From the NCBI GenBank assembly GCA_902582235.1, contig CACHQX010000001.1, positions 16,768 through 80,767 on the forward strand: a DNA stretch of 64,000 nucleotides, read 5' to 3'. Positions 1-64,000 of the stretch are shown here, piece after piece. The position numbers and the translations under genes are program-made. Every line of letters starts with the position of its first letter. The first letter of the stretch is position 1. The notes under the pieces were generated by a model. It was given only the letters and a program-made list of their open reading frames with translations, did no database searches and had not been told where the DNA came from. This stretch comes from an uncultured Pelagibacteraceae bacterium (lineage in GTDB: Bacteria; Pseudomonadota; Alphaproteobacteria; Pelagibacterales; Pelagibacteraceae).

Positions 1-81
1 GAATTAACTTTCCAATTTTTCATATTTCAACCTTAAGATGAATATATAACCAAATTATGACAAAAGAGAACACTTATTTTT

Positions 82-1902
82 TTACTCAACAGTTACTGAT
101 TTAGCCAAATTTCTGGGTTTATCGATGTCATAACCTTTTTTTAATGCTGAGTAGTAGGCGAGTTTTTGTAGAGGAATAGTAACTAAAAAAGGAAACAAAT
201 CATCATTTGTATTTTCAACTTCAATAGTCTCCCATATATTTTCAGAATATACTTCATCTTTACTTTTATTTGTAATAAGTAAAACTTTTGCTCCCCTAGC
301 TATTACTTCCTGCATATTCGAAATTGTTTTTTTATAATGTTGATCTCTTGGGGCAATTACAACAACAGGCATTCCATCTTCAATTAGCGCTAATGGACCA
401 TGTTTCATTTCACCCGCTGGATATCCTTCAGCATGTACATATGCTAACTCTTTAAGTTTTAGTGCTCCTTCCAATGCTATTGGAAAAGAGTAGCCTCTTC
501 CTAAAAACATTGATCCTTTTGCATCAATGAATGAACTGCATATTGATTGTATTTTGTCTTCAGTCATTAAAGATTTTTTTACTAACTCAGCAAGACTAAA
601 TAATTTTTTAATTCTTATTAGATAATCTTTTTTACTGATATCTTTTCTTTTTTGAGCTAATTTTAAGCAAAGTATATATAAAACAAGCATTTGTCCCAAA
701 AAAGCTTTAGTTGATGCAACGCCAATTTCTGGTCCACAATGAATTGGTAAGACAAACTTAGAGTCTCTTGCAATTGAACTTTCAATCACATTGACAACTG
801 AACATGTTTTCATCTTATTTTTATTACAAAGATCTAAAGCTGCATAAGTATCAGCAGTTTCACCTGACTGAGAAACAAAAACATAAAGACAATCTTTTTT
901 AAATTTATTTTTTCTATAACGGAACTCTGAAGCTATATCTACACTAACATCAAAAGATGTTAATTGCTCAAACCAGTACTTTGCAATAATACATGAATGA
1001 TAAGCTGTACCACATCCTATCAAAGTTATAGAATTTATTTCTTTTTCTTTAAATGGAAAATTAAAAATATTTATATCTTTATTAATTTTGTCTATGTACT
1101 CGTTTACACAATTTTTAATGGTGTTTGGTTGTTCATCGATTTCTTTGGCCATGAAATGTTTATAATCACCCTTTTCATAATTTTGTTCATCAGAAGACAA
1201 AAGTAATATTTTCTTATTTATTTTTTTTCCACTCTGATTAAAAAATTCAACATTATCTTTTTTTATAATACAAAACTCACCATCATTGAGATATGAAATT
1301 TTATTTGTCATAGATTTTAAAGCATAAGAATCTGATCCTAAATAGTTTTCACCAGGGCCGTATCCAACAGCTAAAGGTGAGCCCCTTCTAGCACCAACTA
1401 TTAAATTTGGATTATCCTTAAAGATTATACCTAAGGCAAAACTACCATGAAGTTTTTTTAGAACTTTAATAATTGCATCTTTAAGATTATCTTTTTTTAA
1501 ATATTCAGTAATAAGATGAACAATAACTTCTGTATCCGTTTGGGACTTAAACTTATGTCCTTTATTTATTAAAAACTTTTTTAACAATGTTGAGTTTTCA
1601 ATTATTCCATTATGAACTATAGATACATTTTCTGAAGAATGTGGATGAGCGTTAATTGTGTTTGGAACACCGTGTGTTGCCCATCGTACATGTCCAATTC
1701 CAACATTTCCTGTTAACTTTGATTTTGAAACAGCATCTTCTAAACTTTCAACTCTACCCTCACATTTAACTTCTTTAATGAAGCCAGAGTCAATCGTTGC
1801 TATTCCCGCAGAGTCGTAACCTCTATATTCTAATTTTTTTAGCGAATTTATAATTGGTGATGAAACCAATTTGTTGCTTGTTATTCCAATAATTCCACAC
1901 AT
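82..1902 (-). CDS. glmS: glutamine--fructose-6-phosphate aminotransferase (isomerizing)
   Basis: 606 aa; N-terminal MCGIIGI Ntn amidotransferase start, HVRWATHG, SQSGETADT, C-terminal PRNLAKSVTVE. Confidence 0.98.
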   Translation of the reverse strand: MCGIIGITSNKLVSSPIINSLKKLEYRGYDSAGIATIDSGFIKEVKCEGRVESLEDAVSKSKLTGNVGIGHVRWATHGVPNTINAHPHSSENVSIVHNGIIENSTLLKKFLINKGHKFKSQTDTEVIVHLITEYLKKDNLKDAIIKVLKKLHGSFALGIIFKDNPNLIVGARRGSPLAVGYGPGENYLGSDSYALKSMTNKISYLNDGEFCIIKKDNVEFFNQSGKKINKKILLLSSDEQNYEKGDYKHFMAKEIDEQPNTIKNCVNEYIDKINKDINIFNFPFKEKEINSITLIGCGTAYHSCIIAKYWFEQLTSFDVSVDIASEFRYRKNKFKKDCLYVFVSQSGETADTYAALDLCNKNKMKTCSVVNVIESSIARDSKFVLPIHCGPEIGVASTKAFLGQMLVLYILCLKLAQKRKDISKKDYLIRIKKLFSLAELVKKSLMTEDKIQSICSSFIDAKGSMFLGRGYSFPIALEGALKLKELAYVHAEGYPAGEMKHGPLALIEDGMPVVVIAPRDQHYKKTISNMQEVIARGAKVLLITNKSKDEVYSENIWETIEVENTNDDLFPFLVTIPLQKLAYYSALKKGYDIDKPRNLAKSVTVE

Positions 1903-1905
1903 AAT

Positions 1906-2517
1906 TTATTTTTTTCTTTTATAATTTTTTACTTCAGTTTGTTTTGTTCTTGTTAATGCTAAAGAACCACTTTTTACATTTTGAGTTATTACAGAACTAG
2001 CGCCAACAATCGCTTTTTTTCCAATTTTAACAGGGGCAACTAACGATGTGTTTGATCCTATAAAAGCACCATCTTCAATTATTGTTTTACTTTTTTTAAC
2101 TCCATCGTAATTACAAGTAATTGTACCCGCGCCAATATTAGATTCTTTACCTACTGTTGCATCTCCAATATAAGTAAGGTGATTTGCTTTTGAATTCTTT
2201 TTCAGCCGAGATTTTTTAATTTCAACAAAGTTACCGACTTTTGAACCTTCTTCCAAAACAGTTCCGGGTCTTAAACGTGCGTATGGACCAATTGAAACAT
2301 TATTATCAACACTTACACCTTCAAGGTGTGAAAAGGCTAATATCTTAACATTATTTTTAATTTTTACTTTCGATCCAAAAACAACATATGGTTCGATTGT
2401 TACATTTTTTCCAATTTTAGTATCATTTGAAAAAAAAACAGTCTCAGGTGCAGTCATTTTTACACCCTGATTTAAAAATTTTTTTCTAAATTTATTTTGA
2501 ATATTAGTTTGTTTCAT
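1906..2517 (-). CDS. stand-alone GlmU-type left-handed beta-helix acetyltransferase domain
   Basis: 203 aa; [50 protein letters not shown] match the GlmU C-terminal domain; no N-terminal pyrophosphorylase domain. Confidence 0.88.
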
Positions 2518-2588
2518 TGATTTTTTCTTATAGATAAGTATTTATGATAAAGAATTCACAAAATATTTCTTAATAATACTTTTTTAAA

Positions 2589-3278
2589 ATGAGTCAAAAA
2601 TTCACAGTTTTAGTAGATTTAGATGGAACCATAGTAGATACAGCTCCAGATCTAATGAATGCACATAATTATGTAATGAAAAAGTTTGGGTACGAAACAA
2701 AGACAACTGAGGAAATTAGAAACCTTGTTGGTAAAGGTGCTGGTGCTTTAATTGGAAGATCTATATGGGGAACAGCCAAAAAAGAATTTGGGAAAATATC
2801 AGATAAAAAAGTAAAAGATGAAATGGTAAAAGATTTTATAGATTACTATGGAAAAAATATTGTAAATGAAAGTAAGATTATTGATGGCGTGATAGAATTT
2901 TTGAAATGGTCAAAACAAAATGGTATTTCACTGGCAGTTTGTACTAATAAACAAGAACATTTAGCAATTGATTTATTAAAAAAAATAAAAATTTTTGACT
3001 ATTTTGAATATGTCGCTGGTAGTAATACTTTTGATTATTGCAAACCAGATCCTAGACATTTGACTTCTGTAATTGAAATTCTTCAAGGAGACATAAAAAA
3101 ATCCTTAATGATTGGTGATAGTGAAACGGACTCTGCTGCTGCTAACTCTGCAAACTTACCATTTATATTGCTCGAGGACGGATATACTGATAAAAAAGTA
3201 AGTGAAATACCTCATGATCACTTGGTAACCAACTTTCAGGGTATTGAGAAAATAGTTTCAAAATATTTGAATACTTAA
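2589..3278 (+). CDS. gph: HAD-superfamily phosphatase, phosphoglycolate phosphatase-like
   Basis: 229 aa; DLDGTIVDTAPD, CTNKQ, KPDPRH, IGDSETD motifs. Confidence 0.85.
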   Translation: MSQKFTVLVDLDGTIVDTAPDLMNAHNYVMKKFGYETKTTEEIRNLVGKGAGALIGRSIWGTAKKEFGKISDKKVKDEMVKDFIDYYGKNIVNESKIIDGVIEFLKWSKQNGISLAVCTNKQEHLAIDLLKKIKIFDYFEYVAGSNTFDYCKPDPRHLTSVIEILQGDIKKSLMIGDSETDSAAANSANLPFILLEDGYTDKKVSEIPHDHLVTNFQGIEKIVSKYLNT

Positions 3279-3312
3279 AATAAATGAAGTACTAAACTCA
3301 AGAAGGAACAAA

Positions 3313-4815
3313 TTGAAAATACATAAAGTAAAAGTTTTCGCATCAAAAGATAAACTAAGTAAAAAAAATCAACTTGCATGGAAAATTGCAGAAATTGCTA
3401 GTGATAATGCTAAATTAAATAAAGATGCAGTTGACATGGTGATAAACAGGATGATTGATAATGCATCTGTAGCTATCGCTTCGTTAAACAGAAAAGCTGT
3501 AATTACCTCAAGAGAGATGGCAATGAAACATTCAAGGCGTAATGGTGCTACTCTTTTTGGAATTAATTCAAAAAAGAAGTTTGATTGTGAATGGGCTGCC
3601 TGGTCCAATGGAACTGCTGTAAGAGAATTAGATTTCCACGATACTTTTTTAGCAGCAGACTATAGTCATCCAGGAGATAATATTCCTGCCTTAATGGCTG
3701 TTGCGCAACAAAAGAAAGTCTCCGGCTTAAATCTTATTAAGGGAATTATTACTGCATATGAGGTGCAAGTAAATCTCGTTAAAGGTATCTGTCTACATAA
3801 ACATAAAGTAGATCATATCGCCCATTTAGGTCCAAGTGTTGCAGCTGGTCTAGGAACAATGCTTAATTTAAAAACAGAAACAATCTATCAAGCTGTTCAA
3901 CAAGCATTGCATGTAACTATCTCAACAAGACAATCTAGAAAAGGAGAAATTTCTAGTTGGAAAGCTTTTGCTCCTGCGCATGCTGGAAAACTTGGTATAG
4001 AAGCAGTCGATAGAGCAATGAGAGGTGAAGGAGCACCAAGTCCAATTTATGAAGGAGAAGATAGTGTGATAGCAAGAATATTGGATGGAAAAAAAGCATT
4101 ATATAAAGTTCCACTTCCAAAAAAAAATCAGGAAAAAAAAGCTATTCTTGAAACTTATACAAAAGAATATTCAGCAGAATATCAAGCACAAGCACTTATA
4201 GACCTTGCGAAAAAATTAAATAAAAAAATAGACAATTTAAATGAAATAAAAAAAATAGATATATACACAAGTCATCATACTCATTATGTAATTGGAACAG
4301 GAGCAAACGATCCACAAAAAATGGATCCTAATGCAAGTAGAGAAACTTTAGATCACTCAATAATGTATATATTTGCTGTTGCTTTAGAGGACGCTGATTG
4401 GCATCACGTAAAATCATATAGCAAATCAAGAGCAAGAAAGAAAAGTACTATAAAGATATGGAGATCTATTAAAACTCATGAGGATAAAAAATGGACGAAA
4501 CGTTATCATGATCCAAACCCAAAAAATAAAGCTTTTGGGGCTAAAGTTATAGTCACATTAAAAAATAATAATAAAATTATTGAAGAACAAGGTGTAGCTG
4601 ATGCTCATCCTTATGGTTTAAGGCCGTTTAAAAGAGCTAACTATATTAAAAAATTTTTAACCTTAACTAAAGACATGATACCTAAGAAAGAGTCAGATAG
4701 ATTTCTTAGGGATATTCAAAACTTAAGAAAATTAAAGTCAAATCAATTACACAAATTAAATATTGAAATTAATAAAAGAAATATTAAAAAAAATAAAAAA
4801 ATTGGTATTTTTTAA
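3313..4815 (+). CDS. prpD: 2-methylcitrate dehydratase (MmgE/PrpD family)
   Basis: 500 aa MmgE/PrpD-like, TTG start; operon with prpB and prpC. Confidence 0.9.
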   Translation: MKIHKVKVFASKDKLSKKNQLAWKIAEIASDNAKLNKDAVDMVINRMIDNASVAIASLNRKAVITSREMAMKHSRRNGATLFGINSKKKFDCEWAAWSNGTAVRELDFHDTFLAADYSHPGDNIPALMAVAQQKKVSGLNLIKGIITAYEVQVNLVKGICLHKHKVDHIAHLGPSVAAGLGTMLNLKTETIYQAVQQALHVTISTRQSRKGEISSWKAFAPAHAGKLGIEAVDRAMRGEGAPSPIYEGEDSVIARILDGKKALYKVPLPKKNQEKKAILETYTKEYSAEYQAQALIDLAKKLNKKIDNLNEIKKIDIYTSHHTHYVIGTGANDPQKMDPNASRETLDHSIMYIFAVALEDADWHHVKSYSKSRARKKSTIKIWRSIKTHEDKKWTKRYHDPNPKNKAFGAKVIVTLKNNNKIIEEQGVADAHPYGLRPFKRANYIKKFLTLTKDMIPKKESDRFLRDIQNLRKLKSNQLHKLNIEINKRNIKKNKKIGIF

Positions 4816-5711
4816 TGCACTTTATTAAAAAAAAAATAAAAGAAAAAAGAAAAGATTTTGTTGATAAATTAAAAAGTGGAAAAATTTTAAGAGTTCCTGG
4901 TGCATACAACCCTTTAACTGCTAAAGTAATTGAAGAAATTGGCTATGATGCTGTTTATGTTTCGGGTGGTGTTATGTCTAATGACCTTGGTTACCCAGAT
5001 ATAGGTCTTACAACACTTGAAGATGTGAGTAATAGATCAAAACAAATAGCAAGAGTTACAAACTTACCTACAATTGTGGATATTGATACTGGTTTTAAGT
5101 CTTGCAAAAAAACTATTAAAACTTTTGAAAAATTTGGTGTGACAGCGGTACATATAGAAGACCAAGTTGAAAGAAAAAGATGTGGTCACCTTGATAACAA
5201 AGAGCTTATTTCTGTTAAAAAAATGGTAAAAAAAATTGAAGAGTGTGTCAAAGCCAGAAAAGATAAAAATTTTAAGATAATTGCCAGATCAGATGCAAAG
5301 AGTGTAGAGGGTATAGATAAGATGATTGATAGATGTAAAGCATATATCGACGCAGGAGCTGAAATAGTTTTCCCTGAAGCTTTAAAAGATAAAGATGAAT
5401 TTGAAAAAGTGAGGAAAAGTCTAAGTTCATATTTACTAGCAAACATGACAGAATTTGGAAAATCAGATCTTTTAGATTATAAAGAGCTAGAAAACCTGGG
5501 TTATAATATTGTTATTTATCCTGTTACAACTCAAAGATTGGCAATGAAAAGTGTGGAGGAAGGTTTGAAGAAAATTTTTGAAGAAGGACATCAAAAAAAC
5601 CTTATTGATAAAATGCAAACTAGAAGTAGATTGTATGACTTAGTAGATTATGAAAAATATAATGCTCTCGACAAAAAAATATATAATTTTAGCACAGATG
5701 GACATGATTAA
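4815..5711 (+). CDS. prpB: methylisocitrate lyase (PEP mutase/ICL family)
   Basis: 298 aa; YDAVYVSGGVMSNDLGYPDIGLTT, DIDTGF, IEDQVERKRCGH motifs. Confidence 0.93.
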   Translation: MHFIKKKIKEKRKDFVDKLKSGKILRVPGAYNPLTAKVIEEIGYDAVYVSGGVMSNDLGYPDIGLTTLEDVSNRSKQIARVTNLPTIVDIDTGFKSCKKTIKTFEKFGVTAVHIEDQVERKRCGHLDNKELISVKKMVKKIEECVKARKDKNFKIIARSDAKSVEGIDKMIDRCKAYIDAGAEIVFPEALKDKDEFEKVRKSLSSYLLANMTEFGKSDLLDYKELENLGYNIVIYPVTTQRLAMKSVEEGLKKIFEEGHQKNLIDKMQTRSRLYDLVDYEKYNALDKKIYNFSTDGHD

Positions 5712-6835
5712 TGACTGAAGATATTAAAAAAGGTTTACTTGGAATTGTGGTTGATGAGACGGAAGTTTCAAAAGTAATGCCAGAAATTAACTCTCTTACA
5801 TATAGGGGATATGCTGCACAAGACCTTTGTGCAAAATGTAAGTTTGAAGAAGTTGCATATCTAATTCTAAATGGAGAGTTACCTTCTGAAAAACAATTAA
5901 AAAATTTTGAAAAAGTTGAGAGAAAAGAGCGAAACCTATCAAAAACATTATTGGAAAGTATTAAGAATTTTCCTAAAAAATCACATCCTATGGATGTAGC
6001 TAGAACAGCAGTAAGTATTATGGGATTAGAAGATAAAGAGACAAAAGATAATTCTCCAGAGGCAAACTTGAGAAAGGTAATGCGAATTTTTGCTAAGACA
6101 CCTGTTGCTTTAGCAGCTTTCTATAGAATTAGAAAAGGGAAGAAAATCATTAAACCAAAAAGTAATTTGTCATTCTCTGAAAACTTTTTTTATATGTGTT
6201 TTGGAAAAGTTCCCGAAAAAGAAATTGTAAAAGCTTTTGATGTATCTCTTATATTATATGCTGAACATAGTTTTAATGTTTCTACATTTACTGCAAGAAC
6301 AATCACTAGTAGCTTGTCAGATATACATGGTGCAATTACTGGTGCTATTGCAAGTTTAAAAGGACCCTTACATGGTGGTGCAAATGAAGAGGTGATGCAT
6401 ATGATGAATAAGATTAAAAAACCAGAAAACGCATTAAATTGGATAAACAACGCTTTAGATCAAAAAGCTGTTGTAATGGGCTTTGGTCATAGGGTTTACA
6501 AAAGTGGCGACTCTAGAGTTCCAACCATGAGAGAGTATTTTTCTAAAGTTGCAAAAGTAAAAAAAGATAAAAAGTTTGAAAAAATTTACGACATTGTTGA
6601 AAAAGTGATGATTGAAAGAAAAAATATTCATCCTAATGTGGATTATCCTACTGGACCAACTTACCATTTAATGGGATTTGACACCGACTTTTTTACACCA
6701 ATTTTTGTAATTTCCAGAATAACTGGCTGGTCTGCGCACATTCTTGAGCAACATGCAGCAAATAAATTAATAAGACCACTTGCTAGCTATAAAGGAAGTA
6801 GCTATCGTAAAGTTGTTCCTATAAATCAAAGATAA
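5711..6835 (+). CDS. prpC: 2-methylcitrate synthase / citrate synthase family
   Basis: 374 aa; GPLHGGANEEVM, MGFGHRVYKSGDSR; 1-bp overlap with prpB. Confidence 0.93.
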   Translation: MTEDIKKGLLGIVVDETEVSKVMPEINSLTYRGYAAQDLCAKCKFEEVAYLILNGELPSEKQLKNFEKVERKERNLSKTLLESIKNFPKKSHPMDVARTAVSIMGLEDKETKDNSPEANLRKVMRIFAKTPVALAAFYRIRKGKKIIKPKSNLSFSENFFYMCFGKVPEKEIVKAFDVSLILYAEHSFNVSTFTARTITSSLSDIHGAITGAIASLKGPLHGGANEEVMHMMNKIKKPENALNWINNALDQKAVVMGFGHRVYKSGDSRVPTMREYFSKVAKVKKDKKFEKIYDIVEKVMIERKNIHPNVDYPTGPTYHLMGFDTDFFTPIFVISRITGWSAHILEQHAANKLIRPLASYKGSSYRKVVPINQR

Positions 6836-7462
6836 CTAATTAAAATTAAATTTTGCAAATCGTTCATGGACGATTTCATATTTTATTTTATTTTCATCAG
6901 AAAATTCTTTAATTGCTTGTCTTACTCCTAAAGCCTGACTTAAGTTAAGATCATCACATAGTATTGTTCCTTTATTTTTCAAAAGTCTATGACTATGAAC
7001 TAAATCATTTTTAACAGTATTATATTCATGACCACCATCAATAAATATAAAATCTACTTTTTCGAGTTCGATATTTTTTAATACTTCGTTTGAGTTTCCT
7101 TTTAAGAGAGTTATATTTTTTTTAAATTTAGAAAGTAAGTCTTCTACAGCTTCTAAGCTATAAGGGTTTTGTTTTTTTATAAATTTAAAATAAAAATTTT
7201 TTAGAGGATTATTAAAAGTTTTCACTGGAGCAACTTCATCTTTGTATTCATCTCCCTCATCAAAAATATCTATACCTGTATAACTAAAATTTGGTCCATG
7301 ATTTTTATTCATAAGCTCGCAGACATTTCTGGCTGTTACACCGTGGAATACACCAATTTCTAAAAAAGATTTAGGATTATTTTTTTGAATCTCTTCTAAG
7401 AAGAGATCCCCAATATTTTTTTGTTTAAGGCTTGTTTTTCTAAAGTACTTTTTATATTTCAA
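6836..7462 (-). CDS. class I SAM-dependent methyltransferase (Methyltransf_24/CmcI-like)
   Basis: 208 aa; FLEIGVFHGVTARN, FIFIDGGHEY motifs. Confidence 0.75.
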   Translation of the reverse strand: MKYKKYFRKTSLKQKNIGDLFLEEIQKNNPKSFLEIGVFHGVTARNVCELMNKNHGPNFSYTGIDIFDEGDEYKDEVAPVKTFNNPLKNFYFKFIKKQNPYSLEAVEDLLSKFKKNITLLKGNSNEVLKNIELEKVDFIFIDGGHEYNTVKNDLVHSHRLLKNKGTILCDDLNLSQALGVRQAIKEFSDENKIKYEIVHERFAKFNFN

Positions 7463-7464
7463 TT

Positions 7465-8484
7465 TTATGAAAAAGCTTCAGTCCAATTTCCTTGTGTAGA
7501 TGCTTTTGAATACTCTGTAGCTCTTCCCTCAAAAAAGTTCATGTGCTCGACAGCATTCAACATAGTATCAAGCCAAGTAAGCGGATTTTTTTCTACATCA
7601 TAAATTGGCTCAAGACCTAACTGAACCAGTCTTCTGTTTCCAATAAATCTAATATAGTCCTTAACCTCTTGAGCTGTAAGACCTTTCATTGGTCCCATTT
7701 CAAAAGCTAAATCTATAAATGCATCCTCATGCTCTACAATTGTTCTACATGCATCATAAATTTCTTTTTTAAGCTTCGGAGTCCAGATCTCAGGATTTTC
7801 TTTTATAAATTCTTTGAAAATTCTGATCATTGAATTACAGTGAAGAGTTTCATCTCTTACTGACCAAGTAACTATCTGCCCCATACCCTTAAGTTTATTG
7901 TGTCTTGGAAAGTTTAATAAAATTGCAAAACTCGCAAATAATTGTAGACCTTCTGTAAAAGCACTAAATACAGCAACTGTTTTTGCGATATCTTCTTTTG
8001 AGTTAACATTAAAACCTTGCATGTAATCATACTTATCTTTCATCTCTTTATACTTCATGAAAGCTGAATACTCTGACTCAGGCATTCCAATAGTGTCTAA
8101 TAAATGTGAATAAGCAGCCACATGAACTGTTTCCATTGCAGCAAAAGCCGTCATCATCATTAAAACTTCTGTTGGTTTAAATACTGTTGTGTAGTGTCTT
8201 AAATAACAGTTATTTACTTCAACATCTGCTTGAGTAAAAAATCTAAAGATTTGTGTTACTAAATTTTTTTCAGGTTCTGATAAATTTTTCTGCCAATCTC
8301 TAACATCATCTCCTAATGGCACTTCCTCTGGTAACCAGTGTATTCTTTGTTGCGTTAACCAAGCATCATAACACCATGGATATCTGAATGGCTTATAGAC
8401 AGGATTTTCTACTAATAATCCCATTTTTTTTGGTTGAATGATTTTTCCTTTTTTCTCTTTTTTTACTACTGACATGATAGACAC
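7465..8484 (-). CDS. nrdB: ribonucleotide reductase class I, beta subunit
   Basis: 339 aa; metal ligands in TQADVEV, AMETVHVAAY (with radical Tyr), FTEGLQ, RDETLH. Confidence 0.96.
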   Translation of the reverse strand: MSIMSVVKKEKKGKIIQPKKMGLLVENPVYKPFRYPWCYDAWLTQQRIHWLPEEVPLGDDVRDWQKNLSEPEKNLVTQIFRFFTQADVEVNNCYLRHYTTVFKPTEVLMMMTAFAAMETVHVAAYSHLLDTIGMPESEYSAFMKYKEMKDKYDYMQGFNVNSKEDIAKTVAVFSAFTEGLQLFASFAILLNFPRHNKLKGMGQIVTWSVRDETLHCNSMIRIFKEFIKENPEIWTPKLKKEIYDACRTIVEHEDAFIDLAFEMGPMKGLTAQEVKDYIRFIGNRRLVQLGLEPIYDVEKNPLTWLDTMLNAVEHMNFFEGRATEYSKASTQGNWTEAFS

Positions 8485-10403
8485 TCCTCGTATTTGTTTT
8501 CGTCGGTTTCTTGTTGTTTTGATTTATAAACATTCGCAGTAATGTCGGTTGATCTCGCATCATTAACATTTTCCGCTCTTTGTATTGATTTAGACCTGCA
8601 ATAATAAAGACTCTTCAATCCTTTTTTCCAAGCTTGGAAATGAATTTGATGAAGATCTCTTTTATGAACATCTGCAGGTAAAAATAAGTTAATAGATTGT
8701 GCTTGAGAAATATGTGGAGTTCTATCCGCACTTAAGTCAACAAGCCATCTCTGATCCAATTCAAAAGCTGTTTTAAAAACATCTTTTTCTTCTTGTGTTA
8801 AAAAATCTAAATGTGATACAGAGCCTTGGTTAGTCGTAATTGTTGACCAAGTTTCATCTGTATCTTTTCCATGTTTTTCTAATAATTTTCTTAAGTATTT
8901 ATTTCTGACATTAAAAGATCCAGAAAGAGTTTTGTGGGTGTAACTATTTGCTGCAATTGGTTCGACTCCAGGGGAAGTTCCACCGCAAATAATTGAAATT
9001 GAAGCAGTTGGAGCAATCGCAGTTTTATTTGAAAATCTTTCTTTAAAACCATATTCAGCTGCATCAGGACATGCTCCTCTTTCTTCTGCTAAATCTTTTG
9101 AGGATTTGTCAACTTTCTTTTGAATATTTTCAAAAATCTTTTTGTTCCAAACTTTGCTCATTACTGACTCAAGAGGTATCATTTTTTTCTGATAATATGA
9201 GTGAAGACCCATAACCCCTAAGCCTACACTACGTTCTTTTGCAGCTGAATATGTTGCATCACTAAATTCTTCTGGCGCATTGTTAATAAAGTCAGTCAGG
9301 ACATTATCTAAAAATCTCATTACATCATCTATAAAGCTTTCATCGTCTTTCCATTCATCGTATTTTTCAATATTTAATGAAGATAAACAACAAACAGCAG
9401 TTCTATCTCTGCCCTCTTTATCAATACCTGTTGGAAGAGTAATCTCACTACACAAATTGGATGTTTTAACTGTTAAGCCAGCTAACTTATGATGTTGAGG
9501 TATTTGTCTATTAACTGTATCAATAAAAATTATGTAAGGTTCACCGGTTTCAACTCTTGCAGTTAATAATCTGATCCATAAATTTCTAGCTGAAACGGTT
9601 GATTGCACAGATCCATTTTTTGGACTCTTAAGTGCCCATTGTTCATCAAGTTCAACCGCTCTCATGAAAGCATCTGAAACAAGAACACCATGATGTAGGT
9701 TAAGAGCTTTTCTATTTGGATCTCCACCAGTAGGTCTTCTCATTTCAATAAATTCTTCAATCTCTGGATGATCAATAGGTAAATAACAAGCAGCAGAACC
9801 TCTTCTTAACGAACCTTGACTGATTGCCATTGTTAAAGAGTCCATAACTTTTATGAAAGGAATTATTCCGGAAGTTTTTCCAACTCTTCCAATTTTTTCA
9901 CCAATAGATCTAAGATTTCCCCAGTAACTTCCAATACCACCACCTCTAGCAGCTAACCAAACATTTTCACTCCAAAGACCCAAGATACCATTTAAACTAT
10001 CACTCGCTTCATTTAAGAAACATGATATTGGCAAGCCTCTTGTAGTTCCCCCGTTAGATAGAACTGGTGTTGCAGGCATGAACCAAAGATTACTAATATA
10101 ATTGTATAGTCTTTGTGCGTGTAAATTATCATCTGCATAATGACTTGCTACTCTTGCAAATAAGTCTTGGAAAGATTCATTCTCTCCTAAATATCTATCG
10201 CTAAGTGTTGCTTTACCGAAATCTGTTAGATTTTCATCTCTACTTCTATCAATCTTTATTGTAATACCTCTGGAGTTTTGAAATAGCTCTGTATTATTGT
10301 TTAAAGAGAATAAATCTGGACCTTTGGTCTTAGTCTTCTGATCAACCTGAGGTTTAAATTCAGAGACAGCTTTCTTTATTGCCTGAGACAAGACTTTGTT
10401 CAT
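8466..10403 (-). CDS. nrdA: ribonucleotide reductase class I, alpha subunit
   Basis: 645 aa; PATPVLSNGGT, RGSAACYLPIDHPEIEEFIEMRRPTGGDPNR, C-terminal EECLSCQ; overlaps nrdB by 19 bp. Confidence 0.96.
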   Translation of the reverse strand: MNKVLSQAIKKAVSEFKPQVDQKTKTKGPDLFSLNNNTELFQNSRGITIKIDRSRDENLTDFGKATLSDRYLGENESFQDLFARVASHYADDNLHAQRLYNYISNLWFMPATPVLSNGGTTRGLPISCFLNEASDSLNGILGLWSENVWLAARGGGIGSYWGNLRSIGEKIGRVGKTSGIIPFIKVMDSLTMAISQGSLRRGSAACYLPIDHPEIEEFIEMRRPTGGDPNRKALNLHHGVLVSDAFMRAVELDEQWALKSPKNGSVQSTVSARNLWIRLLTARVETGEPYIIFIDTVNRQIPQHHKLAGLTVKTSNLCSEITLPTGIDKEGRDRTAVCCLSSLNIEKYDEWKDDESFIDDVMRFLDNVLTDFINNAPEEFSDATYSAAKERSVGLGVMGLHSYYQKKMIPLESVMSKVWNKKIFENIQKKVDKSSKDLAEERGACPDAAEYGFKERFSNKTAIAPTASISIICGGTSPGVEPIAANSYTHKTLSGSFNVRNKYLRKLLEKHGKDTDETWSTITTNQGSVSHLDFLTQEEKDVFKTAFELDQRWLVDLSADRTPHISQAQSINLFLPADVHKRDLHQIHFQAWKKGLKSLYYCRSKSIQRAENVNDARSTDITANVYKSKQQETDENKYEECLSCQ

Positions 10404-10437
10404 TATACTCCCTTTTTAACACTATTTGTTAGTAAAA

Positions 10438-10453
10438 CAACTATATGTTGTGT
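10438..10453. promoter_or_regulatory. candidate NrdR box 1
   Basis: CAACTATATGTTGTGT, close to NrdR consensus acaCwAtATaTwGtgt, just upstream of nrdA start. Confidence 0.72.
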
Positions 10454-10468
10454 GCAGATTTCTTAATT

Positions 10469-10484
10469 ACACTATATAAATTAA
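10469..10484. promoter_or_regulatory. candidate NrdR box 2 (left half-site strong, right half degenerate)
   Basis: ACACTATATAAATTAA, starting exactly 31 bp from box 1, the usual spacing for paired NrdR boxes. Confidence 0.6.
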
Positions 10485-10558
10485 AAATCAACAGAACATT
10501 TATAGAACATAAAAAAAATAGTTCAATAAAAAAATCAAAAAAATGTACATATATCAAC

Positions 10559-12004
10559 ATGGAAGTGGAAAAAAAAATCGACCCGTTAGGATTTAGAGAA
10601 TATGACGCTAGGTGGTTATACCCAAAAAGCATCAACTCGAAGGGAATCGAGGCCGTAGGAAAAGGATTCGGGACACAGGTTATTAACTCTGAAAAGAATC
10701 CTATTGTAATTGTAGGAAATGACTACAGATCTTATAGCGAAGAAGTTAAAAATAATTTTATAAAAGGACTATTATCAACTGGCTGTAATGTAAAAGATAT
10801 AGGTTTATGTTTATCACCCACAGTTTATTTTTCTCAATTTAAAATAAAATCAAATGCTGTTGCAATGATAACAGCAAGCCACAATGAAAATGGTTGGACA
10901 GGAATAAAGATGGGAATTGAAAAAGGTCTAACTCATTGCAAAGAAGAAATGTCAGAACTTAAATCGATAGTAATAAATGAAACATTTAAAGAAGGTTCGG
11001 GTGAATATGAAAAAGTAGAAAATTTTAATAAAGTATATATTGATGAGTTATCAAAAAATAAAATTAAGAAAAAGTTAAAAGTTGTAGCTGCATGCGGTAA
11101 TGGCACTGCTGGAATATTTGCACCTGAAATTTTAAGGAATATTGGTTGTGAAGTAATAGAGCTTGATTGTAACTTAGACTATAGTTTCCCTAGATATAAC
11201 CCTAATCCAGAAGATATGAAAATGTTACATGAAATTTCAAAATGTGTAAAAGAAAATAACGCAGACGTTGGTTTTGGCTTTGATGGTGATGGAGATAGAG
11301 TTGGAGTTATTGATAATAAAGGGAATGAAATATTTGCAGACAAAATTGGTTTGTTAATTGCTAGAAATATTTCAGAATTGCATCCAAATAATAAATTTAT
11401 TGTAGATGTAAAATCTACAGGATTGTTTAGCAAAGATGAAATTCTAAAAAAAAATAATTGTAAAACTCTCTATTGGAAAACAGGACACTCGTATATTAAG
11501 AGAAAAGTAAAAGAAGATAATGCGATTGCTGGCTTTGAAAAAAGTGGTCACTTTTTTTTTAATAAACCTTTAGGATTTGGTTTTGACGATGGAATTAATT
11601 CTGCAATTCAAATTTGTCATTTAATTGATAATCAAAATAAAAAATTGGATATTTTAATAAATGATTTGCCAAAAACTTTTCAAAGTCCAACTATGGGACC
11701 ATTTTGTAAAGATGAAGAAAAATATAAAGTTATAGACGAAATTATCTCTAATATAAAAAAACTTCAGACTGACAAACAAAAAATATGTAATCAGGAAATA
11801 ACTGACATACTTACGGTCAATGGTGTGAGATTTACTCTTGATGATGGATCTTGGGGTCTTGTAAGAGCATCTTCAAACAAACCATCACTTGTTGTTGTTA
11901 CAGAAAGTCCGGTATCAGATAAAATAAAAACCGATATCTTTAGATTTATTGATGATCTACTTCAAAAAACTGGAAAGATAGGTGAATACGATCAAAAGAT
12001 ATAG
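10559..12004 (+). CDS. phosphomannomutase/phosphoglucomutase
   Basis: FREYDARWLYP, TASHNENGWTGIKMG, FGFDGDGDRVGVID; ORF opens at 10445 but homology begins at the MEVEKKID ATG. Confidence 0.88.
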   Translation: MEVEKKIDPLGFREYDARWLYPKSINSKGIEAVGKGFGTQVINSEKNPIVIVGNDYRSYSEEVKNNFIKGLLSTGCNVKDIGLCLSPTVYFSQFKIKSNAVAMITASHNENGWTGIKMGIEKGLTHCKEEMSELKSIVINETFKEGSGEYEKVENFNKVYIDELSKNKIKKKLKVVAACGNGTAGIFAPEILRNIGCEVIELDCNLDYSFPRYNPNPEDMKMLHEISKCVKENNADVGFGFDGDGDRVGVIDNKGNEIFADKIGLLIARNISELHPNNKFIVDVKSTGLFSKDEILKKNNCKTLYWKTGHSYIKRKVKEDNAIAGFEKSGHFFFNKPLGFGFDDGINSAIQICHLIDNQNKKLDILINDLPKTFQSPTMGPFCKDEEKYKVIDEIISNIKKLQTDKQKICNQEITDILTVNGVRFTLDDGSWGLVRASSNKPSLVVVTESPVSDKIKTDIFRFIDDLLQKTGKIGEYDQKI

Positions 12005-12005
12005 T

Positions 12006-12407
12006 TTAAACTTTATTTCCTTTAATCAAAAAATAAAAGCCGCCAATAAAAAGAAAAATTTGCTCACTAGTAAATAATTTTTGAGTAATAAACCAATCTG
12101 GGTGAGCAATTATAAATATATTTGTCATGAGTATTACAATTACAAGTCCCGCAAATCTTGTAAGCGTATCTCCTATGGGATTTCTCAAAAAACCACTCAC
12201 AATTAAAATTATTCCAGATAAGAGTTCACTTAATGCAACAAATGTTGCAAGTGCTGGAGGTAAACCAAAATATTCAACTAGACCTGCTGGTGGCAAAGGA
12301 AATTTAGCATAACCGTGAATGATAAAAGCTATTCCAATACCAAATCTTAGTAAAAGAGAAGCCAATGCTTCAAAGTTTAGTAAAAAGTTTTTTAATTTAG
12401 AAACCAT
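12006..12407 (-). CDS. DoxX family membrane protein
   Basis: 133 aa; LLRFGIGIAFIIHGYAKF, ELLSGI typical of DoxX. Confidence 0.8.
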   Translation of the reverse strand: MVSKLKNFLLNFEALASLLLRFGIGIAFIIHGYAKFPLPPAGLVEYFGLPPALATFVALSELLSGIILIVSGFLRNPIGDTLTRFAGLVIVILMTNIFIIAHPDWFITQKLFTSEQIFLFIGGFYFLIKGNKV

Positions 12408-12465
12408 TAATTAAAATTTAAATAATTTATATTTAAGTTCAAGATAAGTTTTTGAATTATCACCA

Positions 12466-13296
12466 TTAAATATTAAAATATCTATAAAGAAATATTGTAG
12501 CAACTACATATAAAAAAATTCCAAAAAGTACTTGAACTTTTGACCTCTCAAGTTTGTGCACTGTATTAGCCCCAATTCTAGCCATTATTGTTGTAATAGG
12601 GACGAATATTAGAAAGGCAGGGATATTTACAAACCCAATGCTGAGGGGAATATCAACATTCTTAACTACTCCTGACAAGAAAAAACCAATTGCGCCAAAC
12701 AATGAAATTATAAATCCAATAGCTGCAGCACTCCCTATTGCTCTATTTATCGAGTAACCAAAGTATCTTAAAACAGGTACATTAATCATAGCTCCAGTAA
12801 TACCCATTGGAGCTGAAATTAAGCCAGAAATAAATCCAAATGAAAGACGGGGCAGCAAATTAAATGAAGGGTAAACTTTTTTATTTTTATTTTTTGCAAG
12901 GAGTAGATAAGCACCTAAAAAATAGACCATGATTGAAAAAAAAAGAACCAATGATTTAGTACTCATCATAGAAGCAATTATAGTCCCAGTTACGACACCA
13001 AAAACAACGAATGTTCCAAAAGTTTTAATTATACTTAAATCAACAGCACCATGTTTTCTGTGAGCTAATACTGATGAGAATGAAGTTAGTATTGTTATTG
13101 TAAATGCAGTCCCAACTGTAAGATGCATTAGATAATCTCTATCTATTCCAAAAGTTTCAAAAATAAAGAAAAGAAAAGGCACAGAAATTAATCCACCTCC
13201 AATTCCAAATAATCCCGCAAAAAAACCAACAGGAATAGCTGCAGCAATCATTAATAAAATGAAAAATATGTATTCGTTGAAAATAATCTGGTCCAC
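12466..13296 (-). CDS. TauE/SafE family sulfite/anion exporter
   Basis: 276 aa; GFFAGLFGIGGGLISVPFL motif; hydrophobic throughout. Confidence 0.88.
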   Translation of the reverse strand: MDQIIFNEYIFFILLMIAAAIPVGFFAGLFGIGGGLISVPFLFFIFETFGIDRDYLMHLTVGTAFTITILTSFSSVLAHRKHGAVDLSIIKTFGTFVVFGVVTGTIIASMMSTKSLVLFFSIMVYFLGAYLLLAKNKNKKVYPSFNLLPRLSFGFISGLISAPMGITGAMINVPVLRYFGYSINRAIGSAAAIGFIISLFGAIGFFLSGVVKNVDIPLSIGFVNIPAFLIFVPITTIMARIGANTVHKLERSKVQVLFGIFLYVVATIFLYRYFNI

Positions 13297-13305
13297 AATT
13301 TTAAT

Positions 13306-14142
13306 TTAATTGATACTTAGATATTCTAAAAATGATCTAATTGATACCAAAATTAAAAAAGTTCCAAATATTTTGCTAAGTATTTTTTTATCGATTTTGT
13401 AGACTGCTTTTGCACCTAACCTAGCCATTATCATAGTAACTGGCACAAATACTATGAAGCCGAGTAAATTTATATATCCCAAACTGAACGGTGTATTAAC
13501 ATTATCAATAATTTTTCCACCAGTGATCATTGTAACTGATCCAGTAACAGCAATAAGGAAACCTACAGCTGCAGCTGTTCCAATTGATTTTCTAATATCA
13601 TAACCAAATGTTCTCATGAAAGGAACCATTAACGATCCGCCTCCAATTCCTAAAGGAATAGAAATAAATCCAATCAATATACCAGAAATATTTTTAACTA
13701 AATTTGATATTTGTTTTGGGTTATCAACTAATTTTTCTCTCAAAAAAATAAAAAAAAGTCCAACCATAAAAGCAAATATAGAAAAAAATAATACAAGCGC
13801 AGGAGTTTTCAAATTAACTGCCAAAAAAGTTCCAAAAAAAACTCCAATTAAAATAAAAATTCCAAATGATTTTACCATATTAAAATCTACTGCATCATGT
13901 TCTCTATGTGTTAAGGTAGATATAATTGAGGTTGGAATTATTATTGCTAAAGATGTACCAACTGCTAAATGCATCCTTGTTACAATGTCAAAGTCTAAAA
14001 CTGTAAACGCGTAGTAAAGAGCGGGAACCATAATGATGCCCCCACCTACTCCAAGTAAACCAGCCATAAATCCTGCAACTGCTGCGGCAATAGCTAAAAC
14101 AGTTAAAAGATAAAAAATTTCATTGATATTTAAATTTTCCAT
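13306..14142 (-). CDS. TauE/SafE family exporter (tandem paralogue)
   Basis: 278 aa; GFMAGLLGVGGGIIMVPAL; FISIPLGIGGGSLMVPFM. Confidence 0.88.
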   Translation of the reverse strand: MENLNINEIFYLLTVLAIAAAVAGFMAGLLGVGGGIIMVPALYYAFTVLDFDIVTRMHLAVGTSLAIIIPTSIISTLTHREHDAVDFNMVKSFGIFILIGVFFGTFLAVNLKTPALVLFFSIFAFMVGLFFIFLREKLVDNPKQISNLVKNISGILIGFISIPLGIGGGSLMVPFMRTFGYDIRKSIGTAAAVGFLIAVTGSVTMITGGKIIDNVNTPFSLGYINLLGFIVFVPVTMIMARLGAKAVYKIDKKILSKIFGTFLILVSIRSFLEYLSIN

Positions 14143-15149
14143 TAGGAATTTAATTGATTTGCTTTTTCATTGTTTTGCACAATAGTCATTATGTGTTTCG
14201 CTTTTTGAAAATCTGAGTCTCTAGCCATCATATTGTCACTTAAATATCTTTTCCAATCTTTAGAGCCAGGTTGGCCATGATAAAGACCAACTGTGTGTCG
14301 CATTATGTGATTTACTTTTGTACCAAGTTTTACTTCTTCCTCTAAATAACTAATAATCTGTTTTGCAATTTGTTCCCTTGATGGCACTTCATTTGTATTA
14401 AATATTTCTTTCTCAATATCAGTCAAAAAGTAAGGATTTTGATAAATTGCTCTTCCAATCATCACGCCATCGCAGTGTTCTAAATGTTTTTTAATTTCTT
14501 CAGTTTGTGAGACTCCTCCATTAATTATTATTTCAAGCTCTGGGTTTGCTTTCTTAATTTCGTAAACCATTTTGTAATTTAGTTTTGGTATATTTAAATT
14601 TTGCTTAGGAGTAAGACTTTTTAATAAAGCCTTTCTTGCATGAAGTATGACTGTTTTACATCCAGATTGTTTTATTTTGTTAATGAAATTATTTAAATAT
14701 TCAAAGTCCTCAATTTCATCAACTCCAATCCTAGTTTTAGCTGTAACCGGAATTTTGCATGAATTAACCATGTTATTAATACATTCTGCAACTAAATCAG
14801 GTTCTTTCATCAAACATGCTCCAAATGAATTTTTTTGCACTTTTTTGCTCGGACAACCCAAATTAATATTTATTTCATCATAACCAAATTGTTCTGCTAG
14901 TTTAGCAACTTCTGCTAGTTCATTTTTGTCTGAGCCCCCAACTTGAAGAGCAACAGGTTTCTCTTCCTCTCTAAAACCAAGTATTCTTTTTCTATCCCCA
15001 TGAATTGCTGATTTCGTTGCAACCATCTCAGAGTACAACATTACATTTTTGCTTATAAGTCTTAAGAAATATCTATCATGCCTATCAGTGCAATCCATCA
15101 TAGGTGCAACAGATATTTTTCTATTAATACTTTTGTTTTTAAAATCCAA
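14142..15149 (-). CDS. dusA: tRNA-dihydrouridine(20/20a) synthase
   Basis: 335 aa; SVAPMMDCTDRHDRYFLRLIS, NINLGCPSKKVQKNSFGACLM, RHTVGLYHGQPGSKDWKRYLS. Confidence 0.95.
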   Translation of the reverse strand: MDFKNKSINRKISVAPMMDCTDRHDRYFLRLISKNVMLYSEMVATKSAIHGDRKRILGFREEEKPVALQVGGSDKNELAEVAKLAEQFGYDEININLGCPSKKVQKNSFGACLMKEPDLVAECINNMVNSCKIPVTAKTRIGVDEIEDFEYLNNFINKIKQSGCKTVILHARKALLKSLTPKQNLNIPKLNYKMVYEIKKANPELEIIINGGVSQTEEIKKHLEHCDGVMIGRAIYQNPYFLTDIEKEIFNTNEVPSREQIAKQIISYLEEEVKLGTKVNHIMRHTVGLYHGQPGSKDWKRYLSDNMMARDSDFQKAKHIMTIVQNNEKANQLNS

Positions 15150-16470
15150 TTGGTTTACCCATTAATTTGTCAGGTAACCAAGTTACTATTTCTGGGAAAA
15201 TACACAATATTATAATACAAATGACCATCATTGCCATAAAAGGAATAGATCCTTTTAATATTTCAGAAAGACTTACGTCGGGTGTAATTCCTTTTATAAT
15301 ATATAAGTTTAATCCAACAGGTGGCGTGATCAATCCAATCTCCATATTAATCGTAAAGACAATTGCGAACCAATAAGGATCAAAGCCAAATTGAGTAATA
15401 ATTGGAAGTAATATTGCAGAAGTCATGACTATGACGGCAACAGGTGGTAAAAAGAAACCTGCAATCAACAAGAATATATTTATGTAAAAAAATAGGACCC
15501 ATTTATTTAATCCCATCTCTACAATAGTTTGAGCAATTGATTGTGTCACATAAAGAGTAGATAAGCTAAAAGCGAATATGTAAGAACCTGCAATGATAAA
15601 CATTATCATTACGCTTTCTTTCATAGATACTTTAACGATATCCCATATTTTTTTTGGTTGATAAATTTTGTAAACAATTGCAATCATAACAAATACAAGA
15701 AATGCACCTACTCCAGATGCTTCTGAAGGAGTTGCAACCCCACCGTATAGAACATATAAAACTCCAACTACTATTAATAAAAATGGAAGGACTCTTGGGA
15801 TGACTTCTAATTTTTCTTTGAGTGTTGGGGGTGTTCTATTTCTTAAAATTTCTGCTGATTGTTTATCAATGAAATAAGAATAGATGTAAGCCCATAACAT
15901 AAACAATCCAGCTAAAAGTAAACCAGGTATGACACCACATAAAAATAATCTTCCAATCGAAGTACCGGTTGCTAATCCATAAACAATTAAAACAATGCTA
16001 GGCGGTATTAAAACTCCTAGAGTTCCCCCTGCTGCTATACATCCAGTTGCTAATCTCGCTGAGTATCCTCTTTTTCTCATTTCTGGAATTCCCATTGTCC
16101 CTATTGCAGCACATGTTGCAGGACTTGATCCACTTAAGGCTGCGAAAATAGAACAAGCTCCAATATTTGAAACAACAAGACCGCCAGGCAACCTCCATAG
16201 CCACCTGTCTAAACCTGTGTACAAATCTTTTCCAGCTGGTGAGTTTGCAACAGCCATTCCCATCAAAATAAACATTGGTATAGACAGCAAAACAAATGAA
16301 TTTAAACCTGCGTAAAATGTTTCAGCAAAAACATTTAAAATTGAAAAACCTTCAGCGATAACTAAAAAGATTACCGAAATAAAACATAAGCCAAAAGCTA
16401 TTGGTATTCCTGAGAATAACATCACTACAGTTGCTACTCCAACTACTAAACCTAATAATAAAGGATCCAT
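15139..16470 (-). CDS. dctM: TRAP transporter large permease (DctM)
   Basis: 443 aa; SGSSPATCAAIGTMGIPEM, ITPPVGLNLYIIKGI. Confidence 0.95.
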   Translation of the reverse strand: MDPLLLGLVVGVATVVMLFSGIPIAFGLCFISVIFLVIAEGFSILNVFAETFYAGLNSFVLLSIPMFILMGMAVANSPAGKDLYTGLDRWLWRLPGGLVVSNIGACSIFAALSGSSPATCAAIGTMGIPEMRKRGYSARLATGCIAAGGTLGVLIPPSIVLIVYGLATGTSIGRLFLCGVIPGLLLAGLFMLWAYIYSYFIDKQSAEILRNRTPPTLKEKLEVIPRVLPFLLIVVGVLYVLYGGVATPSEASGVGAFLVFVMIAIVYKIYQPKKIWDIVKVSMKESVMIMFIIAGSYIFAFSLSTLYVTQSIAQTIVEMGLNKWVLFFYINIFLLIAGFFLPPVAVIVMTSAILLPIITQFGFDPYWFAIVFTINMEIGLITPPVGLNLYIIKGITPDVSLSEILKGSIPFMAMMVICIIILCIFPEIVTWLPDKLMGKPIGF

Positions 16471-16967
16471 TACTTAAACTCCTTTAATTTTCTTATATGT
16501 AAAATTAATTCAGATATATATGACATTGTCATAAGTATTGCGCCGATAAGCATTGATGAATAGGGTATCCAGAGTGGAGGACCCCATACTGTTCCAGTAT
16601 TGTAATTTTTTATAAATGCTTCGTAAGTAATTTCATAACTTACGTAAAATAAAATTAGAAAAAAAACTAAACAAAGACTGTCAGTAAAAATTTTAAGTTT
16701 AGTGACATTCTTTTCACTTAAAAAAGTATATAGATACTCCATATTAACATGACCTTTTTCACTTAAAACATATGCGGCACCTATAAATGTAGAAGCAACC
16801 AATAACATTGTGACAAGCTCTGTTTGCCACGTAATTGCATTCTTAAATAAATATCTCTCGAAAACTAATTCTGTAATGATAACGATTGAAAGAAAGAGAC
16901 AGCCAGCTGCAAAAATTCCGCAAGCTTTCGCAAGCCAGTTTGTCAATTTAATAAATTTATCAGTCAT
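16470..16967 (-). CDS. dctQ: TRAP transporter small permease (DctQ)
   Basis: 165 aa, 4-TM; position between dctP and dctM. Confidence 0.9.
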   Translation of the reverse strand: MTDKFIKLTNWLAKACGIFAAGCLFLSIVIITELVFERYLFKNAITWQTELVTMLLVASTFIGAAYVLSEKGHVNMEYLYTFLSEKNVTKLKIFTDSLCLVFFLILFYVSYEITYEAFIKNYNTGTVWGPPLWIPYSSMLIGAILMTMSYISELILHIRKLKEFK

Positions 16968-16972
16968 GAAAA

Positions 16973-16999
16973 ATACCCCTGCAGAAAAAGCAGGGGTAT
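16973..16999 (-). terminator. intercistronic hairpin between dctP and dctQM
   Basis: perfect 10-bp stem ATACCCCTGC / GCAGGGGTAT, 7-nt loop, A/T flanks. Confidence 0.8.
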
Positions 17000-17012
17000 A
17001 ATTTTAATTTAA

Positions 17013-18023
17013 TTATTTTACAGCAAGAGCCATATCAATCAATTTTTGACCGTTTGGCACTTTTTCTGCAAAGTTTTTATATGAAGATTTTTTAGCAATA
17101 GCTAACCAAGCATCAAAGTCTTCTTGTTTCATATAAGACAATTCAACTCCAGCTTTTTTATAAGCTTTTTCCATTGTCGTATCTAAACCAGCAGCTTCTT
17201 TAGTCATAAACTTCTCTGCTTTTTTTCCAGCTTTCATTAAAGCTTTTTGTTGTTTGCTATCTAAGGCATCAAAAGATTTTTTTGACATTAAAATTGGCTC
17301 ATACATAAACCATAGACCAAATTTTCCTGGAGGTGTTGCACATTTTACTTGCTCATAAATTCTGTATGAAACAAAACTTCCTGAACTAGTATTTGCACCA
17401 TCTAATACACCTGTTTGCAAACCGTTATAGATTTCTGAAGATGGCATTGATTGAATACCTGCTCCTGCTGCTTCTAACATTTGGTTAAATGCTTTACCTG
17501 CAGCTCTAAACGTTTGACCTTTTACAGATGCTGGATTTGAAATACAATTTTTCTTTGAAACAAATCCACCTGCAAGCCAAGCATCAGACAAAACAACTAC
17601 TCCAGCATCATTGATGATTTTTTTAATTTCTGTCATCATTGGAGACGCATTAACTCTTAATGCATGTTTATGGTTTTTCACCATTCCAGGCATCAAAGTA
17701 ATGTCAAACTCTGGATGGAATTTAGCAGCGTATGCTAATGGGAAAGCTGAAATATCCAGCTGACCTGTTGTCATCGGTTTCCATTGCTCTTTTGGTTTGT
17801 AAAGTGATTTTGCAGGGTAAATTCTTATATCTACTCCTACATTTGCTTTTTTCATTTCATCAGCAATAATTTGAACCATTTCGTGTCTTACGTCGAAAGA
17901 CCCGTCGGCTCTTGGCGTACCTGGCCATTGGTGACTAGCTTTTAAAGTTACTGCAAAAGCTGATCCAATAGTTGTAGTTACGAAAACTAACGAAAGAAAA
18001 TATAAAGATATTTTTTTTAACAT
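17013..18023 (-). CDS. dctP: TRAP transporter substrate-binding protein (DctP/TAXI-type periplasmic receptor)
   Basis: 336 aa with signal peptide; TFRAAGKAFNQMLEAAGAGIQSMPSSEIYNGLQTGVLDGA. Confidence 0.94.
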   Translation of the reverse strand: MLKKISLYFLSLVFVTTTIGSAFAVTLKASHQWPGTPRADGSFDVRHEMVQIIADEMKKANVGVDIRIYPAKSLYKPKEQWKPMTTGQLDISAFPLAYAAKFHPEFDITLMPGMVKNHKHALRVNASPMMTEIKKIINDAGVVVLSDAWLAGGFVSKKNCISNPASVKGQTFRAAGKAFNQMLEAAGAGIQSMPSSEIYNGLQTGVLDGANTSSGSFVSYRIYEQVKCATPPGKFGLWFMYEPILMSKKSFDALDSKQQKALMKAGKKAEKFMTKEAAGLDTTMEKAYKKAGVELSYMKQEDFDAWLAIAKKSSYKNFAEKVPNGQKLIDMALAVK

Positions 18024-18114
18024 TATTATTCCTCTCTATTATTATTTTATTGATGTATTAAATGTAACTTCTTGATAAGAGTCAATATGCTTTAAAATAC
18101 AATTGACGCTAATT

Positions 18115-19260
18115 ATGAACGGACCCTTAAAAGATATATTAGTTTTAGACCTAACTCGAGTGCTGGTTGGTCCTTATTGTACTATGATTTTGTCAGATTT
18201 GGGGGCGAGAGTGATTAAAGTTGAAGCACCTGAAATTGGAGATGACTCTAGAAAATTTGGACCTTTCATTGATGACCAGTCTGCATACTTTATGTCACTT
18301 AATAGAGGAAAAGAAAGTATAGCTTTAAATTTAAAAAATTCAGAAGATAAAAAAATTTTTGAACAAATACTAAAAAAAGCAGATGTGTTAGTTGAAAATT
18401 TTAAACCTGGAACATTAGAGAAATGGGGATTTGGTTGGAAGGATTTATGTAAAAAATATCCAAAATTAATTTATGCTTCTGCATCAGGTTTTGGTCAAAC
18501 AGGTCCATTAAGAGAATTACCTGCATATGATATGGTTGTTCAAGGAATGGGTGGATTAATGAGTGTAACAGGTCAACCAAATTCTGAACCAACAAGAGTT
18601 GGAACATCAATTGGTGATATTACTGCTGGTTTGTTTACTGCAATAGGTGTTAACGCAGCGTTATATGACAGAAAGAAAACAGGTAAAGGAACTTACATAG
18701 ACGTTTCGATGCTTGATTGTCAAATTGCAATTTTAGAAAATGCAATTGCAAGATACTTGGCAAAGAATGAAATACCTAAACCAATGGGGTCACGTCATCC
18801 ATCAATAGCACCTTTTGAAGCTTTTAAAACAAAAGACAGTCACATTATAATAGCTGCAGGTAACGACAAACTTTTTGAAAAACTCTGCCAAGTTTTGAAT
18901 ATCAATAATGTTTTAAAAGATGAAAAATTTAAAACAAATTCATCTAGGGCTCAAAATATGGATGAACTAAAGAAGATTTTAGAAAAAGAACTTTTAACTA
19001 AAAATACAAACGATTGGGTCTCATTAATGGAAAAAGAAAAAATTCCTTGTGGTCCAATCTTTAATATAAAACAAGCTGTTGAAAATCCTCAAATCAAGGC
19101 AAGAAATATGATTGTAAATTCATATCATAAAAAAATTGGTGAATTTAAAACTGCTGGTAACCCTATTAAGATGTCAAATTACAAAGATGAAGAAAAAAGA
19201 GGACATATACCAGATTTAGATGAACATAGAGAAAAAATAATTAAAGAGTTTTGTAATTAA
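18115..19260 (+). CDS. CaiB/BaiF family (type III) CoA transferase
   Basis: MNGPLKDILVLDLTRVLVGPYCTMILSDLGARVIKVE, GDDSRKFGP, LVENFKPG; ORF opens at TTG 18103, ATG 18115 preferred. Confidence 0.92.
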   Translation: MNGPLKDILVLDLTRVLVGPYCTMILSDLGARVIKVEAPEIGDDSRKFGPFIDDQSAYFMSLNRGKESIALNLKNSEDKKIFEQILKKADVLVENFKPGTLEKWGFGWKDLCKKYPKLIYASASGFGQTGPLRELPAYDMVVQGMGGLMSVTGQPNSEPTRVGTSIGDITAGLFTAIGVNAALYDRKKTGKGTYIDVSMLDCQIAILENAIARYLAKNEIPKPMGSRHPSIAPFEAFKTKDSHIIIAAGNDKLFEKLCQVLNINNVLKDEKFKTNSSRAQNMDELKKILEKELLTKNTNDWVSLMEKEKIPCGPIFNIKQAVENPQIKARNMIVNSYHKKIGEFKTAGNPIKMSNYKDEEKRGHIPDLDEHREKIIKEFCN

Positions 19261-19885
19261 TTTTTTCTATCTCCTGAGACATTTTAATTAATACTTTTTT
19301 TTTATTTAACTTATCTGTTCTTATCAAAATTGCATCACTCATTTTTTTTAATGGTGAATGTTTTCTTTTTTTATCAAGTTTAGTTCTTATACTTAAACTT
19401 TTCTTAACTTCTTTTAATGGGACTTTTTTCCTCAAATCTTTCCATCTTCTGACAGAGGCTTCGTTTAAATTACAAGTAAAATAAAAAGCTAAGTCATAAC
19501 GGGGATTTTTTTTTAAGATAGTGCTAGCTATGTCTCTACCTTCAACACATATTCTTTTATTTTGTTTGATAATCTTTTTTTGAAATTTTTTCATTATTTC
19601 TCTAACACCTTTATTTTTAGCTAAATAACCAACATGATTACTAATTTCCTGGGAGTGAAGAGATTGTTTTTTTATTTTATTATAAGAGATGTTTTTAAAT
19701 TTCCTCTTTAAAAAAGGAACTATTTTTTTAGGCTTATGCTTAATGATAACTTTGCTCGCATATCTGTATAGTAACCCAGAATTTATAAGAAAAAGTTTAT
19801 ATTTTTTTGAAATTAATTTTGCACCTGTGCTTTTACCGCTAGCAGCTTCTCCGTCACATGCAATTCTTAAAGACTTATTCATCAA
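19241..19885 (-). CDS. cmk: cytidylate kinase
   Basis: 214 aa; CDGEAASGKSTGAKLI, NSGLLYRYASK, VEGRDIAS; overlaps convergent CoA-transferase by 20 bp. Confidence 0.85.
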   Translation of the reverse strand: MMNKSLRIACDGEAASGKSTGAKLISKKYKLFLINSGLLYRYASKVIIKHKPKKIVPFLKRKFKNISYNKIKKQSLHSQEISNHVGYLAKNKGVREIMKKFQKKIIKQNKRICVEGRDIASTILKKNPRYDLAFYFTCNLNEASVRRWKDLRKKVPLKEVKKSLSIRTKLDKKRKHSPLKKMSDAILIRTDKLNKKKVLIKMSQEIEKINYKTL

Positions 19886-19935
19886 AACTATGTTTAATTA
19901 AATAACTTATTTTGATTATGATTGAAATATTATTG

Positions 19936-20457
19936 TTATGAATTTTCTGAGTTATCAGCTTCTTGCTGATCGTTTTCAGCTATTTCATCAAGAGAAACTT
20001 CGTTACTTTCTTGCTCCCCACCCTCTTCAGCTGGAGCATCATTTGATTGAGGCGCATCAGCATTTTGTAGTTCAGCTAAATCTTCTTTTGAAACTTGAAT
20101 TTTTTCAGGAACTTTTCTTGCTCTTTTAGACGGTAAAATAGGTGTTCCACTTTTTGAGATTTCACCTTTGTATAAATTTTCAAAATCATCTCCGATATCT
20201 TCATCTTCTTCACTTAGATCATCAACTTGTTCGATATGTTTTCTAAGTTTGTAAACAGCGCTATCTGTCAATTCACTTGTTTTAACATTTTCATTTGCAA
20301 TTTCTCTAAGTGCGATAACAGTATTTTTATCGTTATCTTTTTCTACACTTGGTTCAATTCCAGAATTTAATTGAGTAGCTCTTTCCTTTGCAACTAAAAC
20401 TAATTCGTAAGGGCTGTCTACTTTATCGATACAATCTTCTACAGTTACTCTTGCCAT
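19936..20457 (-). CDS. rpoZ: DNA-directed RNA polymerase omega subunit with long acidic tail
   Basis: 173 aa; [45 protein letters not shown]-rich C-terminus. Confidence 0.93.
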
Positions 20458-20499
20458 GCGGAGTATTTATACTCTGAGGTCTATAAAATCAAGGTGTTT

Positions 20500-21702
20500 T
20501 TATAAAATCGTTGGATTAAGTTTGTTTTTAATTGAAAACAGCAAAATTAAGGAAATTAAAATATAACCACCAGAAATCATTGCTATCTGCTCTATAGAAA
20601 AATCAAAGTCTATCATTAATCCAAAAAGAGCTGTTCCAAATGCTGTTGAAAACACCATTAATGCTGTGGTTAATGCTTTGATAGATCCTATAAATTTAAC
20701 TCCATATAATTCAGCCCATGTTGATGATCCTAAAACGTTAGCAAATCCATTTGATACTCCAATTAATCCAAGAAAGAAAAATGAGGAAACCGGCGATTGA
20801 AAGTAAATTAAAATTAATAAAGAAATCAAAAAAGGGATATTCATATATATAAGTAGTTTTCTACTTGTAAATTTATCAATTAAATACCCTGCTACGAATA
20901 AAGTTAACACTGATGCTATTGAATAAACCATAAATGATTGAGCAATAGTATATTCCCCCCAATTTTTCGCAGACAAAATAAATGATTGGTAAACAAATAT
21001 TCCTGTAGCGATCCAGGGCATTGCTAGCATATTTAATGCTATAATAATAAATCTATAATCTTTAATAACTTCAGATCTTTTCCATTGTTTTATGTTTTCT
21101 TTGGTAACTTTATTATCATCCTCTCTTGATGAAAGCTTAACCTCTTTAACTAAAAAGTAAGATACCAAAGGGAGAAATAAAATTATGGCAACTGAGATAA
21201 CGATCCATATATTTCTCCAATCCAGTATAGTAAGGGCATAAATTATTGTAACTGGCATTAAAAATTCTGCAGTAGATAAGCCAAACCATCCAGTACTAAG
21301 TGCTTTTCCTCGAGTATTTGAAAAGTACCTAGATATTGTAGTTGTAGCTGTATGAGACATCATTCCTTGACCAGAAAATCTCATTAGCAATATCGCAACA
21401 AAAAGAAATACTACTGAATTAATTTTTGAAAAGGTAAAAGTTGAAATTGCAAGTAATGATATTACAAAAAAAGAAAATTTTAATACATCAAAGTCATCTA
21501 TTTTCTTTCCAACCCAAATTAAAATTATACTACTTAATAACGTTGCTGATGCATAAATTGAGCCAAATTGTCCATGAGTTATATCTAATTCATTTCTTAT
21601 ACTTTCGTTGAACAATCCTAAAAAAAAACTCTGTCCAAAGCTTGAAAAAAATGTAAATATAAATCCAAAAATTATTACTTTAATACTTAAATTTTTTAAC
21701 AT
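20500..21702 (-). CDS. MFS transporter
   Basis: 400 aa, ~12 TM, MFS-like loop pattern. Confidence 0.82.
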   Translation of the reverse strand: MLKNLSIKVIIFGFIFTFFSSFGQSFFLGLFNESIRNELDITHGQFGSIYASATLLSSIILIWVGKKIDDFDVLKFSFFVISLLAISTFTFSKINSVVFLFVAILLMRFSGQGMMSHTATTTISRYFSNTRGKALSTGWFGLSTAEFLMPVTIIYALTILDWRNIWIVISVAIILFLPLVSYFLVKEVKLSSREDDNKVTKENIKQWKRSEVIKDYRFIIIALNMLAMPWIATGIFVYQSFILSAKNWGEYTIAQSFMVYSIASVLTLFVAGYLIDKFTSRKLLIYMNIPFLISLLILIYFQSPVSSFFFLGLIGVSNGFANVLGSSTWAELYGVKFIGSIKALTTALMVFSTAFGTALFGLMIDFDFSIEQIAMISGGYILISLILLFSIKNKLNPTIL

Positions 21703-21708
21703 TAAATT

Positions 21709-22578
21709 ATGTCTTGTAACGTTGCTTTCATTGGTCTTGGTGTAATGGGATATCCCATGGCTGGTTATATATCAAAAGGTGGGCACAATGTAACTGTTTA
21801 TAATAGAACCGGAGCTAAAGCTGATAAATGGCTAAAAGAATTTAAAGGAAAAAAAGCTGACACACCTAAAGATGCTGCGAAAGACGCTGATTATGTTTTT
21901 ACATGTGTAGGAAACGACAACGATCTAAGAGAAGTTACATTTGGAGATAATGGAATATTCAAATCAATAAAAAAAGGAGCAGTATACATTGATAACACAA
22001 CTGCTTCAGCAACAATAGCAAGAGAAATTTATTCACACGCTAAAAAAAATGGTTTTGGTTTTTTAGATGCACCCGTATCTGGGGGTCAAGCAGGTGCTGA
22101 AAATGGTGCGCTTACTGTAATGGTTGGTGGAGATCAAGAAGATTTTGATAAAGCATTAGATAAAATTGATTGTTACAGCAAAAAAGTAAAGTTGTTAGGT
22201 AAATCAGGTTCAGGTCAATTAGCAAAGATGGTTAATCAAATTTGTATTGCAGGGTTAGTACAAGGACTATCTGAAGCAATAAACTTTGGTCAAAAAGCAG
22301 GATTAAACATGGAAGATGTTATAGAAGTTATTTCAAAAGGTGCTGCTCAATCTTGGCAAATGGAGAACCGATATAAAACAATGTTAGAAGATAAATTTGA
22401 TTTTGGATTTGCAGTAGATTGGATGAGAAAAGATTTAAAGATTGCAATGGAAGAAGCAAAGAATAATGGATCATTAATACCAATCACAGAAATAATTGAT
22501 AAATATTATGCTGAAGTTCAAGACATGGGTGGTAAAAGATGGGATACTTCAAGCTTAATAAAAAGATTTAGAAAGTAA
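21709..22578 (+). CDS. NAD(P)-dependent beta-hydroxyacid dehydrogenase (3-hydroxyisobutyrate dehydrogenase family)
   Basis: 289 aa; FIGLGVMGYPMAGYISKGGHNVTVYNRT, DAPVSGGQAGAENGALTVMVGG. Confidence 0.92.
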   Translation: MSCNVAFIGLGVMGYPMAGYISKGGHNVTVYNRTGAKADKWLKEFKGKKADTPKDAAKDADYVFTCVGNDNDLREVTFGDNGIFKSIKKGAVYIDNTTASATIAREIYSHAKKNGFGFLDAPVSGGQAGAENGALTVMVGGDQEDFDKALDKIDCYSKKVKLLGKSGSGQLAKMVNQICIAGLVQGLSEAINFGQKAGLNMEDVIEVISKGAAQSWQMENRYKTMLEDKFDFGFAVDWMRKDLKIAMEEAKNNGSLIPITEIIDKYYAEVQDMGGKRWDTSSLIKRFRK

Positions 22579-22582
22579 AAGT

Positions 22583-23182
22583 ATGCAGCCTGCGTACTAT
22601 GAAGACTTCACAGAAATAAAGAAGAAAATCTGGTCAATGCTGGATGATGCAGTGACAAATAGAAGTTCTCAATTTAGAATTCCAACTTTTATATGTGGTC
22701 ATAATAACGATGTAGATGGAAGAATTGTTGTTTTGCGAAAATCAGATCAACAAAATAATTTAGTTCAATTTCACAGTGATATTAGATCAGATAAAATAGA
22801 AATACTTAAAAATAATCCCAACGCTGCTCTTTTATTTTATGATAAGGATGAAAAAATTCAGGTTCGACTTAAAGTAAACTGTATTATTAACCATGAAAAC
22901 GACATTACAAAGAGTTCTTGGGAAAAAACTCAACATATAAGCCGTAAATGTTATTTGGTTGATAATGGTCCAGGAACAGAGTCTGATGTTCCAACATCAG
23001 GACTAAAACCTGAGTTAGATAATTTTGATTATACAAAGGAGCAAAGTGAAGAAGGTTATAAAAACTTCACTGTTATACAATGTAAAATAAAATCTATTGA
23101 GTGGTTATATCTTGCTGCAAAAGGTCATCGAAGAGCAAAATTTGATTTGGAAAGTAATAAAGATTCTTGGTTAGTTCCTTAA
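22583..23182 (+). CDS. pyridoxamine 5'-phosphate oxidase-like FMN-binding protein
   Basis: 199 aa; GRIVVLRKSD, FHSDIRSDKIEILKNNPNAALLFYD flavin split-barrel signature. Confidence 0.8.
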   Translation: MQPAYYEDFTEIKKKIWSMLDDAVTNRSSQFRIPTFICGHNNDVDGRIVVLRKSDQQNNLVQFHSDIRSDKIEILKNNPNAALLFYDKDEKIQVRLKVNCIINHENDITKSSWEKTQHISRKCYLVDNGPGTESDVPTSGLKPELDNFDYTKEQSEEGYKNFTVIQCKIKSIEWLYLAAKGHRRAKFDLESNKDSWLVP

Positions 23183-23691
23183 AAAATTGATTTAGAATAT
23201 TTTTTCCAATTATCTTGATAGTGCTTAGTGTTTTCAAACACTGCTTTTTTCTCTTCTTCTGTTACTTGTCTAATGATTTTTCCTGGAGATCCTACAACTA
23301 AAGAATTATCGGGTATCTCTTTATTTTCTGTGATCAGAGCCTTGGCTCCTATAATGCAATTTTTTCCTATCTTTGCTTTGTTCAAGATTACGGCACCAAT
23401 CCCAATTAAACTATTGTCACCAATTGTGCATCCATGAAGCATTACTAAATGTCCAATGGTTACATTTTTTCCAACTTTCAAAGGACAACCTGGGTCAGTG
23501 TGTAATACACAACCATCCTGAACGTTTGAGCCCTCACCAATGTGAATATTTTCAATGTCACCTCTTAAGGTTGCATTAAACCAAACACTTGTATTTTTAT
23601 CTAAAGTTACATCTCCAATAATAACGGCATTAGGTGCTACCCAATTTTCGCCAGAGTTTTTTGGTTTTTTATTTTCCAAATCGTAAAACAT
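23179..23691 (-). CDS. gamma-carbonic anhydrase-like hexapeptide-repeat protein
   Basis: 170 aa; NVQDGCVLHTDPGCPLKVGKNVTIGHLVMLHGCTIGDNSLIGIGA. Confidence 0.9.
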   Translation of the reverse strand: MFYDLENKKPKNSGENWVAPNAVIIGDVTLDKNTSVWFNATLRGDIENIHIGEGSNVQDGCVLHTDPGCPLKVGKNVTIGHLVMLHGCTIGDNSLIGIGAVILNKAKIGKNCIIGAKALITENKEIPDNSLVVGSPGKIIRQVTEEEKKAVFENTKHYQDNWKKYSKSIF

Positions 23692-23708
23692 AATTTATAT
23701 ATTCTAAC

Positions 23709-24263
23709 ATGGCACTTTTAAAAACTCCAATATGTGATTTCGGTCTGAATGCAGTAGATTTTAAGCTTAAATCAATTAATGGGGATTTATTAACATTGAA
23801 TGATGTTAAGGGTGATAATGGAACTTTGATAATGTTTATTTGCAATCATTGTCCTTATGTAAAAGCTATAATAAGAGAACTTGCAGATGATTGTGCAAAA
23901 CTTAAAAAAGATGGCATTAACTCAGTTGCGATAATGTCAAATGATACCATAAACTATCCTGAAGACTCTTTTGAAAATATGAAAAAGTTTTCTGATAGAT
24001 ATAATTTTTCATTTCCTTATTTAATTGATGAAACGCAAGAAATTGCAAAAAAATATGATGCGGTTTGCACTCCAGACTTTTTTGGCTACAACAAAAACCT
24101 TGAGCTCAATTACAGAGGAAGAATAAGAGAACTAAATGATTTAAAGCCTGTGGGTTCGGGTGACAGTGAATTGCTTAGATCAATGAAGTTAATTGCTAAA
24201 ACTCAACAAGGTCCAAAAGAACAATATCCTAGTATGGGATGCAGTATTAAATGGTTTAAATAA
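23709..24263 (+). CDS. thioredoxin-family (AhpC/TSA-like) protein
   Basis: 184 aa; FICNHCPYVKAI, YLIDETQEIAKKYDAVCTPDFF. Confidence 0.85.
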   Translation: MALLKTPICDFGLNAVDFKLKSINGDLLTLNDVKGDNGTLIMFICNHCPYVKAIIRELADDCAKLKKDGINSVAIMSNDTINYPEDSFENMKKFSDRYNFSFPYLIDETQEIAKKYDAVCTPDFFGYNKNLELNYRGRIRELNDLKPVGSGDSELLRSMKLIAKTQQGPKEQYPSMGCSIKWFK

Positions 24264-25351
24264 TGAATTTAATTATCACAAGAAATTTTCCACCTGATGT
24301 TGGAGGTATGCAAAATCTTATGTTTGGCCTTACAAAATCACTGTCGGAACATATGATGGTTAAAGTATTTGCTGATGAACATTATCAGCAGGAAAAATTT
24401 GATGAAGATTTATCATTTTCAATTGAAAGAGTCGGAGGGCCAAAAATCTTTAGAAAATTTAGAAAAGCTTCATTAATTAATAATTACTTACAAAAAAATA
24501 CTAAAGTTAAAAATATCATCTCTGATCATTGGAAAAGTTTAGAAAACATCAATACCAAAATAAGAAAAATATGTCTTATTCACTCTAAAGAGATAAATCA
24601 TAAAAAAGATTCTTTTCTTAATAAACGAGTTGTTAGAGTGTTAAACAACTGCGATCATATCATTGCAAATTCAAACTTCACAAAAAATCTTGGTGTTGAA
24701 ATTGGTGTAAATGAGGAAAAAATCAAAGTTATTAACCCAGGGGTTTTTCCAAGAGAAGAAGTAAATCCAAAAATTGATGAAAAAATATTAAAGAAACTTG
24801 AAGGGAAAGAGCCAAGACTAATTACTGTTGCTAGATTTGATAAAAGAAAAAATCATGAAAAAATAATTATGTCTTTGAGAAATTTGAAAGAAATTTACCC
24901 GAACATTATTTATATTTGTATTGGTCAAGGCGATACTTTGGAATCTCAGAAAAAACTTATTAAAGAATTAAAACTTGAGAGTAATGTTTTGTTTTTGAAA
25001 AATTTATCTAAAGATGAAAAAAACTCTTTCTTAAAAAATTCAAATGTTTTTGTTATGCCATCAATTTCTTATAAAAAATCTGTAGAGGGATTTGGAATTG
25101 TCTATGTTGAAGCTGCTCAATATGGAGTTCCATCAATTGGTGGAAAGGTTGGTGGTGCGTCTGACGCAATTATCAATAATGAAACTGGCATACTTTGTGA
25201 CGGAAACAATTTAGATGAAATCTATCAAAGTTTAGTTGATATATTGCAGAATAATAAATTTAAGGTTTTGGGAAAAAATGCAAAAGAAAATGCAAAAAAA
25301 TTTCTTTGGCCAGAAATCTTAAAAAAATATTTAGAAATTTTAAAGAGCTAA
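24263..25351 (+). CDS. glycosyltransferase group 1 (GT4)
   Basis: 362 aa; FPPDVGGMQNLMFGL, EGFGIVYVEAAQYGVPSIGGKVGGASDAI. Confidence 0.92.
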   Translation: MNLIITRNFPPDVGGMQNLMFGLTKSLSEHMMVKVFADEHYQQEKFDEDLSFSIERVGGPKIFRKFRKASLINNYLQKNTKVKNIISDHWKSLENINTKIRKICLIHSKEINHKKDSFLNKRVVRVLNNCDHIIANSNFTKNLGVEIGVNEEKIKVINPGVFPREEVNPKIDEKILKKLEGKEPRLITVARFDKRKNHEKIIMSLRNLKEIYPNIIYICIGQGDTLESQKKLIKELKLESNVLFLKNLSKDEKNSFLKNSNVFVMPSISYKKSVEGFGIVYVEAAQYGVPSIGGKVGGASDAIINNETGILCDGNNLDEIYQSLVDILQNNKFKVLGKNAKENAKKFLWPEILKKYLEILKS

Positions 25352-26269
25352 TCTTTCAAAAACTTTCTGTGCACTTAGGTTTTTTAAATCACTAACTTGT
25401 ATTGCTTTAAAGTTTTCTCTTTCAATACTTACTTTATAAGCTGTCGTATGACTTCCAAACAACGACAGACCTTTTACATTCAAATGTGCTGCCATATGTG
25501 CAGGACCTGTATCATTAGCAACAACAAATTTACTTCTCTTTATTAAACCTGCCAGTTCTGAGATAGAAATTGCTTTGTCTTCACTTAAAATAGAAACAGC
25601 ATCTAATTCTTTTGCTTTTTCTATTTCACCAGGTCCAGGTGCTATCACTATTTTTAGATTAGGATGATTTTGTTTTATAAGTTTTATTAATTGATCGTAA
25701 TATGGCCATTTCTTTTGTTGTAAGTGTTCAGAGCAAAAAGGAAATAACAATATGTAATCAGATAAATCATATTTTGAAATAAGTTTATCTATATTTGAAC
25801 AACACCATGAAAAATCTGGTCTCAAAGTGTGAGATGTTTTTAAACCAGATATCTTTAATTGATGATCAAATCTTTCTAATACAGGTTTTTTATCAAATTC
25901 TTTTTTTGTTTCATTGGCTGGAAGAGTAGTTTCTGAAGAAGACCATTTATAAGATCCTAAGTTAGGAAATAAAATTCTTTTATAAAATGAAGTCCTTGAG
26001 GAATTCTGTAGATCATAGACCTTTGTAAACTTATGTTGTTTAATTTTTTTCATTAATGAAAAAAGATAGATCAAATTAAATCTAGACAATCTTTTATCGA
26101 CAATTACTTCTTTTATATTGGGATTTTTTTTGAAAAGATCTGAATATACTTGAGATGTTAATAGATAAATAAAATCATCTTTATGATTATCATAAATATC
26201 TTGAATTGCCCCACTCGCTTGAGCTATATCTCCTAGTGATCCGTGCTTTATGATTAATATATTAGACAT
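25340..26269 (-). CDS. glycosyltransferase family 9 (heptosyltransferase-like)
   Basis: 309 aa; IIKHGSLGDIAQASGAI, VVANDTGPAHMAAHL. Confidence 0.88.
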   Translation of the reverse strand: MSNILIIKHGSLGDIAQASGAIQDIYDNHKDDFIYLLTSQVYSDLFKKNPNIKEVIVDKRLSRFNLIYLFSLMKKIKQHKFTKVYDLQNSSRTSFYKRILFPNLGSYKWSSSETTLPANETKKEFDKKPVLERFDHQLKISGLKTSHTLRPDFSWCCSNIDKLISKYDLSDYILLFPFCSEHLQQKKWPYYDQLIKLIKQNHPNLKIVIAPGPGEIEKAKELDAVSILSEDKAISISELAGLIKRSKFVVANDTGPAHMAAHLNVKGLSLFGSHTTAYKVSIERENFKAIQVSDLKNLSAQKVFERLAL

Positions 26270-26301
26270 ATTTTTAACAATTTATCACACTATAAAATTT
26301 T

Positions 26302-26691
26302 ATGAATAAAATATTAGTTGAAGTATCTGTTGGTGAGTTATTAGATAAATTAACTATCCTTGAAATCAAAAAAGACAAAATCAAAGACGCAGAAAAATTA
26401 AAATTCATAAATTTAGAATATGATTCTTTAAAGGAACAATATGATAAAAATGTGAAAGTTGATGAAAAGATAAAGAGTCTTTTCTATAAATTAAAAGAAA
26501 TAAATGCTAAACTGTGGGATATTGAAGATAATAAAAGACAATGCGAAAAAGATTCAAAATTCGATGATCATTTCATTTTATTATCAAGAGAGATCCACTT
26601 CTTAAACGACAAACGAGCAAGTATTAAGTTAGAAATAAATAATCACACTGGATCTAAGATCAAAGAGATTAAAGAGTATACTAAATATTAA
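26302..26691 (+). CDS. DUF6165-like small coiled-coil protein
   Basis: 129 aa; EVSVGELLDKLTILEIKKDKI N-terminus. Confidence 0.65.
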   Translation: MNKILVEVSVGELLDKLTILEIKKDKIKDAEKLKFINLEYDSLKEQYDKNVKVDEKIKSLFYKLKEINAKLWDIEDNKRQCEKDSKFDDHFILLSREIHFLNDKRASIKLEINNHTGSKIKEIKEYTKY

Positions 26692-27732
26692 TTATTTGTT
26701 TAGAGAAGATGCAAAATTCCAAGAACAATCAAAGCTTGGGATATAAACTCTATCTAATGACGTATTGCCAAAACTTTTTTCAAAAAGATTTAACCATTTA
26801 TCAACTTGTTTAGGTTTTTTATCTTGGCTTCCAACTTGTGCAGTTATTGTTCCATTTGGCTTAAGAATTCTTTTTAAAGATTTGATATTTTTTGCAGCCA
26901 AATCAATACAATACTGATCATCGTTTAAGTCCACATAAATTTTATCATACTTATTATCTTCAACTGATTTAATACTTTCAAATGCATCTCCCCATACACA
27001 TTGCACATGATTTTTTGTGGTTGCTTTCTTACTTACCTTAGATAAATATTTCTCACACATTGTTACAACTTCAGGATCTAATTCATACCAATCAATTAAT
27101 TTAAAACCTTTAGATATACATTCTCTCGCAACACCTCCGTCTCCTCCGCCAATAATTGCTGTTTTATCATTTGATGGATTAAGTTTTAAACCAGAGTTAA
27201 CAAATGTAGAGCTATATAAATGTTCATCGTTTTCCGCTACTTGAAGTTCACCGTCTATAAATAAGGATTTACCAAACTGTTCTAAATCTAAAATTTCAAT
27301 ATTTTGACCTACTTTTGAAGTGAAGTTTTCTAAAACATCTTTTACCATATAATATTTTTTTAAACCTGGTGAGCTATAAATATCATCATAATAACTTATT
27401 GTATCTCTATTGAATTCTTTTTTAACAATTCTTTTATGTTTAATTTCTTTTTTTAAAATATCGTAGGCAACATTAGGATTTATTTTACCGCATGTAAAAA
27501 AATCAAAACTAATAATTCCTCTTTCTGGGAAAGTATGAAAACTAATATGACTTTCGGCTAATAACGCTACAAGGGTAAAGCCCTGTGGTTCAAATTTGTA
27601 CTTAGAGATCTCTAAAACAGTTACTTTTGCCTTTTTTGATATCTTATAAACAAGTTTTTCAAAAAATTTTGGTTCGTACTCTTTTTTAGTACCTATAATA
27701 TCTAAAGTGACGTGCTCCCCAACCTTCGTCAT
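26692..27732 (-). CDS. bifunctional S-adenosylmethionine decarboxylase - spermidine synthase fusion
   Basis: 346 aa; SpeD domain AESHISFHTFPERG (pyruvoyl Ser61) then SpeE domain VAENDEHLYSS, IGGGDGGVARECI, DLNDD. Confidence 0.92.
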   Translation of the reverse strand: MTKVGEHVTLDIIGTKKEYEPKFFEKLVYKISKKAKVTVLEISKYKFEPQGFTLVALLAESHISFHTFPERGIISFDFFTCGKINPNVAYDILKKEIKHKRIVKKEFNRDTISYYDDIYSSPGLKKYYMVKDVLENFTSKVGQNIEILDLEQFGKSLFIDGELQVAENDEHLYSSTFVNSGLKLNPSNDKTAIIGGGDGGVARECISKGFKLIDWYELDPEVVTMCEKYLSKVSKKATTKNHVQCVWGDAFESIKSVEDNKYDKIYVDLNDDQYCIDLAAKNIKSLKRILKPNGTITAQVGSQDKKPKQVDKWLNLFEKSFGNTSLDRVYIPSFDCSWNFASSLNK

Positions 27733-27738
27733 AAAAAG

Positions 27739-28386
27739 TTATCCTTTTTTATAGTTTTTAACTTTTTCTAATATTACATCCATCTCACTTGATGAAAGAA
27801 TCTTAGGTTCTCCTAACTTTATTGCATTTATATATTGATGGCAAATATTTTCAACTTCTTCTGCGAGTTCGAAAGCTGAGTTCAAGTTATCCCCATAAGC
27901 AACTTGACCGTGATTAGACATCAAGCATGCTTTTCTATTTTTTAAAGCTTCAACAATATTGTCAGATAATTCTTGTGTTCCAAAAGTTGCATACTTTGCA
28001 CACCTTATATTTTCTCCTCCAGCTAACGCTATCATGTAGTGAAAAGCTGGAATGTCTTTGTTATGTGCTGATACAGCCGTTGCGTGTGGTGAGTGCGCAT
28101 GAACGACGGCTTTTGCATCAGTCTTGTTTAAGTAAATATCTTTATGAAATCTCCACTCAGATGAGGGTTGCAAACCTTTTTCATCATAATTCCCTTTTAA
28201 GGATACAAATACGATATCCTCAGCTTTGAGACTGTCATACTTTTTGCCTGATGGAGTAATTAAAAACCCCTCTTCATTATTATTCTTAGCTTTAAGTGAA
28301 ATATTTCCTGATCTTAACGGAGATAAATTTGTACTATTTAATTTTAGAGCAAATTTTATTATTTCCTCTCTACTTTTAACGTCCAT
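27739..28386 (-). CDS. class II aldolase/adducin family protein, candidate methylthioribulose-1-P/deoxyribulose-1-P aldolase
   Basis: 215 aa; SGNISLKA, SSEWRFHKDIY, VVHAHSPHATA; next to mtnA and the SpeD-SpeE fusion. Confidence 0.85.
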   Translation of the reverse strand: MDVKSREEIIKFALKLNSTNLSPLRSGNISLKAKNNNEEGFLITPSGKKYDSLKAEDIVFVSLKGNYDEKGLQPSSEWRFHKDIYLNKTDAKAVVHAHSPHATAVSAHNKDIPAFHYMIALAGGENIRCAKYATFGTQELSDNIVEALKNRKACLMSNHGQVAYGDNLNSAFELAEEVENICHQYINAIKLGEPKILSSSEMDVILEKVKNYKKG

Positions 28387-28699
28387 AATCTTTCAAATAT
28401 TTTATAAATAAATACCCAAAAATTACACCTACGCCTATTAGAATATACTGATAAAGCTTTAATAATAAAAACTGTGGTGGAAGCTCTCTTTCATAAGGGT
28501 TCTGCATAAAAAAGTTTTTTGAACCGTCTTCATACAAATCAACAGGTCCAATAACTAAATAAATTCCATAAATTGCTATATAAACGCATGGCGCTAAAGA
28601 AAGATAAATTAATGTCTTGTTATTTTTAACTATACTAAGCCAATTAGCTGAAACTCCAACTAATAAAAGACAAACAAGTGATAAAATAAGTGGGTTCAT
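28376..28699 (-). CDS. small membrane protein, unknown function
   Basis: 107 aa, ~3 TM; overlaps both neighbours on the same strand. Confidence 0.65.
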   Translation of the reverse strand: MNPLILSLVCLLLVGVSANWLSIVKNNKTLIYLSLAPCVYIAIYGIYLVIGPVDLYEDGSKNFFMQNPYERELPPQFLLLKLYQYILIGVGVIFGYLFIKYLKDYGR

Positions 28700-29766
28700 T
28701 TAAATAAATTTTTCAATCCTTTTTCTGATGCTTCACAAATTCCTTTTTCTGTTATTAAACCAGTTATATATTTTGCTGGTGTAACATCAAATGCTAAATT
28801 CATGGCCTTACTTTTATTTGGGTATATCTGTATTTTTTTCAATTTTCCATTTTCATCAACCCCTTCAATTTTTGATAACTCCTCTGAACTTCTTTCTTCA
28901 ATTGGAATATCTTTAGAATTTTTAATTTTCCAATCAATAGTTGAACTTGGTAATGCTACATAAAAAGGCACATTATTGTCTTTCGCAGCAAGTGCTTTCA
29001 AATAGGTTCCCACTTTATTACACACATCTCCATTAGATAATGTGCGGTCAGTTCCCACAATACACATATCAACTTGCCCCCTTTGCATTAGAATTCCACC
29101 TGTGTTATCGGCAATAATTGTATTTTTAATGCCCTCTTCATTTAATTCATATGAAGTTAAATTCGCACCTTGGTTTCTGGGCCTGGTTTCATCTGCCCAA
29201 ACATGAACTGGAATACCTTTCTTGTGTGCGTGATAAATTGGTGAAGTGGCTGTACCCCAATTAATTGTTGCCAACCATCCTGCATTGCAATGAGTTAAAA
29301 TATTTACTGTATCCTTTTTTTTATTATATATTTTTTCAATTATTTTAAGACCATTTAAACCAATATTTTTACAAAACTTTATATCTTCCTCGCAAATATC
29401 GTTAGCTTCATTTATTGCGATATCTAAAATTTTATCACTGTTAAGACCTGAAATTTTGTTCATCATTCTATCTACTGCCCATTTTAAATTAATAGCCGTT
29501 GGTCTTGAATTAATTAGTTCTGTTGCTGATTTTTTCAAAAAAGATTGATCATTATTTTCTAATATTGCTAAAACTAAACCATATGCAGCAGTTGCTCCTA
29601 TTAATGGGGCACCTCTTACTTCCATTGTTTTAATGGCATTGATTGCTTCTTTTAGTGTTTTTAAATCTTTTATTACAAATTTATGAGGGAGCTTTGTTTG
29701 ATCAATTATTTTTACAACTTTATTTTCAAACCAGATTGTGCGGTGTTCTTTACCCTCAATTTTCAT
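28696..29766 (-). CDS. mtnA: S-methyl-5-thioribose-1-phosphate isomerase
   Basis: 356 aa; MEVRGAPLIGATAAYG, THCNAGWLATINWGTATSPIYHAHKKG, VDMCIVGTDR. Confidence 0.95.
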   Translation of the reverse strand: MKIEGKEHRTIWFENKVVKIIDQTKLPHKFVIKDLKTLKEAINAIKTMEVRGAPLIGATAAYGLVLAILENNDQSFLKKSATELINSRPTAINLKWAVDRMMNKISGLNSDKILDIAINEANDICEEDIKFCKNIGLNGLKIIEKIYNKKKDTVNILTHCNAGWLATINWGTATSPIYHAHKKGIPVHVWADETRPRNQGANLTSYELNEEGIKNTIIADNTGGILMQRGQVDMCIVGTDRTLSNGDVCNKVGTYLKALAAKDNNVPFYVALPSSTIDWKIKNSKDIPIEERSSEELSKIEGVDENGKLKKIQIYPNKSKAMNLAFDVTPAKYITGLITEKGICEASEKGLKNLFK

Positions 29767-30224
29767 TAGTCTATTATCTTCTTTTTTGCTTTAGTGTATT
29801 CTTCTTCAGAAAGATGTCCATCCTCATATAAATCTTTTATAGTTTTAAGTTGTTCAGCTAAATTCGTCTCAACTACATTTTTAGGTTTATCTATTATATT
29901 TGCTTCTAAATTTTCTGCACCAGGACATTTTTTTTTTCTCATCACTTTAATCAAATGAAATGACCTATTATTAGCTGCAAGTATTGCGTCATCTGCATTG
30001 TTTAATGATTGCGCCCATGCTGGCCAGAATAAAAGTGCTCTTGCAAAATTACCGCCTGATGCTTTTGATAATTCAGCCTCTTGTTTAATTTTTTTTGCTT
30101 CTTCAATTTCTTGTTTTAAATCTGCGCAATTTAAAAGATCGTCTCCTGGCTGAATTGTCTCTACCACTAAAGGTTTGGCGCACGAAAAAATAAAAAAAAC
30201 TATCAAAATTAAAATATTTTTCAT
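29766..30224 (-). CDS. lipoprotein with C-terminal SHOCT-like domain
   Basis: 152 aa; signal with Cys (FIFSC), C-terminal LKDLYEDGHLSEEEYTKAKKKII-type motif. Confidence 0.7.
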   Translation of the reverse strand: MKNILILIVFFIFSCAKPLVVETIQPGDDLLNCADLKQEIEEAKKIKQEAELSKASGGNFARALLFWPAWAQSLNNADDAILAANNRSFHLIKVMRKKKCPGAENLEANIIDKPKNVVETNLAEQLKTIKDLYEDGHLSEEEYTKAKKKIID

Positions 30225-30474
30225 TTATTAAAAATTAACTCTGATTCAGTAAAAATTATAGTTAAGCGTTCCATTAATAATTAAGATTAATTACCCGAGT
30301 AAAAAATTTTGCAAATGTGATATTTATGCAACAAAAAAATCCAATTTTTATGGGTTTTTTTTCAAATTCAACCTAAAAGCCTTATATTTTAAGCTCACTT
30401 TTCTATACTTTTAAGTAATATTTTGCTAAAGACACACTTGATATTAATTAATTAATAACAAAAGAGAGTACATT

Positions 30475-31134
30475 ATGAAAAAACTAGTTTTAAGCATCCT
30501 TTTCTTGCTTGGCCTTGTGTCAAATTCATATGCTACTGGTTCTGTAGGATTTACTGTTAGTTCAGCTGATATTAAATCAACTGTAAAAGATGATATCGAC
30601 AGCAACGGTACGACTGATACAACTAAGAACATTAGCAATGATGCTGTTTTTGCTTCTATTTTCTTCGAAAAAGCTATTAATGACAACATCAGTGTTGGTG
30701 TTGATGTAATACCTGGTACAGCAGAATTTGAAAGCAGATCGACTACACAAAGCTCTATTAAACAAAAGGGAAGCTCAACAACGACAGGAACTAACAAAGG
30801 TAACGTAGATGTTAGCAGACACGTAACATTATACGCACAGCCTCAAAAGGAAATCAGAGATGGCCTTAAAGTTTTTGGAACAGTTGGATACATAAGAGCA
30901 GATGCTGATTCAAGGTTGGTATCAATTTCATCAACAGATAAAGATGTTTCTGAAACTTTAAATGGAGTAAAATTAGGCCTAGGTCTTAAAAAAGAAACAG
31001 GTTTTGGTTTTATAAAATTAGAGTACAGTGAAACAGACTATGATGAAATTTCGGCTACAACAACAAATAGCACGAAAATTACAGCAGATATAGATACAGA
31101 TGTTTTAGCTTTATCTGTTGCTAAATCGTTCTAA
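30475..31134 (+). CDS. outer-membrane beta-barrel protein
   Basis: 219 aa; signal peptide, alternating beta pattern, C-terminal ...LALSVAKSF (terminal Phe). Confidence 0.82.
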   Translation: MKKLVLSILFLLGLVSNSYATGSVGFTVSSADIKSTVKDDIDSNGTTDTTKNISNDAVFASIFFEKAINDNISVGVDVIPGTAEFESRSTTQSSIKQKGSSTTTGTNKGNVDVSRHVTLYAQPQKEIRDGLKVFGTVGYIRADADSRLVSISSTDKDVSETLNGVKLGLGLKKETGFGFIKLEYSETDYDEISATTTNSTKITADIDTDVLALSVAKSF

Positions 31135-31160
31135 ATACTAATCATAGAAAAATTAAAAAA

Positions 31161-31190
31161 ACCCTCTTCCTCTGGTAGAGGGTTTTTTTT
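31161..31190. terminator. bidirectional Rho-independent terminator
   Basis: AAAAAAA-ACCCTCT-TCCTCTGGT-AGAGGGT-TTTTTTT between convergent OMP gene and mtnP. Confidence 0.92.
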
Positions 31191-32095
31191 TATTTGTTCA
31201 AAACCCTGCCAGCAATAGTTTTAAGTTTATCTTTTGTTTTTTTTGTTCTTTTTTCAGGCGCTGTTATAATTGCTAAATCTAAACAATTATTAGTTGGATC
31301 TTTTGGGTCTATATGTTTTTCAAAATTTTCAATAAGATTTTTAATCATATTTTTTGCTTTTGCAGCATTTCCCATGAGAACTTTAATAACTTGTTGAACA
31401 TCAACATTTTCATGATCTGGATGCCAACAATCATAATCTGTAACCATTGAAACAGATGCATATCTTATCTCGGCTTCCCTAGCTAGTTTTGCCTCAGGCA
31501 TATTGGTCATTCCAATTACATCAGCTTTCCAGGATCTATATAAATTTGATTCTGCTAATGTAGAAAACTGTGGGCCCTCCATTACAACGTAAGTACCACC
31601 TCTTTGATAATCTATTTTTTCTTTTTTGATGGCATCTTCACAAGCGTTCATAAGTCCAACTGAAGTAGGACTTGCCATTGATACATGGGCTACAATTTCA
31701 TCTTCAAAAAAAGTTTTGTTTCTTGCAAAAGTTCTGTCAATAAATTGATCGATAATAACAAATTTTCCTGGGGGCAAGTTTTCTTTAAGAGACCCTACTG
31801 CTGAAATAGATACAACGTCTGTAACTCCAAGTTGTTTAAGAGCATCAATGTTGGCTCTAAAATTTATATTGGATGGATTAATAAAGTGTCCTCTTCCGTG
31901 TCTTGGTAAAAAATAAACTTCTTTACTTTTATAATTCGTTTTTAAAATTTTGTCTGAAGGTTTTCCCCATGGAGTATTAATGTCTAATAACTCTCTATCT
32001 TTGAATTCTTCAACATCATATAGTCCACTTCCACCAATTATTGCTAATTTATTGTTTACCATATTCAAAAGATAGTTTATTAAATAATATAACAC
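31190..32095 (-). CDS. mtnP: S-methyl-5'-thioadenosine phosphorylase
   Basis: 301 aa; IGGSGLYDVEEF, FLPRHGRGH, VVMEGPQFSTLAESNLYRSWKADVIGMTNMPEAKLAREAEI. Confidence 0.95.
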   Translation of the reverse strand: MLYYLINYLLNMVNNKLAIIGGSGLYDVEEFKDRELLDINTPWGKPSDKILKTNYKSKEVYFLPRHGRGHFINPSNINFRANIDALKQLGVTDVVSISAVGSLKENLPPGKFVIIDQFIDRTFARNKTFFEDEIVAHVSMASPTSVGLMNACEDAIKKEKIDYQRGGTYVVMEGPQFSTLAESNLYRSWKADVIGMTNMPEAKLAREAEIRYASVSMVTDYDCWHPDHENVDVQQVIKVLMGNAAKAKNMIKNLIENFEKHIDPKDPTNNCLDLAIITAPEKRTKKTKDKLKTIAGRVLNK

Positions 32096-32103
32096 AAATT
32101 TAA

Positions 32104-32631
32104 ATGGACTTAAAAAAATTTATTAGATCTATACCTAATTATCCAAAGAAGGGTATTTTATTTAGAGACATTACCACTTTAATAAAAGATGAAAAAGCTT
32201 TCGAAGAGACAATTAATCAAATAATTGAAAGATCTAAAAAGTTTAAATTTAATAAAATTGCAGCTATTGAATCAAGAGGTTTTGTGTTTGCATCCGCTGT
32301 TTCATATACCCTCAAAAAACCGTTTATAATGTTAAGAAAAAAAAATAAGTTACCAGCAGAAACTCACTCAATTGATTTTGAATTAGAGTATGGAACTGCG
32401 ACTATTGAAGTACATAAAGACTCTATAAATAAAGACGATACAGTTTTAATCATTGATGATTTAATTGCTACTGGTGGAACAGCTGAAGCAGCTTCAAAAT
32501 TAATTGAAATTTCAAAGGGAAAAGTTGGAGCATTCATTTTTGTAATAAATCTCTTTGATTTAGGTGGATCTGATAGATTAATAAAAAAAGGTTTTAAAGT
32601 AGAGAACTTAATTGAATTTCCAGGTCACTAA
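32104..32631 (+). CDS. apt: adenine phosphoribosyltransferase
   Basis: 175 aa; IPNYPKKGILFRDITTL, ESRGFVFASAV, VLIIDDLIATGGTAEAA. Confidence 0.96.
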   Translation: MDLKKFIRSIPNYPKKGILFRDITTLIKDEKAFEETINQIIERSKKFKFNKIAAIESRGFVFASAVSYTLKKPFIMLRKKNKLPAETHSIDFELEYGTATIEVHKDSINKDDTVLIIDDLIATGGTAEAASKLIEISKGKVGAFIFVINLFDLGGSDRLIKKGFKVENLIEFPGH

Positions 32632-33494
32632 TTTATTTTTGGTCTATACCAAGATTGCCTACCTAAAAAAGCATTAATAATACCTGACATTCTAGTCCTA
32701 TAAATATTTTTTTTTTTGTTAAAAGTGAACAAGCAGAAAGAATATTTTAGAAAATTTCCTACTAAACTACTTAATCCTAAAAAAGATGAAATAAAAATCC
32801 CCCTATGTTTTTTATTAAAATAAAGTTTTGACCACATCCAATGCCAGTTTCTTGAAAGTTCTATCTCTTCACTGTGTTTGTCGTCAACAGCCTGAGCTCC
32901 AAGATGATGAACCTTGGAATTAGTAATGATAAAGATTTTTCCACCTTTTTTTTTTGTTCTTAAACATAGGTCAACATTTTCTAAATACATAAAAAATTTT
33001 TCATCAAAGAAAACGTTATTGTTAAAATAATCTTTGTTAATTATCATCGAATAGCCATCAATTTCTTCAACCTCATAAATTATTTTGTCATCATTTTTTT
33101 GTGCTTTATCAAAATTTAATCTATAATTTGGATAATGTGGATTATCTGACAGAGGTGATAAAAGCGCAAAATTTTCTAATTTAGAAATTGAGTTGTTTAT
33201 ATTTTCTATAGTGTCATGTTTTAACAAAACATCTGGGTTTAATATATAAACATATTTTGTATTAGATTTAATAATACCAAGATTATTTCCAGCTCCCATA
33301 CCTACATTCTTAGATAAAATCACCTCAGTTTTATCATAATTTTGCTCTAATTCTTTTTTTAATTCTTCGTCAGATGAATTTTCAACTATTAATTTATTAA
33401 AATCCATTGGTAGAGAATTTAAGCAATCAAAGATTACTTTTCTACTATTAAATGTAACTATTACGAAGGTAAGATTATTACTTGTAAATTCCAT
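32628..33494 (-). CDS. glycosyltransferase family 2 (rhamnosyltransferase-like)
   Basis: 288 aa; FVIVTFNS, NVGMGAGNNLGI, YILNPDV, DEKFFMYLENVDLCLR. Confidence 0.88.
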   Translation of the reverse strand: MEFTSNNLTFVIVTFNSRKVIFDCLNSLPMDFNKLIVENSSDEELKKELEQNYDKTEVILSKNVGMGAGNNLGIIKSNTKYVYILNPDVLLKHDTIENINNSISKLENFALLSPLSDNPHYPNYRLNFDKAQKNDDKIIYEVEEIDGYSMIINKDYFNNNVFFDEKFFMYLENVDLCLRTKKKGGKIFIITNSKVHHLGAQAVDDKHSEEIELSRNWHWMWSKLYFNKKHRGIFISSFLGLSSLVGNFLKYSFCLFTFNKKKNIYRTRMSGIINAFLGRQSWYRPKIN

Positions 33495-33543
33495 GTGAGA
33501 ATGAAGTATACTTAAAATAACTATTATTGTAAAAAAAAAAGTA

Positions 33544-34566
33544 ATGAAAAAAATAATTGTAACTGGTGGTTTAGGATTTATTGGTAGTAATTTAATAAAA
33601 CTACTAATTAAGAAAAAATATTTTGTTATTAATATTGATAAAGTTAGTTATGCCTCAAATTTTTACAATACAAGAGATTTTTCTACTAAAAAAAATTATA
33701 AATTTATTAAATTAGACATAAATAATAGATCCAAGTTAAAAAAAATTTTGAACTTACATAAACCTTTTGCCATATTTAATTTGGCAGCAGAAACGCACGT
33801 TGATAGATCAATTGATGGTCCTGCTGAATTTATAAGAAGCAATATAGTTGGTGTGTTTAATTTGTTAGAAATATTTAGAGAATACTCCAAAAAAAATAAG
33901 AAAGCTAAACTAATTCATATTTCGACCGATGAGGTTTATGGAGATGTGCTAAAAGGTCGAAGCAAAGAAACTGATCCTTACAAACCTAGCTCTCCTTATG
34001 CAGCCTCGAAGGCTTCATCTGATCACTTGGTATATTCTTATATAAGAACATACAATCTTAACGCTGTTATTACAAATTGCTCAAATAATTACGGTCCTCA
34101 TCAGCACCCTGAAAAACTAATTCCAAAACTAATTTATAATATTATAAATAACAAACCCCTTCCACTCTATGGAAAAGGAAAAAATTCAAGAGAATGGATA
34201 TTTGTAGATGATCATTGTGCAGCCTTATTTAAAGTTTTACAAAATGGAATAAAAGGAGATTTTTATAATATTGGATCTAATATTAATAGCAGCAACTTGG
34301 ACATTGCACATCAATTAATCAATATTGCAAAAAAAAAATTCAACATAGGTAAAAATGTAAAAATTAAATTTGTTAAAGATAGACCAGGGCATGACTTACG
34401 CTATGCTTTAGATAGTAAAAAAATATTAAGAAAACTTAAATGGAAATCTAAAATTAATTTAAAAAAAGGTTTAGAAAATACATTTAATTGGTACTTTGAA
34501 AATATGAAATACTATACAACATTAAAAAAAAAGGATATCACAAAGAGACTTGGGGTAATAAAATGA
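33544..34566 (+). CDS. rfbB: dTDP-glucose 4,6-dehydratase
   Basis: 340 aa; TGGLGFIGSNLI, AAETHVDRSIDGP, STDEVYGD, YAASKASSDH, NNYGPHQHPEKLIP. Confidence 0.96.
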   Translation: MKKIIVTGGLGFIGSNLIKLLIKKKYFVINIDKVSYASNFYNTRDFSTKKNYKFIKLDINNRSKLKKILNLHKPFAIFNLAAETHVDRSIDGPAEFIRSNIVGVFNLLEIFREYSKKNKKAKLIHISTDEVYGDVLKGRSKETDPYKPSSPYAASKASSDHLVYSYIRTYNLNAVITNCSNNYGPHQHPEKLIPKLIYNIINNKPLPLYGKGKNSREWIFVDDHCAALFKVLQNGIKGDFYNIGSNINSSNLDIAHQLINIAKKKFNIGKNVKIKFVKDRPGHDLRYALDSKKILRKLKWKSKINLKKGLENTFNWYFENMKYYTTLKKKDITKRLGVIK

Positions 34567-35432
34567 TTAACAAAGCAATTATTTTAGCAGGAGGAATGGG
34601 AACTCGTATGAGCCCATTAACAAAAGCAGTAAATAAACAATTGCTACCTATATACGATAAACCTTTAATTTTTTATCCATTGTCAATTTTAATGTTAGCA
34701 AAAATAAAAGATATTTTGATAATAGTTAACAAAGGACAATTAAACCAATATAAAAAAATTTTACCAGATGGAAAGCGACTTGGTATTAACATATTATATA
34801 AAGAGCAAAGTTCTCCTAAAGGTTTACCTGATGCATTTTTGCTAGGAGAAAAATTTATAAACAATAAAAACGTCGCATTAATATTAGGAGATAATTTTTT
34901 TTACGGTCAGAATTTAACTTCAAAATTAATCAATTGTACGAAACTTAAAAATGGTGCAAAAGTAATTCTCCATAAGGTTATTAAACCTGAATTGTTTGGT
35001 GTAGCAAAAATATCTAAAACTGGGAAAATTATCTCTTTAAAAGAAAAACCCAAAAAATATATTTCTGATCTCGCAGTTACGGGTTTGTATTTTTTTGATA
35101 AAAAAGTAGTCGAATATACAAAAAAACTTAAACCATCTTTGAGAAATGAACTAGAAATTACTGATTTGTTAAAAATTTATTTAAACAAAAAAAAACTTAC
35201 ATCCGATATTTTGGGACGAGGTGGTGCTTGGCTTGATACCGGTTCCATAGAGGACTTTTATAAAACCAGCGCTTTTGTTTCTGCGATAGAAAATAGGCAA
35301 GGTTTTAAAATTGCTTGTCTTGAGGAAATAGCTTTTAATAATAGGTGGATTGGAAAAAAGGAAATTTTGAATGCAATTCAATTTTATGGAAAGTGCGATT
35401 ATTCAAATTACCTAAAAAAATTAATTTCTTAA
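34563..35432 (+). CDS. rfbA: glucose-1-phosphate thymidylyltransferase
   Basis: 289 aa; AIILAGGMGTRMSPLTKAVNKQLLPIYDKPLIFYPLS, LGDNFFYG, GRGGAWLDTGS. Confidence 0.96.
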   Translation: MINKAIILAGGMGTRMSPLTKAVNKQLLPIYDKPLIFYPLSILMLAKIKDILIIVNKGQLNQYKKILPDGKRLGINILYKEQSSPKGLPDAFLLGEKFINNKNVALILGDNFFYGQNLTSKLINCTKLKNGAKVILHKVIKPELFGVAKISKTGKIISLKEKPKKYISDLAVTGLYFFDKKVVEYTKKLKPSLRNELEITDLLKIYLNKKKLTSDILGRGGAWLDTGSIEDFYKTSAFVSAIENRQGFKIACLEEIAFNNRWIGKKEILNAIQFYGKCDYSNYLKKLIS

Positions 35433-35951
35433 ATGAAAATTAAAAAAACGAAATTCAAAGGTCTAATTATTTTAAAAGGTGTTAAACATCAAGATAAAAG
35501 AGGGTATTTAAGGGAATTAATATTAGAAAAATTAATAAAAAAAAAATTTAAATTTCAAATACTATCTGTTTCAAAAAAAAACGTTTTAAGAGGTTTGCAT
35601 TTTCAAGTTAGGAAACCTCAAGGAAAATTAATTTCAGTTTTGAAAGGAGAAATATTCGATGTAGCTGTAGACCTGCGGAAAAAATCAAAAACATATGGAA
35701 AATATTTTTCAATAAATTTAAGTGAAAAAAATTGTACATCGGTTTTTATACCACCAGGATTTGCTCACGGCTTTCTAACGCTTAAAAAGGAAAATATTAT
35801 TTGTTATAGTTGTACTGAGTACAGATCACCGATCGATGAGAGATCACTTCTATATAACGACCCAAAAATAAAGATAAAATGGCCAGCTAAAAAGCTAAAT
35901 ATAAGTGTGAAAGATAAAAACGCAAAAAGTTTAGACATGCTATTTAAATAG
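35433..35951 (+). CDS. rfbC: dTDP-4-keto-6-deoxyhexose 3,5- (or 5-) epimerase
   Basis: 172 aa; RGLHFQVRKPQGKLISVLKGEIFDVAVDLRK, PPGFAHGFLTL. Confidence 0.92.
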   Translation: MKIKKTKFKGLIILKGVKHQDKRGYLRELILEKLIKKKFKFQILSVSKKNVLRGLHFQVRKPQGKLISVLKGEIFDVAVDLRKKSKTYGKYFSINLSEKNCTSVFIPPGFAHGFLTLKKENIICYSCTEYRSPIDERSLLYNDPKIKIKWPAKKLNISVKDKNAKSLDMLFK

Positions 35952-35952
35952 T

Positions 35953-36864
35953 TTATTTTGTAAAGTTAGTTCTAAAAACTGAATCATGTCTCATTCTTTT
36001 ATAATAAAAATTAAATTTTTTTTCTTTAATAATTTTTAGAACCTCTACAAAAAAATTTCTAAAGGAATTATCTTTTTTAAATTTAATCATTTTTTCTTTT
36101 TTTTTTGAAATTGATTTTAAAATTAAGTTTTCATCATAGGGGGGTGAAAAGACTCTTGTAATAAAACTTTTTGTTTTTTTATTGGTTATTATAATTTGAT
36201 TTTTATATTTCCCACCAAATTTAAAAAAACCATTATAATCCCCTTCTTTAAAACTCATTAAAAATTTAATCGACATAATTAGTTTATCTTTATTTTTTTT
36301 TAATGTTATTCTTTTTTTTATTAATTCTTTTAGATTAAATAATCTTGGTATTGATGAAATATAAGGCCCCATATCCATTAAGACACCACCTTGAAGTTTT
36401 TTAGACATTAAGATACTTTTTTTATCTGGTTTCGGAATTACAAATTTTGCATTAATTTTTTTGTATGTATCATTTTTATACATTCTGACTATTTTTTTTA
36501 TTTGGATGTGATAATTAAAAAAAGTGGACTCAACTAAAAGCCTCTTATTTTTTTTTGATAGCTTTATTAATTCATCCAACTGTTTCATATTAGAGGTGAT
36601 AGGTTTGTCGACTATAGTATTGTATTTACAATTTAAAGATTTTTTGGCCCATTTGTAATGTTTTGAATTAGGCAGAGAAATATAAACAATATTAGGTTTA
36701 CATTTCTTTAATGCTTGTTCATAAGATTGAAATTGTCCTTTTATACCAGGAATTTTTTTTTTATATGATTTTGAGGCTATAAATATTTTAATTTTTTTTT
36801 CTTTTAAAACACTTAAAACTCTTTTTTTTACAATATTTGAGTAGCCTAAAATTAAAATTTTCAA
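35953..36864 (-). CDS. Gfo/Idh/MocA oxidoreductase, candidate NDP-hexose 3-ketoreductase
   Basis: 303 aa; Rossmann N-terminus, DKPIT, GGVLMDMGPYISSIPRLF; next to 2,3-dehydratase. Confidence 0.8.
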   Translation of the reverse strand: MKILILGYSNIVKKRVLSVLKEKKIKIFIASKSYKKKIPGIKGQFQSYEQALKKCKPNIVYISLPNSKHYKWAKKSLNCKYNTIVDKPITSNMKQLDELIKLSKKNKRLLVESTFFNYHIQIKKIVRMYKNDTYKKINAKFVIPKPDKKSILMSKKLQGGVLMDMGPYISSIPRLFNLKELIKKRITLKKNKDKLIMSIKFLMSFKEGDYNGFFKFGGKYKNQIIITNKKTKSFITRVFSPPYDENLILKSISKKKEKMIKFKKDNSFRNFFVEVLKIIKEKKFNFYYKRMRHDSVFRTNFTK

Positions 36865-38127
36865 TTAAATTGTTTCCTTAAAGTTTATAATACCAAAAAG
36901 CAATCTTGCTTCTATGTCAATTTTTTGCTTATGTATTAAATCAATTATTTGATTTTGAGATAACCATATATAAGATTCTGGTAACTCAACTTCTTGATCT
37001 TTATTCAGTTTACATGCCATATATTTAATTTGTGAATGATAAAATCTTCCTCCTTCATCGGATAAAGTATTATCGTAAATTTTATCTTTTGAATTTATAA
37101 AAAATTTAGAAATCAATTTTTTTTGAAAATTAGTTAAATCTTTACTTTTTTTATAACCGATAAATTGAGAGGTATTGACTGAGCAAGTGTATGTACCTGC
37201 TTTTGAACCTGGCTTTAGAATATATCTGCACAAATAATGGTTTGTATTTTTAAATTTTTTAGTTAAGAATCCGATGAAGGACATTTTTGATCCTTCAATA
37301 ATTGGCTGACACCAATTGGTTATTTCTCTTTTGTTAGTTTCAACTTTTATTCCAATTACTGAAAAATAATTATTTGTTTTATGAGAAATTTTTTTTTTGT
37401 TTAAATTCCAATCCTTAATCAAATTAAGATTTATAATTTTATTTTTAAGGAAATATTTTTTATTTAGAGAATTTTTCCACTTAGTTATTTTTTTTTTGTT
37501 ATTTAATGGAAAATCAGTTTTTCTCTTTTTTATAAAGGATGAAAAAACAGACAATGTATCCATGTTAATTAGATTCTTTTCTTTTAATAAATTCAAAATT
37601 TCAATTTTAGAAAACCATCTAAATTTTGGTTTTAAATCAATTTTTTTTGAAACATAGGAAATGATATTTGAATTTTTTTTATTATAATACCTAAAAGCTT
37701 GTTCAGTTTGAAGTGAGAAATGTTTGTTTTTTTTTTTAAAATAATTTAAAAATGGAATAGTTTCTCCTCCATGAATTCTTGAATAATTACTTCTTGTCGC
37801 TTGAACTGTGGGTGAGATTTGAATTTTGTTTATATTTCCTGGTTCTACTTTTGCTTGGAGTAAATATTTCTTAGTTTTGATATTTTTGATAATTCCCAAA
37901 ATACCAATTTCATTTTGAACTATTATTGGTTGATCCCATCTTTTTTTACTATAAAAATTTGAGTTAATTCTTAAACCAACTATTTTAAAAAATTTTTTAC
38001 TTTTATGATAAATTTCATTTTTTCCATAAACCCACTTAGCTAATTTTGATAAATCTTTTTTTTTAACACTCAAAAACTGTTTTCTTCTCTGATTACTTAG
38101 CCATTTTATTACATTTTTATTTATCAT
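36865..38127 (-). CDS. NDP-hexose 2,3-dehydratase (TylCVI/EvaA-like)
   Basis: 420 aa; two internally related halves, each with WxQPII and KxEPG/LKPG ... SPTVQATRSNY / CSVNTSQF pattern. Confidence 0.86.
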   Translation of the reverse strand: MINKNVIKWLSNQRRKQFLSVKKKDLSKLAKWVYGKNEIYHKSKKFFKIVGLRINSNFYSKKRWDQPIIVQNEIGILGIIKNIKTKKYLLQAKVEPGNINKIQISPTVQATRSNYSRIHGGETIPFLNYFKKKNKHFSLQTEQAFRYYNKKNSNIISYVSKKIDLKPKFRWFSKIEILNLLKEKNLINMDTLSVFSSFIKKRKTDFPLNNKKKITKWKNSLNKKYFLKNKIINLNLIKDWNLNKKKISHKTNNYFSVIGIKVETNKREITNWCQPIIEGSKMSFIGFLTKKFKNTNHYLCRYILKPGSKAGTYTCSVNTSQFIGYKKSKDLTNFQKKLISKFFINSKDKIYDNTLSDEGGRFYHSQIKYMACKLNKDQEVELPESYIWLSQNQIIDLIHKQKIDIEARLLFGIINFKETI

Positions 38128-39317
38128 TTAGTGAGAGTCATTACTCTTGGAACATGTGTAATAAATTTTCCACCTCTTTTAAAAAAATTTTTTTCTTTTT
38201 TAAAAATTTCTTTTTTAAAATTCCAAGCACCTAAAAAAGCATAATCTACAGTATCGTTCATTCCATATTCTGGTGAAATTATTTTAATATGTGTTCCTGG
38301 TGTATACTTCCCTTGTTTATTGTGTGTGGTGTCAGTAACATAGTCAATCATTTTTGAATTAAAATTACAATAATTGAAAACTGTTGTAGATTTATATGTT
38401 GCCCCATAACTAATAATTTTCTTATTCTTTTTTTTTAATTTTTTTATTAAATTAAATAGTCTTCTTTTTGATATATTAACTCGTTTTGAAAATTCTAAAT
38501 AACTTTTTATCTTATGAAGCTTGTAAGAAATCTCACTTTTTATAACTTTTTTTAATCTTGATGTATTTTTATATTTTCCATTTTCTTTACAAATATAATA
38601 TCTATTAGATCCGCCATGAGTTGGTAAATTTTCAACATCAAAAAGTCTTAATCCATAATCTTTAACTATGTTGTTTACAGATATCGTTGAAAAAACATAA
38701 ACATGCTCATCATAAAATTGGTCATAACTGTTATTTTGAAGAACTTTTAACAAAGAAGGGTCCTCTATTACAAAAACACCATCATCAGATAAAATATTAA
38801 AGATTCCTTCAAAAGTTTCTTTTAAATTTGGGATGTGGGAAATTGTATTTGCGGAGAAAATTAAATCAATTTCACCTTTTTTTTGTTTTATCAATTTTTT
38901 AGCAAGTTTTAAATTCCAAAATTCATCATATGTTTTAAATAATTTTTTTGTTAAACTTGCAAGATTTTTACATGGCTCCACAGCTATAACAGATTTTTTA
39001 TTAAAATTTTTTAAAAAAACACCATCATTACTTCCTATCTCCATAATTTTTTTTGGCCTGAATCTTTTGATAAGTTTTTTTGCAACCTTTTTAAAAGCTG
39101 ATCTCATAGTTTTTGACTCGGAAGCTCTATGAGCATATTTATCAGTATATTGTTTTTTTGGATTAACAGGCTTATCTATTGAAACTAAATAATTTTTCGT
39201 GTTAAAGCATATTTTTAAATTGTAGAAAAATTCATTACGTAAAGTATTTTTACCAATATCTTTTAAAAAAGAATTTGCGAGTGGTTGACGACCTAAGTTT
39301 AGAAATACTTTATTCAT
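38124..39317 (-). CDS. NDP-hexose C-methyltransferase (TylCIII/NovU-like)
   Basis: 397 aa; LGRQPLANSFL, IMEIGSNDGVFLKNF, ANTISHIPNL, DEHVYVFS, SYGATYKSTTVFNYC. Confidence 0.85.
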   Translation of the reverse strand: MNKVFLNLGRQPLANSFLKDIGKNTLRNEFFYNLKICFNTKNYLVSIDKPVNPKKQYTDKYAHRASESKTMRSAFKKVAKKLIKRFRPKKIMEIGSNDGVFLKNFNKKSVIAVEPCKNLASLTKKLFKTYDEFWNLKLAKKLIKQKKGEIDLIFSANTISHIPNLKETFEGIFNILSDDGVFVIEDPSLLKVLQNNSYDQFYDEHVYVFSTISVNNIVKDYGLRLFDVENLPTHGGSNRYYICKENGKYKNTSRLKKVIKSEISYKLHKIKSYLEFSKRVNISKRRLFNLIKKLKKKNKKIISYGATYKSTTVFNYCNFNSKMIDYVTDTTHNKQGKYTPGTHIKIISPEYGMNDTVDYAFLGAWNFKKEIFKKEKNFFKRGGKFITHVPRVMTLTK

Positions 39318-39371
39318 TGTGCTTTTGATAATATGCTTATATATATATAAAATAATTTAATCTAAATAAAA

Positions 39372-40079
39372 TTGAAAAAAAATATAAATAAAATTGTTGT
39401 AAGCGGCGGAAATGGGAGATTTGCAAACGTATTGAAAAAGACTGTTGTTTCAAAAAATTACTACTTTCCTAGCAAATCTCAAATGAATATTCTAAATCTT
39501 GGATCCTTAGAAAAATACCTTAAATTGAAAAAGCCAAAATATTTTATACATGTAGCTGGATTATCAAGACCTATGAATATTCATGATAAAATAATTTCTA
39601 AGAGTATTGACATGAATATAATTGGCACATGTAACGTTGTTAAAATCTGTGAAAGACTTAAGATAAAGCTCATCTATTTCTCAACTGGTTATGTATATCC
39701 AGGAATTAAAGGGAATTATACGGAGGAAGACTCTGTAAACCCTATTAATAAATATGCAATTTCTAAACTTGGTGGTGAGTGTGCTGTTAAAATGTATGAT
39801 AATTCATTAATCTTAAGAATTATGATGTGTGAAAAACCATTTATCCACAAATCTGCTTTTTATGATGTTAAAACTAATTTTATTTTCCAGGAAGATGTTG
39901 CGAAGATGATACCAAAACTACTAAATAAAAAAGGAATTATAAACATTGGGGGAAAAACACAGTCTGTTTATAATTTTGCTAAAAAGTATAATAAAAAGAT
40001 TAAAAAAACTTCTGGAAAAAAAATCTTTCCACCAAATCCGTCAATGAATTTAACAAAACTAAAAAAGATTTTAAATTAA
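39372..40079 (+). CDS. RmlD-like NAD-dependent sugar-nucleotide reductase, candidate 4-ketoreductase
   Basis: 235 aa, TTG start; VVSGGNGRFANVL, STGYVYPG, YAISKLGGE (YxxxK). Confidence 0.8.
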   Translation: MKKNINKIVVSGGNGRFANVLKKTVVSKNYYFPSKSQMNILNLGSLEKYLKLKKPKYFIHVAGLSRPMNIHDKIISKSIDMNIIGTCNVVKICERLKIKLIYFSTGYVYPGIKGNYTEEDSVNPINKYAISKLGGECAVKMYDNSLILRIMMCEKPFIHKSAFYDVKTNFIFQEDVAKMIPKLLNKKGIINIGGKTQSVYNFAKKYNKKIKKTSGKKIFPPNPSMNLTKLKKILN

Positions 40080-40093
40080 TAAAGTAAATATTA

Positions 40094-40170
40094 TGGTAGC
40101 GGGAAGTGGGATCGAACCACTGACCTCGGGCTTATGAGTCCCGCGCTCTAACCAACTGAGCTACCCCGCC
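40094..40170 (-). tRNA. tRNA-Met(CAU), probably elongator
   Basis: reverse complement GGCGGGGTAGCTCAGTTGGTTAGAGCGCGGGACTCATAAGCCCGAGGTCAGTGGTTCGATCCCACTTCCCGCTACCA folds as a cloverleaf with encoded CCA. Confidence 0.95.
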
Positions 40171-40307
40171 ACAAAATTATTATTGATCTATAATACTTTT
40201 TATTTTTGTGCAATCAAGAATTTGTCTACTTTTTCTTTTTATTGTGTCATATGTAAGTTAAAATATATGTATTTTGAGTGAGTCAAGATTTATAAACACA
40301 TTAAGAT

Positions 40308-41414
40308 ATGAAAAATAAATTCATAAATAGATTTTTTCCAAAAAGGTTTGATAAGTATTGGAAAAAAATAGAGGACTCAAAAGACGTGAATGATACTCTT
40401 AGATATATTACTAACAATTTTATCAAATCTAAATCATACAAACTTGTCTCTAATTATTGGCATGTTCTAAATATTGCTAATTATAAATCGCTTTCTATGT
40501 TTGGAGTAAAAAAATATGGTTCTACGATAGCAAGAAATTACTACACTTTTACAAAAATTTATCATGATGAGTGGTTCGATGAAACTGTTAATAATTTAAA
40601 AGATACTCCATTTAAAATCGACAGTATAGAAGTATTTAAAAAACATGACGGATTTACTCTTGAGGAGAGCATAAGTTATAATTATCTTTGTTATTTACTT
40701 TTTTATAATCTTAAAAAAACTGATAATTTTCAAAATTTAAATAAATTAAAGGACCATACATATTTGGGGTTTAATGATCCTTACATTAAGATAGAAAATA
40801 TCAATGTAACAACAGATAAGATTGTTTCTTTAATGGATTATGGAAAAATACGAAAAGCATTTGATATTACAAAATTAAACAAGATACTTGAAATTGGTGC
40901 TGGTTCAGGCAGAACGTGTGAAGCTATCCTTTCAATAGAAAAAAATTTGAAATATATTATTTGTGATATAGTCCCAGCAATATATATATCTTACGAAAGA
41001 CTAAAGTTAGCATTCCCTAATAAAAAAATATCTTTATTGATTGATGAAAATGATAAAACTAAATTAGAGGAAAAAATTGAAAAAAGTGATATTGCTTTTA
41101 TTTTTCCACATCAGTTAGAAATTTTAAATAGGAAAAGCTTAGACTTGATTTTGGCAATAGATTGTATGCATGAAATGGACAAATCTACAATACAATATTA
41201 CTTCAAATTATTTAATCATATTTCAACAAGGTTTTATTTTAGCATCTGGAGCAAAACTGACGTACCTTATAGTAAAAATATTTTTAAGAAAAAAAATATA
41301 CTCGATTATAATGCTGGAGACTATAAAATACCAAGTAATTGGAAGAATATGTTTCAAGAAAAAATTGATTTTCCTTCCAATATGTTGGCTCTAGGTTTTA
41401 AAATAAAAGAATAA
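40308..41414 (+). CDS. putative sugar O-methyltransferase
   Basis: 368 aa; KILEIGAGSGRTCEAIL, LDLILAIDCMHEMDK; long N-terminal domain as in the sugar O-methyltransferase family. Confidence 0.75.
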   Translation: MKNKFINRFFPKRFDKYWKKIEDSKDVNDTLRYITNNFIKSKSYKLVSNYWHVLNIANYKSLSMFGVKKYGSTIARNYYTFTKIYHDEWFDETVNNLKDTPFKIDSIEVFKKHDGFTLEESISYNYLCYLLFYNLKKTDNFQNLNKLKDHTYLGFNDPYIKIENINVTTDKIVSLMDYGKIRKAFDITKLNKILEIGAGSGRTCEAILSIEKNLKYIICDIVPAIYISYERLKLAFPNKKISLLIDENDKTKLEEKIEKSDIAFIFPHQLEILNRKSLDLILAIDCMHEMDKSTIQYYFKLFNHISTRFYFSIWSKTDVPYSKNIFKKKNILDYNAGDYKIPSNWKNMFQEKIDFPSNMLALGFKIKE

Positions 41415-41443
41415 TTAAAGTCACGAAAAACTGAATATTTTGA

Positions 41444-42289
41444 TTATTCAAATTTGTCTGGAATTTTTATATTTAATAAATCTAAGCTTTCTTTTGATAA
41501 TTCGATTGATTTTTTTATAGTTTCTGAGTTTAAAAAATCTTCTCCAAAATTTAAGCTCCCTTTATCATAAAACTCTGGATAAGAACTTTTAGCCTTAAAA
41601 TCTTTTAATGATGTGTTTTCTACTATGCTATTTATTGTAGGGTTATCATATTTGCAACCAATAAAATTAAAAACTTTTTTTATAACATCTGATTTTTTTG
41701 TACATAACAATTCATATGTTATAAATAACGAATTCTTATTTTTTTTTTCAAAAATTTTTTTAACTCGAGAATTCCACAAATTAGATTTGTGTATAACAAA
41801 TTTATCAAGATCTAATTTGCCATCAATTTCTAAAACTTTGATATGACCATATTCATTTTCTTTCTTGTATAATCTATGATTATGATTCCATAGGGATATA
41901 GCTCTATCAATTGGGTTTCTGAAAATTATAATTGATTTACTGTTTGTAAAATTATCATTTAAAATATTAAAGTTTTCTAACAAAAAATTATTATCACTAA
42001 TACCAACAAATTTTTTATCCAATTTCCTTTCTTCAGCAATATCATTTATTATTTTAAACAAAGCATTATCATAAACTTTAGAACTTACAGGTTTGACTTC
42101 TTTTAAACCTATTCTATCTCCAGTTTGCTTTATTCTTAAATTATAACCTCTATGAATTCTTATAAATTCTTGTAATAAGTAATTTAGATCATCTTCAAAT
42201 TGACAGCTAATATCATTGTGTAAATTGAGAATTCTTTGAAGCAAAGTAGTACCAGATTTTGCTATTCCTCCACAAAAAAATAAATTCAT
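41444..42289 (-). CDS. PAPS-dependent sulfotransferase family protein
   Basis: 281 aa; GGIAKSGTTLLQRIL (5'-PSB), SIIIFRNPIDRAISLWNH (3'-PB). Confidence 0.88.
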   Translation of the reverse strand: MNLFFCGGIAKSGTTLLQRILNLHNDISCQFEDDLNYLLQEFIRIHRGYNLRIKQTGDRIGLKEVKPVSSKVYDNALFKIINDIAEERKLDKKFVGISDNNFLLENFNILNDNFTNSKSIIIFRNPIDRAISLWNHNHRLYKKENEYGHIKVLEIDGKLDLDKFVIHKSNLWNSRVKKIFEKKNKNSLFITYELLCTKKSDVIKKVFNFIGCKYDNPTINSIVENTSLKDFKAKSSYPEFYDKGSLNFGEDFLNSETIKKSIELSKESLDLLNIKIPDKFE

Positions 42290-42309
42290 TATTTAATAGT
42301 AAAATTAAA

Positions 42310-43164
42310 TTATTTCGAAGTGATTTTATTTATGTTTATATTACCAATATAAAACATTAAAGCAACGTATTGTATTAAAGCATAAATTGCTATCGGTGTA
42401 ATATATTCAATCTCATGAAATAATTGAGCTCCAACGATAAAGCCCATTGCACCATTTTGCAGCATAGCTTCAATCATAATAGTCCTTTTTACCTTAACAT
42501 CCCTTAATGTGTAACTTGTTATTATATAAACAGATGTCAAAACTGAAATAATCACAACGAAAGCAATTGCCCCTGCATCTGCGAAATAACCACCTAAATT
42601 TCCTTGTTCAGTAAATATTGCTACTAACAATATGATAATAAATAAAGCTAAAGCTGCTCTATCAAATTTTAAATTATTTTGCTCAGAAAATCTTTTAAAA
42701 TTTCCCCTTACAAGAATTCCAACAAAAGTTGGTAAAGCTATAAATAAAAACATTCTGACTGAGAATTTTAAAAGATTCAGATCAAATTCTACTGATGAAA
42801 AGAATGCAGCATATATCTTCAAAAACATTGGGATCGTTATAAATGATATCAATCCACAAATTGAGGTAATGCTTATTGATAAAGCTACATTTCCTCTAAC
42901 AAGTTTAGTAGCATAATTTGACATAACAGCAGAAGGCAGAATTAATAATAAGAATACTCCAAGTTGAAATTCGGCTTGCATTGGAAAAAAGGAAATAATG
43001 ATAATTCCAATTAATGGAAGCATTATCATTTGACATATTAGTGCTACAATAAGATTTCTAGGTTTTTTCAATACCTCAAAGAAATCTTTATAAGATAGAT
43101 TAAGACCCAAAGAAAACATGATAAAAATCATGCCAAGTGGTCCGACGGTTTTTACAAATTCCAC
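42310..43164 (-). CDS. bile acid:sodium symporter (BASS) family transporter
   Basis: 284 aa, ~9-10 TM; FIMFSLGLNLSYKDF, GNVALSISIT. Confidence 0.82.
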   Translation of the reverse strand: MEFVKTVGPLGMIFIMFSLGLNLSYKDFFEVLKKPRNLIVALICQMIMLPLIGIIIISFFPMQAEFQLGVFLLLILPSAVMSNYATKLVRGNVALSISITSICGLISFITIPMFLKIYAAFFSSVEFDLNLLKFSVRMFLFIALPTFVGILVRGNFKRFSEQNNLKFDRAALALFIIILLVAIFTEQGNLGGYFADAGAIAFVVIISVLTSVYIITSYTLRDVKVKRTIMIEAMLQNGAMGFIVGAQLFHEIEYITPIAIYALIQYVALMFYIGNININKITSK

Positions 43165-43274
43165 AATTCCCTCACTCGCTTTATGAACGAAAAAAAATAA
43201 AATTCAAGGCATTTTTGTTCATTTTGGGGTTGCTAAATCAAAAAATTTAGGATTATTTGCGTTAATAATAAAAA

Positions 43275-44279
43275 ATGTCTTTAAGAGAGCTAAAGTTTTC
43301 AGATCAAATTCAAGAAGAACAAGTTAAATCTGTCTATCATAAAAATTTTAATTATATCGTTACAGAAAGATTTTATTTCCAACAACAATGGCTACATGCT
43401 GCTTATAATAGATTTAAAGACTTTGATAAGTATTTAATCTTAATTCATCTAGTACACAAAACTTTTAAAGCATATGGAGATTTTCAAATTAAAAATTCAT
43501 TTGATGAGTTTTATGCAAAAGAAACTTATGAAATACAAAAAATAAATGTAATTGATTTATCAAAGGAATTACTAATTTCAAAGGAAACTACTAGAAGAAA
43601 AATTTTAGAAATGGAGAGAGATGGAGCTATTAAGAAAGATAAAAAAAAAATAATGATTAATCGTAAAGGACAAGAGTACCAAAAACCAAAAGACTCGATA
43701 CGAAATATGGCTAGATTACTTTCAAGATTTACTGAATTTCTAAGTCAAGCAGGATATTTAGATAAAAAAGTTGAAAATGCTGTTTTAGATAAAAAGATAA
43801 GAGATAATTTCACACAAATTTGGACTATCTTTTTTGAATTTCAAATACCAACTATTGTAGGTTGGAAAAAATTTTTTGGAGATATAGAGACCTGGGCTAT
43901 CTGGGCTCAATGTGCTTATAATCAAAATCTTGTAATGAATAAAGGTTTTAAAGAAAATATAAGTCCGGAATTAACAGCAGATAATTTTATTGAAAAAATT
44001 AACAATTGGGGAAACCAAGGTTTAAATGCAATGACCATATCTGAGTTATCAGGAATACCAAGACCTACAGCTCTTAGAAAATTAAATACTTTGCTTAAAA
44101 GAAAATTGCTTAAAAAGGATAAAAATAATCTTTATCTTTTATTCGGGTTACCAAAATTAGATACAAATACTATTGAAAAAGATGTAACTTTAAAAACAGT
44201 TCGTGATATTAATAAAAGCAATGAAGAAAGATTTATTAGAATGTTAACGAAAATATTGAATACTATCGTATTTAATTAA
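43275..44279 (+). CDS. DNA-binding protein with two predicted winged-helix segments
   Basis: 334 aa; VIDLSKELLISKETTRRKILEMERDGAIKKDKK and AMTISELSGIPRPTALRKLNTLLKRKLLKKDKNN. Confidence 0.75.
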   Translation: MSLRELKFSDQIQEEQVKSVYHKNFNYIVTERFYFQQQWLHAAYNRFKDFDKYLILIHLVHKTFKAYGDFQIKNSFDEFYAKETYEIQKINVIDLSKELLISKETTRRKILEMERDGAIKKDKKKIMINRKGQEYQKPKDSIRNMARLLSRFTEFLSQAGYLDKKVENAVLDKKIRDNFTQIWTIFFEFQIPTIVGWKKFFGDIETWAIWAQCAYNQNLVMNKGFKENISPELTADNFIEKINNWGNQGLNAMTISELSGIPRPTALRKLNTLLKRKLLKKDKNNLYLLFGLPKLDTNTIEKDVTLKTVRDINKSNEERFIRMLTKILNTIVFN

Positions 44280-44464
44280 AGAGAAGCAATAATACCAGTA
44301 ATTACTATCACTGAACCAATCAAACCTAAGAATAAAAGATTTTCTTTTCTTTCTTTTTTCTTCTCGTCTCTAACTCTTGATAGTAAATCGTTGATATCAA
44401 CTTTAATATTTGGCGTTTTTTTAAGCTCTACTTGTTGATCGTAATTTGATGTTTCCCCACTCAT
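44276..44464 (-). CDS. small single-TM protein
   Basis: 62 aa; LLSRVRDEKKKERKENLLFLGLIGSVIVITGIIASL; shares TTAA stop overlap with convergent gene. Confidence 0.6.
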   Translation of the reverse strand: MSGETSNYDQQVELKKTPNIKVDINDLLSRVRDEKKKERKENLLFLGLIGSVIVITGIIASL

Positions 44465-44574
44465 GAGATGTATTTAACACCAACCGATTCGAATTTTCAA
44501 GAAAATCCTTGTTCAAAATGAGTTGAATGTTTTGGGCAGTATGTTACTTTATAACATCTTTGTCCAAAATGGTC

Positions 44575-47019
44575 TTATAATGAATTCAGTTTTTTGTCGT
44601 TTAAAGGTCGGGTAATCACAGAAGCTTGGTATTTTTTTTTCTCAATCTCTATCTCAAAGGCTTCTTTATCTATCCCGTCACTGCTTAATCCAGAGTTTAT
44701 ATATCCAAAAGCTAAATTTTTGTTGTAATTAAAAGAGTAACAGCCTGAAGTTGTACGTCCCACAATCTTATCTTTTAAATAAATGGGTTCATCATGAAGC
44801 AACAATGGTGCTCCTTCTTTAGAATTGTTCAAAATGAGCATTTTAAATTTCTTATGATCTTTTTGATCTCGTTTTTTCTCTAAAGCAGCCCTTCCAATGA
44901 AATTTATATTTTTTTTAAAACTTACAGCAAAGCTTAAACCTGCCTCAAATTGGTTTTCTTCAGGTGAAATATCGTGGCCCCAATGTAAATAACCACTTTC
45001 CATCCTCATAATATCCATTGCATGCATTCCACAAAGAGAAATTTTGTAAGTTTTTCCTTTATTGATTAAAATATCAAAAAGTTTTACTGCATTTTCTTTT
45101 TTAACATAAAGTTCAAAGCCTAATTCGCCCACATATGAAATTCTTTGGGCCCATACTTCTACATCATTTATTTTAACAAATTTTGCTGTAGCAAATTTGA
45201 AGTTTTCATTAGAAAAATCATCTGAGCTGATTGAAGAAATCATTTCTCTGCTTTTTGGACCGAATAAGCCTAGACAACAATAATCTTCAGTAACATCTGT
45301 TAGTTTCACATCTTTAGAAATATGCTTTAAAATATGAAATTTATCGTGTTCTCTATTTGCGGCAGATGAAACAATTCTAAAATAATTCTTTTTAATACAA
45401 ATAACAGTTAAATCAGTTTCAATTCCTCCATCTGAATTTAACATTTGCGTATATTTAATTTTACCAGGTTCATTTGGAATATTTGCTGTACATAATATTT
45501 GCAACTCTTCATGAACTTTTTCTCCTTTTAAATCAAATTTTGAAAATGGAGATAATTCAAATAAACCTATATTTGTTCTTGCATTTATTGTTTCAAACTT
45601 TGCGCTAGGATACCAGTTTTGATAATTGTAACTATATTTATAATCTTTATTTTTCTCGTCTTTTGAAAACCACATTGGTCTTTCATAACCACCAGATACA
45701 CCAAAACATGCGCCATGATCTTTTAATCTATCATGATAAGGAAGAGTAATTACATTTCTTGAAGTGTTGTGTTGTTTATACGGCCAGTGCATTCCATATA
45801 AATCACCAAGTGTTTCCGTCACTCTTTCTTTAATAAAATTAATACTAGAATGAAATTTTTGAAATCTTTTAATGTCGTAACTAAAAATATCTTCATTAAT
45901 ATGACCATTCATCATCCATTCGGCTGTTACTTTACCAACACCACCAGCACTTGCTATTCCAATACTATTTAAGCCACAACAAACAAAAAAGTTTTTAACT
46001 TCAGGAACTTCACCTAACAAAGTATTTGTATCTGGTGTAAAAGACTCTGGACCTGCAAAAAATTTTCTTATTCCTGTTTTTTCAAGAATAGGAAATCTTT
46101 TCATACACGCATTTAAATAAGGTTCAAAATGTTCTAAATTTTCTGGAAACTCACCAAAAGAAAAATTTTCTGGAACTTTATTAGTTTTATCAAATGCTGG
46201 AATAGATTTTCCCTCAAATATTCCTAAAAGTAATTTTCCAGCATCTTCTTTAAAGTAAGTTCTGCTATCAAAATCTCTGATTACTGGTAAATCTTTTGGT
46301 ACTTCTTTTACTGGTTCCGTAATTACATAAAAGTGTTCAGCTGGATATAATGGAATGCTAACACCTAACTTTTCTCCAATTTGTCTTGACCACATTCCTG
46401 TTGCTAAAACAATATATTCACACTCAATTTTTTCCCCATTAACAACTACACCTTCTATTCTTTTATTCTTAACTAAAATGTCTTTTACAGGTGAGTCTTC
46501 AAAAATTTTTGCACCTTCTGCTCTCGCAGCTTTAGCAAGTAATTGAGTTATTCCTGATGGATCTCCTGATCCATCTCCTGGCATTAAAATACCACCTAAC
46601 AGATCATCATTTTTAATTAATGGAACCTTTTCTTTAATTTGATCTTTATTTAAAATTTGTACATCAACATCAAAAAGTTGAGCAGTTGTTGCTTGTCTTT
46701 TTAATTCCTGCCATCTACCCTCTTCTTGAGCAATTGACATTGCACCATTTAAACGAAGTCCTGCTGAGTGATCTACTTTTTTTTCAAGTTCTTTATAAAG
46801 ATCTAACGAATATTTTCTGATTTTCGTAATTGTTGCAGAAGGTCCTAATTGACTAACCAGTCCTGCTGCGTGCCAAGTGGTACCTGAAGTTAGTTTATCT
46901 CTTTCTAAAAGGATAACATCTTTCCAGCCAAACTTTGCTAAATGGTAAGCACATGAACATCCAACAACCCCACCACCAATAACAACAACTTTTGTGCTAC
47001 TAGGTATTTTTTTACTCAT
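44575..47019 (-). CDS. FAD-dependent dimethylglycine/sarcosine dehydrogenase with GcvT domain
   Basis: 814 aa; VVVIGGGVVGCSCAYHLAKFGWKDVILLERDKLTSGTTWHAAGLV; C-terminal aminomethyltransferase fold. Confidence 0.92.
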   Translation of the reverse strand: MSKKIPSSTKVVVIGGGVVGCSCAYHLAKFGWKDVILLERDKLTSGTTWHAAGLVSQLGPSATITKIRKYSLDLYKELEKKVDHSAGLRLNGAMSIAQEEGRWQELKRQATTAQLFDVDVQILNKDQIKEKVPLIKNDDLLGGILMPGDGSGDPSGITQLLAKAARAEGAKIFEDSPVKDILVKNKRIEGVVVNGEKIECEYIVLATGMWSRQIGEKLGVSIPLYPAEHFYVITEPVKEVPKDLPVIRDFDSRTYFKEDAGKLLLGIFEGKSIPAFDKTNKVPENFSFGEFPENLEHFEPYLNACMKRFPILEKTGIRKFFAGPESFTPDTNTLLGEVPEVKNFFVCCGLNSIGIASAGGVGKVTAEWMMNGHINEDIFSYDIKRFQKFHSSINFIKERVTETLGDLYGMHWPYKQHNTSRNVITLPYHDRLKDHGACFGVSGGYERPMWFSKDEKNKDYKYSYNYQNWYPSAKFETINARTNIGLFELSPFSKFDLKGEKVHEELQILCTANIPNEPGKIKYTQMLNSDGGIETDLTVICIKKNYFRIVSSAANREHDKFHILKHISKDVKLTDVTEDYCCLGLFGPKSREMISSISSDDFSNENFKFATAKFVKINDVEVWAQRISYVGELGFELYVKKENAVKLFDILINKGKTYKISLCGMHAMDIMRMESGYLHWGHDISPEENQFEAGLSFAVSFKKNINFIGRAALEKKRDQKDHKKFKMLILNNSKEGAPLLLHDEPIYLKDKIVGRTTSGCYSFNYNKNLAFGYINSGLSSDGIDKEAFEIEIEKKKYQASVITRPLNDKKLNSL

Positions 47020-47023
47020 TTAA

Positions 47024-48142
47024 TTAATTTTTGATTGCTTCACCTGCGCTAACATATTCGTAACCAAAAACATCTGCAACAGCTTTATAAGTCACATGGC
47101 CTTTGTGAACATTAAGTCCTGCCAAGAAATTCTTATCTTCGCCTAAAGCTTTTTGATAACCTTTATTTGCTAATTTTACTAAATATGGAAGAGTTGCTTT
47201 ATTAAGTGCGAATGTAGAAGTTCTTGGCACTCCACCTGGCATATTGGCAACACAATAATGAACAATATCATCTACTATGTATGTTGGATCTCCGTGAGTG
47301 GTTGGTTTACTTGTTTCAACACATCCACCTTGATCAATTGCAACATCCACAATTACTGAACCTCTTTTCATTAATTTTAGCATATCTTTAGTAACTAATT
47401 TTGGAGCTTCTGCACCAGGAATTAAAACACCACCAACTAATAAATCAGCTTCAGAAACTAATTTATTTAAATCAACTTTATCACTTTGCTCTGGAATAAT
47501 TTTATCACCAAACATTTTAACTAATTGTTTTAATCTTTCTTCAGACTTATCAACTATATGAACTTTAGCTCTCATGCCTGTTGCAATAATTGCAGCGTTT
47601 TCTCCAACTACTCCACCACCAAGAATTAATACATTTGCTGGCTCACCGCCTGGTGCTCCGCCTAATAAAATACCCCTACCCTTTTGATTTTTTTCTAAAC
47701 AATGTGCTCCAGCTTGAACTGACATACGTCCAGCAACCGCACTCATTGGTGCGAGCAATGGAAGTCTACCGTTATCATCTGTAACAGTTTCATATGCAAT
47801 ATTAATACTTTTAGATTTAATCAATCCTTCAGTAAGTTCTTTTGCAGCAGCTAAATGAAGATAAGTATAAAGAATTTGATTTTCTCTTAACATATCTACC
47901 TCAACTTTTTGAGGTTCTTTTACTTTTACAATAATGTCTGCATCATTAAAAATATCACCAGCTGTTTTTACAATTTTTGCACCAGCTTTAGTATATTGAT
48001 CGTTATCAAAACCAGCTTCGAAACCACCATTGTTTTCAACCAAAACTTCATGACCCTCACTTATTAAAGTTTTCACACTTTCAGGGGTTAAACCAATTCT
48101 TGTTTCTTGAGGTTTTATCTCTTTTGGGACACCAATTTTCAT
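47024..48142 (-). CDS. ald: alanine dehydrogenase
   Basis: 372 aa; MKIGVPKEIKPQETRIGLTPESV, VDVAIDQGGCVETSKPTTH, YCVANMPGGVPRTST. Confidence 0.96.
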   Translation of the reverse strand: MKIGVPKEIKPQETRIGLTPESVKTLISEGHEVLVENNGGFEAGFDNDQYTKAGAKIVKTAGDIFNDADIIVKVKEPQKVEVDMLRENQILYTYLHLAAAKELTEGLIKSKSINIAYETVTDDNGRLPLLAPMSAVAGRMSVQAGAHCLEKNQKGRGILLGGAPGGEPANVLILGGGVVGENAAIIATGMRAKVHIVDKSEERLKQLVKMFGDKIIPEQSDKVDLNKLVSEADLLVGGVLIPGAEAPKLVTKDMLKLMKRGSVIVDVAIDQGGCVETSKPTTHGDPTYIVDDIVHYCVANMPGGVPRTSTFALNKATLPYLVKLANKGYQKALGEDKNFLAGLNVHKGHVTYKAVADVFGYEYVSAGEAIKN

Positions 48143-48150
48143 AAAGAAAA

Positions 48151-49491
48151 TTAATTTTTTTTACTTTTACTGTAATTAGTAATTCCAGTTCTTAATTTTT
48201 CTATTATTTCATCAATATGTTTTTTCTCACATATAAACATAGGTGCAATAATAAGTGCATCACCAGTTGCTTTGAAATTAACTCCAGCATCATAACAATG
48301 TTTGAAAGTTGCAAGTCCTGCTTTACCGGGTTTTCCATCCATCTTAATATCAATTCCACCCATCATTCCGTATCCCCTAATATTTTCAACAACATCTATA
48401 TCTTTTAGTGAAAACAATCCTTCTTGGAAGTATGGACTTAACTCTTTTGCTCTTTTAAAAATATCTTCCTTTTCAAAAATATCCTGTACTGCTAAAGCAG
48501 CAGCTACAGATATAGGAATTCCAGAATATGTGTATCCATGAAATAATTCTACAGCACCTTTAGGAGATGCATCCATGACTGCATCATAAATTTCTTCTTT
48601 ACATGCAACAACACCAAACGGAACAATTCCATTAGTTGTAGCTTTTGCCATCGTCATAATATCTGGAGTTACACCAAATTCTTGTGCACCGAAAGCAGAT
48701 CCTGTTCTGCCCCATCCTGTTATTACTTCATCAAAAATTAAAAGAATATTATGTTTGTCACAAAGTTCTCTTAATCTTTGTAAGTATCCAACTGGAGGAA
48801 CTAGTGTTCCAGTAGAACCTGCAATTGGTTCTACAATACATGCTGCAATATTTTCTGATCCAAAGTTTGTACAAATTCTTTCTAAGTCATTTGCAATATC
48901 AGCACCAGTTTCTGGTTGACCAGATACAAATTTATGTTCGTCTAAGTGGGTATGTCTCATATGCACTACACCTGGCATCAAAACACTTGCATATGCTTTA
49001 ACGTTGTTAATCATACCGCCAACAGAAGTAGCTCCAATATTCATACCGTGGTATGCTCTTTCTCTTCCAACAAATCTAAACCTTTGACCTTCACCTCTTG
49101 CTTTGTGATACGCTACACTAATCTTAATTGCAGTCTCTACAGCAGTAGATCCACAAATTGTATAAAAAATTCTATTTAAGTTTCCTGGAGTATGTTTTGA
49201 AATTCTAGTTGCTAATTCAAAAGATCCACCAAAACCTTGTTGAAAGGGTTGAGCATAATCTAATGTTTTTAATTGATTTGTAATTGCATCAATAATTTCC
49301 ATTCGACCATGACCGAGTGGATTACAAAAAAGTCCAGAGCTTGCATCTATTTGAGTATTTCCCTCGTGGTTTTTTAGATAAACGCCTTTAGCTTCAGTAA
49401 TTAATCTTGGTCTTTCTTTGAAATCTTTGTTGGATGTAAACGGCATCCAATGTTCATTAAGTGAATTTGGTATTGATGGTTTTTGACTCAT
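48151..49491 (-). CDS. class III omega-aminotransferase, probable taurine (or beta-alanine):pyruvate aminotransferase
   Basis: 446 aa; FRFVGRERAYHGMNIGATSVGG, IFDEVITGWGRTGSAFGAQEFGVTPDIMTMAKATTNG; between ald and divergent tauABC-like genes. Confidence 0.85.
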   Translation of the reverse strand: MSQKPSIPNSLNEHWMPFTSNKDFKERPRLITEAKGVYLKNHEGNTQIDASSGLFCNPLGHGRMEIIDAITNQLKTLDYAQPFQQGFGGSFELATRISKHTPGNLNRIFYTICGSTAVETAIKISVAYHKARGEGQRFRFVGRERAYHGMNIGATSVGGMINNVKAYASVLMPGVVHMRHTHLDEHKFVSGQPETGADIANDLERICTNFGSENIAACIVEPIAGSTGTLVPPVGYLQRLRELCDKHNILLIFDEVITGWGRTGSAFGAQEFGVTPDIMTMAKATTNGIVPFGVVACKEEIYDAVMDASPKGAVELFHGYTYSGIPISVAAALAVQDIFEKEDIFKRAKELSPYFQEGLFSLKDIDVVENIRGYGMMGGIDIKMDGKPGKAGLATFKHCYDAGVNFKATGDALIIAPMFICEKKHIDEIIEKLRTGITNYSKSKKN

Positions 49492-49671
49492 TTTTATTTA
49501 TCCTTAATAATTAAACTAATTAATATTAATTAACTATAAAAATCTATTATACCAGCACAACCAAAAATTGAATAGTCTATTTTGACACCCATTCCTGTTA
49601 ACAACTTCATTTACTTTGGTTCTATTTTCAACTTAAATGCTGGTTATAAATTTAAATAAGGAGAGGAATAA

Positions 49672-50613
49672 ATGAGAAAAATACTAAGTTTTATTCTTGG
49701 AAGTATATTAGCTCTTAACTTAACTATTTCAGTTGCTAATTCAGCTGCAAAAGAAGTTAGAGTTGCTTACTTTTTAGAATGGCCTAGTCCAAACCTGGAG
49801 GACATGCAGAAGAAAAATTTTGCTAAAGCTTTAGGTGTACCAGTTAAGTGGACTAACTTCACAAACGGTGGAGCAATGACTGACGCTATGTTAGCGGGCG
49901 ACATCGATATTTCTTACTCACAAGGTTTAGTACCTTTCATAAACGCAGTTAAATCAAAAGCACCTATTAAGCTTGTTGATATAGCTATGGAATATGGAAT
50001 GGGTGGAACAACTTGTGTAACTTCAAATGCTTCAGGTATTACGAAAGCTAATGCTACTGAACTTGAAGGTAAAAAAGTTGCTGTACCACTAGGAACAATG
50101 GCTGAATACGTTTTTGATGAAAGTATGAAAGTTGTTGGCGCAGACAGAAAAAAAATGGATATCATTCAAATGGACCCTGAAGAAGGTGCTGCTGCTTTAG
50201 TAAGCGGTGATGTTGTAATGGCATGTTTATTTGGTGGTAATTCAATTAAAGCTGCAACAGCTGTTGGAACAAGACTACTTACAGTTCAAGAAGCAAGAGA
50301 CGCTGGTATATTAGGAATAGACATTACTTCAGTAACTACTAAGTTTATGAAGGAAAATCCTGAAATGCTAAGAACTTTTATTGAAGTTACTCATGAAGCT
50401 AATGCTAGATACAAAGCTGGTAAAAGCGACATGAATTCTATGTCTAAAGCTTCTGAAATGAAAGTTGGTGATATGAAAGAAACTTTAAGTGGTTTCAAAT
50501 TTTTAACACCAGCAGAGACTAAGCAATCTATGACTAAAGGAAATCTTGATGCATTCTTAAAAGGAATGGGAACACCTAGAGGAAACGTAGACACTAGTTT
50601 CTTACCTTTATAA
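49672..50613 (+). CDS. tauA: TauA-like ABC transporter substrate-binding protein
   Basis: 313 aa with signal peptide; VRVAYFLEWPSPN, DIDISYSQGLVPFINAV; followed by ATPase and permease. Confidence 0.85.
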   Translation: MRKILSFILGSILALNLTISVANSAAKEVRVAYFLEWPSPNLEDMQKKNFAKALGVPVKWTNFTNGGAMTDAMLAGDIDISYSQGLVPFINAVKSKAPIKLVDIAMEYGMGGTTCVTSNASGITKANATELEGKKVAVPLGTMAEYVFDESMKVVGADRKKMDIIQMDPEEGAAALVSGDVVMACLFGGNSIKAATAVGTRLLTVQEARDAGILGIDITSVTTKFMKENPEMLRTFIEVTHEANARYKAGKSDMNSMSKASEMKVGDMKETLSGFKFLTPAETKQSMTKGNLDAFLKGMGTPRGNVDTSFLPL

Positions 50614-50631
50614 TCATAAGGTTAAATATTT

Positions 50632-50672
50632 AAATAGGCGCCAATTTTTTTTAATTGGTGCCTATTTTTTTT
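50632..50672 (+). terminator. Rho-independent terminator/attenuator between tauA and tauB
   Basis: AAATAGGCGCCAATT-loop-AATTGGTGCCTATTT followed by T run. Confidence 0.88.
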
Positions 50673-50699
50673 ATATAAATTTTAATGTAAGGTCTTGTT

Positions 50700-51497
50700 A
50701 TGAGTGATTTAGTTTCTCAAAATCTAAATATGATCTTTAAATCTCCAAAAGGAGAAACTGTTCATGCATTAAAAGATTTAAATTTCACAATCAAAAAAGG
50801 AGAACTATTAACAGTTCTTGGTCCATCAGGATGTGGAAAAACAACTTTACTAAATATTGCAGCTGGTTTTATTAGACCTACATCAGGAACGATTACTTTG
50901 GGTTCAAATGAAATAAATGGTCCTGGAGTTGATAGAGGAATGGTATTTCAACAAGGAGCTTTGTTTGAATGGTTAACAGTTTCTGAAAATGTAAACTTTG
51001 GATTAAGAATGAAAAAAAAAGATCCAGGTGAAACTCAAAAAAAAGTTGATGAGTGGTTAGAAATAGTTGGTTTAAAAGGTTTTGGAAATACTCCTACTTA
51101 TCAATTATCAGGTGGTATGCAGCAAAGAGTGGCGCTTGCAAGATGTTTAATTAATGATCCTGATTTAATTTTAATGGATGAACCTTTAGGTGCATTAGAT
51201 GCTTTAACTAGAGAAAAAATGCAATCACTTGTTTTAAAAATTTGGAAAGAAACTGGAAAAACAATTATTCTAATAACTCACTCAGTTGAGGAAGCTTTAT
51301 TATTAGGTGAAAGATTATATGTAATGGCGCCAAGGCCAGGTAGAATACATAAAGAATACAAACTTCCATTTGCAGAAATGGGACTTAAAGAAGATTTAAG
51401 AGAAATTAAAAAAAATAAAGAATTTTCATCAAAACGAGAGGAAATCCTATCCATGATATGGAACATGGAAGAAGAAATAATGGGGAAAGATAATTAA
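50700..51497 (+). CDS. tauB: ABC transporter ATP-binding protein (taurine type)
   Basis: 265 aa; GPSGCGKTTLLNIAAGF, LSGGMQQRVALARCL, LILMDEPLGALDALTRE. Confidence 0.93.
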   Translation: MSDLVSQNLNMIFKSPKGETVHALKDLNFTIKKGELLTVLGPSGCGKTTLLNIAAGFIRPTSGTITLGSNEINGPGVDRGMVFQQGALFEWLTVSENVNFGLRMKKKDPGETQKKVDEWLEIVGLKGFGNTPTYQLSGGMQQRVALARCLINDPDLILMDEPLGALDALTREKMQSLVLKIWKETGKTIILITHSVEEALLLGERLYVMAPRPGRIHKEYKLPFAEMGLKEDLREIKKNKEFSSKREEILSMIWNMEEEIMGKDN

Positions 51498-53423
51498 ATG
51501 TTTACCCAATTTATTACAATACTAATACTGGTATCTATTGTTGGATGTATTCTTTATGGAAGAAGATTAATTCGAACAGAAAAAGTTGACGCTGTATTTG
51601 GTAACCCTGAAAGAGCTAAAGGTGGAACGCATTGGATTATTGTTGGGAGCAGTGCGATACTATTAATTTGGTTATATTATTCTTGGGATATAGCAAAAGG
51701 TTTTTATCCTAAATCTGCTAATGAATTGTGCCAAGTTGCTAAAGTAAATGAATCTCTTTTAGGTTTAAAGTATCAATTTCCAATAGAAGAAAGAGAATTT
51801 AAAAGTACTTCAATAATAAAAATTGAAAATAAAAACCTTCAAATAATCACTAACGAAATACAAAGCTCCCCAGACTTAAGTAGTCCACAGAAAACAACTT
51901 TAGTAGGATTTATCAACGAGACGAGACAGTTAATTCCATTACTAACGAACGAAAATTTAATGGAAACAGATACAAAAATTCAGATTAAAGAGATGACTGA
52001 AGAAATAAGGCTTTTAACTTCGAACTTTAAAAAGAACGATTACCCATTTGAAACTGATGAACAAAAAAATGAAAGATTAAAAGCAGTATCTGAAGAAGGT
52101 GGTTGGGGTATTACAAAAGTTCAATCTGGTACTGGTTCAATAGAAAACACAATTGAAGTTCCTTTAGTCCCAGCTACTAATAAAGGTCTTAAATTTGATG
52201 CTGCTGCAAAAGAACTTGAGATTATAAATGATAAATTCTTTAAGTTAAGAAATCATAATCCACAATTTAAAAATTCTATTAAAGCTTTAAAGGATAAAAT
52301 TAAAGAATATAGAGGTGGCTTAGACGATACAGAAGAAGTAGCTTCTACCTTTGCCAAAAATATTGTTAAAATTGCAAGAAGAATAGAGTTTGCAAGTATT
52401 TATCCGCCTAATGCTCTCAATGAAATGCAAAAAGCAATTGTTGAATTCGATAATGTTCAAAAATCTGAACAAGGCGGATTACGATTTGTAGATATGTTTT
52501 TATTTCCTGCGGGAACAATTGTATCAAGTGGAACAAGTTGTTCTGAACAGGGTTCTGGAAGATGGTTACCTAAACCATCAGATACTCTTAATAAATTTAT
52601 CTTAATGTCAAAACCAAGCGTCGGTTACAAAAATATACCTTTACTTTGGATTGATATGATGGATGTAAGTAAAATAATTGGATTTATTTTACCAGATTGG
52701 ATTGCTGACGTTCTTCCAGGGGAATACCCTATTCATACCAAAGACGGTGTAGTTGAACAGAACTTTAAAGGTAGAGTTCTTAAAGTTGTAACAGGAGATT
52801 TTAAATTATTTAAAATTCCTGTTCCTTATGGACACATTTGGGATTCATTTTTAAGAGTATTTTTAGGACTTATCTTTGGAATTTTAATTGGAGTTCCACT
52901 TGGATTGTTTATGGGTTTAAATAGATTTGCTAAAGGTTTCTTTGATCCTTTAATTGAACTTTACAGACCTGTGCCACCATTAGCATGGGCTCCTCTAATC
53001 ATTTCAGTTCTAGGTATAGACAATACAGGAAAAGTGTTTTTATTGTTTATGGTCTCATTATCAATCATGATTATTTCTGCACGAGCTGGTGCATCAGGAA
53101 CACAACTATCAAAAATTCATGCAGCTCATTCACTTGGTGCATCCAAAAAACAAATTTTAAGATACGTAATCTTTCCTAATTCTTTACCAGAAATTCTCAC
53201 AGGAATTAGAGTGGCGGTTGGTATGTGTTGGGGAACTCTTGTTGCAGCAGAATTTTTAGCAGGTACTACAGGAATTGGATTTGTTGAAAATGTCGCAAAA
53301 AAATATTTCCAATATGAAGTTATTTGGATAACAATTTTCATTATGGGTATGCTGGGACTATTATTCGACGTTACATTAAGAAAAATAATAGATAAAACTA
53401 TTCCATGGCGTGGAAAAGGTTAA
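51498..53423 (+). CDS. tauC: ABC transporter permease (TauC/SsuC-like) with ~390-residue N-terminal extension
   Basis: 641 aa; C-terminal ~230 aa BPD permease (YRPVPPLAWAPLIISVLGI..., EAA loop HSLGASKKQILRYVIFPNSLPEILTGIR); N-terminal TMs plus helical soluble region. Confidence 0.88.
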   Translation: MFTQFITILILVSIVGCILYGRRLIRTEKVDAVFGNPERAKGGTHWIIVGSSAILLIWLYYSWDIAKGFYPKSANELCQVAKVNESLLGLKYQFPIEEREFKSTSIIKIENKNLQIITNEIQSSPDLSSPQKTTLVGFINETRQLIPLLTNENLMETDTKIQIKEMTEEIRLLTSNFKKNDYPFETDEQKNERLKAVSEEGGWGITKVQSGTGSIENTIEVPLVPATNKGLKFDAAAKELEIINDKFFKLRNHNPQFKNSIKALKDKIKEYRGGLDDTEEVASTFAKNIVKIARRIEFASIYPPNALNEMQKAIVEFDNVQKSEQGGLRFVDMFLFPAGTIVSSGTSCSEQGSGRWLPKPSDTLNKFILMSKPSVGYKNIPLLWIDMMDVSKIIGFILPDWIADVLPGEYPIHTKDGVVEQNFKGRVLKVVTGDFKLFKIPVPYGHIWDSFLRVFLGLIFGILIGVPLGLFMGLNRFAKGFFDPLIELYRPVPPLAWAPLIISVLGIDNTGKVFLLFMVSLSIMIISARAGASGTQLSKIHAAHSLGASKKQILRYVIFPNSLPEILTGIRVAVGMCWGTLVAAEFLAGTTGIGFVENVAKKYFQYEVIWITIFIMGMLGLLFDVTLRKIIDKTIPWRGKG

Positions 53424-54466
53424 TTCTATTTTTATTTATATTTTCAGTATCAGCTGAAGCAACAGAATTTAAAATAAATAAAATTGCAGATTTAGATGCT
53501 CCTTGGGGCTCAACTTTCATATCTGATAAAGAATTATTGATTACTGAGAAGTCAGGTAAAATTAAATTAATAGAATTGAGCGCTGGAAATGTTTCTGAAG
53601 TAATTCATAATCTTAAAATATTAGAGGACGGTCAAGGAGGTTTATTAGATATTTTATATAAAGATGATGTTGTTTTTGTTAGCTACTCAGAGGATCACGG
53701 AAAATTTAAATCTACTACTTCTATTGCAAGAGCAAATTTAGATAGAGGTGAATTAAAATTTGATAATATATTTGTTGCTCAACCTCCTATTAATTCAGGT
53801 TATCATTTTGGTTCTAGGCTAGCAATTAAAGATGAGTTTCTTTTTGCATCCGTTGGCGAAAGAGGTCAAGGGATGATAGCGCAAGATCCAACTCAACATC
53901 CCGGCAGTATAATAAGAATAAAATTGGATGGAAGTATTCCAAAAGATAATCCTAAATTTATAGACAAAAAAGATTGGTTACCCGAAATATTTCAAATTGG
54001 TGTAAGAAACCCACAAGGTTTAACGGTATCTCCTTTTGATCAAAAAATTTATGCAAGTAATCACGGAGCAAAGGGTGGTGACTGGTTTGGAGAAATTAAG
54101 AAGAGTGAAAATTATGGATGGAAAATATTAGGTTGGGGTGGAACAAATTATAGTGGAACTAAGATAGGACCAAAATGGATGCCTGGTTACACAAAAGCTA
54201 TTAAATATTGGGTTCCTTCAATTGCAACAAGTGCAATAACAATTTATAAAGGTAATGAATTTAAAGAATGGAATGGTCAAGCATTAGTAACATCTTTAAA
54301 AGATATGTCTTTAAGAAAGCTTGATTTTTCTGACACAAAAAATGTGCGAGAAGAAATTATATTTCAAAATCAAATTGGAAGAATTAGAGATATTCAGGTT
54401 CATCCCGTCAATGGAAAGATTTATTTTCTTGGTCAGGACGGTTTATGGTTAATGGAAAAAAACTAA
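53405..54466 (+). CDS. PQQ-dependent aldose sugar dehydrogenase-like beta-propeller
   Basis: 353 aa; signal peptide, LDAPWGSTFI, GQGGLLDI, FGSRLAI, VRNPQGL, NHGAKGGDW. Confidence 0.88.
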   Translation: MAWKRLILFLFIFSVSAEATEFKINKIADLDAPWGSTFISDKELLITEKSGKIKLIELSAGNVSEVIHNLKILEDGQGGLLDILYKDDVVFVSYSEDHGKFKSTTSIARANLDRGELKFDNIFVAQPPINSGYHFGSRLAIKDEFLFASVGERGQGMIAQDPTQHPGSIIRIKLDGSIPKDNPKFIDKKDWLPEIFQIGVRNPQGLTVSPFDQKIYASNHGAKGGDWFGEIKKSENYGWKILGWGGTNYSGTKIGPKWMPGYTKAIKYWVPSIATSAITIYKGNEFKEWNGQALVTSLKDMSLRKLDFSDTKNVREEIIFQNQIGRIRDIQVHPVNGKIYFLGQDGLWLMEKN

Positions 54467-55464
54467 AAAAAATTCTTATTCAAATTTTCAAAAAACGAGG
54501 ACTAAGTATATCTCATGCAACAATAAGTGCTGATGCTTTAATCAATGCTGAGTATGTGGGTGCATATGGTCATGGTATTTCAAGACTAAAAATGTATTGT
54601 GATAGAATAAAGAAAAAAGTAATTAATCCAAAGCCAAAGATAAAGATTAAGAAAATATCTAACTCCATATCTTTTATTGATGCAAACAATTCAATTGGAT
54701 TTGTAGCTGCAGATACTGCTATTAAAACTTTAATAAAAAATACAAAAAAAACAGGAATTGGATTAGTTGGAGTTAAAAACTCAGGTCATTATGGCTTGTC
54801 AGGTTATTACGTTGAACAAGCAGTAAAAAAAAACTTAATGGTTTGGTGTTTTACTAATGCTCCGCCTGCAGTTGCACCTTATGGGGCAAAAAAGACTTTG
54901 TTTGGGACTAATCCAATTTGTTTTGGAACTCCTTCAGGAGGAAATGTTCCATTTATTTTAGACTCATCTGTTTCAATGATTAACAGAGGTATTATAAGAG
55001 TTGCTGCAAGACTTGGTAAAAAAATTCCAGTTGGTGTTGCCTTAGATAAAAGTGGAAACCCCACCACAGATGCTAAAAAAGCTTTAAAGGGAGTTCAGCT
55101 TCCAATCGCAGGCTTTAGAGGATCAGGACTTGCATGGATGGTTGATATTTTAAGTGGAGTAATTACTGGAGCTGCTCACGGTGGAAAGGTTAGAGACCCA
55201 TTCGATGATTTTAGAGGACCACAAAACGTCGGACATTTATTTTTAGCTATTAAGCCTAGCATCTTTATTGGGAAAAATTATATCAAAAGAATAAAAGAAA
55301 ATATAAGAATTATAAAAAAACTTCCGCGAGCAAAAGGTTTTGCCTCAATTTCTTATCCAGGGGAAAATAAAGCAAGAAGATTTTCAAAAAACTCTAAAAA
55401 GAAAATTAATTTACCGAGAGAAATAAAGAAAGATTTAGAAAAATTAATTAGCGCTTCTTCTTAA
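54445..55464 (+). CDS. Ldh2 family (malate/L-lactate/sulfolactate) dehydrogenase, ComC-like candidate
   Basis: 339 aa; ADALINAEYVGAYGHGISRL, GVKNSGHYGLSGYYVEQA, GTNPICFGTPSG, FRGSGLAWMVDILSGVITGAAHG. Confidence 0.86.
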   Translation: MVNGKKLKKILIQIFKKRGLSISHATISADALINAEYVGAYGHGISRLKMYCDRIKKKVINPKPKIKIKKISNSISFIDANNSIGFVAADTAIKTLIKNTKKTGIGLVGVKNSGHYGLSGYYVEQAVKKNLMVWCFTNAPPAVAPYGAKKTLFGTNPICFGTPSGGNVPFILDSSVSMINRGIIRVAARLGKKIPVGVALDKSGNPTTDAKKALKGVQLPIAGFRGSGLAWMVDILSGVITGAAHGGKVRDPFDDFRGPQNVGHLFLAIKPSIFIGKNYIKRIKENIRIIKKLPRAKGFASISYPGENKARRFSKNSKKKINLPREIKKDLEKLISASS

Positions 55465-56298
55465 TAAAAATACAAAAGTAAATCCAGTTATATACATTAT
55501 AAGTGCATAAGCACCAGTTGGTATTGCAAATAATATATCAGAGCCAAAAATTTGTGTAGAAACAAACAGTGCTAAAGTTCCATTTTGTAAGCCACACTCT
55601 AAAGCAATACACTTAAGTTGTTTAACGCCTGATGCAAAAATTTTACCAAGATAAAACGCAATTATCATCATGGTAACATTTAAAAGTAAGGCAATAAGAC
55701 CTGCTTGTTTCAATAAATTTATTAGGTTTTCTCTTTCTTCATAAAACGCAGCAAAGAAAAAAATTGCAAACAATACAATGTTGAGTTTATTAAATATTTC
55801 TACTTTTGAAGCTACAAAATTTTCTGCAAATTTTCTTATAATCATTCCTAATATAACTGGCACAGTAACAACTAAAAACATCTTAATTGCGATACCAATC
55901 ATTGATATATTTTCTGCAATATTTGTAATTCCAAACAAATCAGCAGATGTAAAAATTATAAAAGGGACTGTAATAATACTTAATAAACTTATTATCGCTG
56001 TTAAAGAAATTGATAATGCTACATCCCCGTCAGCAAATTTAGTCATAATGTTTGAGGTAACTCCTCCTGGTGCTGCTGCAATAATCATTACACCAATTGC
56101 GATTTCAGGAGGTGTTTTTAAAATCATAATTAATAAGTAAGCAACGAGCGGAAGAATTATTAACTGTGAAACAAAACCAACAATAAAATCTTTAGGTGTT
56201 TTTAGTACTCTTGTAAAATCTTCAAGTTTTAAACCTAATCCTAAACCAAGCATTATTAATGCAAGGATTATCGGTGTTATTTTTGTTACGATTTCCAC
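55444..56298 (-). CDS. bile acid:sodium symporter (BASS) family transporter
   Basis: 284 aa; LIMLGLGLGLKLEDF, AAAPGGVTSNIMTKFADGDVALSISLT, ECGLQNGTLAL. Confidence 0.88.
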   Translation of the reverse strand: MEIVTKITPIILALIMLGLGLGLKLEDFTRVLKTPKDFIVGFVSQLIILPLVAYLLIMILKTPPEIAIGVMIIAAAPGGVTSNIMTKFADGDVALSISLTAIISLLSIITVPFIIFTSADLFGITNIAENISMIGIAIKMFLVVTVPVILGMIIRKFAENFVASKVEIFNKLNIVLFAIFFFAAFYEERENLINLLKQAGLIALLLNVTMMIIAFYLGKIFASGVKQLKCIALECGLQNGTLALFVSTQIFGSDILFAIPTGAYALIMYITGFTFVFLLRRSAN

Positions 56299-56366
56299 TC
56301 TTTATATTACCACAAATATGCTCAAATTCCTTTATACTCATTATAAAAACAAATATAAGATTTTAA

Positions 56367-57278
56367 ATGATTTCAGATAAGCAAATAGTGTGTCCGAACA
56401 ATCTTTTGGATGCAGCTAGCAAAAAGAAGGGAGTTAGTGCAGCAATTGTCAATGCTGGAAAGCCTTTGCCTATGCTTTCAGTCATGGACGCTGTTAAAGA
56501 AAATTTGATTAAACCAATTTTTATAGGGGATAAAGAACAAATTCAAAATTGTGCTGAAGAAATTAAATTTGATATTTCTCAATATGAAATTATTCATGAG
56601 CCAGTGGAAAATAATACTGCAATTGTAGCCGCTAAATTAGCAAAAACAGGAAAGATAAAAATTATTGTTAAAGGTCATATTCATACAGATATATTAATGA
56701 AGGAGGTTTTAAAAAGAGAATATCAGCTTTTAGGAAAAACTAGGCTTAGTCATATATGGCATATGACATTAGACAAAGAGGACAAACCTCTAATAATAAC
56801 TGATGGTGCTTTAAATGTTTTACCTAACGTTAAAACTAAGATGCATATTTTAAAGAATGTAATAAATTTTTCTAAGAGAATTGGAAATAATAGACCTAAA
56901 GTTGCAGTCTTATCTGCCACAGAAGAAGTTCTTGATAGTATACAAAGTTCAATGGAAGCAAAAGAAATTACTGAATTATCAAAAAAAGAAAATTTAGATG
57001 CAGATGTTTTTGGTCCACTAGCATTTGATAACAGTATCTCAAAAAAATCAGCTTCTATTAAAGGAATTAAAAATATTGTTGCAGGTGATGCTGATGTTTT
57101 ATTGGTTCCAAGTGTTGAGGCAGGAAATGCATTGGTTAAAATGATGATATATTTTATGGGAGCGTGCGCAGCAGGAGTTGTAGTTGGTGGGAAAGTTCCT
57201 GTAGTTATTACAAGTAGATCGGATGAGGCAGTTGCAAGATTAGCTTCTATAGCTGCAGCAGTAGTTGCATTAGATTAA
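56367..57278 (+). CDS. pta: phosphate acetyl/butyryltransferase
   Basis: 303 aa; VKGHIHTDILMKEVLKRE, LSHIWHM, VLLVPSVEAGNALVKMMIYFMGACAAGVVVGGKVPVVITSRSD. Confidence 0.9.
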   Translation: MISDKQIVCPNNLLDAASKKKGVSAAIVNAGKPLPMLSVMDAVKENLIKPIFIGDKEQIQNCAEEIKFDISQYEIIHEPVENNTAIVAAKLAKTGKIKIIVKGHIHTDILMKEVLKREYQLLGKTRLSHIWHMTLDKEDKPLIITDGALNVLPNVKTKMHILKNVINFSKRIGNNRPKVAVLSATEEVLDSIQSSMEAKEITELSKKENLDADVFGPLAFDNSISKKSASIKGIKNIVAGDADVLLVPSVEAGNALVKMMIYFMGACAAGVVVGGKVPVVITSRSDEAVARLASIAAAVVALD

Positions 57279-57301
57279 GAATGAAATATAAATTTATATA
57301 A

Positions 57302-58588
57302 ATGACAATTAAATATTTAAAAAAAGCAACTAAAACTGCTTCAACGGATGACACTAAAACAAAAGAGATTGTACAAAATCTTTTAAAAGAACTTGAAAAA
57401 TCAAAAGAAGAAGGTTGTAAAGAATTAACAAAAAAGTTTGACAAATACGATGGTGAAATAATTGTTTCTAAAGAAAAAATTGAAGATATTAAAAAGAAAT
57501 TAGATAAAAAGACTAAGGACGATATTAAGTTTTCTTATGATAGAGTTAAAAAATTTGCTGAAGCTCAATTAAAAAATTATGGGAAAGATTTTGAAGTAGA
57601 ACTTTCAAATGGATTATATGCTGGACAAAAACTAGTACCAGTAAATACAGCTGGATGTTATATACCCGGTGGTAGATATGCGCACATTGCTTCAGCTGTG
57701 ATGAGTGTAACTACTGCAAAAGTAGCTGGAGTAAAAAACATTATCGCATGCAGTCCACCAAAAGAAAATATAGGCGCCCACCCTTCTATAATTTATACGG
57801 CTGACTTATGTGGTGCAGATGTAATTTTAAATCTAGGTGGTGTGCCAGCTATAGCTGCAATGACTTATGGTTTATTTGGTAATGCGCCTGCAGATATTTT
57901 AGTTGGACCTGGAAATCAATTTGTTGCTGAAGCTAAAAGAATTTTATTCGGTAAAGTTGGTATAGATTTATTTGCTGGACCAACAGAGATTGGAATTATA
58001 GCTGATGAAACAGCAGATCCGGAGATTGTTGCGGTTGACTTAGTAGGACAAGCAGAACATGGTTACAACTCACCAGCATGGCTATACACAACAAGTCGAA
58101 AGTTGGCTGATGCTGTAATGAAAAGAGTTCCTGAATTAATTGAAGAATTACCAGAGGTGCCAAGATTAAGTGCTGAAGCAGCATGGAGAGATTATGGTGA
58201 AGTTATTTTATGTGATACTGATGAGGAAATGGTCAAGGTAAGTGATGATTATGCGCCTGAACATTTAGAACTACAGACAAAAGACTTAAAATGGTTCCAC
58301 GAAAGATTAAAAAATTACGGATCATTATTTATAGGTGAAGAAACTACTGTTGCATACGGTGACAAATGTTCTGGTACAAACCACATATTGCCTACTAAGG
58401 GAGCTGGAAAATATACTGGTGGTTTATTTGTAGGTAAATTTATTAAAACATTAAGTTTTCAAAGAATGACTAAAGAGTCTACAAAAGAAGTTGGTGCTGC
58501 TGCTGCTAGAATTTCAAGATATGAAGGTATGGAAGCGCATGCAAGAACTGGTGATGTAAGGCTTAGAAAATACGGTTATTCAAATTAA
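57302..58588 (+). CDS. histidinol dehydrogenase family, HpsN-like (sulfopropanediol dehydrogenase candidate)
   Basis: 428 aa; VGPGNQFVAEAKRILFGKVGIDLFAGPTE, VGQAEHGYNSP, YAPEHLEL, GTNHILPT, C-terminal RISRYEGMEAHARTGDVRLRKYG unlike canonical HisD. Confidence 0.82.
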   Translation: MTIKYLKKATKTASTDDTKTKEIVQNLLKELEKSKEEGCKELTKKFDKYDGEIIVSKEKIEDIKKKLDKKTKDDIKFSYDRVKKFAEAQLKNYGKDFEVELSNGLYAGQKLVPVNTAGCYIPGGRYAHIASAVMSVTTAKVAGVKNIIACSPPKENIGAHPSIIYTADLCGADVILNLGGVPAIAAMTYGLFGNAPADILVGPGNQFVAEAKRILFGKVGIDLFAGPTEIGIIADETADPEIVAVDLVGQAEHGYNSPAWLYTTSRKLADAVMKRVPELIEELPEVPRLSAEAAWRDYGEVILCDTDEEMVKVSDDYAPEHLELQTKDLKWFHERLKNYGSLFIGEETTVAYGDKCSGTNHILPTKGAGKYTGGLFVGKFIKTLSFQRMTKESTKEVGAAAARISRYEGMEAHARTGDVRLRKYGYSN

Positions 58589-58597
58589 AAGTTCATT

Positions 58598-60763
58598 TTA
58601 AAATTTACTGGATAGAGATAAATTGGCACTATTATTTTCTTGGTTTGAAAAATCATTTTCTAAATTAAACTCCATATTAAAAAGATCTAGCGCTTTAGAA
58701 ATCCTAAAGTTTGAAGACATATCGTTATCAAGATCTAATACAAGCTCTGTTTCTTTTTTATATAAAAAGCCTGCTGATAATGTAAATTTATTAATAAAAC
58801 CATGGCCCTTAATCTGTTGTCTTTCGTAATCAGTACTAATCGTTAATCCTTGTTCATGCTTTAAATCTAAACCAAGTCCTGCTGTGTATATATCTCTATT
58901 TTTGTTATCAGCTTGATATTCAAAACTTTCGCTATCTGATACATAACTTGTTACCACTTTAGAGTTTGAGGCAAACTCTTTACCATATTCAAGATTAACT
59001 CTAGATTTTACATTTGAGTTTTCTAAATTAATATCTCTATCAATTAGTACACCTAAAGAAGCCATTAAAGATTTAATATCTTGATCATTATAGCTAATAG
59101 CATTAGTGCCACTTTCGGTATAGCTATCAAGCGCTGTATAACTTCCGTCAATACTACCTATTGAACTAACAGTTAAGTCACTACCTTCATACTCTCTACC
59201 AATATCAAGTGAACCAAAAACTTGCTTACCATCACGGTCACTGGTATGAGTGTTGGTGTTTCCTTCGTCTTTCCTTACGATATCGCTATCTAAATAACTA
59301 ACTCCAAAAACATGTTTTAAAAAATTCTTGTCTTCTAAACTATTAATCCCATAAACAGAAAAACTTAAAGCATTGGTGTCAACTGCAGAACCAAAGGTTC
59401 CAATATCAACATCAGTGTTACCCACTCTTACAGCTACTCCTAATATTTGGTCTTCATCCATTTTTCTATCGGCACCTACAGTTATACCAAATCCATCTAT
59501 ATCTTGTGCAGAGCTTAAGGAAGTCTCACCAATTTTTCCAAAACTAATACTACCTTCAGTCCATGCTTCCCAGTCATTAGGTAAAATTTGATCTAACTTT
59601 TGAATTGGATTGAATTTAGCTTGAGTAGAACTTGCAACATTATTCGATACTTTCTTAAATAATTCATTTTGAAAGAGCAACTCTATTCTTTGAGCGCTCG
59701 TGTTTTGATATTTATTTGCTCTTAATATATCTAGTCTTTTAAAAGTAGCCACTCTTGTATCTTCAGCAAACTTTTTAGCAGTATTAATTTGTGCATCATT
59801 TATACCTCTTACATCTTTAATTTTTGGTGGCTCTTCACATTTTCCTGAACTAGTAACTTTAAAAGCACAGCTTAAGGTATATTCATTTATATCATCTCCA
59901 TCATTACTTACCACAAACATTTTGGTACCAGTAATATTAAAAGCTATACCTTGAGGATTGGTAGCTTGACTACTAATATCAAAACTACCTACATGAGTTA
60001 CAGTTGATGTTAAATCAAAGCCTACTGATAATGTATATGAATTTATCTCATTACCATTATCACCTACCACAAACATCTTGGTTCCATCATTATTAAAAGT
60101 AAGACCCCTAGGAACACCATCTTGATCGGTAATATCAAAACCTGTTCCATCTCCATTTATGTCATTGAAAGTTGCAGTTGTTAAATCAAAACCTGTTGAT
60201 AATGTATATACATATATCTCATTATCAGTATTACCTATGTAATACATTATGGTTCCATCATTATTAAAAGCAATACCTCTGGTTTTATCATCTTGAGCAC
60301 TAACGTCAAAACCTGTTCCGTCTCCATTTATGTCATTGAAAGTTGCAGTTGTTAAATCAAAACCTGTTGATAGTGTATATTAATTTATATCATAAGCAGT
60401 ATTACCTATCACAAACATCTTGGTTCCATCATTATTAAAATAAATATATATAGGCTTATCATCTTGAGCACTAACGTCAAAACCTGATCCCTCTCCATTT
60501 ATGTCATTGAAAGTTGCGGTTGATAAATCAAAAGCTGTTGATAATGTATATTCATTTATATCATTATCAGTATCACCTACCACAAACATCTTGGTTCCAT
60601 CATTGTTAAAAGCAATACCTCTAGGCGTAGTATCTTGAGCACTGACGTCAAAACCTGTTCCATCTCCATTTATGTCATTGAAAGTTGCCTCTGCTTGAAC
60701 CTTACTAACAAAAGTTAAATTAAAGATTAGAAATAATATAAATATTCTTTTCAAGACGTTCAT
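58598..60763 (-). pseudogene. autotransporter-type protein: signal peptide, tandem beta-propeller-like repeats, C-terminal beta-barrel; split by one in-frame TAA
   Basis: ORFs 60763..60380 and 60247..58598 are in the same frame; the 44 intervening codons still encode repeat; stop TAA at 60380-60382 replaces GAA of the repeat (DINEYTLS -> DIN*YTLS). Confidence 0.85.
60100..60740 (-). repeat. tandem 171-bp (57-aa) repeats within the autotransporter gene
   Basis: anchor GTCATTGAAAGTTGC occurs at 60161, 60332, 60503 and 60674 (exact 171-bp steps); protein unit ATFNDINGDGTGFDVSAQDxxxRGIAFNNDGTKMFVVGDTDNDINEYTLSTxFDLxT. Confidence 0.95.
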
Positions 60764-60838
60764 AGCTAAAAAAAGAAACTAATAACAAAGGTAAACTTTA
60801 AGAGAAAGCTTAAATAATGCCTGATTTATTTAAAAAAT

Positions 60839-61282
60839 TTAGTGGCAAGCAATATTAAATTTTTTTAATCTCCAATAATTATAAGGCCAAGGTGTTACAA
60901 AACCTACTATCAACATTAATGGAACAACCCACCAAGTTAATATTGCTCCGCCTGTTAAAAGATAATCTGTTAGATTCATTGCAACTTCCATACTAATCAT
61001 AGATATAAAACTCATCCCTATTGCAGTATTGAATGCTTTTTTAAAATCAAAATTTTGTCTCATGAGTATAACCGTTTCCAAAATTATACTTGTAATTAAT
61101 CCATTGATTATTGCTAAAGTCATTATACCAAGAACTGGAAATGGAATTTTACTTAATTGAAAAAATAAAATTGTTCCAAAATCACCAATAGAGCATCCAA
61201 GTAAACACCAAGCTGTGTTTTTTGCACTTCTTTTCCACGTGTGTTTGCAAGACCAATTAAAGGTTAAACTCTCTGAGCTCAT
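60839..61282 (-). CDS. DUF4396-like membrane protein
   Basis: 147 aa; WCLLGCSIGDFGTI, LETVILM, AFNTAIGMSFISMISMEVAMNLTDY. Confidence 0.72.
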   Translation of the reverse strand: MSSESLTFNWSCKHTWKRSAKNTAWCLLGCSIGDFGTILFFQLSKIPFPVLGIMTLAIINGLITSIILETVILMRQNFDFKKAFNTAIGMSFISMISMEVAMNLTDYLLTGGAILTWWVVPLMLIVGFVTPWPYNYWRLKKFNIACH

Positions 61283-61303
61283 TTAAGTAAATTTTTTATA
61301 GAG

Positions 61304-61813
61304 TTATTCTAACTCTACTTTAGCTACCATACCAATTTGATAATGGCCAGGAACATTACATGCAATCTCAATATTCATAGCATTTTCAAACTTCCAAACT
61401 AAATCACCTTTTTCATTTGGAGCTAAAAGAACACTATTACTGTGTGAGTGTCCCATTGCCTTATCCATTTTTGCCATTTTTTTCATTTTTTCTTTATCAA
61501 TCGAGTCTGCTAATAAAATTTCATTTTCAACCATTCTCTCCATCTCTGGCTGATGTTTTTTATGCATCATTGCATTTGCTATATTAAATTCGTGAACAAG
61601 GTTACCTGCATTAACTACTTCAAATTTAATTGTCTCACCCTTTTTAATATTAAATGATTTTGGTTCATAATAATTATCATACATCTTTACTTTAATTGTT
61701 CTATCTACTTCACTAAGTTTTCCTTTTGAACCTATCATCATATTTTTATCTGCAAATGAAGCTGATGTAAAAATAAAAAATATAGTCAATATATATAAAT
61801 AAATTTTATTCAT
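61304..61813 (-). CDS. periplasmic cupredoxin-domain copper protein with Met/His-rich insert
   Basis: 169 aa; signal peptide, VVNAGNLVHEFNIANAMMHKKHQPEMERM, CNVPGHYQIGMVAKVE (Cys-His-Met type-1 Cu motif). Confidence 0.88.
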   Translation of the reverse strand: MNKIYLYILTIFFIFTSASFADKNMMIGSKGKLSEVDRTIKVKMYDNYYEPKSFNIKKGETIKFEVVNAGNLVHEFNIANAMMHKKHQPEMERMVENEILLADSIDKEKMKKMAKMDKAMGHSHSNSVLLAPNEKGDLVWKFENAMNIEIACNVPGHYQIGMVAKVELE

Positions 61814-62489
61814 AATTTCCTTTTAAATTTTCTTTTGTTGTGATTTCTTTTTTAGATGTATTAACTTTTTCTTTTGTTTTTCTGTCGTCTATTACATCGG
61901 CAAAACTATGATTTACATCTCGATGTCCTGCCTCATCATCTCTAATAACTTTTACAACATCTTTTAGCGTTGCATGTAATGGTAAATTCCAATAATTAAT
62001 TGCAACTTCAGGAGCAGGTTGATCTTTAATTTTGCCAGTTTCTAATTCATGTAAGTATTCTGTGTAACTTCTAACAGCTTCTTCCTCAAAATAACCAACA
62101 ATTCTATGTGCGGTTCTTTGAGAAATTAAATAAATAATTGCATAAGTAATTATGAAAATAAATTGAGCAATCATAATAACTATTCTTTCAATAAAAGTTG
62201 GTTTCGCAATATGAATGAATGTCATTAAGTGCATTCTTTCATTTTCAGCTTCATCTAGAAGGATTTTGATCCATCCTTTGTCATCCTCCATCTTTCTAAG
62301 AGATTTTAAATGGATTAACATTCCGGCAACCATACCTGGAACTGCGGCTACAGTTTCTAATACTACAGCTCTATGACCGTACCTTTTTTTGAAAAAAGTA
62401 TCTGCGATGAACCTTAAAAATTTTGTGAAAGATAAAGCTACCTTATCACTAAAATTACTTGGTCTGTAATGACTTTCTAAGTTACTCAT
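61806..62489 (-). CDS. aox: alternative oxidase (AOX), diiron ubiquinol oxidase
   Basis: 227 aa; LETVAAVPGMVAGMLIHLKSLR, DEAENERMHLMTFI, FEEEAVRSYTEYL, RDDEAGHRDVNH - all four diiron motifs. Confidence 0.95.
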   Translation of the reverse strand: MSNLESHYRPSNFSDKVALSFTKFLRFIADTFFKKRYGHRAVVLETVAAVPGMVAGMLIHLKSLRKMEDDKGWIKILLDEAENERMHLMTFIHIAKPTFIERIVIMIAQFIFIITYAIIYLISQRTAHRIVGYFEEEAVRSYTEYLHELETGKIKDQPAPEVAINYWNLPLHATLKDVVKVIRDDEAGHRDVNHSFADVIDDRKTKEKVNTSKKEITTKENLKGNYE

Positions 62490-62549
62490 AGGGACTATTT
62501 AATCATTATTTAAAAAAAACCAATGGGGCTAAATTGCATTCAAAAAACG

Positions 62550-63203
62550 TTATTTTTTCTTGTTTATTACTAGAGACAATTTTCGAGGAAAACTGCCCTC
62601 ATCAAAATTTTCAATACTTATATTTATAAATCCATCTAAAAGATTCTTAATTTTGTTTTCTGAAAAATAATGAACAATAAAACCATTCATTTCATACATA
62701 TCCTCTCCTCTATGCGTTCCCTTCTTAAAATCACCATCCGTATGATTTCTTACAGTGTAAATATTAAAACCGTCTTTTTTTAAAACTCTTAAGATTTCTT
62801 TATTTAAATCTTTTAAATCTTGATTTGTAAGAGCCATACAAAATAACATATGTGAGTAACATGCTTGAAAATTTTCATTATCAAAATTAAATTTTTTCCT
62901 GATATCGTAATTCTCAACTTTTACTAAAGCGTCTAAATTGTTTTCTTTAGATCTTTTTTTTATAATATTTGTTGCAGACAAACTGTAATCGATTGCGTGA
63001 ACATGAATATTATTTTGTGCAAAATATATTGTGTCTCTTCCAAGACCTGCGCCAAGTTCAATAATATTTGTAATGTTATTTTTTTTAAAGGTTTCGAGGG
63101 CTTTCTTTGCTGAGAAGCTTGGTTCAAAACCGAACATCTCAGGCTTATTTGAGAAATTATTTTCCCAATGCTGAGATTGCTGGTTTAAAAGTTTTTTGTC
63201 CAA
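62550..63203 (-). CDS. class I SAM-dependent methyltransferase
   Basis: 217 aa; IIELGAGLGRDTIYFAQNNIHVHAIDYS. Confidence 0.82.
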   Translation of the reverse strand: MDKKLLNQQSQHWENNFSNKPEMFGFEPSFSAKKALETFKKNNITNIIELGAGLGRDTIYFAQNNIHVHAIDYSLSATNIIKKRSKENNLDALVKVENYDIRKKFNFDNENFQACYSHMLFCMALTNQDLKDLNKEILRVLKKDGFNIYTVRNHTDGDFKKGTHRGEDMYEMNGFIVHYFSENKIKNLLDGFINISIENFDEGSFPRKLSLVINKKK

Positions 63204-63204
63204 T

Positions 63205-63867
63205 CTACTTAGATGGATCTGGAACTTTTCTTAAATAAGGTTTAATTGCATTCCAACCTTTAGGAAACAATTTTTTAGCTTCATCATCCTTTACAGCAGG
63301 TACAATGATTACTTCCTCACCTTTTTTCCAATCTGCTGGAGTAGCCACTTTATGTTTTGCAGTCAGCTGCATAGAATCTATTGATCTCAATAGTTCCAAA
63401 AAATTTCTTCCAGTTGCCATTGGGTAAGTTAAAAACAAACCAATTCTTTTATCAGGTCTTATAATGAAAACTGTTCTAACTGTTTGATTGTCTACTGCAG
63501 TTCTCCCCATTGAAGTTGTTCCCGCATCACCTTCTAACATATTATAAAGTTTTGCAATTTTAAGATCCTCATCAGCTATAATTGGATAGTCTGGTTTTTT
63601 TCCAGTTACATCTTTTATATCCTCTAACCACTTTACGTGATCTGAAACCGGATCAACACTTAAACCAATAACTTTTACATTTCTTTTTTCAAATTCAGGT
63701 TTTAATTTTGCAAGAGAACCTAATTCTGTTGTGCAAACAGGTGTAAAGTCTTTTGGGTGTGAAAATAAGACACCCCAACTATCACCTAGCCATTCATGAA
63801 ATGAAATATCGCCAATTGTTGTTTTAGCTTTAAAGTCAGGCGCTAAACTATTTATTTTTAGAGTCAT
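63205..63867 (-). CDS. 1-Cys-type peroxiredoxin (Prx6 family)
   Basis: 220 aa; LFSHPKDFTPVCTTELG, GRTAVDNQTVRTVFIIRPDKRIGLFLTYPMATGRNFLE. Confidence 0.93.
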   Translation of the reverse strand: MTLKINSLAPDFKAKTTIGDISFHEWLGDSWGVLFSHPKDFTPVCTTELGSLAKLKPEFEKRNVKVIGLSVDPVSDHVKWLEDIKDVTGKKPDYPIIADEDLKIAKLYNMLEGDAGTTSMGRTAVDNQTVRTVFIIRPDKRIGLFLTYPMATGRNFLELLRSIDSMQLTAKHKVATPADWKKGEEVIIVPAVKDDEAKKLFPKGWNAIKPYLRKVPDPSK

Positions 63868-64000
63868 TTACATCTCCTTTTTAAAAACAAATTATATGCA
63901 AGATTGATTTGCTATGCAATTTTTTATAAGATGATAATTAATATGATTTTTAAACAACTATTCGATAATAAGTCTTCAACCTATACGTACATACTGTCAA

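Follow-up and report, generated by a model that had tools for sequence, protein, structure and literature searches.

The window, the stretch of 64,000 nucleotides of DNA analysed here, carries an interrupted autotransporter gene on its minus strand, within an insert between hisD and a DUF4396 gene. Read along the minus strand, the gene encodes a signal peptide and four 57-residue repeats (blades); then come a degenerate fifth repeat, a linker and the barrel of an autotransporter. L034 (AG-914-M14), the closest relative, and L035 (AG-908-E18) have orthologs at this locus, each with 721 open codons and five blades. Their locus has hisD on one side, and DUF4396, cupredoxin and alternative oxidase genes on the other. 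The features in the window are:

57302-58588, plus strand: hisD (histidinol dehydrogenase, PF00815), a border of the insertion site, from Pfam match and sibling comparison.
58589-60838, no strand: the whole insert, relative to siblings where hisD meets DUF4396, from sibling comparison.
58598-60763, minus strand: interrupted autotransporter gene, 721 codons plus the final stop, with one internal TAA.
58598-60247, minus strand: longest open reading frame past the stop, 549 codons, starting inside blade 3, without a signal peptide.
58823-59566, minus strand: autotransporter beta-barrel, PF03797, from profile match.
59863-60004, minus strand: blade 5, a degenerate repeat at 156-bp pitch, with approximate boundaries.
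60005-60175, minus strand: repeat (blade 4), 99.4% identical to L034.
60176-60346, minus strand: repeat (blade 3), 99.4% identical to L034.
60347-60517, minus strand: stop-bearing repeat (blade 2), 10 residue differences from L034 blade 2 with the stop counted.
60380-60382, minus strand: internal TAA; TCA, GAA, GTA, TTA or AGA in relatives.
60456-60486, minus strand: putative conversion tract of 31 nt in which blade 2 equals blade 3; seven sites differ from blade 2 of both L034 and L035.
60518-60688, minus strand: 171-bp repeat (blade 1), sharing 98.8% identity with L035 blade 1.
60692-60763, minus strand: signal-peptide-like N-terminus (MNVLKRIFILFLIFNLTFVSKVQA), from sequence and from a helix at 2-20 of the modelled intact ortholog.
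60839-61282, minus strand: DUF4396 gene (PF14342), the other border of the insertion site, from Pfam match and sibling comparison.

The first-pass annotation identified the gene as an autotransporter. This is borne out by the barrel, which scores 134.6 bits against PF03797 (cut-off 26), and by structural matches to EstA, NalP and EspP. The coordinates, strand and frame given there are also right. Exact 171-bp repeats had been described; this holds for the spacing and fails for the sequence. Tandem Repeats Finder reports 4.0 copies with a period of 171 at 60008-60688 (score 970, zero indels), while the four 171-bp units share 80.7-87.7% pairwise DNA identity. The longest exact run common to neighbouring repeats is 52 nt. 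The fifth repeat is degenerate and follows unit four at a spacing of 156 bp.

The lesion is a single nonsense codon, as first described: a TAA at 60382-60380 on the minus strand, preceded by 127 open codons and followed by 593, with the frame continuing through the barrel. The first ATG past it lies 44 codons on, at 60247, which also agrees with the earlier description. The frame from signal peptide to barrel is open in L034, L035 and other relatives, and is not open in the window copy; in intact orthologs the signal peptide and passenger are present within one chain, by inspection and by model. There are seven adjacent pairs of same-frame open reading frames in the 64-kb window. Only one of these, in the autotransporter gene, clearly interrupts one recognisable protein; the remaining pairs were judged by eye.

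Homology and predicted structure suggest that the passenger is a five-bladed beta-propeller, held at the cell surface on an outer-membrane barrel. An AlphaFold2 model of the intact L034 ortholog (45 sequences) has a mean pLDDT of 78; its DSSP pattern shows a signal helix followed by repeated blades of four strands each, then a long helix and the barrel. The order of strands in this model suggests that an N-terminal strand may complete blade 5. Foldseek searches against the PDB return the autotransporter barrels EstA, AaaA, NalP and EspP, and also propellers. Sequence profiles match a YVTN surface-layer propeller (over the blades, E 2.3e-8) and EstA (significantly), and Pfam reports a lactonase-type propeller. 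PHROGs and NCBIfam searches with the bacterial protein gave no useful family.

Blade number is constant among the open copies examined. A blade profile counts exactly five in 76/76 open copies, which comprise 75 relatives and the window copy read through. On viral contigs, 59 of 64 complete open reading frames with the same blade carry 5, 10, 15 or 20 blades; these are arranged in groups of five, with linkers between groups. Five blades are therefore likely to be the folding unit, and loss or gain of a repeat should break the ring. Marine phage proteins with homologous blades were collected as L114-L193; at least one of them, L114, has a tail-fibre N-terminal part.

The genus was searched with the 45-sequence alignment in 300 genomes, one genome per species; autotransporter copies are found in 114 of them. 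A stop is flagged in 3 of the 150 genus matches listed (a few per genome). G143 and G042 are flagged, but as examples of recurrent stops they were rejected, since both stops lie 5' of the true start methionine; a protein-internal stop is found in the window copy alone among the 150 matches listed. As a control, hisD was examined for how often stops are flagged: three of its listed matches carry a flag, with alignments one residue short of the end, and these are taken as natural C-terminal differences. Outside the 150 listed, the ortholog in L049 (AH-324-K04; L049:2853-4508) has decayed independently and at several places: it has a different in-frame stop in blade 2, blade 4 is missing and the barrel is cut short. 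L220 (G246 contig 11) has two and a half blades fused in frame to an unrelated dehydrogenase-like end; this fusion is probably an assembly or amplification chimera.

These data bear on the earlier proposal that recombination between neighbouring repeats could delete or convert the stop, giving reversible ON/OFF and length variation. Repeat recombination itself is supported by a blade-3-like tract in blade 2 (see below) and by the blade lost in L049. A neighbouring blade could conceivably convert the stop codon. Length variation is contradicted by the constant five blades, the decayed L049 being the sole deviation, and OFF alleles do not recur: one is found in the 150 genus copies listed, in addition to L049 with its several lesions. 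A phase switch or antigenic variation, in which neighbouring blades add and remove the stop, is thus highly improbable. The conversion-like tract, the missing blade in L049 and an exact 52-nt stretch shared by blades 2 and 3 immediately 3' of the stop speak for such a system. However, TAA occurs in no other blade of the gene, hence there is no donor of the OFF state, and deletion of the stop-bearing repeat would leave a four-bladed protein, a form seen in no intact copy. Reversible switching is unsupported: conversion could in principle move the stop codon either way, but the family shows no recurrent OFF state and no length classes, and the 88% complete genome has no second copy.

The stop lies at a fast-changing position. 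Its column ranks fifth of 57 blade columns by variability. The corresponding codon is TCA in L034 and GAA in L035, while other relatives have GTA, TTA, GAA or AGA; GAA, TCA and TTA are each one base from TAA. It follows from the column rank and the codons in use that the stop struck a variable position, at which most of the common codons need a single base change to become TAA. GAA had been proposed as the parent codon. L035 agrees with this and the closest relative does not, so that at least one codon besides GAA could have been the parent. Of the 593 codons past the stop, 10 differ between the window and L034 (5 synonymous, 5 not). This small number means that the lesion is recent, as the first reading had it, or an error. 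The changes accumulated since then are too few for relaxed selection to stand out as a signal of its own.

The stop is known from one assembly, a draft of 995 kb in 26 contigs that is 88% complete, in which genome-wide absences are provisional; the genome is presumably a single-cell genome. The host is a SAR11 bacterium of the Pelagibacter type, and its closest annotated relatives are assemblies of uncultured Pelagibacteraceae. The TAA could be a technical error of this assembly, arising from single-cell DNA amplification or consensus calling, with the gene intact in the cell. An incomplete draft is compatible with such an error, as are the absence of TAA at this codon from the other relatives compared and the probable chimera in this same gene in G246, the relatives being mostly single-cell assemblies. 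Against this, the repeats share at most 52 nt of exact sequence, so an assembler with longer words is unlikely to confuse them, and 15 bases of blade 2 depart from L034, at least 7 of them matching blade 3, a pattern unlike random error. A technical origin is unlikely, though it deserves some weight.

Blade 2 differs from its ortholog far more than do its neighbours. Relative to L034, 15 of its bases and 10 of its residues (stop counted) are changed, against one base difference each in blades 3 and 4. A 31-nt run of blade 2 is identical to blade 3 of the window's own gene, and blade 3 is matched at 7/7 diagnostic sites; under independent change, the probability of this is near (1/3)^7. A short conversion from blade 3 is therefore the likely cause of the seven changes, and blade-to-blade conversion (blade 3 to blade 2) has likely occurred in this gene. 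The changed residues of blade 2 lie on variable columns, with a mean entropy of 1.71 vs 0.81; none of 20,000 random draws reaches 1.71. Ten differences in one 57-residue blade are many, and they could be explained by import of an unsampled blade 2 allele as readily as by change in place. A search of the rest of the genus for a donor of blade 2 gave nothing closer than the orthologous blade, at 91%.

Two other sources of variation were rejected. Retroelement-driven diversification has no PF00078 reverse transcriptase match in the 88% complete genome, and the changed bases are not adenine-specific. No paralogous template is found in the same (88% complete) genome, which has a single PF03797 copy.

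The gene is a mosaic: blade 1 is nearest to L035 (98.8%), and blades 3 and 4 are nearest to L034 (99.4%). This mosaicism, and the presence of TCA and GAA in the two closest relatives, are consistent with a stop created by recombination with its junction inside the codon (TCA-type and GAA-type joined as T|AA); the product would still be a null allele. A single base change explains the TAA equally, and a breakpoint inside one codon is unlikely a priori. We regard this origin as very unlikely.

The junction between hisD and DUF4396 is an insertion site for varied cargo. Siblings G183, G008, G230 and G049 lack the insert, and in them the stop codons of the convergent hisD and DUF4396 genes overlap. 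The site is occupied by a methyltransferase gene (PF08241) in G168, G205, G059 and G141, and by a 473-residue membrane protein without Pfam match in G201. G250 has a different signal-peptide protein and a SHOCT-domain protein; the former, at L196:3297-5033, is 579 residues long and has no Pfam match, and the latter, of 310 residues, comes after it. Occupancy of the junction was compared in the window (58589-60838) and in L195-L202, L205 and L206. More distant relatives have a propeller autotransporter, ~34% identical, adjoining hisD. A promoter and terminator scan found nothing above chance.

Sequence identity along the insert is uneven. The window is 97-100% identical to L034 and L035 over most of 60000-58600, and 86-95% identical over most of the immediate flanks. 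L041 shares 96-99% DNA identity with window positions 60150-59250, even though its flanks are unrelated and the hisD of its genome is 80% identical. Part of the gene has thus moved between distant SAR11 lineages by lateral exchange.

Conversion and exchange could be combined in a broader scheme, in which SAR11 cells vary the surface propeller by blade conversion and by cassette swaps at a fixed site, and stops like this one arise as short-lived side products that can be repaired from a neighbouring blade. If true, recombination would slowly let the cells alter or conceal a surface protein whose fold is also that of marine phage tail proteins. We hold this scheme to be very unlikely.

The interrupted gene is best explained as an accessory, laterally exchanged SAR11 autotransporter which here is a recent null allele, inactivated by one nonsense codon in blade 2; we give this reading a probability of about 0.65. 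Translation would end after ~1.8 blades. The truncated product, without a barrel, would reach the periplasm at most, and the open reading frame past the stop has no signal peptide, which would leave its barrel without export. It is this combination, a truncated chain without barrel and a downstream frame without signal peptide, that would make the allele null. The stop lies at one of the most variable positions of the blade, and blade 2 was probably also changing through conversion from blade 3. The likely fate of the cassette would be loss or replacement, as at the empty site of the siblings, rather than a programmed switch.

The nonsense allele itself is ordinary; its setting is more useful. 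The most abundant bacteria of the ocean have here a well-delimited family of surface proteins with five-bladed propellers. Its copies are exchanged laterally, a blade-conversion tract is visible, the insertion site is clean and flanked by two conserved genes, and marine phage proteins contain homologous blades. Questions of SAR11 surface variation and phage recognition therefore become testable at a defined locus.

The gene resembles type Va autotransporters with PF03797, such as EstA of Pseudomonas aeruginosa (PDB 3kvn), in having a signal peptide, a passenger, a linking helix and a C-terminal barrel. EstA is the best structural match and a significant sequence match. In contrast to EstA, which has an esterase passenger, the passenger here is a five-bladed propeller of tandem 57-residue blades, and the window copy is interrupted. 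SAR11 genomes are known to have gene indels between core genes as well as polymorphic autotransporters; type V autotransporters in the hypervariable region HVR1 are polymorphic between strains and subject to gene gain and loss (PMC2217521). Unlike these, the window gene is single and lies between hisD and DUF4396; the likeness observed is in autotransporter class and polymorphism. Its blades are similar in sequence to the YVTN-type surface-layer propeller (PDB 1l0q; E 2.3e-8); this match to a surface-layer protein spans the blades and not the barrel. Phages have five-bladed propeller receptor-binding proteins, such as phi11 Gp45 (PMC4901313). The window gene shares with Gp45 a five-bladed propeller in a surface-recognition protein; the likeness to Gp45 is in fold, while homologous blades are found in marine phage proteins. 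Unlike that of Gp45, the window propeller is joined to a cell-surface barrel.
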